Positions 1 through 38,620 of a DNA stretch of 38,620 bases are shown piece after piece. How positions within the stretch are numbered: the stretch's first letter is position 1; the number at the start of each line of letters is the position of its first letter. Source of the stretch: Bacteroidaceae bacterium (lineage in GTDB: Bacteria > Bacteroidota > Bacteroidia > Bacteroidales > Bacteroidaceae). Location: assembly GCA_024398665.1 (NCBI GenBank), contig JAKSIS010000020.1:1-38620 (forward strand), in the 5' to 3' direction. The notes under the pieces were generated by a model. It made no database searches, was not told the origin of the DNA, and worked only from the letters and a program-made list of their open reading frames with translations. The translations under genes were made by a program, and so were the position numbers.

Positions 1-176
1 GCCGTATGGCAAAACCTGCTCCGGACCTTTATGACAATGTCGCAGCCGTATGGCAAAACCTGCTCCGGACCTTTATGACAATGTCGCAGCCGTATGGCAG
101 AACCTGCTCCGGACCTTTATGACAATGTCGCAGCCGTATGGCAGAACCTGCTCCGGACCTTTATGACAATGTCGCA
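1..176. repeat. 44-bp tandem repeat array (4 copies)
   Basis: Four consecutive 44-bp units start at 1, 45, 89 and 133. Units 1-2 differ from units 3-4 by a single A/G change, so the array expanded recently. Each unit ends with TGACAATGTCGCA, an odd-length near-palindrome (GACA-N-TGTC). The array touches the window edge and probably continues upstream. A 44-bp period is not a multiple of 3 and the frames close, so it is not coding. Confidence 0.95.
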
Positions 177-205
177 GCCAAATTGCTTGTAGGGCCTTTT
201 TTTAT

Positions 206-299
206 ACGACATTGTCAGCGATTTTGCCATTTTATCGGTATTTCGTGACAATGTCGCAACTAGAAAGCTCACCGTCATGATTTCAGTGCGACATTGTCA
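206..299. repeat. Alternating inverted copies of the GACAWTGTC motif
   Basis: Downstream of the 44-bp array the motif recurs at 208-216, 247-255 and 290-298 in alternating orientation. An 11-bp arm (207-217) pairs with 246-256, and a 13-bp arm (246-258) pairs with 287-299. Both pairs are separated by exactly 28 nt. With the four copies in the array this makes seven motif copies in 300 bp. The function is unknown; a protein-binding or structured REP-like region is possible. Confidence 0.8.
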
Positions 300-309
300 G
301 GACCACCGC

Positions 310-439
310 ATCGGCGGGAAACATCGGCGGGAAACATCGGCGGGAAACATCGGCGGGAAACACCGGCGGGAAACATCGGCGGGAAACACCGGCGGGAAAC
401 ACCGGCGGGAAACACCGGCGGGAAACACCGGCGGGAAAG
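310..439. repeat. 13-bp tandem repeat array (10 copies)
   Basis: Ten head-to-tail copies of a 13-bp unit of the form AYCGGCGGGAAAC fill this stretch. Y is T in the first four units and mostly C after that, and the last unit ends in G. Open frames across the array encode only low-complexity peptide and are not credible genes. The array lies just beyond the terminator of the minus-strand CoA-transferase gene. Confidence 0.95.
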
Positions 440-442
440 GCG

Positions 443-475
443 CAAAAAAAAGCCCGCGGCAGAAAGTCGCGGGCT
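443..475 (-). terminator. Rho-independent terminator of the CoA-transferase gene
   Basis: Perfect 8-bp arms AGCCCGCG (451-458) and CGCGGGCT (468-475) flank a 9-nt loop. On the minus strand the stem is followed by eight U residues (A-run at 443-450). It lies 25 nt past the stop codon of the minus-strand gene. Confidence 0.9.
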
Positions 476-499
476 GTACTTTACGCAGGTGCGAGCGTA

Positions 500-1981
500 T
501 CAGAATTCTGCCAGATGCATGTCTCCCTTTTCGGCCAGAGCCTGGTGCAGAGCGAAAGCCTTCTGCAGGGCATGGCTGGTCTGACCCTTCTCGGCAATCT
601 TCAGGTAGTCCCACATGAGCTGCTTGTAGTCGGGGTGTACGCAGTTCTCGATGATGCACTTTGCACGCTGAGCCGGTGACTTGCCGCGAAGGTCGGCAAT
701 ACCCTGTTCGGTAATCAGAACCTTGACGCTGTGCTCGTTGTGGTCAACGTGAGTGCACATGGGAACTATGGCGCTTATCTTGCCGCCCTTTGCGGTTGAC
801 GGGCATGAGAAGATTGAAACGAATGCGTTGCGTGTGAAATCACATGAACCGCCCACACCGTTCATCATCTTGGTACCGCAGACATGTGTCGAATTCACGT
901 TGCCGTAGATATCGGCCTCAAGAGCGGTGTTCATGGCTATAAGGCCAAGACGGCGTGCAACTTCGGGGCTGTTTGAAATTTCGGTTGGACGCAGAACCAG
1001 CTTGTCCTTGAAGAAATCCATGTCATCATAAATGCTCTGAAGGGTCTCGTTGCTGACACTCAGTGATGATGATGAACCGAACTTGCAGTGGCCCTCGCGC
1101 ATCAGGTTGATGACTGAATCCTGGATGACTTCAGTGTACATCTGGAATGCGGGAACTGACGGATCCTCACCCAGAGCACCCAGAACAGCGTTTGCCACAT
1201 TGCCCACACCGCTCTGAAGAGGCAGGAAGGTCGATGGGATGATGCCGCGCTTGAGGTCGCTTATCAGGAACTGGGCGACATTGTGTCCAATCTGCATTGT
1301 GGTCTCGTCCGGAGCTGTAAAGCCGCGTGCCTCATCAGGTATGTTCACATCGACAATGCCGATTATCTTCGCAGGGTCAACCTGGATATAGTCCTTTCCG
1401 CAGTGGTCGCTGGGCTGGTAGACCGGAATCTCACGGCGGTAAGGGGGATCCTGCAGTTCGAAAATGTCATGCAGGCCCTTTGCGCACTTTGCGTGTGCTG
1501 CGTTCAGTTCAATGATGAGCTTGTCTGCCAGACGTGCAACGGTGGGAGCAATGCCGACACCTGCAGTCACCCAGATCTTTCCGTCGTCAGAAACGTCAAA
1601 AGCCTCAATGATGCCAAGATCAAGCTTTCCGTAGAAACCGTAGCGCAGTTCCTGTGCCATCTGGCTCAGGTTGATGTCATTGTATGCAATCTCACCGGCA
1701 TTTACGGCTGTGCGGAAGTCCTTGTTTGTGGTGTAGGGGGCACGGAACTTCAGAGCGTGCTCTCTGGACAGGATACCGTCAGCGCTGTCACCGGTCGATG
1801 CGCCGGTAAAGAGACTGATCTGGAAAGGTTTGCCCTGCTCATGAAGTTCATGGGCCATGAGGCCTATTTCCTTTGTTACGGCTTTCGGAGTACCGGCCGG
1901 CGTAAAGCCGCTCAGACCGACATTGAAGCCGTCCTTGACATACTGTGCTGCCTCAGCAGCTGAAATTCTTTTGAAACTCAT
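500..1981 (-). CDS. Succinate:acetate CoA-transferase (acetyl-CoA hydrolase/transferase family)
   Basis: This 493-residue protein belongs to the class I CoA-transferases of the Cat1/ScpC/AarC type. They move CoA between acetyl-CoA and succinate in the cytosol and, in fermentative Bacteroidales, link acetate and succinate/propionate metabolism. The N-terminus carries the GLSGFTPAGTPKAV stretch typical of the group. A GVGNVANAVLGAL segment (about 258-270) precedes Glu284 in MYTEVIQDS, the expected catalytic glutamate that forms the glutamyl-CoA intermediate. Length matches the family. The gene stands alone, divergent from miaB, with its own promoter and terminator. The exact acyl preference cannot be read from sequence. 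Confidence 0.93.
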   Translation of the reverse strand: MSFKRISAAEAAQYVKDGFNVGLSGFTPAGTPKAVTKEIGLMAHELHEQGKPFQISLFTGASTGDSADGILSREHALKFRAPYTTNKDFRTAVNAGEIAYNDINLSQMAQELRYGFYGKLDLGIIEAFDVSDDGKIWVTAGVGIAPTVARLADKLIIELNAAHAKCAKGLHDIFELQDPPYRREIPVYQPSDHCGKDYIQVDPAKIIGIVDVNIPDEARGFTAPDETTMQIGHNVAQFLISDLKRGIIPSTFLPLQSGVGNVANAVLGALGEDPSVPAFQMYTEVIQDSVINLMREGHCKFGSSSSLSVSNETLQSIYDDMDFFKDKLVLRPTEISNSPEVARRLGLIAMNTALEADIYGNVNSTHVCGTKMMNGVGGSCDFTRNAFVSIFSCPSTAKGGKISAIVPMCTHVDHNEHSVKVLITEQGIADLRGKSPAQRAKCIIENCVHPDYKQLMWDYLKIAEKGQTSHALQKAFALHQALAEKGDMHLAEF

Positions 1982-2022
1982 ATTATATGTTTTTAGTTTG
2001 CAGTCGTATTTCAGACGAAGCG

Positions 2023-2030
2023 CAAAATTA
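2023..2030 (-). promoter_or_regulatory. Bacteroidetes -7 element for the CoA-transferase gene
   Basis: The minus strand reads TAATTTTG, a perfect TAnnTTTG, about 42 nt upstream of the ATG. No good TTTG -33 element lies at 19-21 nt, so the call rests on the -7 alone. Confidence 0.5.
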
Positions 2031-2052
2031 CATAATTATCAAACAAATGAAG

Positions 2053-2060
2053 TAAATTTG
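2053..2060 (+). promoter_or_regulatory. Bacteroidetes -7 element for miaB
   Basis: TAAATTTG matches TAnnTTTG and ends 18 nt before the miaB ATG. The leader would be very short and the -33 box is unclear. It is back to back with the divergent promoter of the CoA-transferase gene. Confidence 0.45.
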
Positions 2061-2078
2061 CAGCCATAATAAACGCGT

Positions 2079-3431
2079 ATGCACAATTCAGGAAACACAG
2101 ATACGGCAAAGAAGCTGTTCATTGAGACATACGGCTGCCAGATGAATGTGGCAGACAGTGAAGTCATTGCATCAATCATGAAGATGGCCGGATACGAAAC
2201 GGTATCCGATATTGACGGGGCCGATGCGGTGTTCCTGAACACATGTTCCATACGCGACAATGCCGAGCAGAAGATATGGAACCGCCTTGAGGCACTGTGG
2301 GCCCTGAAAAGGAAACGCGGAGGAAATCTGATAATAGGCGTAATGGGCTGCATGGCCCAGCGTGTGGCACAGGACCTGATTGACAACCATCACAGCGACG
2401 TTGTAGCCGGACCCGACTCATATCTGTCACTGCCGGAACTGATTGCACAGGCTGAACTGGGGCACAAGGCAATTGATACCGGACTGTCACTCACCCAGAC
2501 ATACAAGGACATCATTCCAAGCCGTGTCTGCGGGAACCGCATATCAGGTTTTGTGAGCATCATGCGCGGCTGCAACAATTTCTGCCACTACTGCATTGTG
2601 CCCTACACCCGCGGACGTGAACGCAGCCGTGATCCCCATAGCATCCTTGCCGAATGCCGTGACCTGCAGGAAAAGGGATTCAAGGAAGTGACCCTTTTAG
2701 GCCAGAACGTAAACTCCTACCTATACGAAAACAACGGTGAAAAGGTCACTTTTCCTGAACTTCTCAGAATGGTGGCACACGCCGTGCCTGATATGAGGGT
2801 GCGCTTCACGACATCGCACCCCAAGGACATGAGCGATGACACGCTGCGTGTAATAGCCCAGGAGAAGAATGTATGCCGCCACATACATCTGCCGGTACAG
2901 AGCGGAAGCAACCGCATCCTGCAGCTCATGAACAGGAAGTATACACGTGAATGGTATCTTGAAAGGGTTGCAGCAATAAGGAGCATCATTCCGGACTGCG
3001 GTCTGACCACTGACCTGTTCTGCGGCTATCACAGCGAAACCCTTGAAGACCACGAACAGACGCTGTCGCTGATGCGCGAATGCCGTTTCGACGCTTCGTT
3101 CGATTTCAAATATTCCGAACGTCCGGGTACTTTCGCCAGCCGCCACTACCCCGACAACATACCCGAAGATGAAAAGATACGCAGGCTGAATGAAATGATA
3201 GAACTTCAGAACCGCCTGTCACTGGAATGCAACCGGGAATGTATAGGGAAGGAATATGAAGTCCTTGCCGAAGGCTTTTCCAAGCGTTCCCATGACCGGC
3301 TGTACGGCCGTACGGAACAGCTGCGCACTGTTGTCTTTGACCGTGGGGAACATCTTCCCGGGGACTTCCTGACAGTAAGGATCACTGACGCGACAAGCGC
3401 CACACTCTTTGGTGAGGAAGTGACAAAGTAG
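2079..3431 (+). CDS. miaB: tRNA-2-methylthio-N6-dimethylallyladenosine synthase MiaB
   Basis: This 450-residue radical-SAM methylthiotransferase adds the 2-methylthio group to i6A37 of tRNAs reading UNN codons. The N-terminal UPF0004 domain has the auxiliary-cluster cysteines C20 (YGCQMN), C56 (NTCSIRD) and C91 (MGCMAQ). The radical-SAM CxxxCxxC motif is C165, C169 and C172, followed by the PYTRGRERSR signature typical of MiaB. The C-terminal 65 residues fit a TRAM domain. Length is normal. It is monocistronic, with a separate promoter for the next gene. Confidence 0.97.
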   Translation: MHNSGNTDTAKKLFIETYGCQMNVADSEVIASIMKMAGYETVSDIDGADAVFLNTCSIRDNAEQKIWNRLEALWALKRKRGGNLIIGVMGCMAQRVAQDLIDNHHSDVVAGPDSYLSLPELIAQAELGHKAIDTGLSLTQTYKDIIPSRVCGNRISGFVSIMRGCNNFCHYCIVPYTRGRERSRDPHSILAECRDLQEKGFKEVTLLGQNVNSYLYENNGEKVTFPELLRMVAHAVPDMRVRFTTSHPKDMSDDTLRVIAQEKNVCRHIHLPVQSGSNRILQLMNRKYTREWYLERVAAIRSIIPDCGLTTDLFCGYHSETLEDHEQTLSLMRECRFDASFDFKYSERPGTFASRHYPDNIPEDEKIRRLNEMIELQNRLSLECNRECIGKEYEVLAEGFSKRSHDRLYGRTEQLRTVVFDRGEHLPGDFLTVRITDATSATLFGEEVTK

Positions 3432-3450
3432 GAAAAAAAAACTTAAAACA

Positions 3451-3483
3451 CTTGACAAGGGGTATCCCCAGGTATTATCTTTG
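3451..3483 (+). promoter_or_regulatory. Promoter of the methyltransferase-ftsX-uppP-truB operon
   Basis: CTTG (3451-3454), a 21-nt spacer and TATCTTTG (3476-3483) fit the Bacteroidetes sigma-ABfr consensus. The 10-bp palindrome ACGCATGCGT (3511-3520) lies in the presumed leader before the first ORF. Confidence 0.65.
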
Positions 3484-3524
3484 CCGCCGTCCTGAAAGAA
3501 GAACGCCTGCACGCATGCGTACGT

Positions 3525-4463
3525 ATGCGCCAGACTACCTGTTACAGCATATTGATGGATCACGCAAGACTTAATCCCTGTCCTCTGTGCGGTGCAATTG
3601 AAACCGTACCTTATGCCACCTGTTCGGACCACGCGTCCAGCAGGCTGCAGTATCTTCTGCTAAGGTGTCCTGCATGTGGCGTTGTTTTCACGGACAATCA
3701 CCCTGGGGAAGATGAAATGGAGCAGTTTGAAACGCTTGACAGCCAGATAAGACGTGCCGATTCACCGACAGGCATCACAGAAAGGCTGTACAGACATGTC
3801 CGCAGGAGAATGCTGCGCCGCAAGGCCGGGCTTGTTGTCCGACAGTCATACAGGGATTCGGGAACTCTGCTCAACTACGGTGCCAAAAGAGGATTCTTTT
3901 CAGACCATATGGAAAGGAAAGGGTGGAAAGTCACGTCGGTGGACAGGCACCATGAGAACCGCCAGTTCTCACTTGAACATTTTCACCACAGGATGAGCGG
4001 CATGCAGGAGATGTCCGATTTCACTCCTGAAACGTTTGACGTCATCACACTGTGGCACGTCTTCGAACACGAAAATGAACCGGAGCGGCTGCTGGACACA
4101 TTTCACAGGATTCTCAGGCCCGGCGGCATTCTGGTAATGTCCTGCCCAAACATATGTTCGACTGACGCCATGCATTACGGACCGTATTGGGCCGCATATG
4201 ACGTACCGCGACACCTGTGGCATTTCAATCCGGTTTCGCTGAACAGGCTTGTACACAGGCACGGCTTTACCCTGATGCACCATGAAAAGATGCCTTACGA
4301 CTGCTTCTACATATCAATCATGTCAGAACAGTACATGATGCACAGGCTGGCGTTCCTGCGCGGCATGGCATACGGACTGCACTCATGGCTGGTATCGCTT
4401 ACCAGACGCGGCAGGAGCAGTTCCATAGTTTACGTCTTCAGAAAAACAAACGGACAGATATGA
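3525..4463 (+). CDS. Class I SAM-dependent methyltransferase with N-terminal zinc ribbon
   Basis: This 312-residue protein starts with a four-cysteine zinc ribbon (CPLC near residue 20 and CPAC about 30 residues on). A Rossmann-type methyltransferase domain of the Methyltransf_23 kind follows: a degenerate motif I (LLNYGAKRGFFSDHM), then FDVITLWHVFEH and LRPGGILVMSCPN. It resembles the Bacteroidetes methyltransferases often found upstream of ftsX; the substrate is unknown. The stop overlaps the ftsX start (ATGA), so the two are co-transcribed. An alternative start at 3555 would remove ten residues without touching the zinc ribbon. Confidence 0.8.
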   Translation: MRQTTCYSILMDHARLNPCPLCGAIETVPYATCSDHASSRLQYLLLRCPACGVVFTDNHPGEDEMEQFETLDSQIRRADSPTGITERLYRHVRRRMLRRKAGLVVRQSYRDSGTLLNYGAKRGFFSDHMERKGWKVTSVDRHHENRQFSLEHFHHRMSGMQEMSDFTPETFDVITLWHVFEHENEPERLLDTFHRILRPGGILVMSCPNICSTDAMHYGPYWAAYDVPRHLWHFNPVSLNRLVHRHGFTLMHHEKMPYDCFYISIMSEQYMMHRLAFLRGMAYGLHSWLVSLTRRGRSSSIVYVFRKTNGQI

Positions 4464-5332
4464 CCAAACAGAAGAAGAAAAGGAAAATTGACCTGCTGTT
4501 CATTACGGCTACTATAAGCACCATGCTTGTGCTGCTGCTTATAGGCATACTGTCACTGCTGCTCCTGACCGCCGGTGAACTGTCACACCAGCTGCGACAG
4601 GAGATGACCGTCGAAGTCGTACTTGAGGACGATATCGATGACATGCAGCTGTCAGCCCTCACCCGACGGATTGAAAGTGCACCATACTGCATGGTATGCA
4701 CCAGGGTGACAAAGGAGGATGCCCTTGAGGAGATGACCAGGGCCATGGGCACTGACCCCACCATGTTCCTGGACTACAACCCCTTCTACGCATCCCTGAA
4801 TGTCAGGCTTGAGTCTGATTATGCCTGCAGTGACAGCCTGAAATGGATTTCTGAAAGCATTTCGGAAATGGAAGGCGTCCGAGACGTCACATGGCAGAAG
4901 GAGATTCTTGACATTGTGAACAGCAATATAAGGAAAGTGTCAGCCGTACTTCTGGCCATGACCGTAATTCTGGCTCTCATTTCGTTCTCACTGATAAACA
5001 ACACCATAAAGCTGACAATCTATTCGCAGCGCTTCATCCTGTATTCCATGAAGCTGGTCGGAGCGAAATGGTCATTCATACGCCGGCCATTCGTCAGCAG
5101 CAACCTGCTCATAGGTGTGACTGCCGCAATACTCAGCTGCGCCGCAATATGGCTGGGACTGAAATGGGCGACAGGCCGTGAACCGTGGCTGGGCATGCTG
5201 CTTGAAAAAGAGACCATCCTGCCCGTATTCGCCATTGTCACCCTGGTGGGACTGTTCATGACATGGATTTGCGCGTTCCACAGCGTGAACCGTTTCCTCC
5301 GCATGAAATCAGGCGAACTGCATTATGTATAA
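4460..5332 (+). CDS. ftsX: Cell-division ABC transporter permease FtsX
   Basis: The 290-residue inner-membrane protein has FtsX topology: a transmembrane helix at about 14-40, a large extracytoplasmic loop (about 45-165) and three C-terminal helices. With FtsE, FtsX couples ATP hydrolysis to peptidoglycan hydrolase activation at the septum; ftsE is not in this window. I chose ATG 4460 because it overlaps the preceding stop (ATGA). The frame is open further upstream to 4385, but that extension lies inside the methyltransferase gene. The basic MTKQKKKRK start suits a cytoplasmic N-terminus. Confidence 0.9.
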   Translation: MTKQKKKRKIDLLFITATISTMLVLLLIGILSLLLLTAGELSHQLRQEMTVEVVLEDDIDDMQLSALTRRIESAPYCMVCTRVTKEDALEEMTRAMGTDPTMFLDYNPFYASLNVRLESDYACSDSLKWISESISEMEGVRDVTWQKEILDIVNSNIRKVSAVLLAMTVILALISFSLINNTIKLTIYSQRFILYSMKLVGAKWSFIRRPFVSSNLLIGVTAAILSCAAIWLGLKWATGREPWLGMLLEKETILPVFAIVTLVGLFMTWICAFHSVNRFLRMKSGELHYV

Positions 5333-5350
5333 CATCAATTGAAAAGAGAT

Positions 5351-5596
5351 ATGGATAAAAACAAACTGGCATTCGGCAAGACCAACTACATCATCCTTGC
5401 CATCGGAATGGCTGTAATCATCATCGGACTGCTTCTCATGACCGGTCCAAGCTGTTCGGAACACGTCTTTGAAAGTGACATCTTCTCAGTCCGCCGCATA
5501 AAGGTGGCTCCGGTTGTCACGCTAATCGGATTCCTGTCAATAATTGTGGCCATTGTCTACAGGCCGAAATCTGAAAAGGAGGAGAAGGCTGAATGA
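5351..5596 (+). CDS. DUF3098 small membrane protein
   Basis: An 81-residue protein with two predicted transmembrane helices (about 14-32 and 52-70) around a short loop. It fits the DUF3098 family that lies between ftsX and uppP in Bacteroidetes. No function is established; conserved position suggests a role near the division or envelope machinery. ATG 5351 is preferred over an in-frame TTG at 5339. The end overlaps the uppP start by 4 nt, indicating translational coupling. Confidence 0.85.
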
Positions 5597-6405
5597 ACGG
5601 TTGGGAATCATTTGTCCTGGGCATTCTGCAGGGACTGACAGAGTATCTGCCGATAAGCAGCAGCGGTCATCTGGCCATAGCGTCATCACTGTTCGGCATT
5701 GACGGCGAACAGAATCTGGCATTCACGGTAATTGTGCATATTGCCACAGTCCTGAGTACGCTGGTCATATTGTGGAAGGAAATAGTATGGATTTTCAAAG
5801 ACCTGTTCACCCGCCAGTCATGGAAAAGCTACAGCGGACTGAACGAAGGAACCCGCTATGCCGTCAACATAATCATTTCGATGATTCCGGTAGGTATTGT
5901 AGGTCTGTTCTTCAAGGACAGGATTGAAGCCATTTTCGGTTCGGGTACAACGGTGGTAGGCTGCTGTCTGCTTCTGACCGCCGCACTGCTTGTCTTCTCA
6001 TATTTCGCCAAACCGCGCCAGAGGGAGGAGATAAGCGGCGCACACGCATTCGTGATAGGCATTGCACAGGCAATAGCCGTTCTGCCCGGGCTTTCCCGTT
6101 CAGGTTCGACAATAGCCACAGGTCTGCTTCTCGGCAACAGGAAGGAGAAGCTGGCACAGTTCTCGTTCCTCATGGTCATTCCGCCCATCTTAGGTGAGGC
6201 CCTGCTTGATGTGAAGGACCTGCTGGAATCAGCATCAGGCGGTTCAGAAACCGGTTTTGGAGTGCTTCTCATAGGATTCCTGGCAGCATTCCTTTCCGGC
6301 TGTGCCGCATGCAAATGGATGATTTCCATTGTCCGCAAGGGCAAACTGATATGGTTCGGCGCGTACTGCGCACTTGCCGGAATTCTGACACTGATATTCC
6401 TTTGA
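5593..6405 (+). CDS. uppP: Undecaprenyl-diphosphate phosphatase UppP (BacA)
   Basis: A 270-residue multi-pass inner-membrane enzyme. It recycles undecaprenyl pyrophosphate to the monophosphate carrier used for peptidoglycan and surface-glycan precursors, and confers bacitracin tolerance. Both family signatures are present: [16 protein letters not shown] near the N-terminus and [18 protein letters not shown] at about residues 157-174, containing the catalytic Glu and the SGST/Arg motifs. Length is normal. It overlaps DUF3098 by 4 nt and is followed 4 nt later by truB. Confidence 0.97.
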
Positions 6406-6409
6406 TCCG

Positions 6410-7126
6410 ATGAATTTCCAACAGGGCGAAATACTGGCTTTTGACAAACCGTACAGATGGACTTCATTTGACGTCGTAGGCCGCATGCGCTGGCTTCTGT
6501 GCCGCAGGCTCGGAGTCAGAAAGCTCAAGGTGGGACATGCCGGAACACTGGACCCGCTGGCCACCGGAGTGCTGATAGTATGCACAGGAAAGGCAACCAG
6601 ACGCATTGAAGAACTGCAGGCCGGAACCAAGGAATATGTGGCTACCATACGTCTTGGCGCCACCACCCCTTCATTCGACCTGGAAAAGCCCATTGACGCC
6701 ACCTACCCTACCCAGCATATCACGCGTGAAATGGTGGAAAGCGTCCTGGAACGTTTCAAAGGCACAATACAACAGGTGCCGCCTGTCTTTTCGGCCTGCA
6801 AGGTTGACGGCAAGCGCGCCTATGAAATGGCACGCAGGGGGGCTGAAGTTGAACTGAAGGCCAAGACCCTGGTGATTGACGAAATAGAACTTACGGACTG
6901 CAGCCTGCCGGACATTACCATACGCGTGGTATGCAGCAAGGGAACATACATAAGGGCTCTTGCCCGTGACATAGGCCAGGCGCTGGAAAGCGGCGGCCAC
7001 CTGACAGCTCTGCGCCGCACGCGCGTAGGTGACATCAGGGTTGAAGACTGCCTTGATCCCGAACATTTTGACGAATGGCTGGACAGACAGACCATTGAAA
7101 TTGAAACAGAAACAAATCAGAAATAA
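6410..7126 (+). CDS. truB: tRNA pseudouridine-55 synthase TruB
   Basis: A 238-residue enzyme that isomerises U55 in the T-loop of tRNAs. The catalytic motif GHAGTLDPLATGVL contains Asp48. Other TruB signatures are the KEYVATIRLG strand and the GTYIRALARDIG motif. It lacks a long C-terminal PUA extension, as is usual in Bacteroidetes. It sits in the conserved uppP-truB-queA order with gaps of only a few nucleotides. Confidence 0.97.
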   Translation: MNFQQGEILAFDKPYRWTSFDVVGRMRWLLCRRLGVRKLKVGHAGTLDPLATGVLIVCTGKATRRIEELQAGTKEYVATIRLGATTPSFDLEKPIDATYPTQHITREMVESVLERFKGTIQQVPPVFSACKVDGKRAYEMARRGAEVELKAKTLVIDEIELTDCSLPDITIRVVCSKGTYIRALARDIGQALESGGHLTALRRTRVGDIRVEDCLDPEHFDEWLDRQTIEIETETNQK

Positions 7127-7129
7127 AAA

Positions 7130-8182
7130 ATGAAGCTCTCACAATTCAAATTCAAACTCCCCGAAGAAAGGATCGCACAGTTTCCCACCGAGAACCGTGA
7201 CGAATCAAGACTGATGGTGGTCCACAGGAAGACCGGTGAAATAGAACACGTAATCTTCAAGGACATACTCCAGTATTTCGATGAGAATGACGTTTTCGTC
7301 TTCAACGACACCCGTGTTTTCCCTGCCCGTCTTTACGGCAACAAGGAGAAGACCGGCGCATGCATTGAAGTCTTCCTTCTGCGCGAACTCCGTGAGGAGA
7401 ACCTTCTCTGGGATGTCCAGGTTGATCCGGCACGCAAGATACGCATAGGAAACAAGCTGTATTTCGGTGAAGACAATTCAATGGTGGCCGAAGTCATTGA
7501 CAACACCACATCACGCGGCCGTGTGCTGCGTTTCCTCTACGACGGTCCGCATGACGAGTTCAAGAAGGCGCTCTATGCACTTGGTGAGGCGCCAATCCCA
7601 ACATATCTCAAACGCAAGGTCGATGAAATGGACGAATCCCGTTTCCAGACCATCTACGCAGCCAACGAGGGTGCCGTCACAGCTCCCACGGCCGGCCTGC
7701 ATTTCAGCCGTGAGCTGATGAAGCGCATGGAGATCAAGGGCGTTGACTGCGCTTTCCTGACCATGCACTGCGGACTTGGCAATTTCCGCGACATTGACGT
7801 GGAGGACCTGACCAAGCACAAGATGGAATCAGAACAGATGTTCGTTGATGAAAAGTGCACGGAAACCGTGAACAGGGCAAAACTGGGCGGTCACCGCATC
7901 TGCGCCGTAGGCAACACTGTCAACCGCGCTCTTGAAACAGTGGTAGGCACTGACCACCTCATCAAGCCGTTCGAAGGCTGGACCAACAAGTTCATATTCC
8001 CGCCTTACACTTTCAACGTGGCCGATGCCATGATAAGCAACTTCCAGTTGCCCGAATCCATCCAGCTCATGCTGACAGCCGCATACGGCGGATATGAACT
8101 GACCATGCATGCCTACAATGTGGCCGTGAAGGAAGGTTACCGTTTCGGCTGCTACGGAGACGCAATGCTTCTTATCGACTGA
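7130..8182 (+). CDS. queA: S-adenosylmethionine:tRNA ribosyltransferase-isomerase QueA
   Basis: A 350-residue enzyme of queuosine synthesis that transfers the ribosyl part of SAM to preQ1 at tRNA position 34, giving epoxyqueuosine. Family signatures are [11 protein letters not shown] at the N-terminus, [28 protein letters not shown] and [16 protein letters not shown]. Length matches the family. It starts 3 nt after truB and ends 5 nt before folK. Confidence 0.97.
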
Positions 8183-8187
8183 TTGTC

Positions 8188-8610
8188 ATGGCCACTCTGT
8201 ACCTTTCTTTAGGGACCAATCTCGGTGACAGGCGGAAGAACATCAGTTCCGCCCTGGAACTGATTGCCCGTAATGTAGGTACGGTAGTTGCCGCATCGGA
8301 CATAATCGAAACCGAACCCTGGGGATTTGACAGCGCAAACAGTTTCCTGAACATGGCGGTGAAGGTTGAAACCGGCCTGACACCGCTTGATGCGCTTCAT
8401 GCCACACAGGACATTGAACGGCAGCTGGGACGCAGCGAAAAGACTCATGACGGACATTACCGTGACCGCCTTATCGACATAGACCTGCTCATGTATGACA
8501 ATCTGGTCATGGATACGCCGGAACTCACACTGCCGCACCCGCTTATGCGCCGGCGCAGGTTCGTCATGGAACCGCTGGCCCAAATAGCGCCTGAACTCTG
8601 TATCATATGA
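8188..8610 (+). CDS. folK: 2-amino-4-hydroxy-6-hydroxymethyldihydropteridine pyrophosphokinase FolK
   Basis: A 140-residue folate enzyme transferring pyrophosphate from ATP to 6-hydroxymethyl-dihydropterin. Visible HPPK motifs are LSLGTNLGDR, ETEPWG (pterin loop), RDRLIDIDLL with the Mg-binding DxD, and LPHPLMRRRRFVMEPLAQIAP. It is short but complete. It continues the queA operon. Confidence 0.96.
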   Translation: MATLYLSLGTNLGDRRKNISSALELIARNVGTVVAASDIIETEPWGFDSANSFLNMAVKVETGLTPLDALHATQDIERQLGRSEKTHDGHYRDRLIDIDLLMYDNLVMDTPELTLPHPLMRRRRFVMEPLAQIAPELCII

Positions 8611-8613
8611 ACT

Positions 8614-8748
8614 ATGGCTGACAACTATCTGGAAAAGCATTATGACGACTACCTGAAGCGCAAGGCCGCATGGGAGAAGTCAAGGAAAGGCCGGTGTGTG
8701 CGTCCATCACGTACCGGGCCTGAAAAACCGGATGATGAAGCTCTGTAA
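8614..8748 (+). CDS. Small charged hypothetical protein (44 aa)
   Basis: An ATG at 8614, 3 nt after the folK stop, opens a 44-codon frame ending at 8748. The peptide starts [20 protein letters not shown] and is rich in Lys, Asp, Glu and aromatic residues. It has no signal peptide or membrane helix and is probably helical. From memory, similar MADN(Y/F)LEK-type small proteins occur at this position in other Bacteroidales; I could not check this. The tight spacing and composition favour a real gene. The function is unknown. Confidence 0.65.
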
Positions 8749-8768
8749 AACCAACAAACAAAGACAAT

Positions 8769-10391
8769 ATGTACGATTCACAGAAAGGGCTCTATGTAGC
8801 CCACTCGGCCCAAGTCGGACCGCTTTCAATATGTGGCCGGATGGCCAACCGTCACGGACTCATAGCAGGTGCCACAGGTACCGGCAAGACCGTATCGCTG
8901 CAGGTGCTGGCTGAAACGTTCTGCCAGGCAGGAGTTCCATGTTTCATGGCCGACATGAAGGGTGATCTGAGCGGAATAAGCCAGGCAGGCGAAATGACCG
9001 ATTTCATCCGTAAACGCTGCGGAGAATTCGGAATTGAAAACCCGCAGTTCCAGAACTGCCCCGTACGTTTCTTTGACGTGTTCGGAGAACAGGGACACCC
9101 CATGCGCACCACCGTTTCGAACATGGGACCGCAACTGCTGTCACGCCTCATGGGCCTGAACGAGACCCAGGAGGGTGTCATGAACATAGTATTCCGCGTA
9201 GCTGACGAACGCGGCCTGCTGCTCATCGACGTAAAGGATCTCCGCTCCATGCTGGCATACGTGGCAGAACACGCACAGGAGATAACCAGAACCTACGGCG
9301 CAGTCAGCGCAGTCAGCATAGGCGCCATCCAGCGCGCACTGCTTGCCCTGGAGAACCAGGGAGCTGAAAAGTTCTTCGCCGAACCTTCATTTGACATTTT
9401 CGACCTGCTTCAGACTGAAGGAGGCAAGGGCGTAATGAACGTTCTGGCAGCAGACAAGCTTATGCTCAACCCCAAACTTTACTCCACCTTCCTGCTGTGG
9501 CTTCTCTCAGACCTTTATGCCCAGCTGCCTGAAGTTGGTGACATGGAACTTCCCAAACTGGTGTTCTTCTTCGATGAGGCCCACACGCTGTTCGAGGACA
9601 CGTCAAAGGCACTGGTCGACAAGATTGAACAGGTCATCAGACTTATCCGAAGCAAGGGCGTGGGAATCTATTTCGTAACCCAGAACCCGACTGACATACC
9701 TGAGGACATTCTGGGCCAGCTGGGCAACCGCGTACAGCATGCCCTGCGTGCCTACACTCCCAAGGACCAGAAGGCAGTACGCGCAGCCGCACAGACATTC
9801 CGTCCCAACCCCGACTTCAAGACTGAAGATGCCATAACCGAACTTGAGACAGGTGAGGCACTGGTGTCCTTCCTTGACGAAAAGGGCGCACCCGGCATAG
9901 TCCAGCGCGCAAGGATGCTTTTCCCCCTGAGCCAGATAGGAATCATTTCCGAAAGCCAGCGCGCAAAACTTATCAGTTCGTCACGCCTGTACGGCCGCTA
10001 TGACAATGTGGTTGACCGTGAAAGCGCCTTTGAGGTCCTGCTTGAGGAGAGCGAAAAGATTGCAAAGGAACAGCAGCGCCAGCTTGAGGAAGCCAATGCC
10101 GAAAAGGAGGAAAAGGCCGCACAGAAGGCTGCCGAAAAGGCTGAAAAGAAGTCATCCAAGAGCGGAAAGTCCGGAAAGAGCGTGGCTTCAACCATCGCCA
10201 CCGCTGCAGTCGGTGCCGCCATCTCATCAGTGAGCCGCAGCATAGGCACGGCAGCATCGAACAAGATCACCGGCAAGAAATCCAGCACCACCAGCGGCAA
10301 GAGCATTGCCGGCAAGGCCGTCAGTTCAGCCACGTCATCGGTGGTAAGGAACATTACCCGCTCCATTCTGGGGAACCTGTTCAAGAAGTGA
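8769..10391 (+). CDS. HerA-like ATPase (DUF853 family)
   Basis: A 540-residue P-loop ATPase of the HerA/FtsK-like helicase clan. The Walker A motif is [11 protein letters not shown] near residue 35 and Walker B is [15 protein letters not shown] near 265. The [35 protein letters not shown] region carries the sensor and arginine elements (written here as family-typical, about residues 294-328). The last 100 residues form a Lys/Glu-rich coiled coil and a Ser/Ala/Lys-rich low-complexity tail that may bind nucleic acid. It could act in DNA processing, but its substrate is unknown. Confidence 0.9.
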
Positions 10392-10403
10392 TTCCAGGCT
10401 GAA

Positions 10404-11945
10404 ATGTCTCCCGTCGACCAGAAAAGGATAGCGAAGAACACCCTGGTACTTTATATCAGGATGGCTTTGCTCATGATTGTCAACCTGTACGCTTCACGTG
10501 TCATTCTTGATGCGCTGGGCGAAACGGACAACGGCATATACGGTACGGTGGGAGGCATTGTTACCACTTTCGCCTTCCTGTGCAACACCATGTCCACTGC
10601 CTGCCAGCGGTTCTTTGCCGTTGAAATGGGCAGGGACGACAGCCGCGCGCTGAGACGGACTTTCTCAATGTGCGTCATTGTCTTTATGGCCATTGCCGTG
10701 ATTGTGGCTATTCTTTGTGAAACTGCCGGACTGTGGATGGTCCATGACAAGATTGACGTCGAAGACAGGATGGATGCGGCGCTTGTCATATTCCAGACAG
10801 CGACAGTTTCACTGCTGTTCACCATCATGCGCACACCGTATCAGGGAATGGTGATTATCAAGGAGAAGATGAAGGTATACACCTACATCAGCGTATTTGA
10901 AGGTCTGGGCAACCTGGGCATAGCCCTGCTCATAAGCCACTCGGCATCGGACAGGCTCATTCTGTACGCATTCCTCATGATGGGTGTGAACATTGTCGTA
11001 TCAGTATATTATTTCCTGTACTGCAGAACTTTCTGGAACGAATGCCGGTTCAGATTCTGGTGGGACAGGAACAAGTTCAGGGAGATTTTCAGTTTCGCCG
11101 GATGGAACATGATAGGTTCAATGGCGAACTCACTCAAGTCACAGGGCATTACAGTACTCATCAACATGTTCTTCGGCAATGCGCTTGTAAGTGCAAGAGT
11201 GATGGCCGGCAGGGTGTTCAGCACCGTCCAGCAGTTTGCGGACAATTTCACGATAGCCGTAAAGCCACAGATAATGAAATCATATGCTGAAGGTGACAGG
11301 GAAGGAATGTTCAAGCTTGTGTTCCAGGGTTCCAAGTTCTCATATTACCTCCTGTTCATGGTTTCACTGCCTGTAATGCTTGAAGTGGAACCCATAATAG
11401 ACGTATGGCTGGTGAAAGTGCCGGAACTGACCGGACTTTTCACAAGACTGATTCTGATAAACGCACTGGTTGAGGTGTTCGTCTCACCGCTTGCCACATC
11501 AATGCAGGCATACGGAAATATCCGCAACTACCAGATTGTCTGCGGCGGCGCGCTGCTGCTGATACTGCCAGTGGCATGGCTGATGTACAAGCTGGGCGCG
11601 CCTGTAGAGTCCATATTCTACGTATCAATTGTAATCTGTTTCATTGCCATATGGCTCAGGGTGGCCATTATCCACCACTATATAGGACTGCGGGTAAGGG
11701 ATTATTTTGTAAAAGTCTTCCTGCCGGTTCTGACAATAACAGCAGTTTCACTGCCCATACCGGTTCTGCTTGAACATTTCATGACCCCGTCGTTTGTCAA
11801 GTTCCTTACCGTGTGCACGACTGCCGTCCTGTCAGTCGGTGCATCGGCCTATTTCCTGGGCATGACAGGAACTGAGCGGAAACATCTGAATGAACAGATT
11901 TCCGGCTTTCTCAGCGATAAACTTAACATCAGATCCCGTTGTTAG
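10404..11945 (+). CDS. Polysaccharide flippase / oligosaccharide translocase (MATE-like, Wzx type)
   Basis: A 513-residue integral membrane protein with about 12-14 hydrophobic segments. The N-terminal pattern (NTLVLYIRMALLMIVNLYAS, then VILDALGETDNGIYG) is typical of Wzx/RfbX-like flippases of Bacteroidales. Such proteins move undecaprenyl-linked oligosaccharides across the inner membrane. It starts 12 nt after the HerA-like gene, just upstream of the glycan genes, and probably exports their product. A MATE drug exporter is a less likely reading given the context. Confidence 0.85.
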   Translation: MSPVDQKRIAKNTLVLYIRMALLMIVNLYASRVILDALGETDNGIYGTVGGIVTTFAFLCNTMSTACQRFFAVEMGRDDSRALRRTFSMCVIVFMAIAVIVAILCETAGLWMVHDKIDVEDRMDAALVIFQTATVSLLFTIMRTPYQGMVIIKEKMKVYTYISVFEGLGNLGIALLISHSASDRLILYAFLMMGVNIVVSVYYFLYCRTFWNECRFRFWWDRNKFREIFSFAGWNMIGSMANSLKSQGITVLINMFFGNALVSARVMAGRVFSTVQQFADNFTIAVKPQIMKSYAEGDREGMFKLVFQGSKFSYYLLFMVSLPVMLEVEPIIDVWLVKVPELTGLFTRLILINALVEVFVSPLATSMQAYGNIRNYQIVCGGALLLILPVAWLMYKLGAPVESIFYVSIVICFIAIWLRVAIIHHYIGLRVRDYFVKVFLPVLTITAVSLPIPVLLEHFMTPSFVKFLTVCTTAVLSVGASAYFLGMTGTERKHLNEQISGFLSDKLNIRSRC

Positions 11946-11961
11946 AATCAATTGTTAACAC

Positions 11962-11991
11962 TTTGCCGCTATTTTCCATACTTTTTCTTTG
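11962..11991 (+). promoter_or_regulatory. Putative promoter of the glycan locus
   Basis: TTTG (11962-11965), an 18-nt spacer and TTTCTTTG (11984-11991) approximate the Bacteroidetes promoter; the second -7 base is T instead of A. A second TTTCTTTG lies at 12011-12018. The gap between the flippase stop and ATG 12040 is 94 nt, the first real break in the plus-strand series. Confidence 0.4.
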
Positions 11992-12027
11992 CAAACTGAA
12001 CAATCTTCATTTTCTTTGCACTGCAAA
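11988..12027. promoter_or_regulatory. Putative operator for the HTH-cytidylyltransferase
   Basis: Two palindromic sites of the same core lie in the leader: TTTGCAAA at 11988-11995, overlapping the putative -7, and TTTGCA-C-TGCAAA at 12015-12027. Both sit within a TTTCTTTGCA direct repeat with 27-bp periodicity. The next gene encodes an XRE-type HTH, so autoregulation is possible; this is inference. Confidence 0.35.
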
Positions 12028-12039
12028 TGTGTTAAGATT

Positions 12040-12978
12040 ATGACAAATCAGGAAATAGTCAGCAATATAAAAAAGGTATTGGCTGAAAAGGGCATGAGCC
12101 AGAAGGATCTTGCCGCCCTCATGGGAAAGAAAGAGTCTGAAATTTCAAGGTGGATGACCGGCAGGAACGGTTTTTCAGCCCAGACCGTCGAAAAGATTGA
12201 AAGTGTGCTTGGTACACGTATAGGCACCAGAAACGCATCAGCAGAAAGCCGCAACTACGCCATCATACTGGCCGGCGGCGTGGGCACCAGGGTAGGTGCT
12301 GACAAGCCAAAACAGTTCGTCGATATTCTTGGAAAGCCGGTGCTGGCATACACAATCGAAGCTTATCAGAAACATCCCGAAATTGACGGAATAGAAGTGG
12401 TCTGTGTCAAGCCCTACATTGAGTATCTTCAGGAAATGGTCCGGAAATACAAACTGACCAAAGTGAAATGGATATGCCATGGAGGTGCCACATTCCAGGA
12501 TTCGGTCTACAACGGCGTCCACAATCTTGTAGGTGAGATTGATGACCGTGACATTGTCATGGTCCATTACGGAGCTGCACCCTTTACAAGTGAAGCCATA
12601 ATCACTGACGGCATAAAGGTCTGCCGCGAACATGGATCAAGTGTCAGCGTGACTCCCTGCTACCAGCTTATAGGAACCAACGATGAAAACGGCGAAAGCA
12701 AGCACTGGGTTGACCGTGACAAGTACGTCCAGCTGGCCTGCCCGCAGAGTTTCCGTTTCAAGTACATAGTTGACCTTTATGAAGAGGCAATTGAAAAGAA
12801 CCTGCTCAGCAAGGTTGAACCGCATACCACCAGCCTGATGTACCTGATGGGACGTACCCTCTACCAAAGCTACGGTGACCAGACCAATATCAAGATCACC
12901 ACCAAGGAAGACCTTGACATGTTTGAAGGATATGAACTCATGCGCCGCCGCCGTGCGGAGCAGGCAAAGAGGAAATGA
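12040..12978 (+). CDS. XRE helix-turn-helix / IspD-TarI-like cytidylyltransferase fusion
   Basis: The 312-residue product has an XRE HTH at about 2-62 (MSQKDLAALMGKKESEISRW). An IspD/TarI-type nucleotidyltransferase follows (about 75-305) with the CTP-binding loop IILAGGVGTRVGADKPKQF and a C-terminal NIKITTKEDL. IspD and TarI attach CMP from CTP to methylerythritol phosphate or ribitol phosphate. Here three usual residues are replaced: GGxxR reads GGATF, and HDAxRP reads HYGAAP, losing Asp and Arg. The substrate may differ, or activity may be reduced. ATG 12040 is preferred; an upstream in-frame ATG at 11989 would overlap the promoter. Neighbouring glpT and licD suggest a polyol-phosphate role. 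Confidence 0.85.
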   Translation: MTNQEIVSNIKKVLAEKGMSQKDLAALMGKKESEISRWMTGRNGFSAQTVEKIESVLGTRIGTRNASAESRNYAIILAGGVGTRVGADKPKQFVDILGKPVLAYTIEAYQKHPEIDGIEVVCVKPYIEYLQEMVRKYKLTKVKWICHGGATFQDSVYNGVHNLVGEIDDRDIVMVHYGAAPFTSEAIITDGIKVCREHGSSVSVTPCYQLIGTNDENGESKHWVDRDKYVQLACPQSFRFKYIVDLYEEAIEKNLLSKVEPHTTSLMYLMGRTLYQSYGDQTNIKITTKEDLDMFEGYELMRRRRAEQAKRK

Positions 12979-14351
12979 TCATGGGATTCCTTACCCAACC
13001 CGCATACAAGCCGGCCCAGGAAGGTCCTGAAGCCGACAGGAAATACCGCAGTCTGCGTCTGCAGGTGTTCATGGGCGCTTTCATAGCATATGCCGGATTC
13101 TATCTGGTGCGCAAGAACTTCAGCATGGCCATACCTTTTCTCACCAGTTTCGGATTTGAGAAGGGTGAACTGGGAATAGTGCTTTCAATGAACGCGTTCG
13201 CCTATGCATTCTCACGTCTTATCATGGGTCCGGTCAGCGACAGGTCCGATGCCCGCAAATTCCTTCCGCTGGGACTTGTGGCAGCCGCAGTGAGCATGTG
13301 TTTCATGATCATTCCCATTGCATACATCCGCAACCATACTCTCAGCATAGTGGTAATGTGTATACTGAACGCCCTGATAGGCTGGTTCAACGGCATGGGC
13401 TATCCCCCATGCACCAGAATCATCACCCACTGGTTCAGCCAGACCGAACGCGGCACCATGTCCAGCATATGGAACTGCAGCCACAACATTGGCGGCGCAC
13501 TGGTGGGACCCATGGCGGTTTACGGCGCACTGTGGTTCGGCAGCTGGTTCTACGGGGCCGATGAGTCACGCTATTTCCTGATAGGCACATTCGCCTTCCC
13601 GGCAGCAGTCGCACTGCTCATTGCAGTCGTGGCATGGTGTCTGGTCCGCGACACGCCTCAGAGCCAGGGCCTTTGCAGCATTGAGAAATTCAAGAACGAC
13701 TATCCCAAGAACTACAGCGAGAAGTCCGAAGAAACCCTCAGCGTAAAGGAGATTCTGGGCAAGTACATTTTCCCCAACAAACTGCTGTGGTGCGTATGCC
13801 TTGCTGACGCATTCATATTCATGGTACGCTACGGATGTCTGGACTGGGCGCCCACTTATCTGACTGAAGCCCACGGATTTGACATCAAGGACGCCGGCTG
13901 GGCATATTTTGCATACGAATTCGCCGCCATTCCAGGCACACTGCTTTGCGGATGGCTCAGCGACAGCCTGTTCAAGGGACGCCGCGCATGGCTCAACATA
14001 ATCTACACTGTATTTGCCGCCCTGTTCGTGCTGCTGTACTGGAAGTTCAGCTACAATCCCACACTGGCCATAACGTTCCTCATCTGCATTGGATTCTTCA
14101 TATACGGCCCCATCATGCTCCTTGCAGTCCAGGCCATGGACCTGGTTCCCAAGAACGCCGCCGGCGCAGCAGTGGGACTGATAGGATTCTGCACCTACCT
14201 TCTTGGAACGGCAGTGTTCGCAAATACCGTTCTGGGATTCGTAGTCCAGAACTGGGGATGGGATATCAACTTCATTTTCGTACTGGGCGGCTGCCTTATG
14301 GCCATATTCTTCATGGCACTGACAGTACGTGCTGAAAAACGTCACGAATAA
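12975..14351 (+). CDS. glpT: Glycerol-3-phosphate transporter GlpT (MFS, Pi antiporter family)
   Basis: A 458-residue MFS protein of the organophosphate:phosphate antiporter family with 12 helices. It resembles E. coli GlpT along its whole length: FLVRKNFSMAIPFL-like helix 1, FSRLIMGPVSDRSDARKFLP, GWFNGMGYPPCTRIITHW, SIWNCSHNIGGALVGP, and the mid-loop VRDTPQSQGL...YPKNYSEKS followed by FPNKLLWCVCLADAFIFMVRYG. GlpT imports glycerol-3-phosphate in exchange for phosphate. ATG 12975 overlaps the previous stop; ATG 12981 has a better AAGAGG site 8 nt upstream. Its place in a glycan locus suggests it feeds a CTP-dependent activation step. Confidence 0.9.
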   Translation: MIMGFLTQPAYKPAQEGPEADRKYRSLRLQVFMGAFIAYAGFYLVRKNFSMAIPFLTSFGFEKGELGIVLSMNAFAYAFSRLIMGPVSDRSDARKFLPLGLVAAAVSMCFMIIPIAYIRNHTLSIVVMCILNALIGWFNGMGYPPCTRIITHWFSQTERGTMSSIWNCSHNIGGALVGPMAVYGALWFGSWFYGADESRYFLIGTFAFPAAVALLIAVVAWCLVRDTPQSQGLCSIEKFKNDYPKNYSEKSEETLSVKEILGKYIFPNKLLWCVCLADAFIFMVRYGCLDWAPTYLTEAHGFDIKDAGWAYFAYEFAAIPGTLLCGWLSDSLFKGRRAWLNIIYTVFAALFVLLYWKFSYNPTLAITFLICIGFFIYGPIMLLAVQAMDLVPKNAAGAAVGLIGFCTYLLGTAVFANTVLGFVVQNWGWDINFIFVLGGCLMAIFFMALTVRAEKRHE

Positions 14352-14363
14352 TCATCAGGACAC

Positions 14364-15158
14364 ATGGAAGACTTTTCAGTATACAACGGTGAAGGTACCG
14401 AACTGCGCAAGGCACAGATGCGCATGGTGGACATTCTGATAGAGATTGACAAGGTTTGCAGGCGCCACGACATTCCGTACTGGCTTGATTTCGGAACGCT
14501 GCTTGGGGCAGTGCGTCACGGAGGGTTCATTCCCTGGGACGATGATCTGGACGTCACCATATTCAAAAAGGACAACCGCCGCCTTATGTCATATCTGGAA
14601 AAAGAACTTCCCCAACAGTATTATGTGTTCCATGAGCGCACCAAGACAGGCTACTTCAGGGTCGTTGACCGGAAGTCCATGGTTCTCAGACCGGGTCAGG
14701 ACGAATCAGCATTTGACCTGGAAGGAAACGGCCTTTGGGTTGACATATTCAACGTGGAACCGGCAACCAAGGCATTCAAGACGAAAATGAACGGGATTCA
14801 TGGAAAGGCATTCCGCCGGATCAAAGGACAGATCAATGACGGTGCTGCAAAACGTCTGGCTTCATATCTTGTATATCCGTTCACATCGCTGACCATAGCT
14901 CTCTACAGACTGTTCCATCTGGGCGGATGCAAGGGACGCTACATATACAACATTCCGAATTTCGTTGTGCCCCAGATGTTCTCGCAGCGTCATATCAGTC
15001 AGATTCTGCCCACATCGGACATTGAATTTGAAGGCCGCATGTTCAAATGCCCCCATGACACCGACGCTTTCCTGAAAGAAACATACAAGGACTACATGAC
15101 AGTTCCACCAAAGGAAAAAAGGCAGGTGCATACCGTTTTCGTCAAGGTGCTTGAATAG
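14364..15158 (+). CDS. LicD family phosphotransferase (first copy)
   Basis: A 264-residue protein with the LicD signature GTLLGAVRHGGFIPWDDDLD near residues 45-64, which holds the metal-binding acidic cluster. LicD enzymes transfer phosphocholine, and relatives such as fukutin and FKRP transfer ribitol phosphate, from CDP-activated donors to glycans. The C-terminal YMTVPPKEKRQVHT is shared with the second copy downstream (YMTIPPVEKRRIHA). It starts 12 nt after glpT. The donor is not determined; CDP-glycerol or CDP-ribitol fits the neighbouring genes better than choline, since no choline kinase or uptake gene is seen. Confidence 0.9.
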   Translation: MEDFSVYNGEGTELRKAQMRMVDILIEIDKVCRRHDIPYWLDFGTLLGAVRHGGFIPWDDDLDVTIFKKDNRRLMSYLEKELPQQYYVFHERTKTGYFRVVDRKSMVLRPGQDESAFDLEGNGLWVDIFNVEPATKAFKTKMNGIHGKAFRRIKGQINDGAAKRLASYLVYPFTSLTIALYRLFHLGGCKGRYIYNIPNFVVPQMFSQRHISQILPTSDIEFEGRMFKCPHDTDAFLKETYKDYMTVPPKEKRQVHTVFVKVLE

Positions 15159-15181
15159 CCCATTTATTATCACTATCTTTG
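15150..15181 (+). promoter_or_regulatory. Internal promoter before the SDR-cytidylyltransferase
   Basis: CTTG (15150-15153), a 20-nt spacer and TATCTTTG (15174-15181) match the Bacteroidetes consensus well. The -33 overlaps the end of the first licD gene. It splits the glycan locus into two transcription units. Confidence 0.65.
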
Positions 15182-15216
15182 ACGCATATACGCTTCAAAG
15201 TTAGCGACAATACATC

Positions 15217-16380
15217 ATGACTGGAAATCATAAGGCCCTGGTAATAGGCGGCAGCAGCGGTATAGGCCTGGCTGTCAGCCTGGAACTTTCCAAGAAATGC
15301 GGATCAGTTCTCATTGTTGACCGTAATGAACCTGAAGTGGCGATGCCTGAAAACGTAAGGTTCGCCCGCTGCAACCTTCTCACTTCAGTTCCGTTCGGCA
15401 TTGAGGGATTCGATGAGGCCGATGTGCTGGTCATTACCGCCGGATTCGGCCGCATTGCCCCCTTTGAGACTTTCCATCAGAAGGAGATTGAAAATGTCTA
15501 TCAGGTCAATTCGGTGGCCCTGACCGGAATCATACGCCACTTCTATCCCAGAATGCTGGAAAGCCGCCCCTTCCATTGTGCGGTCATGGGAAGCATAGCA
15601 GGACTGGTTTCATCACCCATGATATCGGTATACAGCGCTACGAAAGCCGCCGTATGCCGTCTTGCGGAAAGCCTTAACATAGAACTTGAAACGGCCGGCT
15701 CCAAAAACAGGATACTGAATGTAGCACCCGGTTCCATCAAAGGGACACGTTTCAACGGTGCCTGCAGAACGGACCTGGAGCAGACTGAAAGACTGGCATC
15801 GGAAATAGTGGAACACATGTTCAACGGGGACACGCTTTTCATTCCCGAATATGACAGCATATACGGCGGTGTGCTGCAGCGCTATCATGACAATCCGCAC
15901 AGGTTCGGCATGGAGAGCTGCCGTTACAAGATTGACGGCGGGCGCATGAACCCCAAGCCACAGATGGTCACAGGATATCTGAGCGGAACATTTGACCTTT
16001 TCCACATAGGTCACCTGAACATGTTGAAACGTGCAAAGGAATACTGCGACTATCTTGTTGTGGGCGTGCACAAGGACGCTTCACACAAGGGCAAGCAGAC
16101 ATTCATTCCGTTTGAAGAACGCTGTGAAATAATACGCAACATAAAGTTTGTCGACAAGGTCATCCAAAGCGAACCCGAAGATGACGCCGTATGGAAGAAG
16201 GGCATTGTGAAATATGACCGCCTGTTCGTTGGCAGTGACTACAAGGGCACTGAAAGGTTCCGCCGGTATGAAGAGTTCTTCAGTGACAAGAATGTTGAAA
16301 TAATATATTTCCCATACACTCAGGGTACCAGCAGCACCCGGCTCCGCGATGCCCTTGATGCCATAAGCCGCCAGAAATGA
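15217..16380 (+). CDS. Bifunctional short-chain dehydrogenase / TagD-like cytidylyltransferase
   Basis: A 387-residue two-domain protein. Residues about 6-240 form a classical SDR: GGSSGIGLAV cofactor loop, NSVALTG, catalytic Ser in MGSIAGL, and YSATK giving the Tyr/Lys pair. Residues about 250-385 are a TagD/GCT-type nucleotidyltransferase with GTFDLFHIGHLNML (HxGH) and TQGTSSTRLR matching the C-terminal RTxGISTT motif. A natural reading is reduction of a sugar or ketose phosphate coupled to CTP activation, giving a CDP-polyol for the flanking LicD proteins. H. influenzae Bcs1 links the same two activities but uses an IspD-type transferase instead. The exact substrate is unknown. Confidence 0.88.
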   Translation: MTGNHKALVIGGSSGIGLAVSLELSKKCGSVLIVDRNEPEVAMPENVRFARCNLLTSVPFGIEGFDEADVLVITAGFGRIAPFETFHQKEIENVYQVNSVALTGIIRHFYPRMLESRPFHCAVMGSIAGLVSSPMISVYSATKAAVCRLAESLNIELETAGSKNRILNVAPGSIKGTRFNGACRTDLEQTERLASEIVEHMFNGDTLFIPEYDSIYGGVLQRYHDNPHRFGMESCRYKIDGGRMNPKPQMVTGYLSGTFDLFHIGHLNMLKRAKEYCDYLVVGVHKDASHKGKQTFIPFEERCEIIRNIKFVDKVIQSEPEDDAVWKKGIVKYDRLFVGSDYKGTERFRRYEEFFSDKNVEIIYFPYTQGTSSTRLRDALDAISRQK

Positions 16381-16401
16381 ACATATAACAGTTTTATTCC
16401 A

Positions 16402-17235
16402 ATGGAAGATTATTCAAATATCAACGGAAAAGGTACAGTATTGTATGACGCTCAGCAAATAATGGTGGACATCCTTCTTGAATTTGACCGGGTTTGCCAA
16501 GTCAACGGATTGACCTATTGGATAGATTACGGAACCCTTTTGGGGGCCGTCCGTCATGGCGGATTTATTCCTTGGGATGACGATATCGACGTATCAATGC
16601 CCTCTTCTGACTTCCGGAGATTTAAAGAAGTTGCCGCGAAACAGTTGAAAGAAGGCTATTTTTTCCAAGATGACAATACTGATTCCAGTATGAATGCAGG
16701 TGTTGGCATTTTCAAAATAAGGAAAGACAATACGCTTTTCATAAATGATTATGATGTATTCAGAGGTAATTACCATCATGGAATAGCCATTGATGTATTT
16801 GAAGTGGTCGATTATCCCGATATTTCACGTTCAACTTGGAATTTCTTCAGGAAAGCCATTTCAAAAAGTTACGGATTCTATCATTACAATCCTCAGCTAA
16901 CGTTCAAGAACATTGCCTGCTATTTTCTATTTCCATTGTATTATGTGTTGATGAAGTTTCTTTGGAGTATCGTCTGTCTTTTTCACAAAAGCAGGCCACG
17001 CACCCTTTCTCGACTGGAAAGGACTCCTTACGGATATCCTACACTTAAGACAGAGATATTTCCTTTGCAGAAGATTTTTTTTGAAGGTCATTCTTTTCCA
17101 GCCCCAAAGAATCCTTCTGCCAGATTATCAGATAATTTCGGCCCCGATTATATGACAATACCGCCAGTCGAAAAGCGTCGCATACATGCCAAATTCATCT
17201 GTACAGACTTTACCGGATCATACTCCAACCTGTAA
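16402..17235 (+). CDS. LicD family phosphotransferase (second copy)
   Basis: A 277-residue LicD paralogue of the gene at 14364, sharing the MEDxS start, GTLLGAVRHGGFIPWDDDID, the acidic IAIDVFEVVDYPD segment and the C-terminal YMTIPPVEKRRIHA. A hydrophobic stretch near residues 170-195 may contact the membrane. By eye the gene is clearly more AT-rich than its flanks and uses more A/T third positions, which suggests separate acquisition. It ends 4 nt before the glf start. Two different LicDs imply two transfer steps or acceptors. Confidence 0.9.
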   Translation: MEDYSNINGKGTVLYDAQQIMVDILLEFDRVCQVNGLTYWIDYGTLLGAVRHGGFIPWDDDIDVSMPSSDFRRFKEVAAKQLKEGYFFQDDNTDSSMNAGVGIFKIRKDNTLFINDYDVFRGNYHHGIAIDVFEVVDYPDISRSTWNFFRKAISKSYGFYHYNPQLTFKNIACYFLFPLYYVLMKFLWSIVCLFHKSRPRTLSRLERTPYGYPTLKTEIFPLQKIFFEGHSFPAPKNPSARLSDNFGPDYMTIPPVEKRRIHAKFICTDFTGSYSNL

Positions 17236-17239
17236 AGCT

Positions 17240-18340
17240 ATGAAACAGTACGATTATCTGATAATAGGTGCTGGTTTGTATGGCAGCGTATTTGCTTATC
17301 GGGCCAAAATGGCCGGAAAGAAGTGTCTTGTCATTGACAGAAATCCCCATGTAGGTGGTGGATGTTATACAGAGAACGTGAACGGCATTAACGTTCACAA
17401 GTACGGCGCTCATATTTTCCATACTTCAAACAGAGAGGTTTGGGACTTCGTTAACGGTTTTGCCCCATTTAATGGCTACATCAACTCGCCAATAGCAAAT
17501 TACCATGGGAAGAAGTATAATCTCCCTTTCAATATGAACACGTTCCATCAGCTGTGGGGAGTCAATACGGCTGAAGAGGCAAGGGCAATAATAGAAAGCC
17601 AGAGGGCGGAATATGCCACAATTGAAGAGCCTGCGAACCTTGAAGAACAGGCGCTGAAACTGGCAGGACAAGATATCTATGAAACGCTGATAAAGGGATA
17701 TTCGGAGAAGCAGTGGGGCAGGAAGGCAACAGAGATTCCTGCGTTTGTCATAAGGCGTCTTCCGTTCCGATTCGAGTACAATAACAATTATTTCAATGAC
17801 ACTTATCAGGGTATTCCCACAGGAGGTTATACGCAGATTTTCCAGAAACTCCTTGACGGATGCGAAGTGCGCCTTGAGACTGATTATTTTGAAAACCGTG
17901 AATTCTTTGACAGCATAGCCGAAAAGCAGGTCTATACAGGACAGCTTGACGCATATTTCAACTTCCAGTTTGGAGAACTGGATTTCCGTTCACTGCGTTT
18001 CGAACAGAAACTGCTTGAAGGTGTCAGGGATTTTCAGGGCAATGCAGTCATGAATTTTACTGATGCCGAAGTGCCGTATACCCGATGCATTGAACACAAG
18101 CATTTTGAATTCGGCCAACAACCGGATACTGTCATTTCATACGAATATTCACAGAAATGGCAGCATGGAGCAAATCCATATTATCCGATTAACAATGACC
18201 GCAACAATGCGTTGGCCGCAAAATATAAAGAACTGGCAGAACTGAAAAAGAATGTTATCTTTGGCGGACGTCTTGCCGAATACAAGTACTACGACATGCA
18301 CCAGATTATTGAAAAGGTCCTTCAAATGGAAATGGCATGA
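17240..18340 (+). CDS. glf: UDP-galactopyranose mutase Glf
   Basis: A 366-residue flavoenzyme converting UDP-galactopyranose to UDP-galactofuranose. It has the FAD-binding motif YLIIGAGLYGSVFA, the VIDRNPHVGGGCYTE segment, HKYGAHIFHT, and the SEKQWGR and RLPFRFEYNNNYFNDTYQG signatures of active-site residues. ATG 17240 is chosen because it follows the licD stop by 4 nt; the open frame extends to 17186 inside licD. Its stop overlaps the next start (ATGA). It implies galactofuranose in the locus product. Confidence 0.96.
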   Translation: MKQYDYLIIGAGLYGSVFAYRAKMAGKKCLVIDRNPHVGGGCYTENVNGINVHKYGAHIFHTSNREVWDFVNGFAPFNGYINSPIANYHGKKYNLPFNMNTFHQLWGVNTAEEARAIIESQRAEYATIEEPANLEEQALKLAGQDIYETLIKGYSEKQWGRKATEIPAFVIRRLPFRFEYNNNYFNDTYQGIPTGGYTQIFQKLLDGCEVRLETDYFENREFFDSIAEKQVYTGQLDAYFNFQFGELDFRSLRFEQKLLEGVRDFQGNAVMNFTDAEVPYTRCIEHKHFEFGQQPDTVISYEYSQKWQHGANPYYPINNDRNNALAAKYKELAELKKNVIFGGRLAEYKYYDMHQIIEKVLQMEMA

Positions 18341-19413
18341 GCAAACTGTTATCAATAGTAATACCTACGTACAATATGGAGGCTCTGCTTCCGCGTTGCC
18401 TTGACTCAATACTGATTCCGGGAGCACTGGAACGTATGGAGGCAATGATTGTAAATGACGGCAGCAGAGACGGTTCCCTATCGGTCGCATACTCGTACAG
18501 AGAGCGTTTCCCGGACAGTGTAACGGTGATAGACAAGCCTAACGGGAATTATGGTTCAACTATCAATGCCGCCCTTCCGGTTACCCGGGGCAAGTACGTG
18601 AAGGTGCTTGATTCCGATGACTGGTTTGACAGCACCCAGTTTGTAAGTTATCTTGATTTGCTGGAAAAGGTTGACAGCGACATGGTCATTACCCATTTCA
18701 TTACAATTGATGAGAACGGGAACCGCATGATAACCAAATATAACGTTTACGGAAAGGAACCGTACGAATACGGCAGGACATACATGCTTGATGACGTTCT
18801 TAAAGGCGGATACATACGTTTTTTCCTTATGCATTCACTTACTTACAGGACTCAGATGCTTCGTGATATGGAATACCGTCAGACCGAAGGCATTTCATAT
18901 ACTGACACACAGTGGTCATGCTATCCTGTATTCAGGGCAAAAGACATTACTTTTCTGAACATCAGTCTGTACCAGTACAATTTGGCTCGTGAAGGTCAGA
19001 CTATGGATCCCAAAGTGTTAGCACGCAGCCTCAATCAGATGGAACTTATGACCCGTGAAATGATGTCATTTTACGGTAATTATCACCTGGAAACACTATC
19101 TGATGCCAGACTGACATGGCTTAGACAGTATTATACCAATCGTATCCGCATAATGTGCAAATGCCATCTGTGTGATATACCGCATGAACAGTTTGATGCA
19201 CAGCACTTCTCTGATCTTGATAAATACTTTGCAGAAATCTGTGAAAGGTTCGGCTTCGGTCCGGTCCGACTGTATCCGGAAAACAAGATCATACACCTTG
19301 ACGTGCTGAAATACTGGCACCGTCATCACAAGCGCTGGCCCGTATGGTTTGAACGTTTCAACTCATTCGTGAACATGGTAATGACAAAACTGTTTGTGAA
19401 ACTGTTCAAATGA
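18337..19413 (+). CDS. Glycosyltransferase family 2 protein
   Basis: A 358-residue GT-A glycosyltransferase: LSIVIPTYNMEALLPRCLDSI at the N-terminus, MIVNDGSRDGS nucleotide-sugar motif, NYGSTINAALPVTRGKYVKVLDSDDWFD with the DxD metal site, and a longer C-terminal part (about 215-358) of unknown fold. There is no membrane helix. It overlaps glf and the next gene by 4 nt each, so all three are translationally coupled. It probably adds a sugar, perhaps galactofuranose, to the lipid-linked repeat unit; donor and linkage cannot be read. Confidence 0.9.
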   Translation: MSKLLSIVIPTYNMEALLPRCLDSILIPGALERMEAMIVNDGSRDGSLSVAYSYRERFPDSVTVIDKPNGNYGSTINAALPVTRGKYVKVLDSDDWFDSTQFVSYLDLLEKVDSDMVITHFITIDENGNRMITKYNVYGKEPYEYGRTYMLDDVLKGGYIRFFLMHSLTYRTQMLRDMEYRQTEGISYTDTQWSCYPVFRAKDITFLNISLYQYNLAREGQTMDPKVLARSLNQMELMTREMMSFYGNYHLETLSDARLTWLRQYYTNRIRIMCKCHLCDIPHEQFDAQHFSDLDKYFAEICERFGFGPVRLYPENKIIHLDVLKYWHRHHKRWPVWFERFNSFVNMVMTKLFVKLFK

Positions 19414-20225
19414 AAGTATCTGTCATAGCCCCCGTTTACAACACAGGTCCGAGAATCACCGCCTTTCTTGACTCCATGCAGTCCCAGACACTTGACGACA
19501 TGGAAATCATACTTGTCGATGACCACGGTCAGGATGACAGCATGGCCGTAGCCAGGGAATATGTCAATGCGCACCCCTCCGACAAACGGTTCGTATTCGC
19601 CGACAGCGGTCGCAATTTGGGACCGGGTGGAGCTAGAAATTACGGTCTTGCATTGGCAGCCGGGCAATACATTGCCTTTGTAGACAGTGATGACACAATT
19701 GAACCTGACTGCTGCCGCCAGCTGTACGAAACAGCCGTAAGTGAAGATGCCGATCTGTGTTTCGGATACATTTCGCTTGATTATCCTGACGGCCACAGCC
19801 GGATTAAAAAGAATCCCGCTGTCAGAAACGGTGCTTTTGGCACGGCAGAGAAGAAACGTTACCTGAGACGTTATGAAACGCTGTTCACCACCTATCTTTA
19901 CAAAAGACAGATGATATCCGACTGTGAAATTAGTTTCCCCAATACACGCAGTGCTGAAGACAGCTGTTTTCTGGCATGCAGCATCATTTCTTCACAGCGT
20001 ATTGCAAGCGTGGAAAAAGTATTCTACCGATACCATATAAGCAGTCAGTCAGTCAGTCAGAAGAAAGACATCGGACGCTGGAAGGAACGAATCGCTTCGT
20101 TGCGCATGATACGTCAGTTTGTCAAAGAAAAGAATCTGTACGGACAGTATTTTCTTATTGTCAACTGGCTGATATTCAAAAAAGGATGGATGCTGGCAAT
20201 CAGAGACCTTATCAGAAACCTATGA
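19410..20225 (+). CDS. Glycosyltransferase family 2 protein with CAGT repeat
   Basis: A 271-residue GT2 enzyme with VSVIAPVYNTGPRITAFLDSM, IILVDDHGQDDS, GPGGARNYGLALAAGQYIAFVDSDDTIEPD (DxD), and an AEDSCFLACSII acidic motif near 170. A tetranucleotide tract of 4.75 CAGT units (20042-20060) encodes SQSVSQ near residues 211-217. Gain or loss of a unit would shift the frame there. Upstream and downstream genes overlap by 4 nt. Confidence 0.9.
   Translation: MKVSVIAPVYNTGPRITAFLDSMQSQTLDDMEIILVDDHGQDDSMAVAREYVNAHPSDKRFVFADSGRNLGPGGARNYGLALAAGQYIAFVDSDDTIEPDCCRQLYETAVSEDADLCFGYISLDYPDGHSRIKKNPAVRNGAFGTAEKKRYLRRYETLFTTYLYKRQMISDCEISFPNTRSAEDSCFLACSIISSQRIASVEKVFYRYHISSQSVSQKKDIGRWKERIASLRMIRQFVKEKNLYGQYFLIVNWLIFKKGWMLAIRDLIRNL
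20042..20060. repeat. CAGT tetranucleotide tract inside a glycosyltransferase gene
   Basis: CAGT repeated four times plus CAG. The tract is short, but it is in coding sequence of a surface-glycan gene and its unit is not a multiple of 3. Confidence 0.85.
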
Positions 20226-21076
20226 ATGAAAGGATAAAGATTTTCACCCGTTCGTTTGACCTCAGACTGTACCGCAATTCACGCGGTCTGTATGAGAATC
20301 TGGGCATTCCCGTGGTACGCCTTACCGACCAGTCGGCCGACGGCTATTTCCATACAATGCTGAAGGACACTGAATGTGACATAGCCATAAACATTGACGA
20401 AGACGCATTCCTTGTTGACCCCGATGCCATGAAGGCTCTGGTTGAGACTGTGATTGAAGGCGGGTACGCCAATGCCGGCTGCCCTGACGGCGGCGGATTC
20501 TGCCCACGCGCCGGCAACCCCATTGTCACCAACCCCTTCTTCAACGTTTTCAACCTGAAACTTATACGCACAAAGTTCAGCAGGGAAGCCGTGAGGGAAT
20601 TCAGCTATCCGGAAAACAAGGATTCCATGATTGCCGCTTTCCCAAAAGAGCGTCTTGAAACAGGCTATACCTTTGACCGTTACGAATACGAACCATATTA
20701 CCAGTTTTTCCTGTGGATGGCCTTCAACTTCAAGACACTTTACCTGCCGTCAGCCAGGCACAAGGACGGGACATCGACAATACTGCTTTCCCCTGAAGGC
20801 CGGCCCATATGCATGCACTCATGGTTCGCGCGCTTCTACACCACCCCATCATGGGCCGTCAGGTTCTTTGAACCCGAACGCGGCATGCAGAAATCGCGTA
20901 TTGACTCTCTGATTGATGAGTCTTATGCCATACGCGGTCTTGCCAGACCGGAGTTCAATTTCGCAGACAGTCTTGCCTTCTTCTGGAACAAGGTAGTCCG
21001 ATGGACAATAAAGGTGCCCCAGCGCATTTCACGCTGGCCCTACAAGCTGAAGAGAAAACTCAGGGCTCAGTCCTGA
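20222..21076 (+). CDS. Putative glycosyltransferase-like protein of the glycan locus
   Basis: A 284-residue protein without a clear family assignment. The segment CDIAINIDEDAFLVDPDAM near residues 55-72 looks like a DxD metal site of a GT-A fold, and an HSWFARFY segment follows at about 200-207. The Arg/Lys-rich C-terminus (about 255-284) suggests peripheral membrane contact. ATG 20222 overlaps the preceding stop (ATGA). The frame is open back to 19976, but that part lies inside the previous gene. The last 10 nt overlap the tail of the convergent minus-strand gene. Confidence 0.7.
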   Translation: MNERIKIFTRSFDLRLYRNSRGLYENLGIPVVRLTDQSADGYFHTMLKDTECDIAINIDEDAFLVDPDAMKALVETVIEGGYANAGCPDGGGFCPRAGNPIVTNPFFNVFNLKLIRTKFSREAVREFSYPENKDSMIAAFPKERLETGYTFDRYEYEPYYQFFLWMAFNFKTLYLPSARHKDGTSTILLSPEGRPICMHSWFARFYTTPSWAVRFFEPERGMQKSRIDSLIDESYAIRGLARPEFNFADSLAFFWNKVVRWTIKVPQRISRWPYKLKRKLRAQS

Positions 21077-21654
21077 GCGGTAAAGGTCAGGTCTATGAGT
21101 GAAAGGAATTCCTGATAGGCCTTGTATCCGGCCAGGTCGCTGAGCGCGCCTGCCAGACCGCGGTAATGCCATTCGTGGTCAGCCTTTCCGCCGGGTGCAT
21201 GGAAACGTTCCCACAGCCTGTCACCAATTTCGCACCAGTCACGGTATATGGCGCGCATGTTGGACAGCTTGTCACCCATGGCAACAATCTTGGAATCCAT
21301 AGTGGCATGGGTAAGACGGTCAATGGCCTGCTGCTTGCGTTCACGCCAGCTGTCGGTCTCGCTCACTCCGGCAGTGAACCGGTCACTCTCCGAATCGACT
21401 ATGGCGGCTATGCGGTCACCGAATTCGGCACGTATCTGCTGCACTGTCACATCGGTATCCTCGACCGTGTCATGCAGAGCGGCTGCGGCCAGAAGTTCCT
21501 GGTCAGGAGTCATGGTTGACACTATTTCAACCGCCTCCATGGGATGCACTATGTATGGAAAGCCCTTACCGCGACGTTCGGTATTGGCATGTGCCTTGAC
21601 AGCGAATATTATAGCCCTGTCAAGCAGTGTGGTATCTATGTACTTGTTTGCCAT
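21067..21654 (-). CDS. HD-domain (p)ppGpp hydrolase-like protein (MESH1/RelA-SpoT hydrolase type)
   Basis: A 195-residue single-domain protein matching the hydrolase half of RelA/SpoT: GKGFPYIVHP with His37, ALHDTVEDT with His61-Asp62 and Glu65-Asp66, and KIVAMGDKLSNMR with Asp128 and Asn132. These are the Mn-binding and nucleotide-binding residues of small alarmone hydrolases, which remove pyrophosphate from (p)ppGpp. Length is close to stand-alone enzymes such as MESH1. It starts 1 nt after the stop of the (p)ppGpp synthetase gene, so the pair splits the two activities of a bifunctional Rel. Other nucleotide pyrophosphates are possible substrates. Confidence 0.85.
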   Translation of the reverse strand: MANKYIDTTLLDRAIIFAVKAHANTERRGKGFPYIVHPMEAVEIVSTMTPDQELLAAAALHDTVEDTDVTVQQIRAEFGDRIAAIVDSESDRFTAGVSETDSWRERKQQAIDRLTHATMDSKIVAMGDKLSNMRAIYRDWCEIGDRLWERFHAPGGKADHEWHYRGLAGALSDLAGYKAYQEFLSLIDLTFTAQD

Positions 21655-21655
21655 G

Positions 21656-22774
21656 TCATTTGTTCATAAAAGGCAGGCGTGCGGTCTTTTCGACCAGACG
21701 CTCCGCACGGGTTTCATTATATGCCGACGGTCCGTTCAGTTCGTCAAAGAATGCCTTAAGACCTTCCTTTCCGTCTCCTTTCTTGAGAATATGCACAATG
21801 CACAGGTCCTGAACCGAAACGGTCGATGAAATTATGTCCAGATCCGTTCCGCCTATTTCAAGCGTAGCCAGAAGGAATGCGTCGTCACTGGATTCCTTCT
21901 TGAGCCTTTCAATGTCGCCAAGTGTCTTGAAACCCAGGAACTTGAACATTCTGAGATAAGGCATTAGCGAATCCATGTGTATTTCAGCCTGGTTGATTGC
22001 CGCAATGCGTTTTGCCAGTTTGTCAAAGGGTTTCAGGTTCAGATAACTGCGGAAAGTGTCAACGTCAAGTGCCACTTCATCAAAGTTGCCGTCCGCCACA
22101 AGATTCTGCACCATGCGGCGGTATTTGTTGACCTGGGTGCGTATGCGGCTGAATTCGTCATCGGCAAGTTCAAGCACACCGGCCAGACGGTTCATGTTGC
22201 GCAGGTGTTCCACCGGTATCTCCACATCACCCTTGTACCCGCAGTCATGGTTCATGTTGGCCCACATGTGCTGCAGCGTGGTACGCAGCTGGAGTTCCCA
22301 CCTGAATTCATTGATTTCAGGGTGCTGGGGATCATAATACATGGACTTGGGTATGCGGCATATGTAATGCAGCGACATGTAACCGAAACTGTCCAGATCA
22401 TGCATCTTGCGCTTGTCAACGGAATTCTCCCAGTCTATGTCGAAACAGTTTTCGGCAATTGCGGCAAGCTTGTCAACGTCATCGGTGTAGAAGGTTATGA
22501 CACGTGTCCCCACAATGTCCGTTATGTCACTCAGGCAACGGTATTTGTAGCCTTTCAGTTCCAGCTTGCCGGCCAGGCTCTTCTCCTCCTTGACACGGCC
22601 CTCGACCGCAGTCACGAACATACCGTTCTGACGCAGGGCATCCTTCAGGCATTGTATTGCCAGTTCCATTATTCTGACGAATGACTGCCTGTTTGCACGA
22701 TACTCCTCAAGTATCATGGTGCAATGCATGTCAAGTCCGTACTTTTCAAGACTGTCCTCTTCCATATGGCTCAT
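21656..22774 (-). CDS. RelA/SpoT-domain (p)ppGpp synthetase
   Basis: The 372-residue protein has a RelA/SpoT nucleotidyltransferase domain at about 20-200. The core is complete: R60-K62-S66-K70 (RVKEEKSLAGK), DIVGTR with Asp86 and Arg91, GYMSLH, ELQLRT with Glu160, and GYK near 179-181. There is no HD, TGS or ACT domain, so it is not ribosome-type RelA. A further 170-residue C-terminal part, mainly helical, is unlike short SAS proteins and may be a control domain. It overlaps the tyrosine phosphatase start by 4 nt and precedes the matching hydrolase. Confidence 0.88.
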   Translation of the reverse strand: MSHMEEDSLEKYGLDMHCTMILEEYRANRQSFVRIMELAIQCLKDALRQNGMFVTAVEGRVKEEKSLAGKLELKGYKYRCLSDITDIVGTRVITFYTDDVDKLAAIAENCFDIDWENSVDKRKMHDLDSFGYMSLHYICRIPKSMYYDPQHPEINEFRWELQLRTTLQHMWANMNHDCGYKGDVEIPVEHLRNMNRLAGVLELADDEFSRIRTQVNKYRRMVQNLVADGNFDEVALDVDTFRSYLNLKPFDKLAKRIAAINQAEIHMDSLMPYLRMFKFLGFKTLGDIERLKKESSDDAFLLATLEIGGTDLDIISSTVSVQDLCIVHILKKGDGKEGLKAFFDELNGPSAYNETRAERLVEKTARLPFMNK

Positions 22775-23559
22775 ATAAGATAACGTTCACGCAGTACCCT
22801 TACATCGGATTCGCTTACGCCAAGACACTCATGCAGAAAATTGTCCATTGTTCCGTAGCGTTCACATACGGCGTTTATACCAAGTTTGAAATAGTCCACG
22901 TTGGCGCCCACGAAAGTGCGTATCACATTGCGGACTTCAGGGTCAGTGACATTCCAGCGCCTGCAGTACTCCCTGACCTTGACTGAATACTGCCAGTTGG
23001 ACAGGTCATAGTCAGCGACAATGGTGTTCACGTCACAGCCCAGCGCGGCAAGCACATACGCCGCACCCATACCCGTACGGTCCTTGCCCTGCGAACAGTG
23101 CCACAGTATTGCGCCCTCCTCCTGTTCAATGACAAGACGCATGAAACGGCGGTAATTGGCAATCGAATCAGGATCAAGCGCAAGGCCGATGTACATGCTG
23201 CGGGCGAACTTCTGCACCTGAGGCCTGTCAGCGAACTTTATGAGCAGGTCCATGGGATCTCCGTCAACGCCCTGACTGAAAATCTCCTTCCACACGTCGC
23301 CGTTGGAATCGATTAGCGGCAGATGATGGTAAACGGCCCCCGGAACCATACGGTCCGGCGCCATGCCAAGTTCATAATCGGACCTGAAATCAACTACTGT
23401 CCTGACCTTGTAGGTGTCAGACAGCAGTTCAAGATCCTGGTCCGATGCCGATATCAGCGCTCCGCAGCGCAGCAGGACACCTGAACGGATTACACGCCCG
23501 TCAGTGTTCTTCAGACCTCCAAGACACCTGAAATTGCCGATTCTTTCCGGTTCTTTCAT
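22771..23559 (-). CDS. Tyrosine-protein phosphatase (Y_phosphatase3, MptpB-like)
   Basis: A 262-residue cysteine phosphatase. The P-loop is HCSQGKDRTG with Cys155 and Arg161 (CX5R), and the N-terminus has the LGGLKNTDGRVIRSGVLLRCG segment usual for Y_phosphatase3. This group accepts phosphotyrosine, phosphoserine or phosphoinositides; the substrate is unknown. There is no signal peptide, so it is likely cytosolic. It lies between the STAS protein and the (p)ppGpp synthetase in one operon, which suggests a signalling task rather than capsule control. Confidence 0.88.
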   Translation of the reverse strand: MKEPERIGNFRCLGGLKNTDGRVIRSGVLLRCGALISASDQDLELLSDTYKVRTVVDFRSDYELGMAPDRMVPGAVYHHLPLIDSNGDVWKEIFSQGVDGDPMDLLIKFADRPQVQKFARSMYIGLALDPDSIANYRRFMRLVIEQEEGAILWHCSQGKDRTGMGAAYVLAALGCDVNTIVADYDLSNWQYSVKVREYCRRWNVTDPEVRNVIRTFVGANVDYFKLGINAVCERYGTMDNFLHECLGVSESDVRVLRERYLI

Positions 23560-23566
23560 GAATGCG

Positions 23567-23869
23567 TCAGATAATGCGGATGATGTTCGAGAAACCGGTT
23601 ATGTCAAAGACTTCCTTAACCTGGGGCTTCATGCCCGTCATTGTCATTCTGCCTCCACGTGCATTCACGCTTTTCTGGAGCATGAGGAACATGCGCAGGC
23701 CCTGGCTTGATGTGTATTCCATATCAGTGCAGTCCAAAGTGATTTCGGGCTGGTCGCCTTCCATAAGGGGCTGTATGTCCTTCTGGAACTGGTCTGCATT
23801 GGTCGTGTCGAGACGGCCCTGAAGCACTACATTGAAACGGTTCTCTTCTCTGTTGATTGTAACGTTCAT
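23567..23869 (-). CDS. STAS-domain anti-sigma factor antagonist-like protein
   Basis: A 100-residue stand-alone STAS protein of the SpoIIAA/RsbV type. The signature MEYTSSQGLRMFL contains Ser54/Ser55 at the usual phosphorylation site. In partner switching the anti-sigma kinase phosphorylates this serine, and a PP2C phosphatase removes the phosphate so the STAS protein can bind the kinase. Both partners are encoded in this operon. It lies 4 nt after the phosphatase gene. Confidence 0.93.
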   Translation of the reverse strand: MNVTINREENRFNVVLQGRLDTTNADQFQKDIQPLMEGDQPEITLDCTDMEYTSSQGLRMFLMLQKSVNARGGRMTMTGMKPQVKEVFDITGFSNIIRII

Positions 23870-23873
23870 ATTG

Positions 23874-25769
23874 TCAAAAATTTATAATCATTATGGTAAT
23901 GTCATCATTCTGTTCGTTCCCGCCTGTGAACGTGCGGACGCTGGCCATAAGGTCCTCAGCTGCATCGCGGGCCGATGTGATTCCTGCGGCCTTTCCGGCC
24001 CAGTCAAGAAGAGCCGCATCGCCGTACTGAGACTTTTCGGCAGTTTCAGCCTCGGTCACACCGTCCGTATAGAGCACCAGACGGCTGCCACGGGCCAGTT
24101 CAAGCTGCTGCTTCCTGAACGGGAAGCCCTCAAAGAGTCCAATGGCCAGGTTGGGTGTTTCATCAAGGAACGACGGACTGCCGTCAGGTGTCACCACCAC
24201 TATGCGGTTATGGCCTCCGTTGCAGTATTCCACATGGCCTGTGGCCAGATCCAGACAGCCTGTGAACATGGTCACGAACATGCCGCTGTCATTGCCGTCC
24301 GATACGGAATCGTTTATCTTGGAAAGGACTTCATCCATTGGAAGCCCCAGACCGGCAATGAAACGGAAAGCGCTTCGGGTTATGGCCATGAACATTGAAG
24401 CCGGCACTCCCTTTCCGGAAACGTCACCTACGGCAAAATACAGCTTGCCGTCCTTGATGAAGAAGTCATACAGGTCACCTCCAACTTCTCTGGCAGGCTG
24501 CATCATGGCATAAATGTCAAGATCATCACGTTTGGGGAAAGTGTGGGGAACCATATGCATCTGGATTGAACGGGCAATGTTCAGTTCGCTTTCAAAACGC
24601 TGTTTTTCCGATGTGGTGGTCTTCAGTTCCTGAATGTACTCGTTCAGTGATTTCTGCATGTATTCGAACGAACTGCGCAGTTTGCCTATCTCATCGTCAT
24701 ATCTGTAGTTGGGCAGGCGGGTGTTGAAATTGCCCTGCGCAATGTTCTTTGCGGCATGGCTGAATTCCACCAGCGGACTTGTAAGCTTACGGATTGTGAA
24801 ATAGCAGAGCAGGAACAGTATGAAAAGTCCGATGGCAGCTATCAGGATCAGGATCAGGTGCATCTTGCTGGTACGTTCCAGAACTTCCTTATACTGGCAT
24901 GTTATTGCACTTGACCAGCCGTTGTCCAGAGGACCGTATACCGCGAATGACAGTTTGCCGTCATCCATGAACCGTTTCATGCCTTTCTCCCCGTGCACCA
25001 TGCACCGGCCTATTTCAGCAAGTTCATCATTGCCCATCTGGAGTGCAGCCGAATATATGGAATTGCCTTTGAGGGCATCCATGTTCTCAAGTGCCAGGAA
25101 CTGGCCGTTGCGTCCAATCAGGAACATGTGCGAATTGCCGTACGGCTTTATCTGAGACACCGTTTCAGACAGCCAGTCAATATTGAGGTCTGCGGTAACG
25201 ACAGCCAGAAGACTGTCATCAGCGTCATAGACAGGAACACTGTATGTGGTCATGAACTGCTGGCCTCCACCCTCATCGAAATACGGTTCGCTCCAATACG
25301 GTTTTTTCAGCAGGGATGGGATAAGATACCAGTCCATGAAGAAATAGTCATACGAATCATTGCCCAACTGCATTGTCAGAACAGCTTCCGTGTCCGCATC
25401 ACGGTACGAATACGGGGAAAAGAAATGTTCCCCTTCATGGAAACCGTCACGGAAAGCAATGGCGCAACCCGATATGTCAGCATTCTCACGCACCATACGT
25501 TCGGTAAGGTGATACAGGGCCTGATCGTCGTCAAGATTGTCCTTGATGACCCATGAAAGGTTACGCACAGAACTCTCAATGTCCTGAAGCTTGCGCTGGA
25601 CCTCATTGTTGACAGCGTCCAGCATGTTGGTGGCTGACCTGGTCGCTTCCTCGGCAATAAGCTTGTGCGATGACACCGCAGCAATGAATATTGAAATCAG
25701 GAACAGCAGTGACGTGAACAGAAGCACGAACATGCTGAGTCTCTTGGAGAATGATTTCGATGATGTCAT
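23874..25769 (-). CDS. Membrane sensor phosphatase: dCache - HAMP - PP2C (SpoIIE/RsbU type)
   Basis: A 631-residue receptor phosphatase. A helix at about 11-33 is followed by a periplasmic region (35-300) of double-Cache type (YWSEPYFDEGGGQQFMTTY and PVYDADDSLLAVVTADL). A second helix lies at about 305-330, then a HAMP domain (FTIRKLTSPLVEFSHAAK), a short coiled coil and a PP2C_SIG domain from about 400. Catalytic motifs are present: REVGGDLYDF, GDVSGKGVPASMFM, LVLYTDGVTEA and QNDDITIM, giving the metal-binding aspartates. It probably dephosphorylates the STAS protein in response to a periplasmic ligand. Its start overlaps the binding-protein stop by 4 nt. Confidence 0.93.
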   Translation of the reverse strand: MTSSKSFSKRLSMFVLLFTSLLFLISIFIAAVSSHKLIAEEATRSATNMLDAVNNEVQRKLQDIESSVRNLSWVIKDNLDDDQALYHLTERMVRENADISGCAIAFRDGFHEGEHFFSPYSYRDADTEAVLTMQLGNDSYDYFFMDWYLIPSLLKKPYWSEPYFDEGGGQQFMTTYSVPVYDADDSLLAVVTADLNIDWLSETVSQIKPYGNSHMFLIGRNGQFLALENMDALKGNSIYSAALQMGNDELAEIGRCMVHGEKGMKRFMDDGKLSFAVYGPLDNGWSSAITCQYKEVLERTSKMHLILILIAAIGLFILFLLCYFTIRKLTSPLVEFSHAAKNIAQGNFNTRLPNYRYDDEIGKLRSSFEYMQKSLNEYIQELKTTTSEKQRFESELNIARSIQMHMVPHTFPKRDDLDIYAMMQPAREVGGDLYDFFIKDGKLYFAVGDVSGKGVPASMFMAITRSAFRFIAGLGLPMDEVLSKINDSVSDGNDSGMFVTMFTGCLDLATGHVEYCNGGHNRIVVVTPDGSPSFLDETPNLAIGLFEGFPFRKQQLELARGSRLVLYTDGVTEAETAEKSQYGDAALLDWAGKAAGITSARDAAEDLMASVRTFTGGNEQNDDITIMIINF

Positions 25770-26713
25770 TTCACAAAGTCTTTATATTCAACTGAATTCT
25801 GTATGGCACCCTTGTCAAGCATCCCGGCAACAATGGCCTTGAAACCTTCCTGGGATACCGGTGCGTAGTCAGGCTTACCTGTACGCGGATTGACCTGAAG
25901 GCTGAGATATTCCTCAAGCATGCGCCTTTCCTGGGTATGGTTTGTGACTATGTTGTTCTCCATCATGTATTTCCATGATATTTCAAGCGCTTCATCAATG
26001 TGCTCACGCGCGTAATCCCAGCCGCGCCTGCTGGCACGGACAAACTTTTCAACCGTTTCCCTGTTGGCCTTGTAATACTGTTCGGTGACATAAAGGCCGT
26101 CCTCGGGTATATTCAGAGTGGGATAGTCGCTGAATCTGATTATGTTTTCCTCAGGTATTCCTCCCATGGCCAGATCCAGCTGCAGCAGTTCGCTGTAACT
26201 GTAACACAGCGAAGCGTCAACAGCGCCGGAAACATACAGGTTGACAAGGCTGAAGCAGGGTTGCCAGTCAATGTTTACGTTCTCCATCTTTTCCAGCATT
26301 TCGCATATTTCAGCATATCCTATAAGCCACTTGCATACCCTCTTTCCGTCCAGGTCCTTGAACGAAGCGACCGGTCCGCGGCCCACGCAGCACAGACCGT
26401 TCTTATGTGTCAGCTGCATGACATTGACAATGCGGTCACCACCGCTGCGGTGCTGTATGGACTGGAAAAGCTGCTGGCCCACAATCTGCGCACCGCCTGA
26501 CAGGAGTATGTCCATAGGCGTCTCATTGGAATTGGCTGTGACATGACGGATCACCACGTCAATCCCCTCATCGGAATAGAACCCCTTTTCCTTTGCCACA
26601 TAAAAGCCCGCGAACTGTGACTGAGGCGTCCACTGGGGGACAAAAGTCAGTTTCTGCGCGCTGGCCAGAGCGGTATGAAGGACTAGTGCCGTGAACAGGA
26701 CTCTCAGTTTCAT
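25766..26713 (-). CDS. NMT1/THI5-like periplasmic binding protein
   Basis: A 315-residue protein with a signal peptide (MKLRVLFTALVLHTALASAQ) and an NMT1/THI5-type fold: FVPQWTPQSQFAGFYVAKEKGFYSDEGIDV and SGGAQIVGQQLFQSI. The family binds thiamine-pyrimidine precursors, sulfonates, nitrate or related ligands. No ABC permease or ATPase is nearby, and it is locked between the kinase and sensor phosphatase genes by two 4-nt overlaps. It may therefore present a ligand to the dCache domain rather than feed a transporter. ATG 26713 is chosen over the longer frame from 26791 because it yields the signal peptide and the ATGA overlap. Confidence 0.88.
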   Translation of the reverse strand: MKLRVLFTALVLHTALASAQKLTFVPQWTPQSQFAGFYVAKEKGFYSDEGIDVVIRHVTANSNETPMDILLSGGAQIVGQQLFQSIQHRSGGDRIVNVMQLTHKNGLCCVGRGPVASFKDLDGKRVCKWLIGYAEICEMLEKMENVNIDWQPCFSLVNLYVSGAVDASLCYSYSELLQLDLAMGGIPEENIIRFSDYPTLNIPEDGLYVTEQYYKANRETVEKFVRASRRGWDYAREHIDEALEISWKYMMENNIVTNHTQERRMLEEYLSLQVNPRTGKPDYAPVSQEGFKAIVAGMLDKGAIQNSVEYKDFVK

Positions 26714-27108
26714 GACACTTTCTTTATCATTGTCAGCATGTTGTTGCCGTCCCGGTATTCGTATTCCATCCTGTCCATGAGCTGCTTGCACAGGAAAATG
26801 CCCAGACCGCCCACTTCACGCTTCTCAGCAGAGAGGGTGATATCGGGATCAGCCTTCTCCAGCGGATTGAAAGGCACGCCCGAATCACGGAATGTGATAT
26901 AAAGACTGTCACCCTTCAGTTCAGTTCCTACTTCAATGTATCCGTCACCTTCCTTATAGGCATAATTCACGATATTCTCAACAACTTCTTCAATGCAGAG
27001 CCTCAATTTGAACTGGAGAGCAGGGTCGTCAACCATGTCACTGGAAGACATGAGCGTCTCAATGATTTCGGCGGATTTTCCTGCTATGGGGTCAATCAGA
27101 ACTTTCAC
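26710..27108 (-). CDS. RsbW/SpoIIAB-like anti-sigma factor serine kinase
   Basis: A 132-residue GHKL ATPase. The N box is LCIEEVVENIVNYAY (Glu40, Asn45), the G1 box is DSGVPFNP and the G2 box is GGLGIFLCKQLMD. Such kinases phosphorylate a STAS antagonist and sequester a sigma factor or other target when not bound by it. It is the first gene of the operon. No sigma factor gene is visible in the window, so the target is unknown. Confidence 0.92.
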   Translation of the reverse strand: MKVLIDPIAGKSAEIIETLMSSSDMVDDPALQFKLRLCIEEVVENIVNYAYKEGDGYIEVGTELKGDSLYITFRDSGVPFNPLEKADPDITLSAEKREVGGLGIFLCKQLMDRMEYEYRDGNNMLTMIKKVS

Positions 27109-27134
27109 TTTGTATCTGTAATTTTAAATTAGGA

Positions 27135-27166
27135 CAAAGAAAAAGAAAAAACGGCCTCAAATCAAA
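27135..27166 (-). promoter_or_regulatory. Promoter of the partner-switching operon
   Basis: On the minus strand TTTG (plus-strand 27163-27166), a 20-nt spacer and TTTCTTTG (27135-27142) approximate the Bacteroidetes promoter, 27 nt upstream of the kinase ATG. Confidence 0.5.
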
Positions 27167-27186
27167 AAAATCGATGACTTTCTTTA

Positions 27187-27194
27187 TACCTTTG
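27187..27194 (+). promoter_or_regulatory. -7 element for the lipid-kinase-like gene
   Basis: TACCTTTG matches TAnnTTTG, 34 nt before ATG 27229. The -33 is not clear. It diverges from the partner-switching operon promoter. Confidence 0.45.
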
Positions 27195-27228
27195 TAACAG
27201 CTTCATAACAGGAGCACTGATAAAGGTC

Positions 27229-28125
27229 ATGTTTTACATATTCGTTGTCAACGGTAGGAATGACATGCGTGAAAGGATTGACGCCGACCTTCGCAATCAG
27301 CTTGAAGGACGCGCAATACGTTATTCCATATACCATACTGAAGGTCCCGGTGACGGACTGCGGTATGTGCGCATACACTGTGACCTGTATCCGGCCGAGG
27401 AGGAATGCTTCATTGCCTGCGGTGGCAGCGGCACGGCAAACGAGGTCGCATCGGGTATTGTAGGATATCCAAGCAAGTCAATGGCCATTCTCGCATACGG
27501 TTCATCCAATGACCTGATCAAATATTACCCCGACCGCAATTTCCACAGTCTGGACTGCATTTTACGCGGTGAAAACGTGAAAATTGACATTATAAAGGCC
27601 AATGAAAACTATTCGCTGAATGTGATCAACTGCGGTTTTGACGCAATGGTGGCACATGAAGCCAACCGTTTTCTGGAACAGGGCAAAGGTCAGAAGGGAT
27701 ATGTCAAGGCCGTATGGAAATGCCTGTTATGGCACCGTTTCAACCACATTAAAGTAACTGCTGACGGCGAAAGGCTGAACAGAAGGACCATGGTTCTGTG
27801 TACTCTGTCCAATGCCGGATGGTGCGGAGGGAAGTATTACTGCGCACCGAATGCCAGAACTGATGACGGCCTGATTGACGTTTGTCTTTTCAAGTCATGC
27901 ACCCTGCTCTCATTCCTGCTGATGATGGGGAAATACACCCGCGGAAAGCACCTTTCGGATCCGTACTGCAAAAAGCATCTGGTTTACCGTCAGGTACGTC
28001 ATGCCGAACTTGAATCAAAGGACCTGATATTCCTGGGCCTGGACGGAGAAATCAGCGCCGCGACCCATTTTGACATTGACATCCTGCCCGGTGCAATCAA
28101 TCTGGTTCTGCCTGCATCAGACTGA
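27229..28125 (+). CDS. Diacylglycerol/lipid kinase-like protein (DAGK catalytic family)
   Basis: A 298-residue protein of the YegS/BmrU/DgkB type. The motif is ACGGSGTANEVASGIVGYPSK followed by AILAYGSSND (written in two parts; about residues 63-98). Family members phosphorylate diacylglycerol or sphingoid lipids, and Bacteroidales make sphingolipids. The usual GGDGT reads GGSGT here and GTxND reads GSSND, so the conserved Asp is missing. The rest (NCGFDAMVAHEANRF, NAGWCGGKYYCAPNARTDDGLIDV) is intact, so altered activity rather than decay is likely. It heads a four-gene operon. Confidence 0.85.
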   Translation: MFYIFVVNGRNDMRERIDADLRNQLEGRAIRYSIYHTEGPGDGLRYVRIHCDLYPAEEECFIACGGSGTANEVASGIVGYPSKSMAILAYGSSNDLIKYYPDRNFHSLDCILRGENVKIDIIKANENYSLNVINCGFDAMVAHEANRFLEQGKGQKGYVKAVWKCLLWHRFNHIKVTADGERLNRRTMVLCTLSNAGWCGGKYYCAPNARTDDGLIDVCLFKSCTLLSFLLMMGKYTRGKHLSDPYCKKHLVYRQVRHAELESKDLIFLGLDGEISAATHFDIDILPGAINLVLPASD

Positions 28126-28127
28126 CT

Positions 28128-29081
28128 ATGAAGGGGAAAGGCAAATTCCTGTTTCATGTGCTGGCGTTCCTGACCATGGCACTGTGGGGCGTCACTTTCG
28201 TTTCCACCAAGATTCTCATAAACTCAGGGCTGACTCCGGCACAAATTTTTACAATCAGATTTGTCATTGCATATTCCGGCCTCTGGATAATCTGCTTTGC
28301 CAAAGGCGGTGAAAACAGGCGGCTGACCAGTGACAGCAAAAAGCATGAACTGGTGTTTCTCATTCTGGGCATAACCGGCGGATCAATGTATTTCCTGACT
28401 GAAAACTCAGCACTTGCCCACACCCAGGCCTGCAACGTTTCTTTCATCGTATGCATGGCTCCGCTGCTCACTACCATTCTTACGCTCATTATCAGGAAAG
28501 TATGCAGAAACAGCTTTTCGGAAAAACTCGAGAACGTGCGCATCGGACTTCCACTTATCCTTGGAACTGTTCTCGCATTGGGCGGAATGGCCATGGTGAT
28601 ATTTGACGGAGTAAGCCTGAGCCTGTCCCCGAAAGGTGACATCCTGGCTTTCCTTGCAGCACTTTGCTGGGCAGTATACAGCCAGTTCATGAGCCAGATG
28701 AGCGGACGTTACGGCACGTTCATGGCAACACGCAAAGTGTTCTTCTACGGCCTGCTGACCATTGTTCCGGTACTGCTCCTGTCTGACAATTCAAATCTTT
28801 CAGAAGTCAGCTGGGGCAGTCTGCCTGTCTGGGGCAACCTGCTGTTCCTGGCCATTATGGCGTCACTTGTCTGCTTCCTGGTCTGGAACCGCGTAATGGC
28901 GGCAATAGGAAACGTAACATCAACCAATTATGTATATTTGAACCCTGTGTTCACACTGATAGGCGCAGTCATAATCCTTGGTGAGAGCATGACCCTGAAA
29001 TCGGGTCTGGGATCGGCCATGATTCTGGCAGGCGTGATCATTTCAGGCGGACGCATCGGACTTGAAAAAAAGAAAATATGA
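28128..29081 (+). CDS. EamA-family (DMT) transporter
   Basis: A 317-residue inner-membrane protein with about ten hydrophobic helices arranged as two EamA repeats: ALWGVTFVSTKILI at the start of repeat 1 and LAALCWAVYSQFMSQM at the start of repeat 2, each ending in the NxxxxxYLNPVFTLIGAVIILGE-like element. Drug/metabolite exporters of this group move amino acids, purines or unknown metabolites. It starts 2 nt after the lipid-kinase-like gene and overlaps the next gene by 4 nt. Substrate unknown. Confidence 0.9.
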   Translation: MKGKGKFLFHVLAFLTMALWGVTFVSTKILINSGLTPAQIFTIRFVIAYSGLWIICFAKGGENRRLTSDSKKHELVFLILGITGGSMYFLTENSALAHTQACNVSFIVCMAPLLTTILTLIIRKVCRNSFSEKLENVRIGLPLILGTVLALGGMAMVIFDGVSLSLSPKGDILAFLAALCWAVYSQFMSQMSGRYGTFMATRKVFFYGLLTIVPVLLLSDNSNLSEVSWGSLPVWGNLLFLAIMASLVCFLVWNRVMAAIGNVTSTNYVYLNPVFTLIGAVIILGESMTLKSGLGSAMILAGVIISGGRIGLEKKKI

Positions 29082-29728
29082 AGAAAATTATGGTTGCCGC
29101 CACGATGGCGGCCTGTCTTGTCCTTGCCGCATGCGGCGGACAGAATGCAAAGAGTTCAAAGAACCACGATTGTGGAAAGTGCGAAAAGCATGAACAGTGC
29201 GATAGGCATGAACAGTGCGAAAAGCATGCAAACAGTGACGCCTGTGAGAATTGCGACAAACATGGGAAGTCAGGCGTGAGTGAAGCAATAATGGGCCGCC
29301 GTTCAATACGCAAGTATCAGGACAAGGCTGTTGAAAAGGAGAAACTGCAGCAGATTGCCAAGGCCGGCGTGAACGCCCCCAACGCAATGAACGCCCAGAA
29401 CTGGGCTGTCAGAATAAGCCAGGACAAGGAACTCATTAATGGCATACGCGGCACTCACGGCGGTACAGCCCTGATTTTCGTAGCCGGACGCAATGCCGTT
29501 GACTGCGGTCTGATGGGACAGAACATGATGCTTGCCGCCTATGACATGGGGCTTGGCACAGTCATCATGACCGGCCCGCTTGGCGCAATCAAGGGCAATG
29601 CCGATATAATGAAGAAACTGGATCTTCCTGAAGGAATGGAACTGCAGTTCGTGATTGAAGTGGGCTATCCCGATGAAAAGCCCGATGCAAAAACGCGCAA
29701 TATGGACGTAATCAAATTCTTGGAATAA
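29078..29728 (+). CDS. Nitroreductase-family lipoprotein with Cys/His-rich linker
   Basis: A 216-residue protein with a lipoprotein signal (MKKIMVAATMAACLVLAAC, lipobox LAAC). A segment of about 40 residues follows with repeated CGKC, CEKHEQC, CDRHEQC and CENC units, a plausible metal-binding region. The nitroreductase domain starts at about 68: IMGRRSIRKYQDKAV (FMN phosphate binding), NAPNAMNAQNW and the GLGTVIMTGPLG segment near the end. Nitroreductases are normally cytosolic flavoenzymes, so an envelope location is unusual. The A of its TAA is the A of the next ATG. Confidence 0.88.
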   Translation: MKKIMVAATMAACLVLAACGGQNAKSSKNHDCGKCEKHEQCDRHEQCEKHANSDACENCDKHGKSGVSEAIMGRRSIRKYQDKAVEKEKLQQIAKAGVNAPNAMNAQNWAVRISQDKELINGIRGTHGGTALIFVAGRNAVDCGLMGQNMMLAAYDMGLGTVIMTGPLGAIKGNADIMKKLDLPEGMELQFVIEVGYPDEKPDAKTRNMDVIKFLE

Positions 29729-31722
29729 TGAAAGCACTGACAAAAATCATGATGTTATCTGGTTTGCTGGCCATTACCGCCGGCTGTGGGCAGAAGAAGG
29801 ATGCGGACTTCAAATATCTGCTTGACGAATTCGCAGACCTCAAGGTCATGCGCTACACGATTCCGGGTTGGGAGGACCTTACCCTGCAGCAGAAGGAATA
29901 TGCATATCATCTGGCCGAGGCCGCAAAATGGGGCCGCGACATACATTGGGACCAGAACTGCAAGTTCAACCTGCCCATAAGGCACATTGTGGAAAATATC
30001 ATAGAGAACTACAAGGGCGACCGCGAATGCGCTGAATTCCAGCAGTTCATGGTTTATGCCAAGCGTCTGTTCTTTGCAAACGGAATCCATCACCACTATG
30101 CTGAGGACAAGTTCTTCCCCGAATGTTCAAAGGAGTATTTCCAGTCACTTATGGCTGCTGTCGGTGCCGGCGACACTGAACTTCTGAACGTCATTTATGA
30201 CAAGGACACTTATCTGCAGCGCCGTTCAACAGCAACTGACGGTGACATTGTCGTGCTTTCAGCTGGCAATTTCTATGAGGGCGTGACCCGTGCCGAGGTT
30301 GAGAATTACTACGCATCCATACAGGACCCTTCCGATGAAACTCCCATCGCATATGGTCTGAACACAAAGGTCACGAAGGATTCTGATGGCAATGTCGTTG
30401 AAATCCCATGGTGCCGTAACGGCATGTACGGTCCTGCCATTGCAAAGATATGCGATGAACTCTCAAAGGCTGCAGCATGCGCAGAGAACGATATCCAGAA
30501 ACGCGCACTTGGCCTTCTCATCAGGTATTATGAAACCGGTGACCTGAAGACATGGGACGATTTCAACGTTGAATGGGTCAAGGACACCATTGGTACAGTC
30601 GATTTCATAAACGGTTTCATTGAGGACTACAATGATCCTCTGGGCCGCAAGGGCGCCTGGGAAGGCTACGTCAACATCAAGGACCACAAGGCATCGGAAC
30701 GTTCGCTCATCCTGAGCAAGAACGCCCAGTGGTTCGAGGACAATTCGCCGGTTGATCCCCGCTTCAAGAAGAAGACCGTGAAGGGTGTTTCGGCCAAGGT
30801 TGTCAACGCCGTATGCCTGGCCGGTGACAGCTACCCATCCACACCCATCGGAATAAACCTGCCCAACGCCGACTGGATACGCAAGATGTACGGCAGCAAG
30901 TCCGTGACCATTGCCAACATTACGCACGCATATGACTATGCCGCCCAGGAATCGCCCAAGAACACACTTGACGAATTCGCTTATGACGATGCTGACAAGG
31001 CCCTGTACCGCCAGTGGGGCTCATACGCCGATGAGATTCACACCGACCTGCACGAATGTCTGGGACACGGTTCCGGACAGCTGCTGCCCGGTGTCTCTTC
31101 TACCGCTATGGGTGAATATTCATCAACCCTGGAAGAAGCGCGTGCCGACCTGTTCGGACTGTATTTCACCGCAGATCCCAAGATGGTCGAACTGGGAATC
31201 ATGCCCAACATGGAAGCCTACAAGGCTGAATATTCCAACTATATTCGCAACGGAATCATGGTGCAGTTCAACCGCGTGGAACTGGGCCGTCCCAACACCG
31301 AAGCCCACATGCAGAACCGCAAGCTCATTGCCGACTGGTGCTATGAACACGGCCTGAAGGACAATGTCATTGAAAAGAAAGTACGTGACGGAAAGACATA
31401 TTTCGTGGTCAACGACTATGAGAAGCTGCGCGGTCTGTTCGCCCAGCTGCTGGCTGAAATCCAGCGCATCAAGTCTGAAGGCGACTACGAAGCCGGAAAG
31501 AAGCTGGTCGAAACATACGCCGTGAACATTGACCCCGCCCTGCACAAGGAAGTCAAACAGCGCTACGATGCCCTGAACCTGAAGCCCTACGGCGGTTTCA
31601 TCAACCCGGACATTGTCCCCGTCAAGGACGCTGCAGGCAATGTTACCGACTACGAAGTCATCTACAACGACAACTACCTTCAGCAGCAGCTGGATTACGG
31701 AAAGAAATACGGGGTACTGTAA
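29728..31722 (+). CDS. Dipeptidyl-peptidase III family zinc peptidase (M49), lipoprotein
   Basis: A 664-residue metallopeptidase removing N-terminal dipeptides. The zinc motif is HECLGH (His442, Glu443, His447), followed by EEARADLFGLYF with the third ligand near Glu469-Glu470. The HEC variant is the one I recall for Bacteroides thetaiotaomicron DPP III. The N-terminus MKALTKIMMLSGLLAITAGC is a lipoprotein signal, so the enzyme is exported. It is the last gene of the operon starting at 27229. Length fits the Bacteroidetes M49 group. Confidence 0.93.
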   Translation: MKALTKIMMLSGLLAITAGCGQKKDADFKYLLDEFADLKVMRYTIPGWEDLTLQQKEYAYHLAEAAKWGRDIHWDQNCKFNLPIRHIVENIIENYKGDRECAEFQQFMVYAKRLFFANGIHHHYAEDKFFPECSKEYFQSLMAAVGAGDTELLNVIYDKDTYLQRRSTATDGDIVVLSAGNFYEGVTRAEVENYYASIQDPSDETPIAYGLNTKVTKDSDGNVVEIPWCRNGMYGPAIAKICDELSKAAACAENDIQKRALGLLIRYYETGDLKTWDDFNVEWVKDTIGTVDFINGFIEDYNDPLGRKGAWEGYVNIKDHKASERSLILSKNAQWFEDNSPVDPRFKKKTVKGVSAKVVNAVCLAGDSYPSTPIGINLPNADWIRKMYGSKSVTIANITHAYDYAAQESPKNTLDEFAYDDADKALYRQWGSYADEIHTDLHECLGHGSGQLLPGVSSTAMGEYSSTLEEARADLFGLYFTADPKMVELGIMPNMEAYKAEYSNYIRNGIMVQFNRVELGRPNTEAHMQNRKLIADWCYEHGLKDNVIEKKVRDGKTYFVVNDYEKLRGLFAQLLAEIQRIKSEGDYEAGKKLVETYAVNIDPALHKEVKQRYDALNLKPYGGFINPDIVPVKDAAGNVTDYEVIYNDNYLQQQLDYGKKYGVL

Positions 31723-31730
31723 GGGCACTG

Positions 31731-31902
31731 CACCGGCTGTATTTCGCAGGATTGGACCATTTCAGACATATCCGAATCCGTAACGAAGTTCTGTACCGGC
31801 TGTTTTTTCCGCAGGATTGAGCCATCCGGAAACAGGTACAACACCTTGTAGCCGCAATGCGCCACCGCTGTTTTTCTGCGGACTGTCCATCCGGAAACAG
31901 GT
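31731..31902. repeat. Three imperfect direct repeats after the DPP III gene
   Basis: Related blocks lie at 31731-31760, 31794-31837 and 31863-31902, each starting ACCGGCTGT or ACCGCTGT followed by T-rich sequence and GCAGGAT or GCGGAC. Copies 2 and 3 end in CATCCGGAAACAGGT. Within copies 2 and 3 the two ends can pair imperfectly (ACC..TGTTT..CCG with CGGAAACAGGT). They fill the 172 bp before the inverted-repeat cluster. No gene is seen here. Confidence 0.65.
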
Positions 31903-31908
31903 CATATT

Positions 31909-32174
31909 ATCTCGGAACACTTTTTTGTACAATAGTGTTCCGAGATTTGTTTATTGAATGAACAGCACATGCGAAAGTGCTCTCTGAAGTTTCCTGAAGC
32001 AGGTGGTGACGAAGTGCATCGTTCTCTCCTGAATTCTCGGAACACTTTATTACGAAGAACTGTTCCGAGAATTCTGTTTTGCAACGGTCCACAACGGCAG
32101 AACCCTTCCACAAGGCTTGTAACAAGGGGTGCGCAGAATCTCAGAACATATAAAATCGAAAATGTGTTCCGAGA
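31909..32174. repeat. Cluster of three CTCGGAACA inverted repeats (REP-like)
   Basis: Three hairpins share the same arm. IR1: ATCTCGGAACAC (31909-31920) with its complement at 31935-31946. IR2: GAATTCTCGGAACA (32031-32044) with 32061-32074. IR3: TCTCAGAACA (32139-32148) with TGTTCCGAGA at 32165-32174, one mismatch. Loops are 14, 16 and 16 nt. They lie just upstream of a RAYT-type transposase gene. The 562-bp gap between DPP III and that gene holds no credible ORF. Confidence 0.85.
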
Positions 32175-32284
32175 AAAAATAATGATGGCTGTCGTACTCG
32201 GATTTGATTCTTTTTTCATTCCTTTGCATTGGACATGGCCAATGTCAATGTCCGACATTGTTTTACACAATATAATCTGAGCCT

Positions 32285-33142
32285 ATGAATACACAATTCG
32301 TCCATCTCTGTTTTTCATCCTACACTGAAGTGATGTTCCGCGTGCATGAAGATTACATACGTGGAATAAATGACCTGGTCGTTGCATCAGTCAAAACCGG
32401 CACTACAATTCTGGCGTATGCCCTCATGTCAAACCATGTACACTGCTGCATTCAGACACAAGGAAACCCGGCTGAACTTCATCGGATTTTCAGAATTTCC
32501 TATGGCCGGTATTTCTCAAGCAAATATGGAAGAGACGGTTATATAGGTGATCCTGATATCAAGGTCGTTTGCATTGACGGTTATCAGCACTGTCTGACCG
32601 CCATCAGTTATTGTCTCAGGAATCCTTTGCATCACGGCGTAACCAACTCCGCCATGAACTATCCCTATTCATCGGTTTCAGCGTATTTCCGGGACTGTAT
32701 GGGTCTGGGACCTTTCCCCAAAACCAGGAGCGTATGTCCCAGACGGCTGGCACCGCAGCATTTCATATGGCCTGCCGGCATGCGTTTTGAATGTGACGGA
32801 CGCGCATCGCTTGACACGTCAGTTGACTATAAACAGGTAGAGATGCTGTTCAAGACACCAAACGAATTCACATACAACATGATGATAAGAAAAAGCGGCA
32901 AAAAATGGCGTGAAGACCAGTCCGATGACAACAACGGAGGGAATCCTGTCACCTTGGAGCTTTTGGAATCGGATCATTATCTTGTTCAGGAAATGGAAAA
33001 GAACGAACGCTACCATTATCAGGTCACAGGAACATCTGACATTTCAGTATGTAACATAATTGACAGTGAACTGGTTCCGAAATATGGTATAAAGTCTGTG
33101 TATTTCCTTTCAACAGAACAGCAACTGTCCATAGCACATTAA
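32285..33142 (+). CDS. REP-associated tyrosine transposase (RAYT, Y1/IS200-like)
   Basis: A 285-residue protein with the HUH motif MSNHVHC (His51, His53) and a candidate nucleophile Tyr109 in ISYCLRNPLHHG. The NYPYSSVSAYF segment matches the NP...YPWSSYRAY pattern of RAYTs. Y1 enzymes of this group cut single-stranded DNA at hairpins. The C-terminal 120 residues exceed the core fold and have no motif I recognise. It is a single gene without IS ends; the inverted repeats upstream are probably its substrates. There is no sign of decay. Confidence 0.85.
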   Translation: MNTQFVHLCFSSYTEVMFRVHEDYIRGINDLVVASVKTGTTILAYALMSNHVHCCIQTQGNPAELHRIFRISYGRYFSSKYGRDGYIGDPDIKVVCIDGYQHCLTAISYCLRNPLHHGVTNSAMNYPYSSVSAYFRDCMGLGPFPKTRSVCPRRLAPQHFIWPAGMRFECDGRASLDTSVDYKQVEMLFKTPNEFTYNMMIRKSGKKWREDQSDDNNGGNPVTLELLESDHYLVQEMEKNERYHYQVTGTSDISVCNIIDSELVPKYGIKSVYFLSTEQQLSIAH

Positions 33143-33293
33143 CTCCATTCCGGATATTCCTGCTCCATTGCACAAATTGCCCGCTGCCTGTCTGTCAGAG
33201 ATGACGCATTTTTCAGATTGTATCACCGGTAAAGCCAGAATATAGGAAAGCAACGCACCTGAGAAACCGCAATTGAAAAAAAGCGGCAAAATG

Positions 33294-33325
33294 TTTGGGT
33301 GCTATATCTAAATTTTTTAGATTTG
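33294..33325 (+). promoter_or_regulatory. Promoter of the blaI-M56 operon
   Basis: TTTG (33294-33297), a 20-nt spacer and TAGATTTG (33318-33325) are an excellent Bacteroidetes promoter, 28 nt upstream of ATG 33354. The rest of the 211-bp gap after the transposase gene shows no gene. Confidence 0.75.
33306..33322. promoter_or_regulatory. Palindromic operator overlapping the -7 box
   Basis: ATCTAAA-TTT-TTTAGAT is a perfect 7-bp inverted repeat with a 3-nt centre, and its right arm covers the start of the -7 element. It is the obvious binding site for the BlaI-type repressor encoded next. Confidence 0.6.
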
Positions 33326-33353
33326 CAGCGAAATCACTTCAATCAAATTTAAA

Positions 33354-33713
33354 ATGAGACAGTTGACCAGAAAAGAAAAAGAGATAATGGAGTTCTTCTG
33401 GAACAAGGGACCCATGTTCATAAGGGAGCTTCAGGCATGTTATGAGCAGCAGCCCAATTTCAGCACAATCTCCACTCAGGTGCACACCCTTCAGGTTGAC
33501 GGGTTCCTGGACCGCGAAGCATTTGGCAGCAACTACCGCTATTTCCCCATTGTAAGCGCCAGTGATTACTGCAACAGCGGAATCCACGGCCTGATTGACA
33601 GGTACCTTGACAGTTCATATTCGAATGCTGTGATGGGATTCGTCAAAAATGAAAAGCTGTCAGTTGATGAACTGAAGAGGATTATCGAAAAAATTGAAAA
33701 CGGTAATGACTGA
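33354..33713 (+). CDS. BlaI/MecI-family transcriptional repressor
   Basis: A 119-residue winged-helix repressor: LTRKEKEIMEFFWNKGPMFIRELQ, then the recognition region NFSTISTQVHTLQVDGFLDRE and the wing SNYRYFPIVS, with a C-terminal dimerisation part (about 75-119). BlaI proteins are cleaved or released when the partner M56 sensor is activated. The gene overlaps its partner by 8 nt. It most likely binds the palindrome at 33306-33322. Confidence 0.93.
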   Translation: MRQLTRKEKEIMEFFWNKGPMFIRELQACYEQQPNFSTISTQVHTLQVDGFLDREAFGSNYRYFPIVSASDYCNSGIHGLIDRYLDSSYSNAVMGFVKNEKLSVDELKRIIEKIENGND

Positions 33714-36700
33714 ATTCATAACATATATGATAAAGGTGGCCGTTCTCAGCGCCGCTTTCATCGGACTGTATCACCTGCTGCTAAGGCGGGAGACGTTCCA
33801 CAAGACGAACAGGATTATTCTGGTGGCTTCACTGGTCCTGTCCTACATTCTGCCGCTGTGCGTGATAACAGTCCATAGGGAGGGAAACGCCGTGAAAAAC
33901 GCGGCAGTTCAGACGGAAACGCCAGAGAACTTAAGGCCAGGGCCGACAGTGGAAGCCGGCAGCATATATGCGGAAACGTCAGTTCCGGCTGCAACACACA
34001 ACCTGACACAGGTAATTGAAGTACCTGCAGATGAAGCTCCGGAATACGCACCTGCTATCAAGAAACGCCGGCCAGCTGACTGGTGGAAGATAGCGGGCGT
34101 GGTCTACATCATCGGACTCATAGGAATCCTGGCATTCAGAATTCTGTCAACATCGAAAGTGATTGGTATCATAAAGAAAGGACATGTCATTGACAAGTCC
34201 GATACCTGCACCATCGTAGAGTCAAAACGGAGCGTGCATCCGTTCAGCTGGATGAAATACATTGTGCTGCCGGAAAAGGGCAAGGCGGCAGGCCAAAGTG
34301 TAATCCTGGATCACGAGAAGGCGCATTTAGCCCACCACCATTCGCTGGAACTGCTGCTTACGGACCTGCTGTCCGCCCTGCAGTGGTTCAACCCGGCACT
34401 GGTCCTGTTCCGTCATGACCTTTGTTCCATACATGAATTCCAGGCCGATGCTGACGTGCTGGAAACGGGCTGCGACCGCCGCCAGTACCAGTACCTGCTG
34501 CTTGACTGCGCCACGGAAAAGACGGAGTTCCGTGCCGCCAATACGTTCAGGAAAAGCACCTTAGAAGGTAGAATAGATATGATCAACCGAAAAAAATCTT
34601 CAAAATCGAGCACCTTGAAAATGGCATATCTGCCGGTGCTCCTCCTTGTTTCGCTCAGCGTATTCGCTGAAAAAATCTACGACAAGAGTCCGGCTGTTGA
34701 CACGGACGAAGCAGTTGTCGAAGTCGGTAATTACATCAGGATTGACGGCCTCTGGTACAAATTCAAAGGCAAAGAGGCCCGCGTGGTCAGCCGCAAGACT
34801 GAACACGCCTATCCTGCGGACATTGTCATTCCTGACACAGTCATCTACAGGAACGTCAGGTATGCTGTGACATCCATTTCCCAAATGGCTTTCAGTTCAG
34901 CCAGGGAAATAAAGACCGTCACTATCCCGCCAACCATCAGTGAAATTGAGAACAATTCATTCATTTTCTGCACAAATCTGCGTTCAGTCACCATTCCGTC
35001 ATCAGTCAGCCGTATAGGTCTGTCAGCATTCGGACAATGCAAAAACCTGACATCAGTCATTATCCCGGCTTCGGTGAAAATCATAGATGAAAACGCTTTT
35101 GCCGGTGCCGGACTTGAATACATCAAGGTTGACCCGAACAACAAGTTCTATGACAGCCGTGATGACTGCAACGCCGTCATTAAGAAATCATCGGGAGTTC
35201 TTGTGGTTGGAAGCGCAAATACTGTCATACCGCAGTCAGTGACTGAAATCGGATTCAATGCTTTTGCGGGAAACGAAAAGATTGAATCGTTAACCATACC
35301 ATCACATGTCACGAAAATTGGCAGCGGGGCCTTCGAAAACTGCACTTCACTGACATCCGTTGAAATACCTGAAACGGTAAAGGAACTGGGATTCGGATGT
35401 TTCAGTGAATCTGGAATAAGATACGCCAAAGTGAATGGAAACAATCTCTCGCTGAATTACGCATTCGACCGGTGCGATTCATTGGAAACGGTTGAATTCG
35501 GTCCGAATGTCACTGAAACTGATATTCCCAGCAGCACGAATATGAAGAGCCTTCATATCCCTGCAAACATTGAAAAGATTGACAACAGCTCCTTTTCTGA
35601 GATGAAAAGATTCCATAACCTGGAATCAATCACAGTCGACCCCGGAAATCCGAACTATGACAGCCGCGGGGGATGCAATGCAATCATCGAAACCGCAACA
35701 AACACACTGATTCTGGGTTGCAACAGTACAGTCATTCCCAATACGGTAAAGTCCATATCGGATTACGCTTTCAGCGGCAGCAATATCAGGAAACTGTTCA
35801 TTCCAGCTTCTGTCACCTGGATAAGCATATATCCGGATTTCGGAAATGCAGCATCACACCAGTGTTTCGCAAGTAACTGCACAGAACTTGAAAGTATTGC
35901 CGTTGACCCGGCTAACCCTGTCTATGACAGCCGCGAGGGATGCAATGCAATCATTGAAAAGGCAAGCGGCAAACTGCTGTTCGCATGCAAGTCAACCGTT
36001 ATCCCAAATTCTGTAATCGGAATTGGTGCGTACGCATTCGAAAAACAGAAGAATCTGACTCAGGTTACAATTCCTGATGCAGTAGTGACCATAGGACAAA
36101 TGGCGTTTTCTGAATGTGAAAATATTGACAGGCTTACAATTGGAACCGGTGTGTCCGATATAGCACCCGATGCATTTTACGGCTGCTACGGAATGTCAGA
36201 AATCAAAGTAAGTCCCAACAACCGGAAATATGACGGAGAACATGAGTGCAACGCTCTGATTGATAAGGAAAGCGGCACTCTGATTTTGGGATGCAGCAGT
36301 ACCATTATACCTGATGGAGTGAAGACAATCGGTAAAGGGGCTTTCCGCCGCAGCACAAAACTCACTGCACTGACACTTCCGCCTTCAGTCACGACAATTG
36401 AAGATGATGCCTTTGAAGGCTGCAGCAACTTGAGGGAAATCAATCTTGAAAATGTCACCAGAAAAGCCAATAGCGTATTCAGCGGCAGCCCAATAGGAGG
36501 CCGGTATGTTGAAGGTGAGCTGTTCAATTTCATATTGTGGGGAAAGGAAGCATATCTGACAACATCCAATGACAATGTAGAAAAGAACGTGACAATACCG
36601 GAGTATTTCGATTTTGAAGGGTTGAAATACACCGTAACAATGATTGAAAACGGATCATTCATGGACAATACAGCCATAGAGTCCGTAACCGTTCCTGAAA

Positions 36701-38268
36701 CTGTCCGTCAAATTGGAGACCGTGCGTTTTCAGGCTGCAGCAACTTGAAAAAGGTCACGCTCAAGGATGGTCTGACTGCCATAGGTGAAGACGCATTCGC
36801 CGGCTGCAGCAGACTTGAAGCAATAAGACTGCCATCAACCCTTGAATCAATAGGAAGGACCGCATTCACGGAAACCGGGCTGAAATCACTTGACATTCCC
36901 GAATCGGTTTCAGAAATAGGGAGAAACATTGTACTGAACTGTAGAAACCTGAAATCGCTCTCCGTCAGCCCAAAAAACAGTACCTTTGACAGCAGAAAGA
37001 ACTGCAACGCCATAATAAGAACAGAATCCGATGTTCTGCTTGAAGGCTGCAGCAACACCAGGATTCCGCAGGGAGTCATTGCCATCGGACCATATGCATT
37101 TGCCGGTATGACCGGGTTCAAATCAATGATCATCCCGTCATCGGTCCGATATATCTTTGAAGAAGCTTTCGCTTTTTCCGCAATTGAAAAGATTGACATT
37201 CCCGCATCGGTCTCACTGATGTATTCAGCGTTTTTCGGATGCGGAAAAATCAAATCCATAACAGTACAGGACGGAAATCCTACCTATTCCAGCCCACAGA
37301 ACTGCAATGCAATCATTTCAAACGGAAATGAAAGCCGTGTGATTGAAGATGAGAAAGTTTCCGAACTGCTGGATTACTTCAAACTTCCACATTATATGGA
37401 CATCAGTCCGGGCACACTGGTTCAAGGCTGCATGAATACCGTAATTCCTGAGTCAGCCGTAATTCTGGGCAGAAATGCTTTCAGTTTCTGCGATGGAATT
37501 GAAACAATTGACATCCCTGAAGGGGTAAGTGCCGTTGAAACCAATGCTTTTACCCATTGCTCAAATCTGAAAGAAATCCATTATCCGGCATCGGCCGGAT
37601 ATCTTGGTACCTTAGAATTCTGTCCCAACATTGAAAGAATCACTGTAGCTGAAGGAAACACGCACTTTGACAGCCGGGAGGACTGCAATGCCCTGATACT
37701 TTCAAAAGGAGGAGATGAAGAAATGTCAGACATTCTTATCACAGGATGCAGGAATACCGTGATTCCCAACAGTGTGAAGGCGATTGCAACCAATGCATTC
37801 GCCCATGTCCGTGGTCTGAAATCTGCATACATTCCCGAATCGGTGATATGTATTGAAAGGGATGCTTTTCTGGACTGTGCCGATCTGGAATCAGTAACCA
37901 TAGGAAAATCAGTAAAAGGATACGGCATGGATATCTGGGACGGACCCGATTTCGAATACAACCCCCATTTAATATACAGAATGAATCCTTTCGGATACTG
38001 CCCAAATCTGAAGAACATATCAGTTGACCCGGCGAACCCGTATTACAACAGCAGTGGAAACTGTAATGCAGTAATCATGACGTCAATGGGTGTCCTTATC
38101 ACCGGGTGCTCTGAAACTGTCGAACCGGAAACTGTAACCGATGTCCACATTTCAGCATACGATACAATGTCAGACTGTTACAAGGATATCGATTATCTCA
38201 GCACAAAGCGGATATTCCCGGACGGTGATCTGAGTCACATCGTTTTGATACCGGACTTGGATGATTGA
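33706..38268 (+). CDS. BlaR1-like M56 sensor peptidase fused to a BspA-type leucine-rich repeat domain
   Basis: A protein of 1,520 residues from ATG 33706, preferred over an in-frame TTG at 33694. Hydrophobic helices lie at about 5-27, 38-55 and 126-146, followed by an M56 zinc peptidase with HEKAH (His203, Glu204, His207) and a downstream HEFQADADV. A fourth helix (about 305-322) precedes roughly 1,190 residues of LRR_5/BspA repeats. Within these, eight modules resemble DPxNxxYDSRxxCNAII followed by GCxxTVIPxSV. In BlaR1 the part after helix four is the periplasmic sensor, so the repeats probably sense a ligand or surface and signal via BlaI. The ligand is unknown. Confidence 0.9.
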   Translation: MTEFITYMIKVAVLSAAFIGLYHLLLRRETFHKTNRIILVASLVLSYILPLCVITVHREGNAVKNAAVQTETPENLRPGPTVEAGSIYAETSVPAATHNLTQVIEVPADEAPEYAPAIKKRRPADWWKIAGVVYIIGLIGILAFRILSTSKVIGIIKKGHVIDKSDTCTIVESKRSVHPFSWMKYIVLPEKGKAAGQSVILDHEKAHLAHHHSLELLLTDLLSALQWFNPALVLFRHDLCSIHEFQADADVLETGCDRRQYQYLLLDCATEKTEFRAANTFRKSTLEGRIDMINRKKSSKSSTLKMAYLPVLLLVSLSVFAEKIYDKSPAVDTDEAVVEVGNYIRIDGLWYKFKGKEARVVSRKTEHAYPADIVIPDTVIYRNVRYAVTSISQMAFSSAREIKTVTIPPTISEIENNSFIFCTNLRSVTIPSSVSRIGLSAFGQCKNLTSVIIPASVKIIDENAFAGAGLEYIKVDPNNKFYDSRDDCNAVIKKSSGVLVVGSANTVIPQSVTEIGFNAFAGNEKIESLTIPSHVTKIGSGAFENCTSLTSVEIPETVKELGFGCFSESGIRYAKVNGNNLSLNYAFDRCDSLETVEFGPNVTETDIPSSTNMKSLHIPANIEKIDNSSFSEMKRFHNLESITVDPGNPNYDSRGGCNAIIETATNTLILGCNSTVIPNTVKSISDYAFSGSNIRKLFIPASVTWISIYPDFGNAASHQCFASNCTELESIAVDPANPVYDSREGCNAIIEKASGKLLFACKSTVIPNSVIGIGAYAFEKQKNLTQVTIPDAVVTIGQMAFSECENIDRLTIGTGVSDIAPDAFYGCYGMSEIKVSPNNRKYDGEHECNALIDKESGTLILGCSSTIIPDGVKTIGKGAFRRSTKLTALTLPPSVTTIEDDAFEGCSNLREINLENVTRKANSVFSGSPIGGRYVEGELFNFILWGKEAYLTTSNDNVEKNVTIPEYFDFEGLKYTVTMIENGSFMDNTAIESVTVPETVRQIGDRAFSGCSNLKKVTLKDGLTAIGEDAFAGCSRLEAIRLPSTLESIGRTAFTETGLKSLDIPESVSEIGRNIVLNCRNLKSLSVSPKNSTFDSRKNCNAIIRTESDVLLEGCSNTRIPQGVIAIGPYAFAGMTGFKSMIIPSSVRYIFEEAFAFSAIEKIDIPASVSLMYSAFFGCGKIKSITVQDGNPTYSSPQNCNAIISNGNESRVIEDEKVSELLDYFKLPHYMDISPGTLVQGCMNTVIPESAVILGRNAFSFCDGIETIDIPEGVSAVETNAFTHCSNLKEIHYPASAGYLGTLEFCPNIERITVAEGNTHFDSREDCNALILSKGGDEEMSDILITGCRNTVIPNSVKAIATNAFAHVRGLKSAYIPESVICIERDAFLDCADLESVTIGKSVKGYGMDIWDGPDFEYNPHLIYRMNPFGYCPNLKNISVDPANPYYNSSGNCNAVIMTSMGVLITGCSETVEPETVTDVHISAYDTMSDCYKDIDYLSTKRIFPDGDLSHIVLIPDLDD

Positions 38269-38284
38269 TATAAACTGATAGAAT

Positions 38285-38569
38285 ATGTACAGGAAATTCA
38301 TAATAACAAGTGACGGAGTGCTGAAATTCGGCCATGTCATGCGCCACATGTACCTGCTTGAAACTGGGCAGGAGGACTGCAACGGCGGCGGACTTTGGGA
38401 TATTGAATATGATACGATAATACTGTTTTCACGCTCCTTTGATTTCGGAGCGCCTGACTTCAGCAAACTGACACGCATAGACTGGAGCACCCTTGACGGC
38501 AAAGGCCATCCGCTGGTCTACTATCCGTTCTGGCCGGACCGTGTCACGGCAGTTCCAATCATGCTGTAA
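38285..38569 (+). CDS. Hypothetical protein downstream of the M56-LRR gene
   Basis: A 94-residue protein that I do not recognise. It starts MYRKFIITSDGVLKFGHVM and contains aromatic-rich, acidic segments (CNGGGLWDIEYDTIILFSRSFDFG). There is no signal peptide, membrane helix or known motif. It begins 16 nt after the M56-LRR stop and is probably in the same operon. It could be an accessory to the sensor or an unrelated small protein. Confidence 0.7.
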   Translation: MYRKFIITSDGVLKFGHVMRHMYLLETGQEDCNGGGLWDIEYDTIILFSRSFDFGAPDFSKLTRIDWSTLDGKGHPLVYYPFWPDRVTAVPIML

Positions 38570-38576
38570 AATGAGA

Positions 38577-38596
38577 CTGGCCGGCCTCCCGGCCAG
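38577..38596 (+). terminator. Possible terminator hairpin after the last gene
   Basis: CTGGCCGG (38577-38584) pairs perfectly with CCGGCCAG (38589-38596) across a 4-nt loop, 8 nt past the stop codon. No U-run follows, so intrinsic termination is uncertain. Confidence 0.35.
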
Positions 38597-38620
38597 CCAG
38601 TCCATAACCAACTAAATCAA

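Follow-up and report, generated by a model that had tools for sequence, protein, structure and literature searches.

What Does a Partner Switch Control in an Operon without a Sigma Factor?

Phosphorylation switches of the RsbW/STAS type normally free a sigma factor. The operon described here lies in a window of 38,620 nucleotides from a Bacteroidaceae bacterium (assembly GCA_024398665.1, contig JAKSIS010000020.1), carries the genes of such a switch next to those of an alarmone synthetase and an alarmone hydrolase, and holds no sigma factor. We asked what this switch controls, and we think it probable that the cassette is a sigma-free partner switch with alarmone synthesis as its output. Control of small alarmone synthetases is for the most part ascribed to transcription or to nucleotides; if our reading is correct, a dedicated protein switch that connects an external signal with (p)ppGpp would represent a new entry into the stringent response.

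Architecture of the Operon

Seven tightly packed open reading frames occupy the minus strand at 21067..27108. The first in transcription order (26710..27108, GTG start) encodes KIN, an RsbW/SpoIIAB-like serine kinase of 132 amino acids (HATPase_c_2, 1.8e-21). It shares a 4-nt ATGA overlap with the gene for an NMT1/THI5-like binding protein (25766..26713; NMT1, 3e-31), whose start looks signal peptide-like by eye; this gene begins at 26713, inside the overlap, rather than at an upstream GTG. Another 4-nt overlap leads to PP2C (23874..25769), an RsbU-like membrane phosphatase of 631 amino acids with a dCache-HAMP-SpoIIE architecture (SpoIIE, 2.6e-51; MCP-like_PDC_1, 1.4e-28; HAMP, 1.8e-11), and a 4-nt gap separates it from STAS (23567..23869), a 100-residue RsbV/SpoIIAA-like antagonist (STAS, 9.2e-18; TIGR00377, 1.4e-21). 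After 7 nt follows PTP (22771..23559), a tyrosine-type phosphatase of the Y_phosphatase3 family with an HCSQGKDR loop (PF13350, 8.1e-54), which overlaps by 4 nt with the gene for the small alarmone synthetase SYN (21656..22774; 372 amino acids; RelA_SpoT, 3.6e-15). The small alarmone hydrolase HD (21067..21654; HD_4, 1.7e-19) comes last, after a gap of 1 nt. Coordinates and domain profiles confirm all open reading frames and junctions of the seven-gene set with short overlaps or few-nt gaps that a preliminary description of this DNA had outlined.

We compared the operon with loci around the best 80 of 563 confirmed SYN relatives (the named loci), which are those nearest to the query and therefore not a random sample. 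PTP is present in 15 of these 80 and is an accessory member of the cassette. The NMT1/THI5 gene lies directly 5' of PP2C in all 21 loci that possess it, SYN-linked or otherwise, and its product is probably a ligand-presenting partner of the PP2C sensor.

Conserved Residues in the Switch Proteins and the Alarmone Enzymes

The N, G1, and G2 boxes of KIN are intact, with Glu-40, Glu-41, Asn-45, Asp-75, Gly-77, Gly-100, Gly-101, Leu-102, and Gly-103 found in 76/76 SYN-linked copies. Five aspartates of the PP2C metal-site motif are invariant in 62/62 copies, and Ser-54 and Ser-55 of STAS are kept in 82/82 SYN-linked copies. We take Ser-55 to be the likely phospho-acceptor from its alignment with the RsbV motif. 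The operon thus encodes the kinase, the antagonist, and the phosphatase of an RsbUVW-type partner-switching system, but no sigma factor.

RelA_SpoT is the only domain found in SYN, with no TGS or ACT domain, as in a small alarmone synthetase. The RelP/RelQ-like synthetase domain spans roughly the first 215 residues; solved RelP/RelQ/YjbM-type chains match it at 6e-21 to 1e-17, within profile positions 11-210 of 360, and structures 7ztb and 9erv, which we take to be CapRel, match at 6e-5 only. The protein had been called a RelA-type synthetase, and the domain assignment stands, but SYN is a small enzyme nearest to RelP/RelQ rather than a full-length RelA. Of 24 synthetase residues checked, 20 are invariant in 106/106 copies, and these same 106 copies all carry the ATP/GTP-site residues Arg-60, Lys-62, Lys-70, Asp-86, Tyr-132, His-136, Glu-160, Gln-162, Tyr-180, and Lys-181. 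An additional C-terminal stretch of ~140 amino acids has no recognized relative among PDB sequences, the two matches being at E ~1. HD has HD_4 as its only domain and keeps the metal-site and catalytic residues, as in small alarmone hydrolases: His-37, His-61, Asp-62, Glu-65, Asp-66, Asp-128, and Asn-132 occur in 81/81 copies and Arg-28 in 76/81, and its solved relatives include small alarmone hydrolase, MESH1, and Rel chains. Elsewhere in the source genome we found two long RelA_SpoT open frames of 739 and 751 amino acids. For the class Bacteroidia, the available part of a 2011 RSH survey names no RSHs beyond the long Rel and RshB.

Linkage and Distribution of the Cassette

The gene set recurs around synthetases that are 50-86% identical to SYN. 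Among the best 80 of 563 relatives, STAS is found in 67 loci, HD in 62, KIN in 61, and PP2C in 52. Of the 47 named loci flanked by 6 kb or more on either side, at least one of KIN, STAS, and PP2C is present in 42, all three in 32, and the hydrolase in 36. SYN itself is nearly core and single-copy in the genus of the source genome (31/37 genomes); 26 of the 27 genus loci that were read have KIN, STAS, or PP2C adjoining, including 20/20 in a further set of genus loci, six of which have no hydrolase in the stretch available (one lies on a short contig). The preliminary description had made its proposal depend on the alarmone genes being conserved beside the partner-switching genes, and in these loci they largely are. 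In the family, SYN occurs in 20/151 genomes, only 11 of which have a switch gene beside it, and one of the other nine loci ends at a contig edge. Matches in the order are confined to 11/393 genomes, two of them remote. A SpoIIE phosphatase is encoded in 20/20 family genomes with SYN versus 32/131 without (Fisher 3e-11, kinship not corrected). The only SpoIIE protein, the only free STAS, and the only stand-alone RsbW-type kinase of the source genome all map to the operon.

Gene order is variable. The 63 loci that have all four core genes show eight core-gene orders, or 12 when the position of HD is counted, some records being duplicates. KIN, STAS, and SYN are consecutive, with or without PTP and with no transporter between them, in L056, L124, L127, L129, and L238-L241; an ABC transporter gene lies upstream of the run in L127. 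Fused open frames join PP2C to KIN (21) and HD to APH (23), and STAS is fused to APH in two genomes (L216, L217); in 111 loci, neither STAS nor KIN was found fused to SYN. HD and SYN share a single open frame in L037, which may be a recent or an assembly event, since they occupy two frames in the near-identical L039. Another type of synthetase next to STAS and KIN (L044, 26% identical) was considered as an independent recruitment and is given little weight, because STAS lies near only two of its four family members (L044, L232).

Two or more switch genes accompany SYN at 74 of 106 loci, none lie within at least 5 kb on each side at another 16, and the remaining 16 could not be classified; half of the 16 lone loci fall in one clade of nine. 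None of 12 remote synthetases from outside the order, analyzed as controls, has these neighbors. Together with the genus and named-locus counts and the eight core orders, these controls rule out linkage by chance. The shuffled gene order and the presence of two diverged cassette types in one genus likewise rule out simple inheritance of a single frozen operon. The linkage has thus been re-formed repeatedly in uncultured gut Bacteroidales, with the hydrolase often but not always included.

On a STAS tree, the SYN-linked and unlinked labels are clustered (5 changes versus 16.7 in shuffles). The split is not clean: STAS proteins from five lone-SYN genomes are nearest to that of the SYN-linked L040, within a set holding 24 SYN-linked rows, which weakens the idea of SYN-linked STAS as a subgroup of its own. 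Distance matrices correlate best for STAS-KIN (r = 0.86), SYN-PP2C (0.83), KIN-PP2C (0.76), STAS-PP2C (0.73), and SYN-KIN (0.69), followed by SYN-STAS (0.61, not among the highest), HD-PP2C (0.53), and SYN-HD (0.43); HD tracks STAS (0.24) and KIN (0.23) poorly. Shared ancestry is not controlled in these values, and we consequently give them no weight as support.

Candidate Outputs of the Switch

KIN-PP2C-STAS modules also exist without SYN, and there they adjoin CitMHS/TrkA-C transporters, a permease, or export-like genes. STAS, mostly together with PP2C and KIN, is next to CitMHS-TrkA_C transporters in L211, L213, L214, L218, and L225, and a Na_H_Exchanger-TrkA_C gene adjoins or splits the switch genes even within the SYN cassettes L032 and L034. 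The switch may thus have other or several outputs, and as some of the related modules belong to the source genome's own family, SYN may not be the sole one. These contexts, and the STAS-APH fusions, would fit a switch that controls a different target (a TrkA-C antiporter, a carboxylate transporter, or an APH kinase), with SYN and HD being co-operonic passengers or a parallel branch that responds to the same conditions. The transporter-free KIN-STAS-SYN runs noted above speak against this explanation, as does the position of STAS, which immediately precedes SYN in 37 of the 80 named loci (best 80 of 563), and we regard the explanation as rather unlikely.

SYN and HD could also form a toxin-antitoxin or defense pair in the style of FaRel/ATfaRel, in which a toxic synthetase is neutralized by its hydrolase and the switch gates the pair. 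The patchy spread in family and order fits this idea, and a synthetase beside a small hydrolase belongs to the faRel layout given in the available part of PMC11782079. RelP/RelQ-type chains match SYN far better (6e-21) than 7ztb and 9erv do, SYN is nearly core in its genus, and some genus loci do not show the putative antitoxin, so that such a pair appears quite improbable to us. That KIN and STAS belong to anti-sigma and anti-anti-sigma families is what a classic switch would predict, where KIN holds a remote ECF or RpoD sigma factor and SYN and HD belong to a general stress operon. The source genome, 84% complete and with ECF factors outside the search, encodes a single Sigma70_r3 protein, which has 286 amino acids and is RpoD-like; no SigB/SigF-like factor was found. 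An RpoD query, by which ECF factors are mostly missed, matched the open frames of only one of 131 loci (L145, beside a remote synthetase) and of no switch locus. The earlier observation that no sigma factor is seen holds for the operon, and we consider the classic arrangement very unlikely.

The suggestion in the preliminary description that the output is the (p)ppGpp level rather than sigma availability is favored by the linkage, by the SpoIIE co-occurrence, and by the sigma factor search, and is tempered by cassettes in which the hydrolase is missing and by the related modules beside transporters. In the alarmone-output mechanism that we propose, the periplasmic dCache domain, together with the NMT1-type binding protein, would sense an outside ligand and set PP2C activity. 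KIN would phosphorylate and PP2C dephosphorylate STAS on Ser-55, and either dephosphorylated STAS or KIN captured by STAS would bind SYN, perhaps via the N-terminal helices or the extra C-terminal domain of the synthetase. Lone SYN proteins retain the C-terminal domain, which thus need not be the docking site. Binding would turn (p)ppGpp synthesis up or down, and HD would reset the alarmone level. In this scheme, the phosphorylation cycle, the binding of STAS or KIN to SYN and the sign of its effect, the ligand, and (p)ppGpp as the product are inferred. Somewhat more cautiously, we lean toward the wider view that gut Bacteroidales have, in these cassettes, a family of stringent responses that do not depend on the ribosome and in which the activity of a dedicated (p)ppGpp synthetase is set directly by an extracellular ligand, via the binding protein/dCache phosphatase and the STAS switch. 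Alarmone output would then be a first among partner switches, and this reading would suggest a role for RsbW/STAS modules in Bacteroidota that have no SigB-type sigma factors. The cassette is a compact gene set for a direct test of the idea.

Comparison with Known Systems

The synthetase and hydrolase domains share their conserved residues with RelP/RelQ and with small alarmone hydrolases, from which the cassette differs by the extra ~140 residues of SYN and by the common operon of both enzymes with a partner switch. As in toxSAS systems (faRel/aTfaRel, available part of PMC11782079), the synthetase adjoins a small hydrolase; in a comparison with solved chains, SYN is closer to RelP/RelQ, the hydrolase is missing from some cassettes, and signaling genes are attached. 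The kinase, antagonist, and phosphatase of the cassette come from the families that make up RsbU/RsbV/RsbW and SpoIIE/SpoIIAA/SpoIIAB, and their catalytic and acceptor residues are intact, but alarmone genes take the place of the sigma factor.

The preliminary description knew of no system with this composition. Our literature search likewise found none described, but a close working analogue, which had gone unnamed, does exist: SiaABCD from Pseudomonas aeruginosa. According to the available parts of PMC7647112 and PMC8457831, a PP2C phosphatase and a kinase there determine whether SiaC, a protein resembling anti-sigma antagonists, is phosphorylated; SiaC binds and activates a nucleotide second-messenger synthase, with no sigma output. 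A corresponding action on SYN is proposed here. The synthase of SiaABCD, the same sources indicate, is a diguanylate cyclase (c-di-GMP), and phosphorylation falls on a threonine, whereas the candidate output of the cassette is a RelA_SpoT synthetase, often accompanied by a hydrolase, and its kinase and STAS protein belong to PF13581 and PF01740. Genome context strongly supports reading the cassette as partner switching with a proposed alarmone output, for which SiaABCD provides the c-di-GMP counterpart already known.

An operon joining partner-switching and alarmone genes

Seven minus-strand genes extend from 27108 to 21067, with neighbors overlapping or at most 7 nt apart, and the tightly packed operon of the preliminary description is thus borne out with all its members. 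From 5′ to 3′ they encode an RsbW/SpoIIAB-like kinase (KIN), an NMT1/THI5 binding protein (NMT, start at 26713), a dCache-HAMP-SpoIIE phosphatase (PP2C), a STAS protein, a Y_phosphatase3 phosphatase (PTP), a small alarmone synthetase (SYN), and a small alarmone hydrolase (HD). The flanking plus-strand genes look unrelated: the operon's 3′ end faces a convergent open reading frame that matches no Pfam family (19976-21076), and beyond its 5′ end lies a divergent gene of DAGK/YegS type. In a genome search, the operon was found to hold the one SpoIIE protein, the one free STAS, and the one stand-alone RsbW-type kinase of the window's genome. A further STAS match sits in a 564-aa frame; the next HATPase_c_2 match lies terminally in a 585-aa membrane protein, followed by two weak ones in 1286- and 866-aa frames. 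The 585-aa protein (G000:C18 in the window's own genome; L147:115-1872) is multi-pass, MATE-like by eye, and carries its RsbW-type HATPase domain C-terminally. It may serve the operon's STAS as a second kinase input.

The RelA_SpoT Pfam match is confined to the first half of SYN. Searched against PDB sequences, a profile of 47 SYN relatives retrieved RelP/RelQ/YjbM-type chains at 6e-21 to 1e-17 and chains 7ztb and 9erv, which we take to be CapRel, at 6e-5. These alignments fall in profile positions 11-215, with weaker rows extending elsewhere; the last 148 SYN residues gave nothing meaningful among PDB sequences and no Pfam family. We assigned 24 residues to synthetase motifs as generally understood for RelP/RelQ and RelSeq. 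Twenty of them are identical in 106/106 copies, and the remaining four are kept in 105 (His-176), 103 (Arg-164), 89 (Thr-165, otherwise Ser), and 62 (His-125). In the hydrolase, the HD and ED motifs and the metal-site residues are unchanged in 81/81 copies, and Arg-28 is kept in 76/81. Because the motif residues of both proteins are conserved, synthetase and hydrolase activities are both expected from sequence.

Conservation and rearrangement of the cassette

SYN matches occur in 31/37 genomes of the window's genus, 20/151 of its family (one remote, in genome G012), and 11/393 of its order (two remote). We examined the neighborhoods of all 20 family matches, 10 order matches, 20 further genus loci, and 80 named loci, the latter being the best 80 of 563 SYN relatives in GTDB genomes, nearest to the query; four genus matches (genomes G951, G1064, G1127, and G1131) lie outside this set. 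The reading in the preliminary description requires the alarmone genes to stay beside KIN, STAS, or PP2C (the switch genes). This holds for the genus, where 26 of 27 genomes (seven plus those of the 20 further loci) are linked in this way, all but G104; the 20 further loci contain KIN in 20, STAS in 19, and HD in 14 cases. It also holds for named loci with full flanks: setting aside 33 of the 80, where one flank is shorter than 6 kb, leaves 47, of which 42 have a switch gene, 32 all three, and 36 HD. In the family, however, only 11 of 20 matches are linked in the stretch read; five of the other nine have HD only and four are SYN alone, one of these (L028) at a contig end. Six of the eight non-remote order matches are linked. 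At the two exceptions (L142 and L143), a SYN-HD pair lies directly behind ABC transporter genes, an ATPase and a permease with SBP_bac_3 domain (Pfam on L142 alone), without a switch module; the transporter is perhaps another input to the pair. Around 12 remote synthetases outside the order, no cassette genes were seen nearby, three of these stretches being short.

Among the best 80 of 563, STAS is present in 67 loci, HD in 62, KIN in 61, PP2C in 52, an APH-type kinase (APH) in 40, PTP in 15, and NMT in 8. When gene limits are taken from the open frames, the gene immediately before SYN is STAS at 37 of these 80 loci and the gene immediately after it is HD at 53. Their record titles name metagenome-assembled genomes or uncultured isolates, and horse and ruminant guts are a frequent source; labels from other phyla (Akkermansia, Fibrobacter, Firmicutes) appear on a few, perhaps through transfer or mis-binning.

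Rearrangement was followed in a set of 111 loci with any SYN-profile hit, which includes three remote hits, a gene that is divided between two loci, and some records doubled under handle and name. KIN, STAS, PP2C, and SYN occur together in 63 of them, in eight orders (12 with HD counted), PP2C-KIN-STAS-SYN being the commonest (32/63). Measured from domain limits, STAS lies within 2 kb of SYN on the same strand in 61 cases, and in 50 of these it ends at most 150 nt from SYN. Joined open frames link HD with APH (23 loci), PP2C with KIN (21), and HD with SYN (one); none joins SYN to STAS or KIN in the 111 loci. The commonest gene family near the cassette but outside it is found in 16 loci. In a rapidly built tree of 106 SYN sequences, with quick support values only, the 74 loci having at least two switch genes are scattered across all main branches; 16 loci without switch genes in at least 5 kb on each side need nine changes, eight of these loci falling in one clade of nine rows, and 16 loci are unclassed. 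Genus g1 contains two diverged cassettes in different species, one of the L032 type and one of the window's type (SYN ∼58-60%, STAS ∼36% identical), suggesting that the cassette has been exchanged as a unit.

Possible other outputs of partner switching

A SpoIIE-type phosphatase is present in 20/20 SYN genomes compared with 32/131 others of the same 151 family genomes. A sigma factor would be the familiar output of such a switch. In the window's genome, our search for Sigma70 region 3 found one protein (286 aa), by eye like the primary sigma factor of Bacteroidota, which argues against a sigma output, with a weight limited by 84% genome completeness and by ECF factors lying outside this search. 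The family also has switch modules without SYN. Of 20 SpoIIE surroundings that we read, 12 belong to genomes lacking a SYN match and eight to genomes with SYN or a remote SYN elsewhere; 18 contain STAS, and neighbors include CitMHS/TrkA-C transporters, a xanthine/uracil-type permease, and alginate-export-like genes. At L211, L213, L214, L218, and L225, CitMHS with TrkA-C domains adjoins STAS, mostly plus PP2C and KIN, without SYN, and such transport is a possible second non-sigma output in the family; an antiporter with TrkA-C also lies inside some SYN cassettes. At L222 and L223, the switch modules adjoin alginate-export-like genes as well as open frames of great length (1690 and 1812 aa).

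A STAS tree of 82 SYN-linked and 18 not-linked rows, built on 99 columns and with several long branches, needs five label changes versus 16.7 when shuffled (0/500 shuffles as low). The split is not clean: the rows closest to the SYN-linked STAS of L040 are the STAS proteins of five genomes with a lone SYN (G014, G021, G063, G081, and G141), in a starred set of seven that itself lies inside a starred set of 30 with 24 SYN-linked rows. This placement fits either recent uncoupling or a STAS still serving SYN from a distance.

Synthetases of other kinds were also seen. A second family of small enzymes, 26% identical to SYN (L231, L232, L233, and L044), has STAS-KIN directly upstream in L044 and STAS 2.7 kb off in L232, with no STAS seen nearby in L231 and L233. 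An 884-aa open frame (L144:7085-9739) combines a synthetase domain with SLOG-like and RyR domains, and a TIR-domain protein is encoded nearby; the region looks like a defense island with an alarmone-type effector.

Proposed mechanism and known systems

In our model of alarmone output, a ligand would be sensed by NMT and the dCache domain. All 21 loci with NMT have it immediately 5′ of PP2C, as expected of a binding protein reporting to the phosphatase. KIN and PP2C would set phosphorylation of STAS Ser-55, STAS or KIN would then bind SYN, and HD would remove its product. PTP and APH we regard as accessories. Two STAS-APH fusions (L216:5198-6400 and L217:3264-4478), in switch modules without an adjoining synthetase, together with the HD-APH fusions hint that APH bridges switch and hydrolase.

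Within this model, activation of SYN by dephosphorylated STAS is, by a small margin over even chances, our expectation; inhibition by KIN, which seems rather unlikely, and inhibition by STAS are less favored. Activation is preferred because of the analogy with SiaABCD of Pseudomonas, where, according to PMC8457831, the SiaC antagonist binds the stalks of the SiaD cyclase and stabilizes its active dimer. The 2011 RSH survey gives Rel and RshB for class Bacteroidia, and a term search of a review of STAS-only proteins found neither ppGpp nor alarmone. Open full-text searches, with subscription papers and preprints outside coverage, returned no paper that combines partner switching with a ppGpp synthetase and STAS, or with Bacteroid*, SpoIIE, and STAS, and related topics gave no such coupling by title or start of abstract among the matches listed. 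These searches fit the earlier statement that no system of such composition has been described. Partner switching itself is already known, and what we rate as new is its proposed alarmone output.
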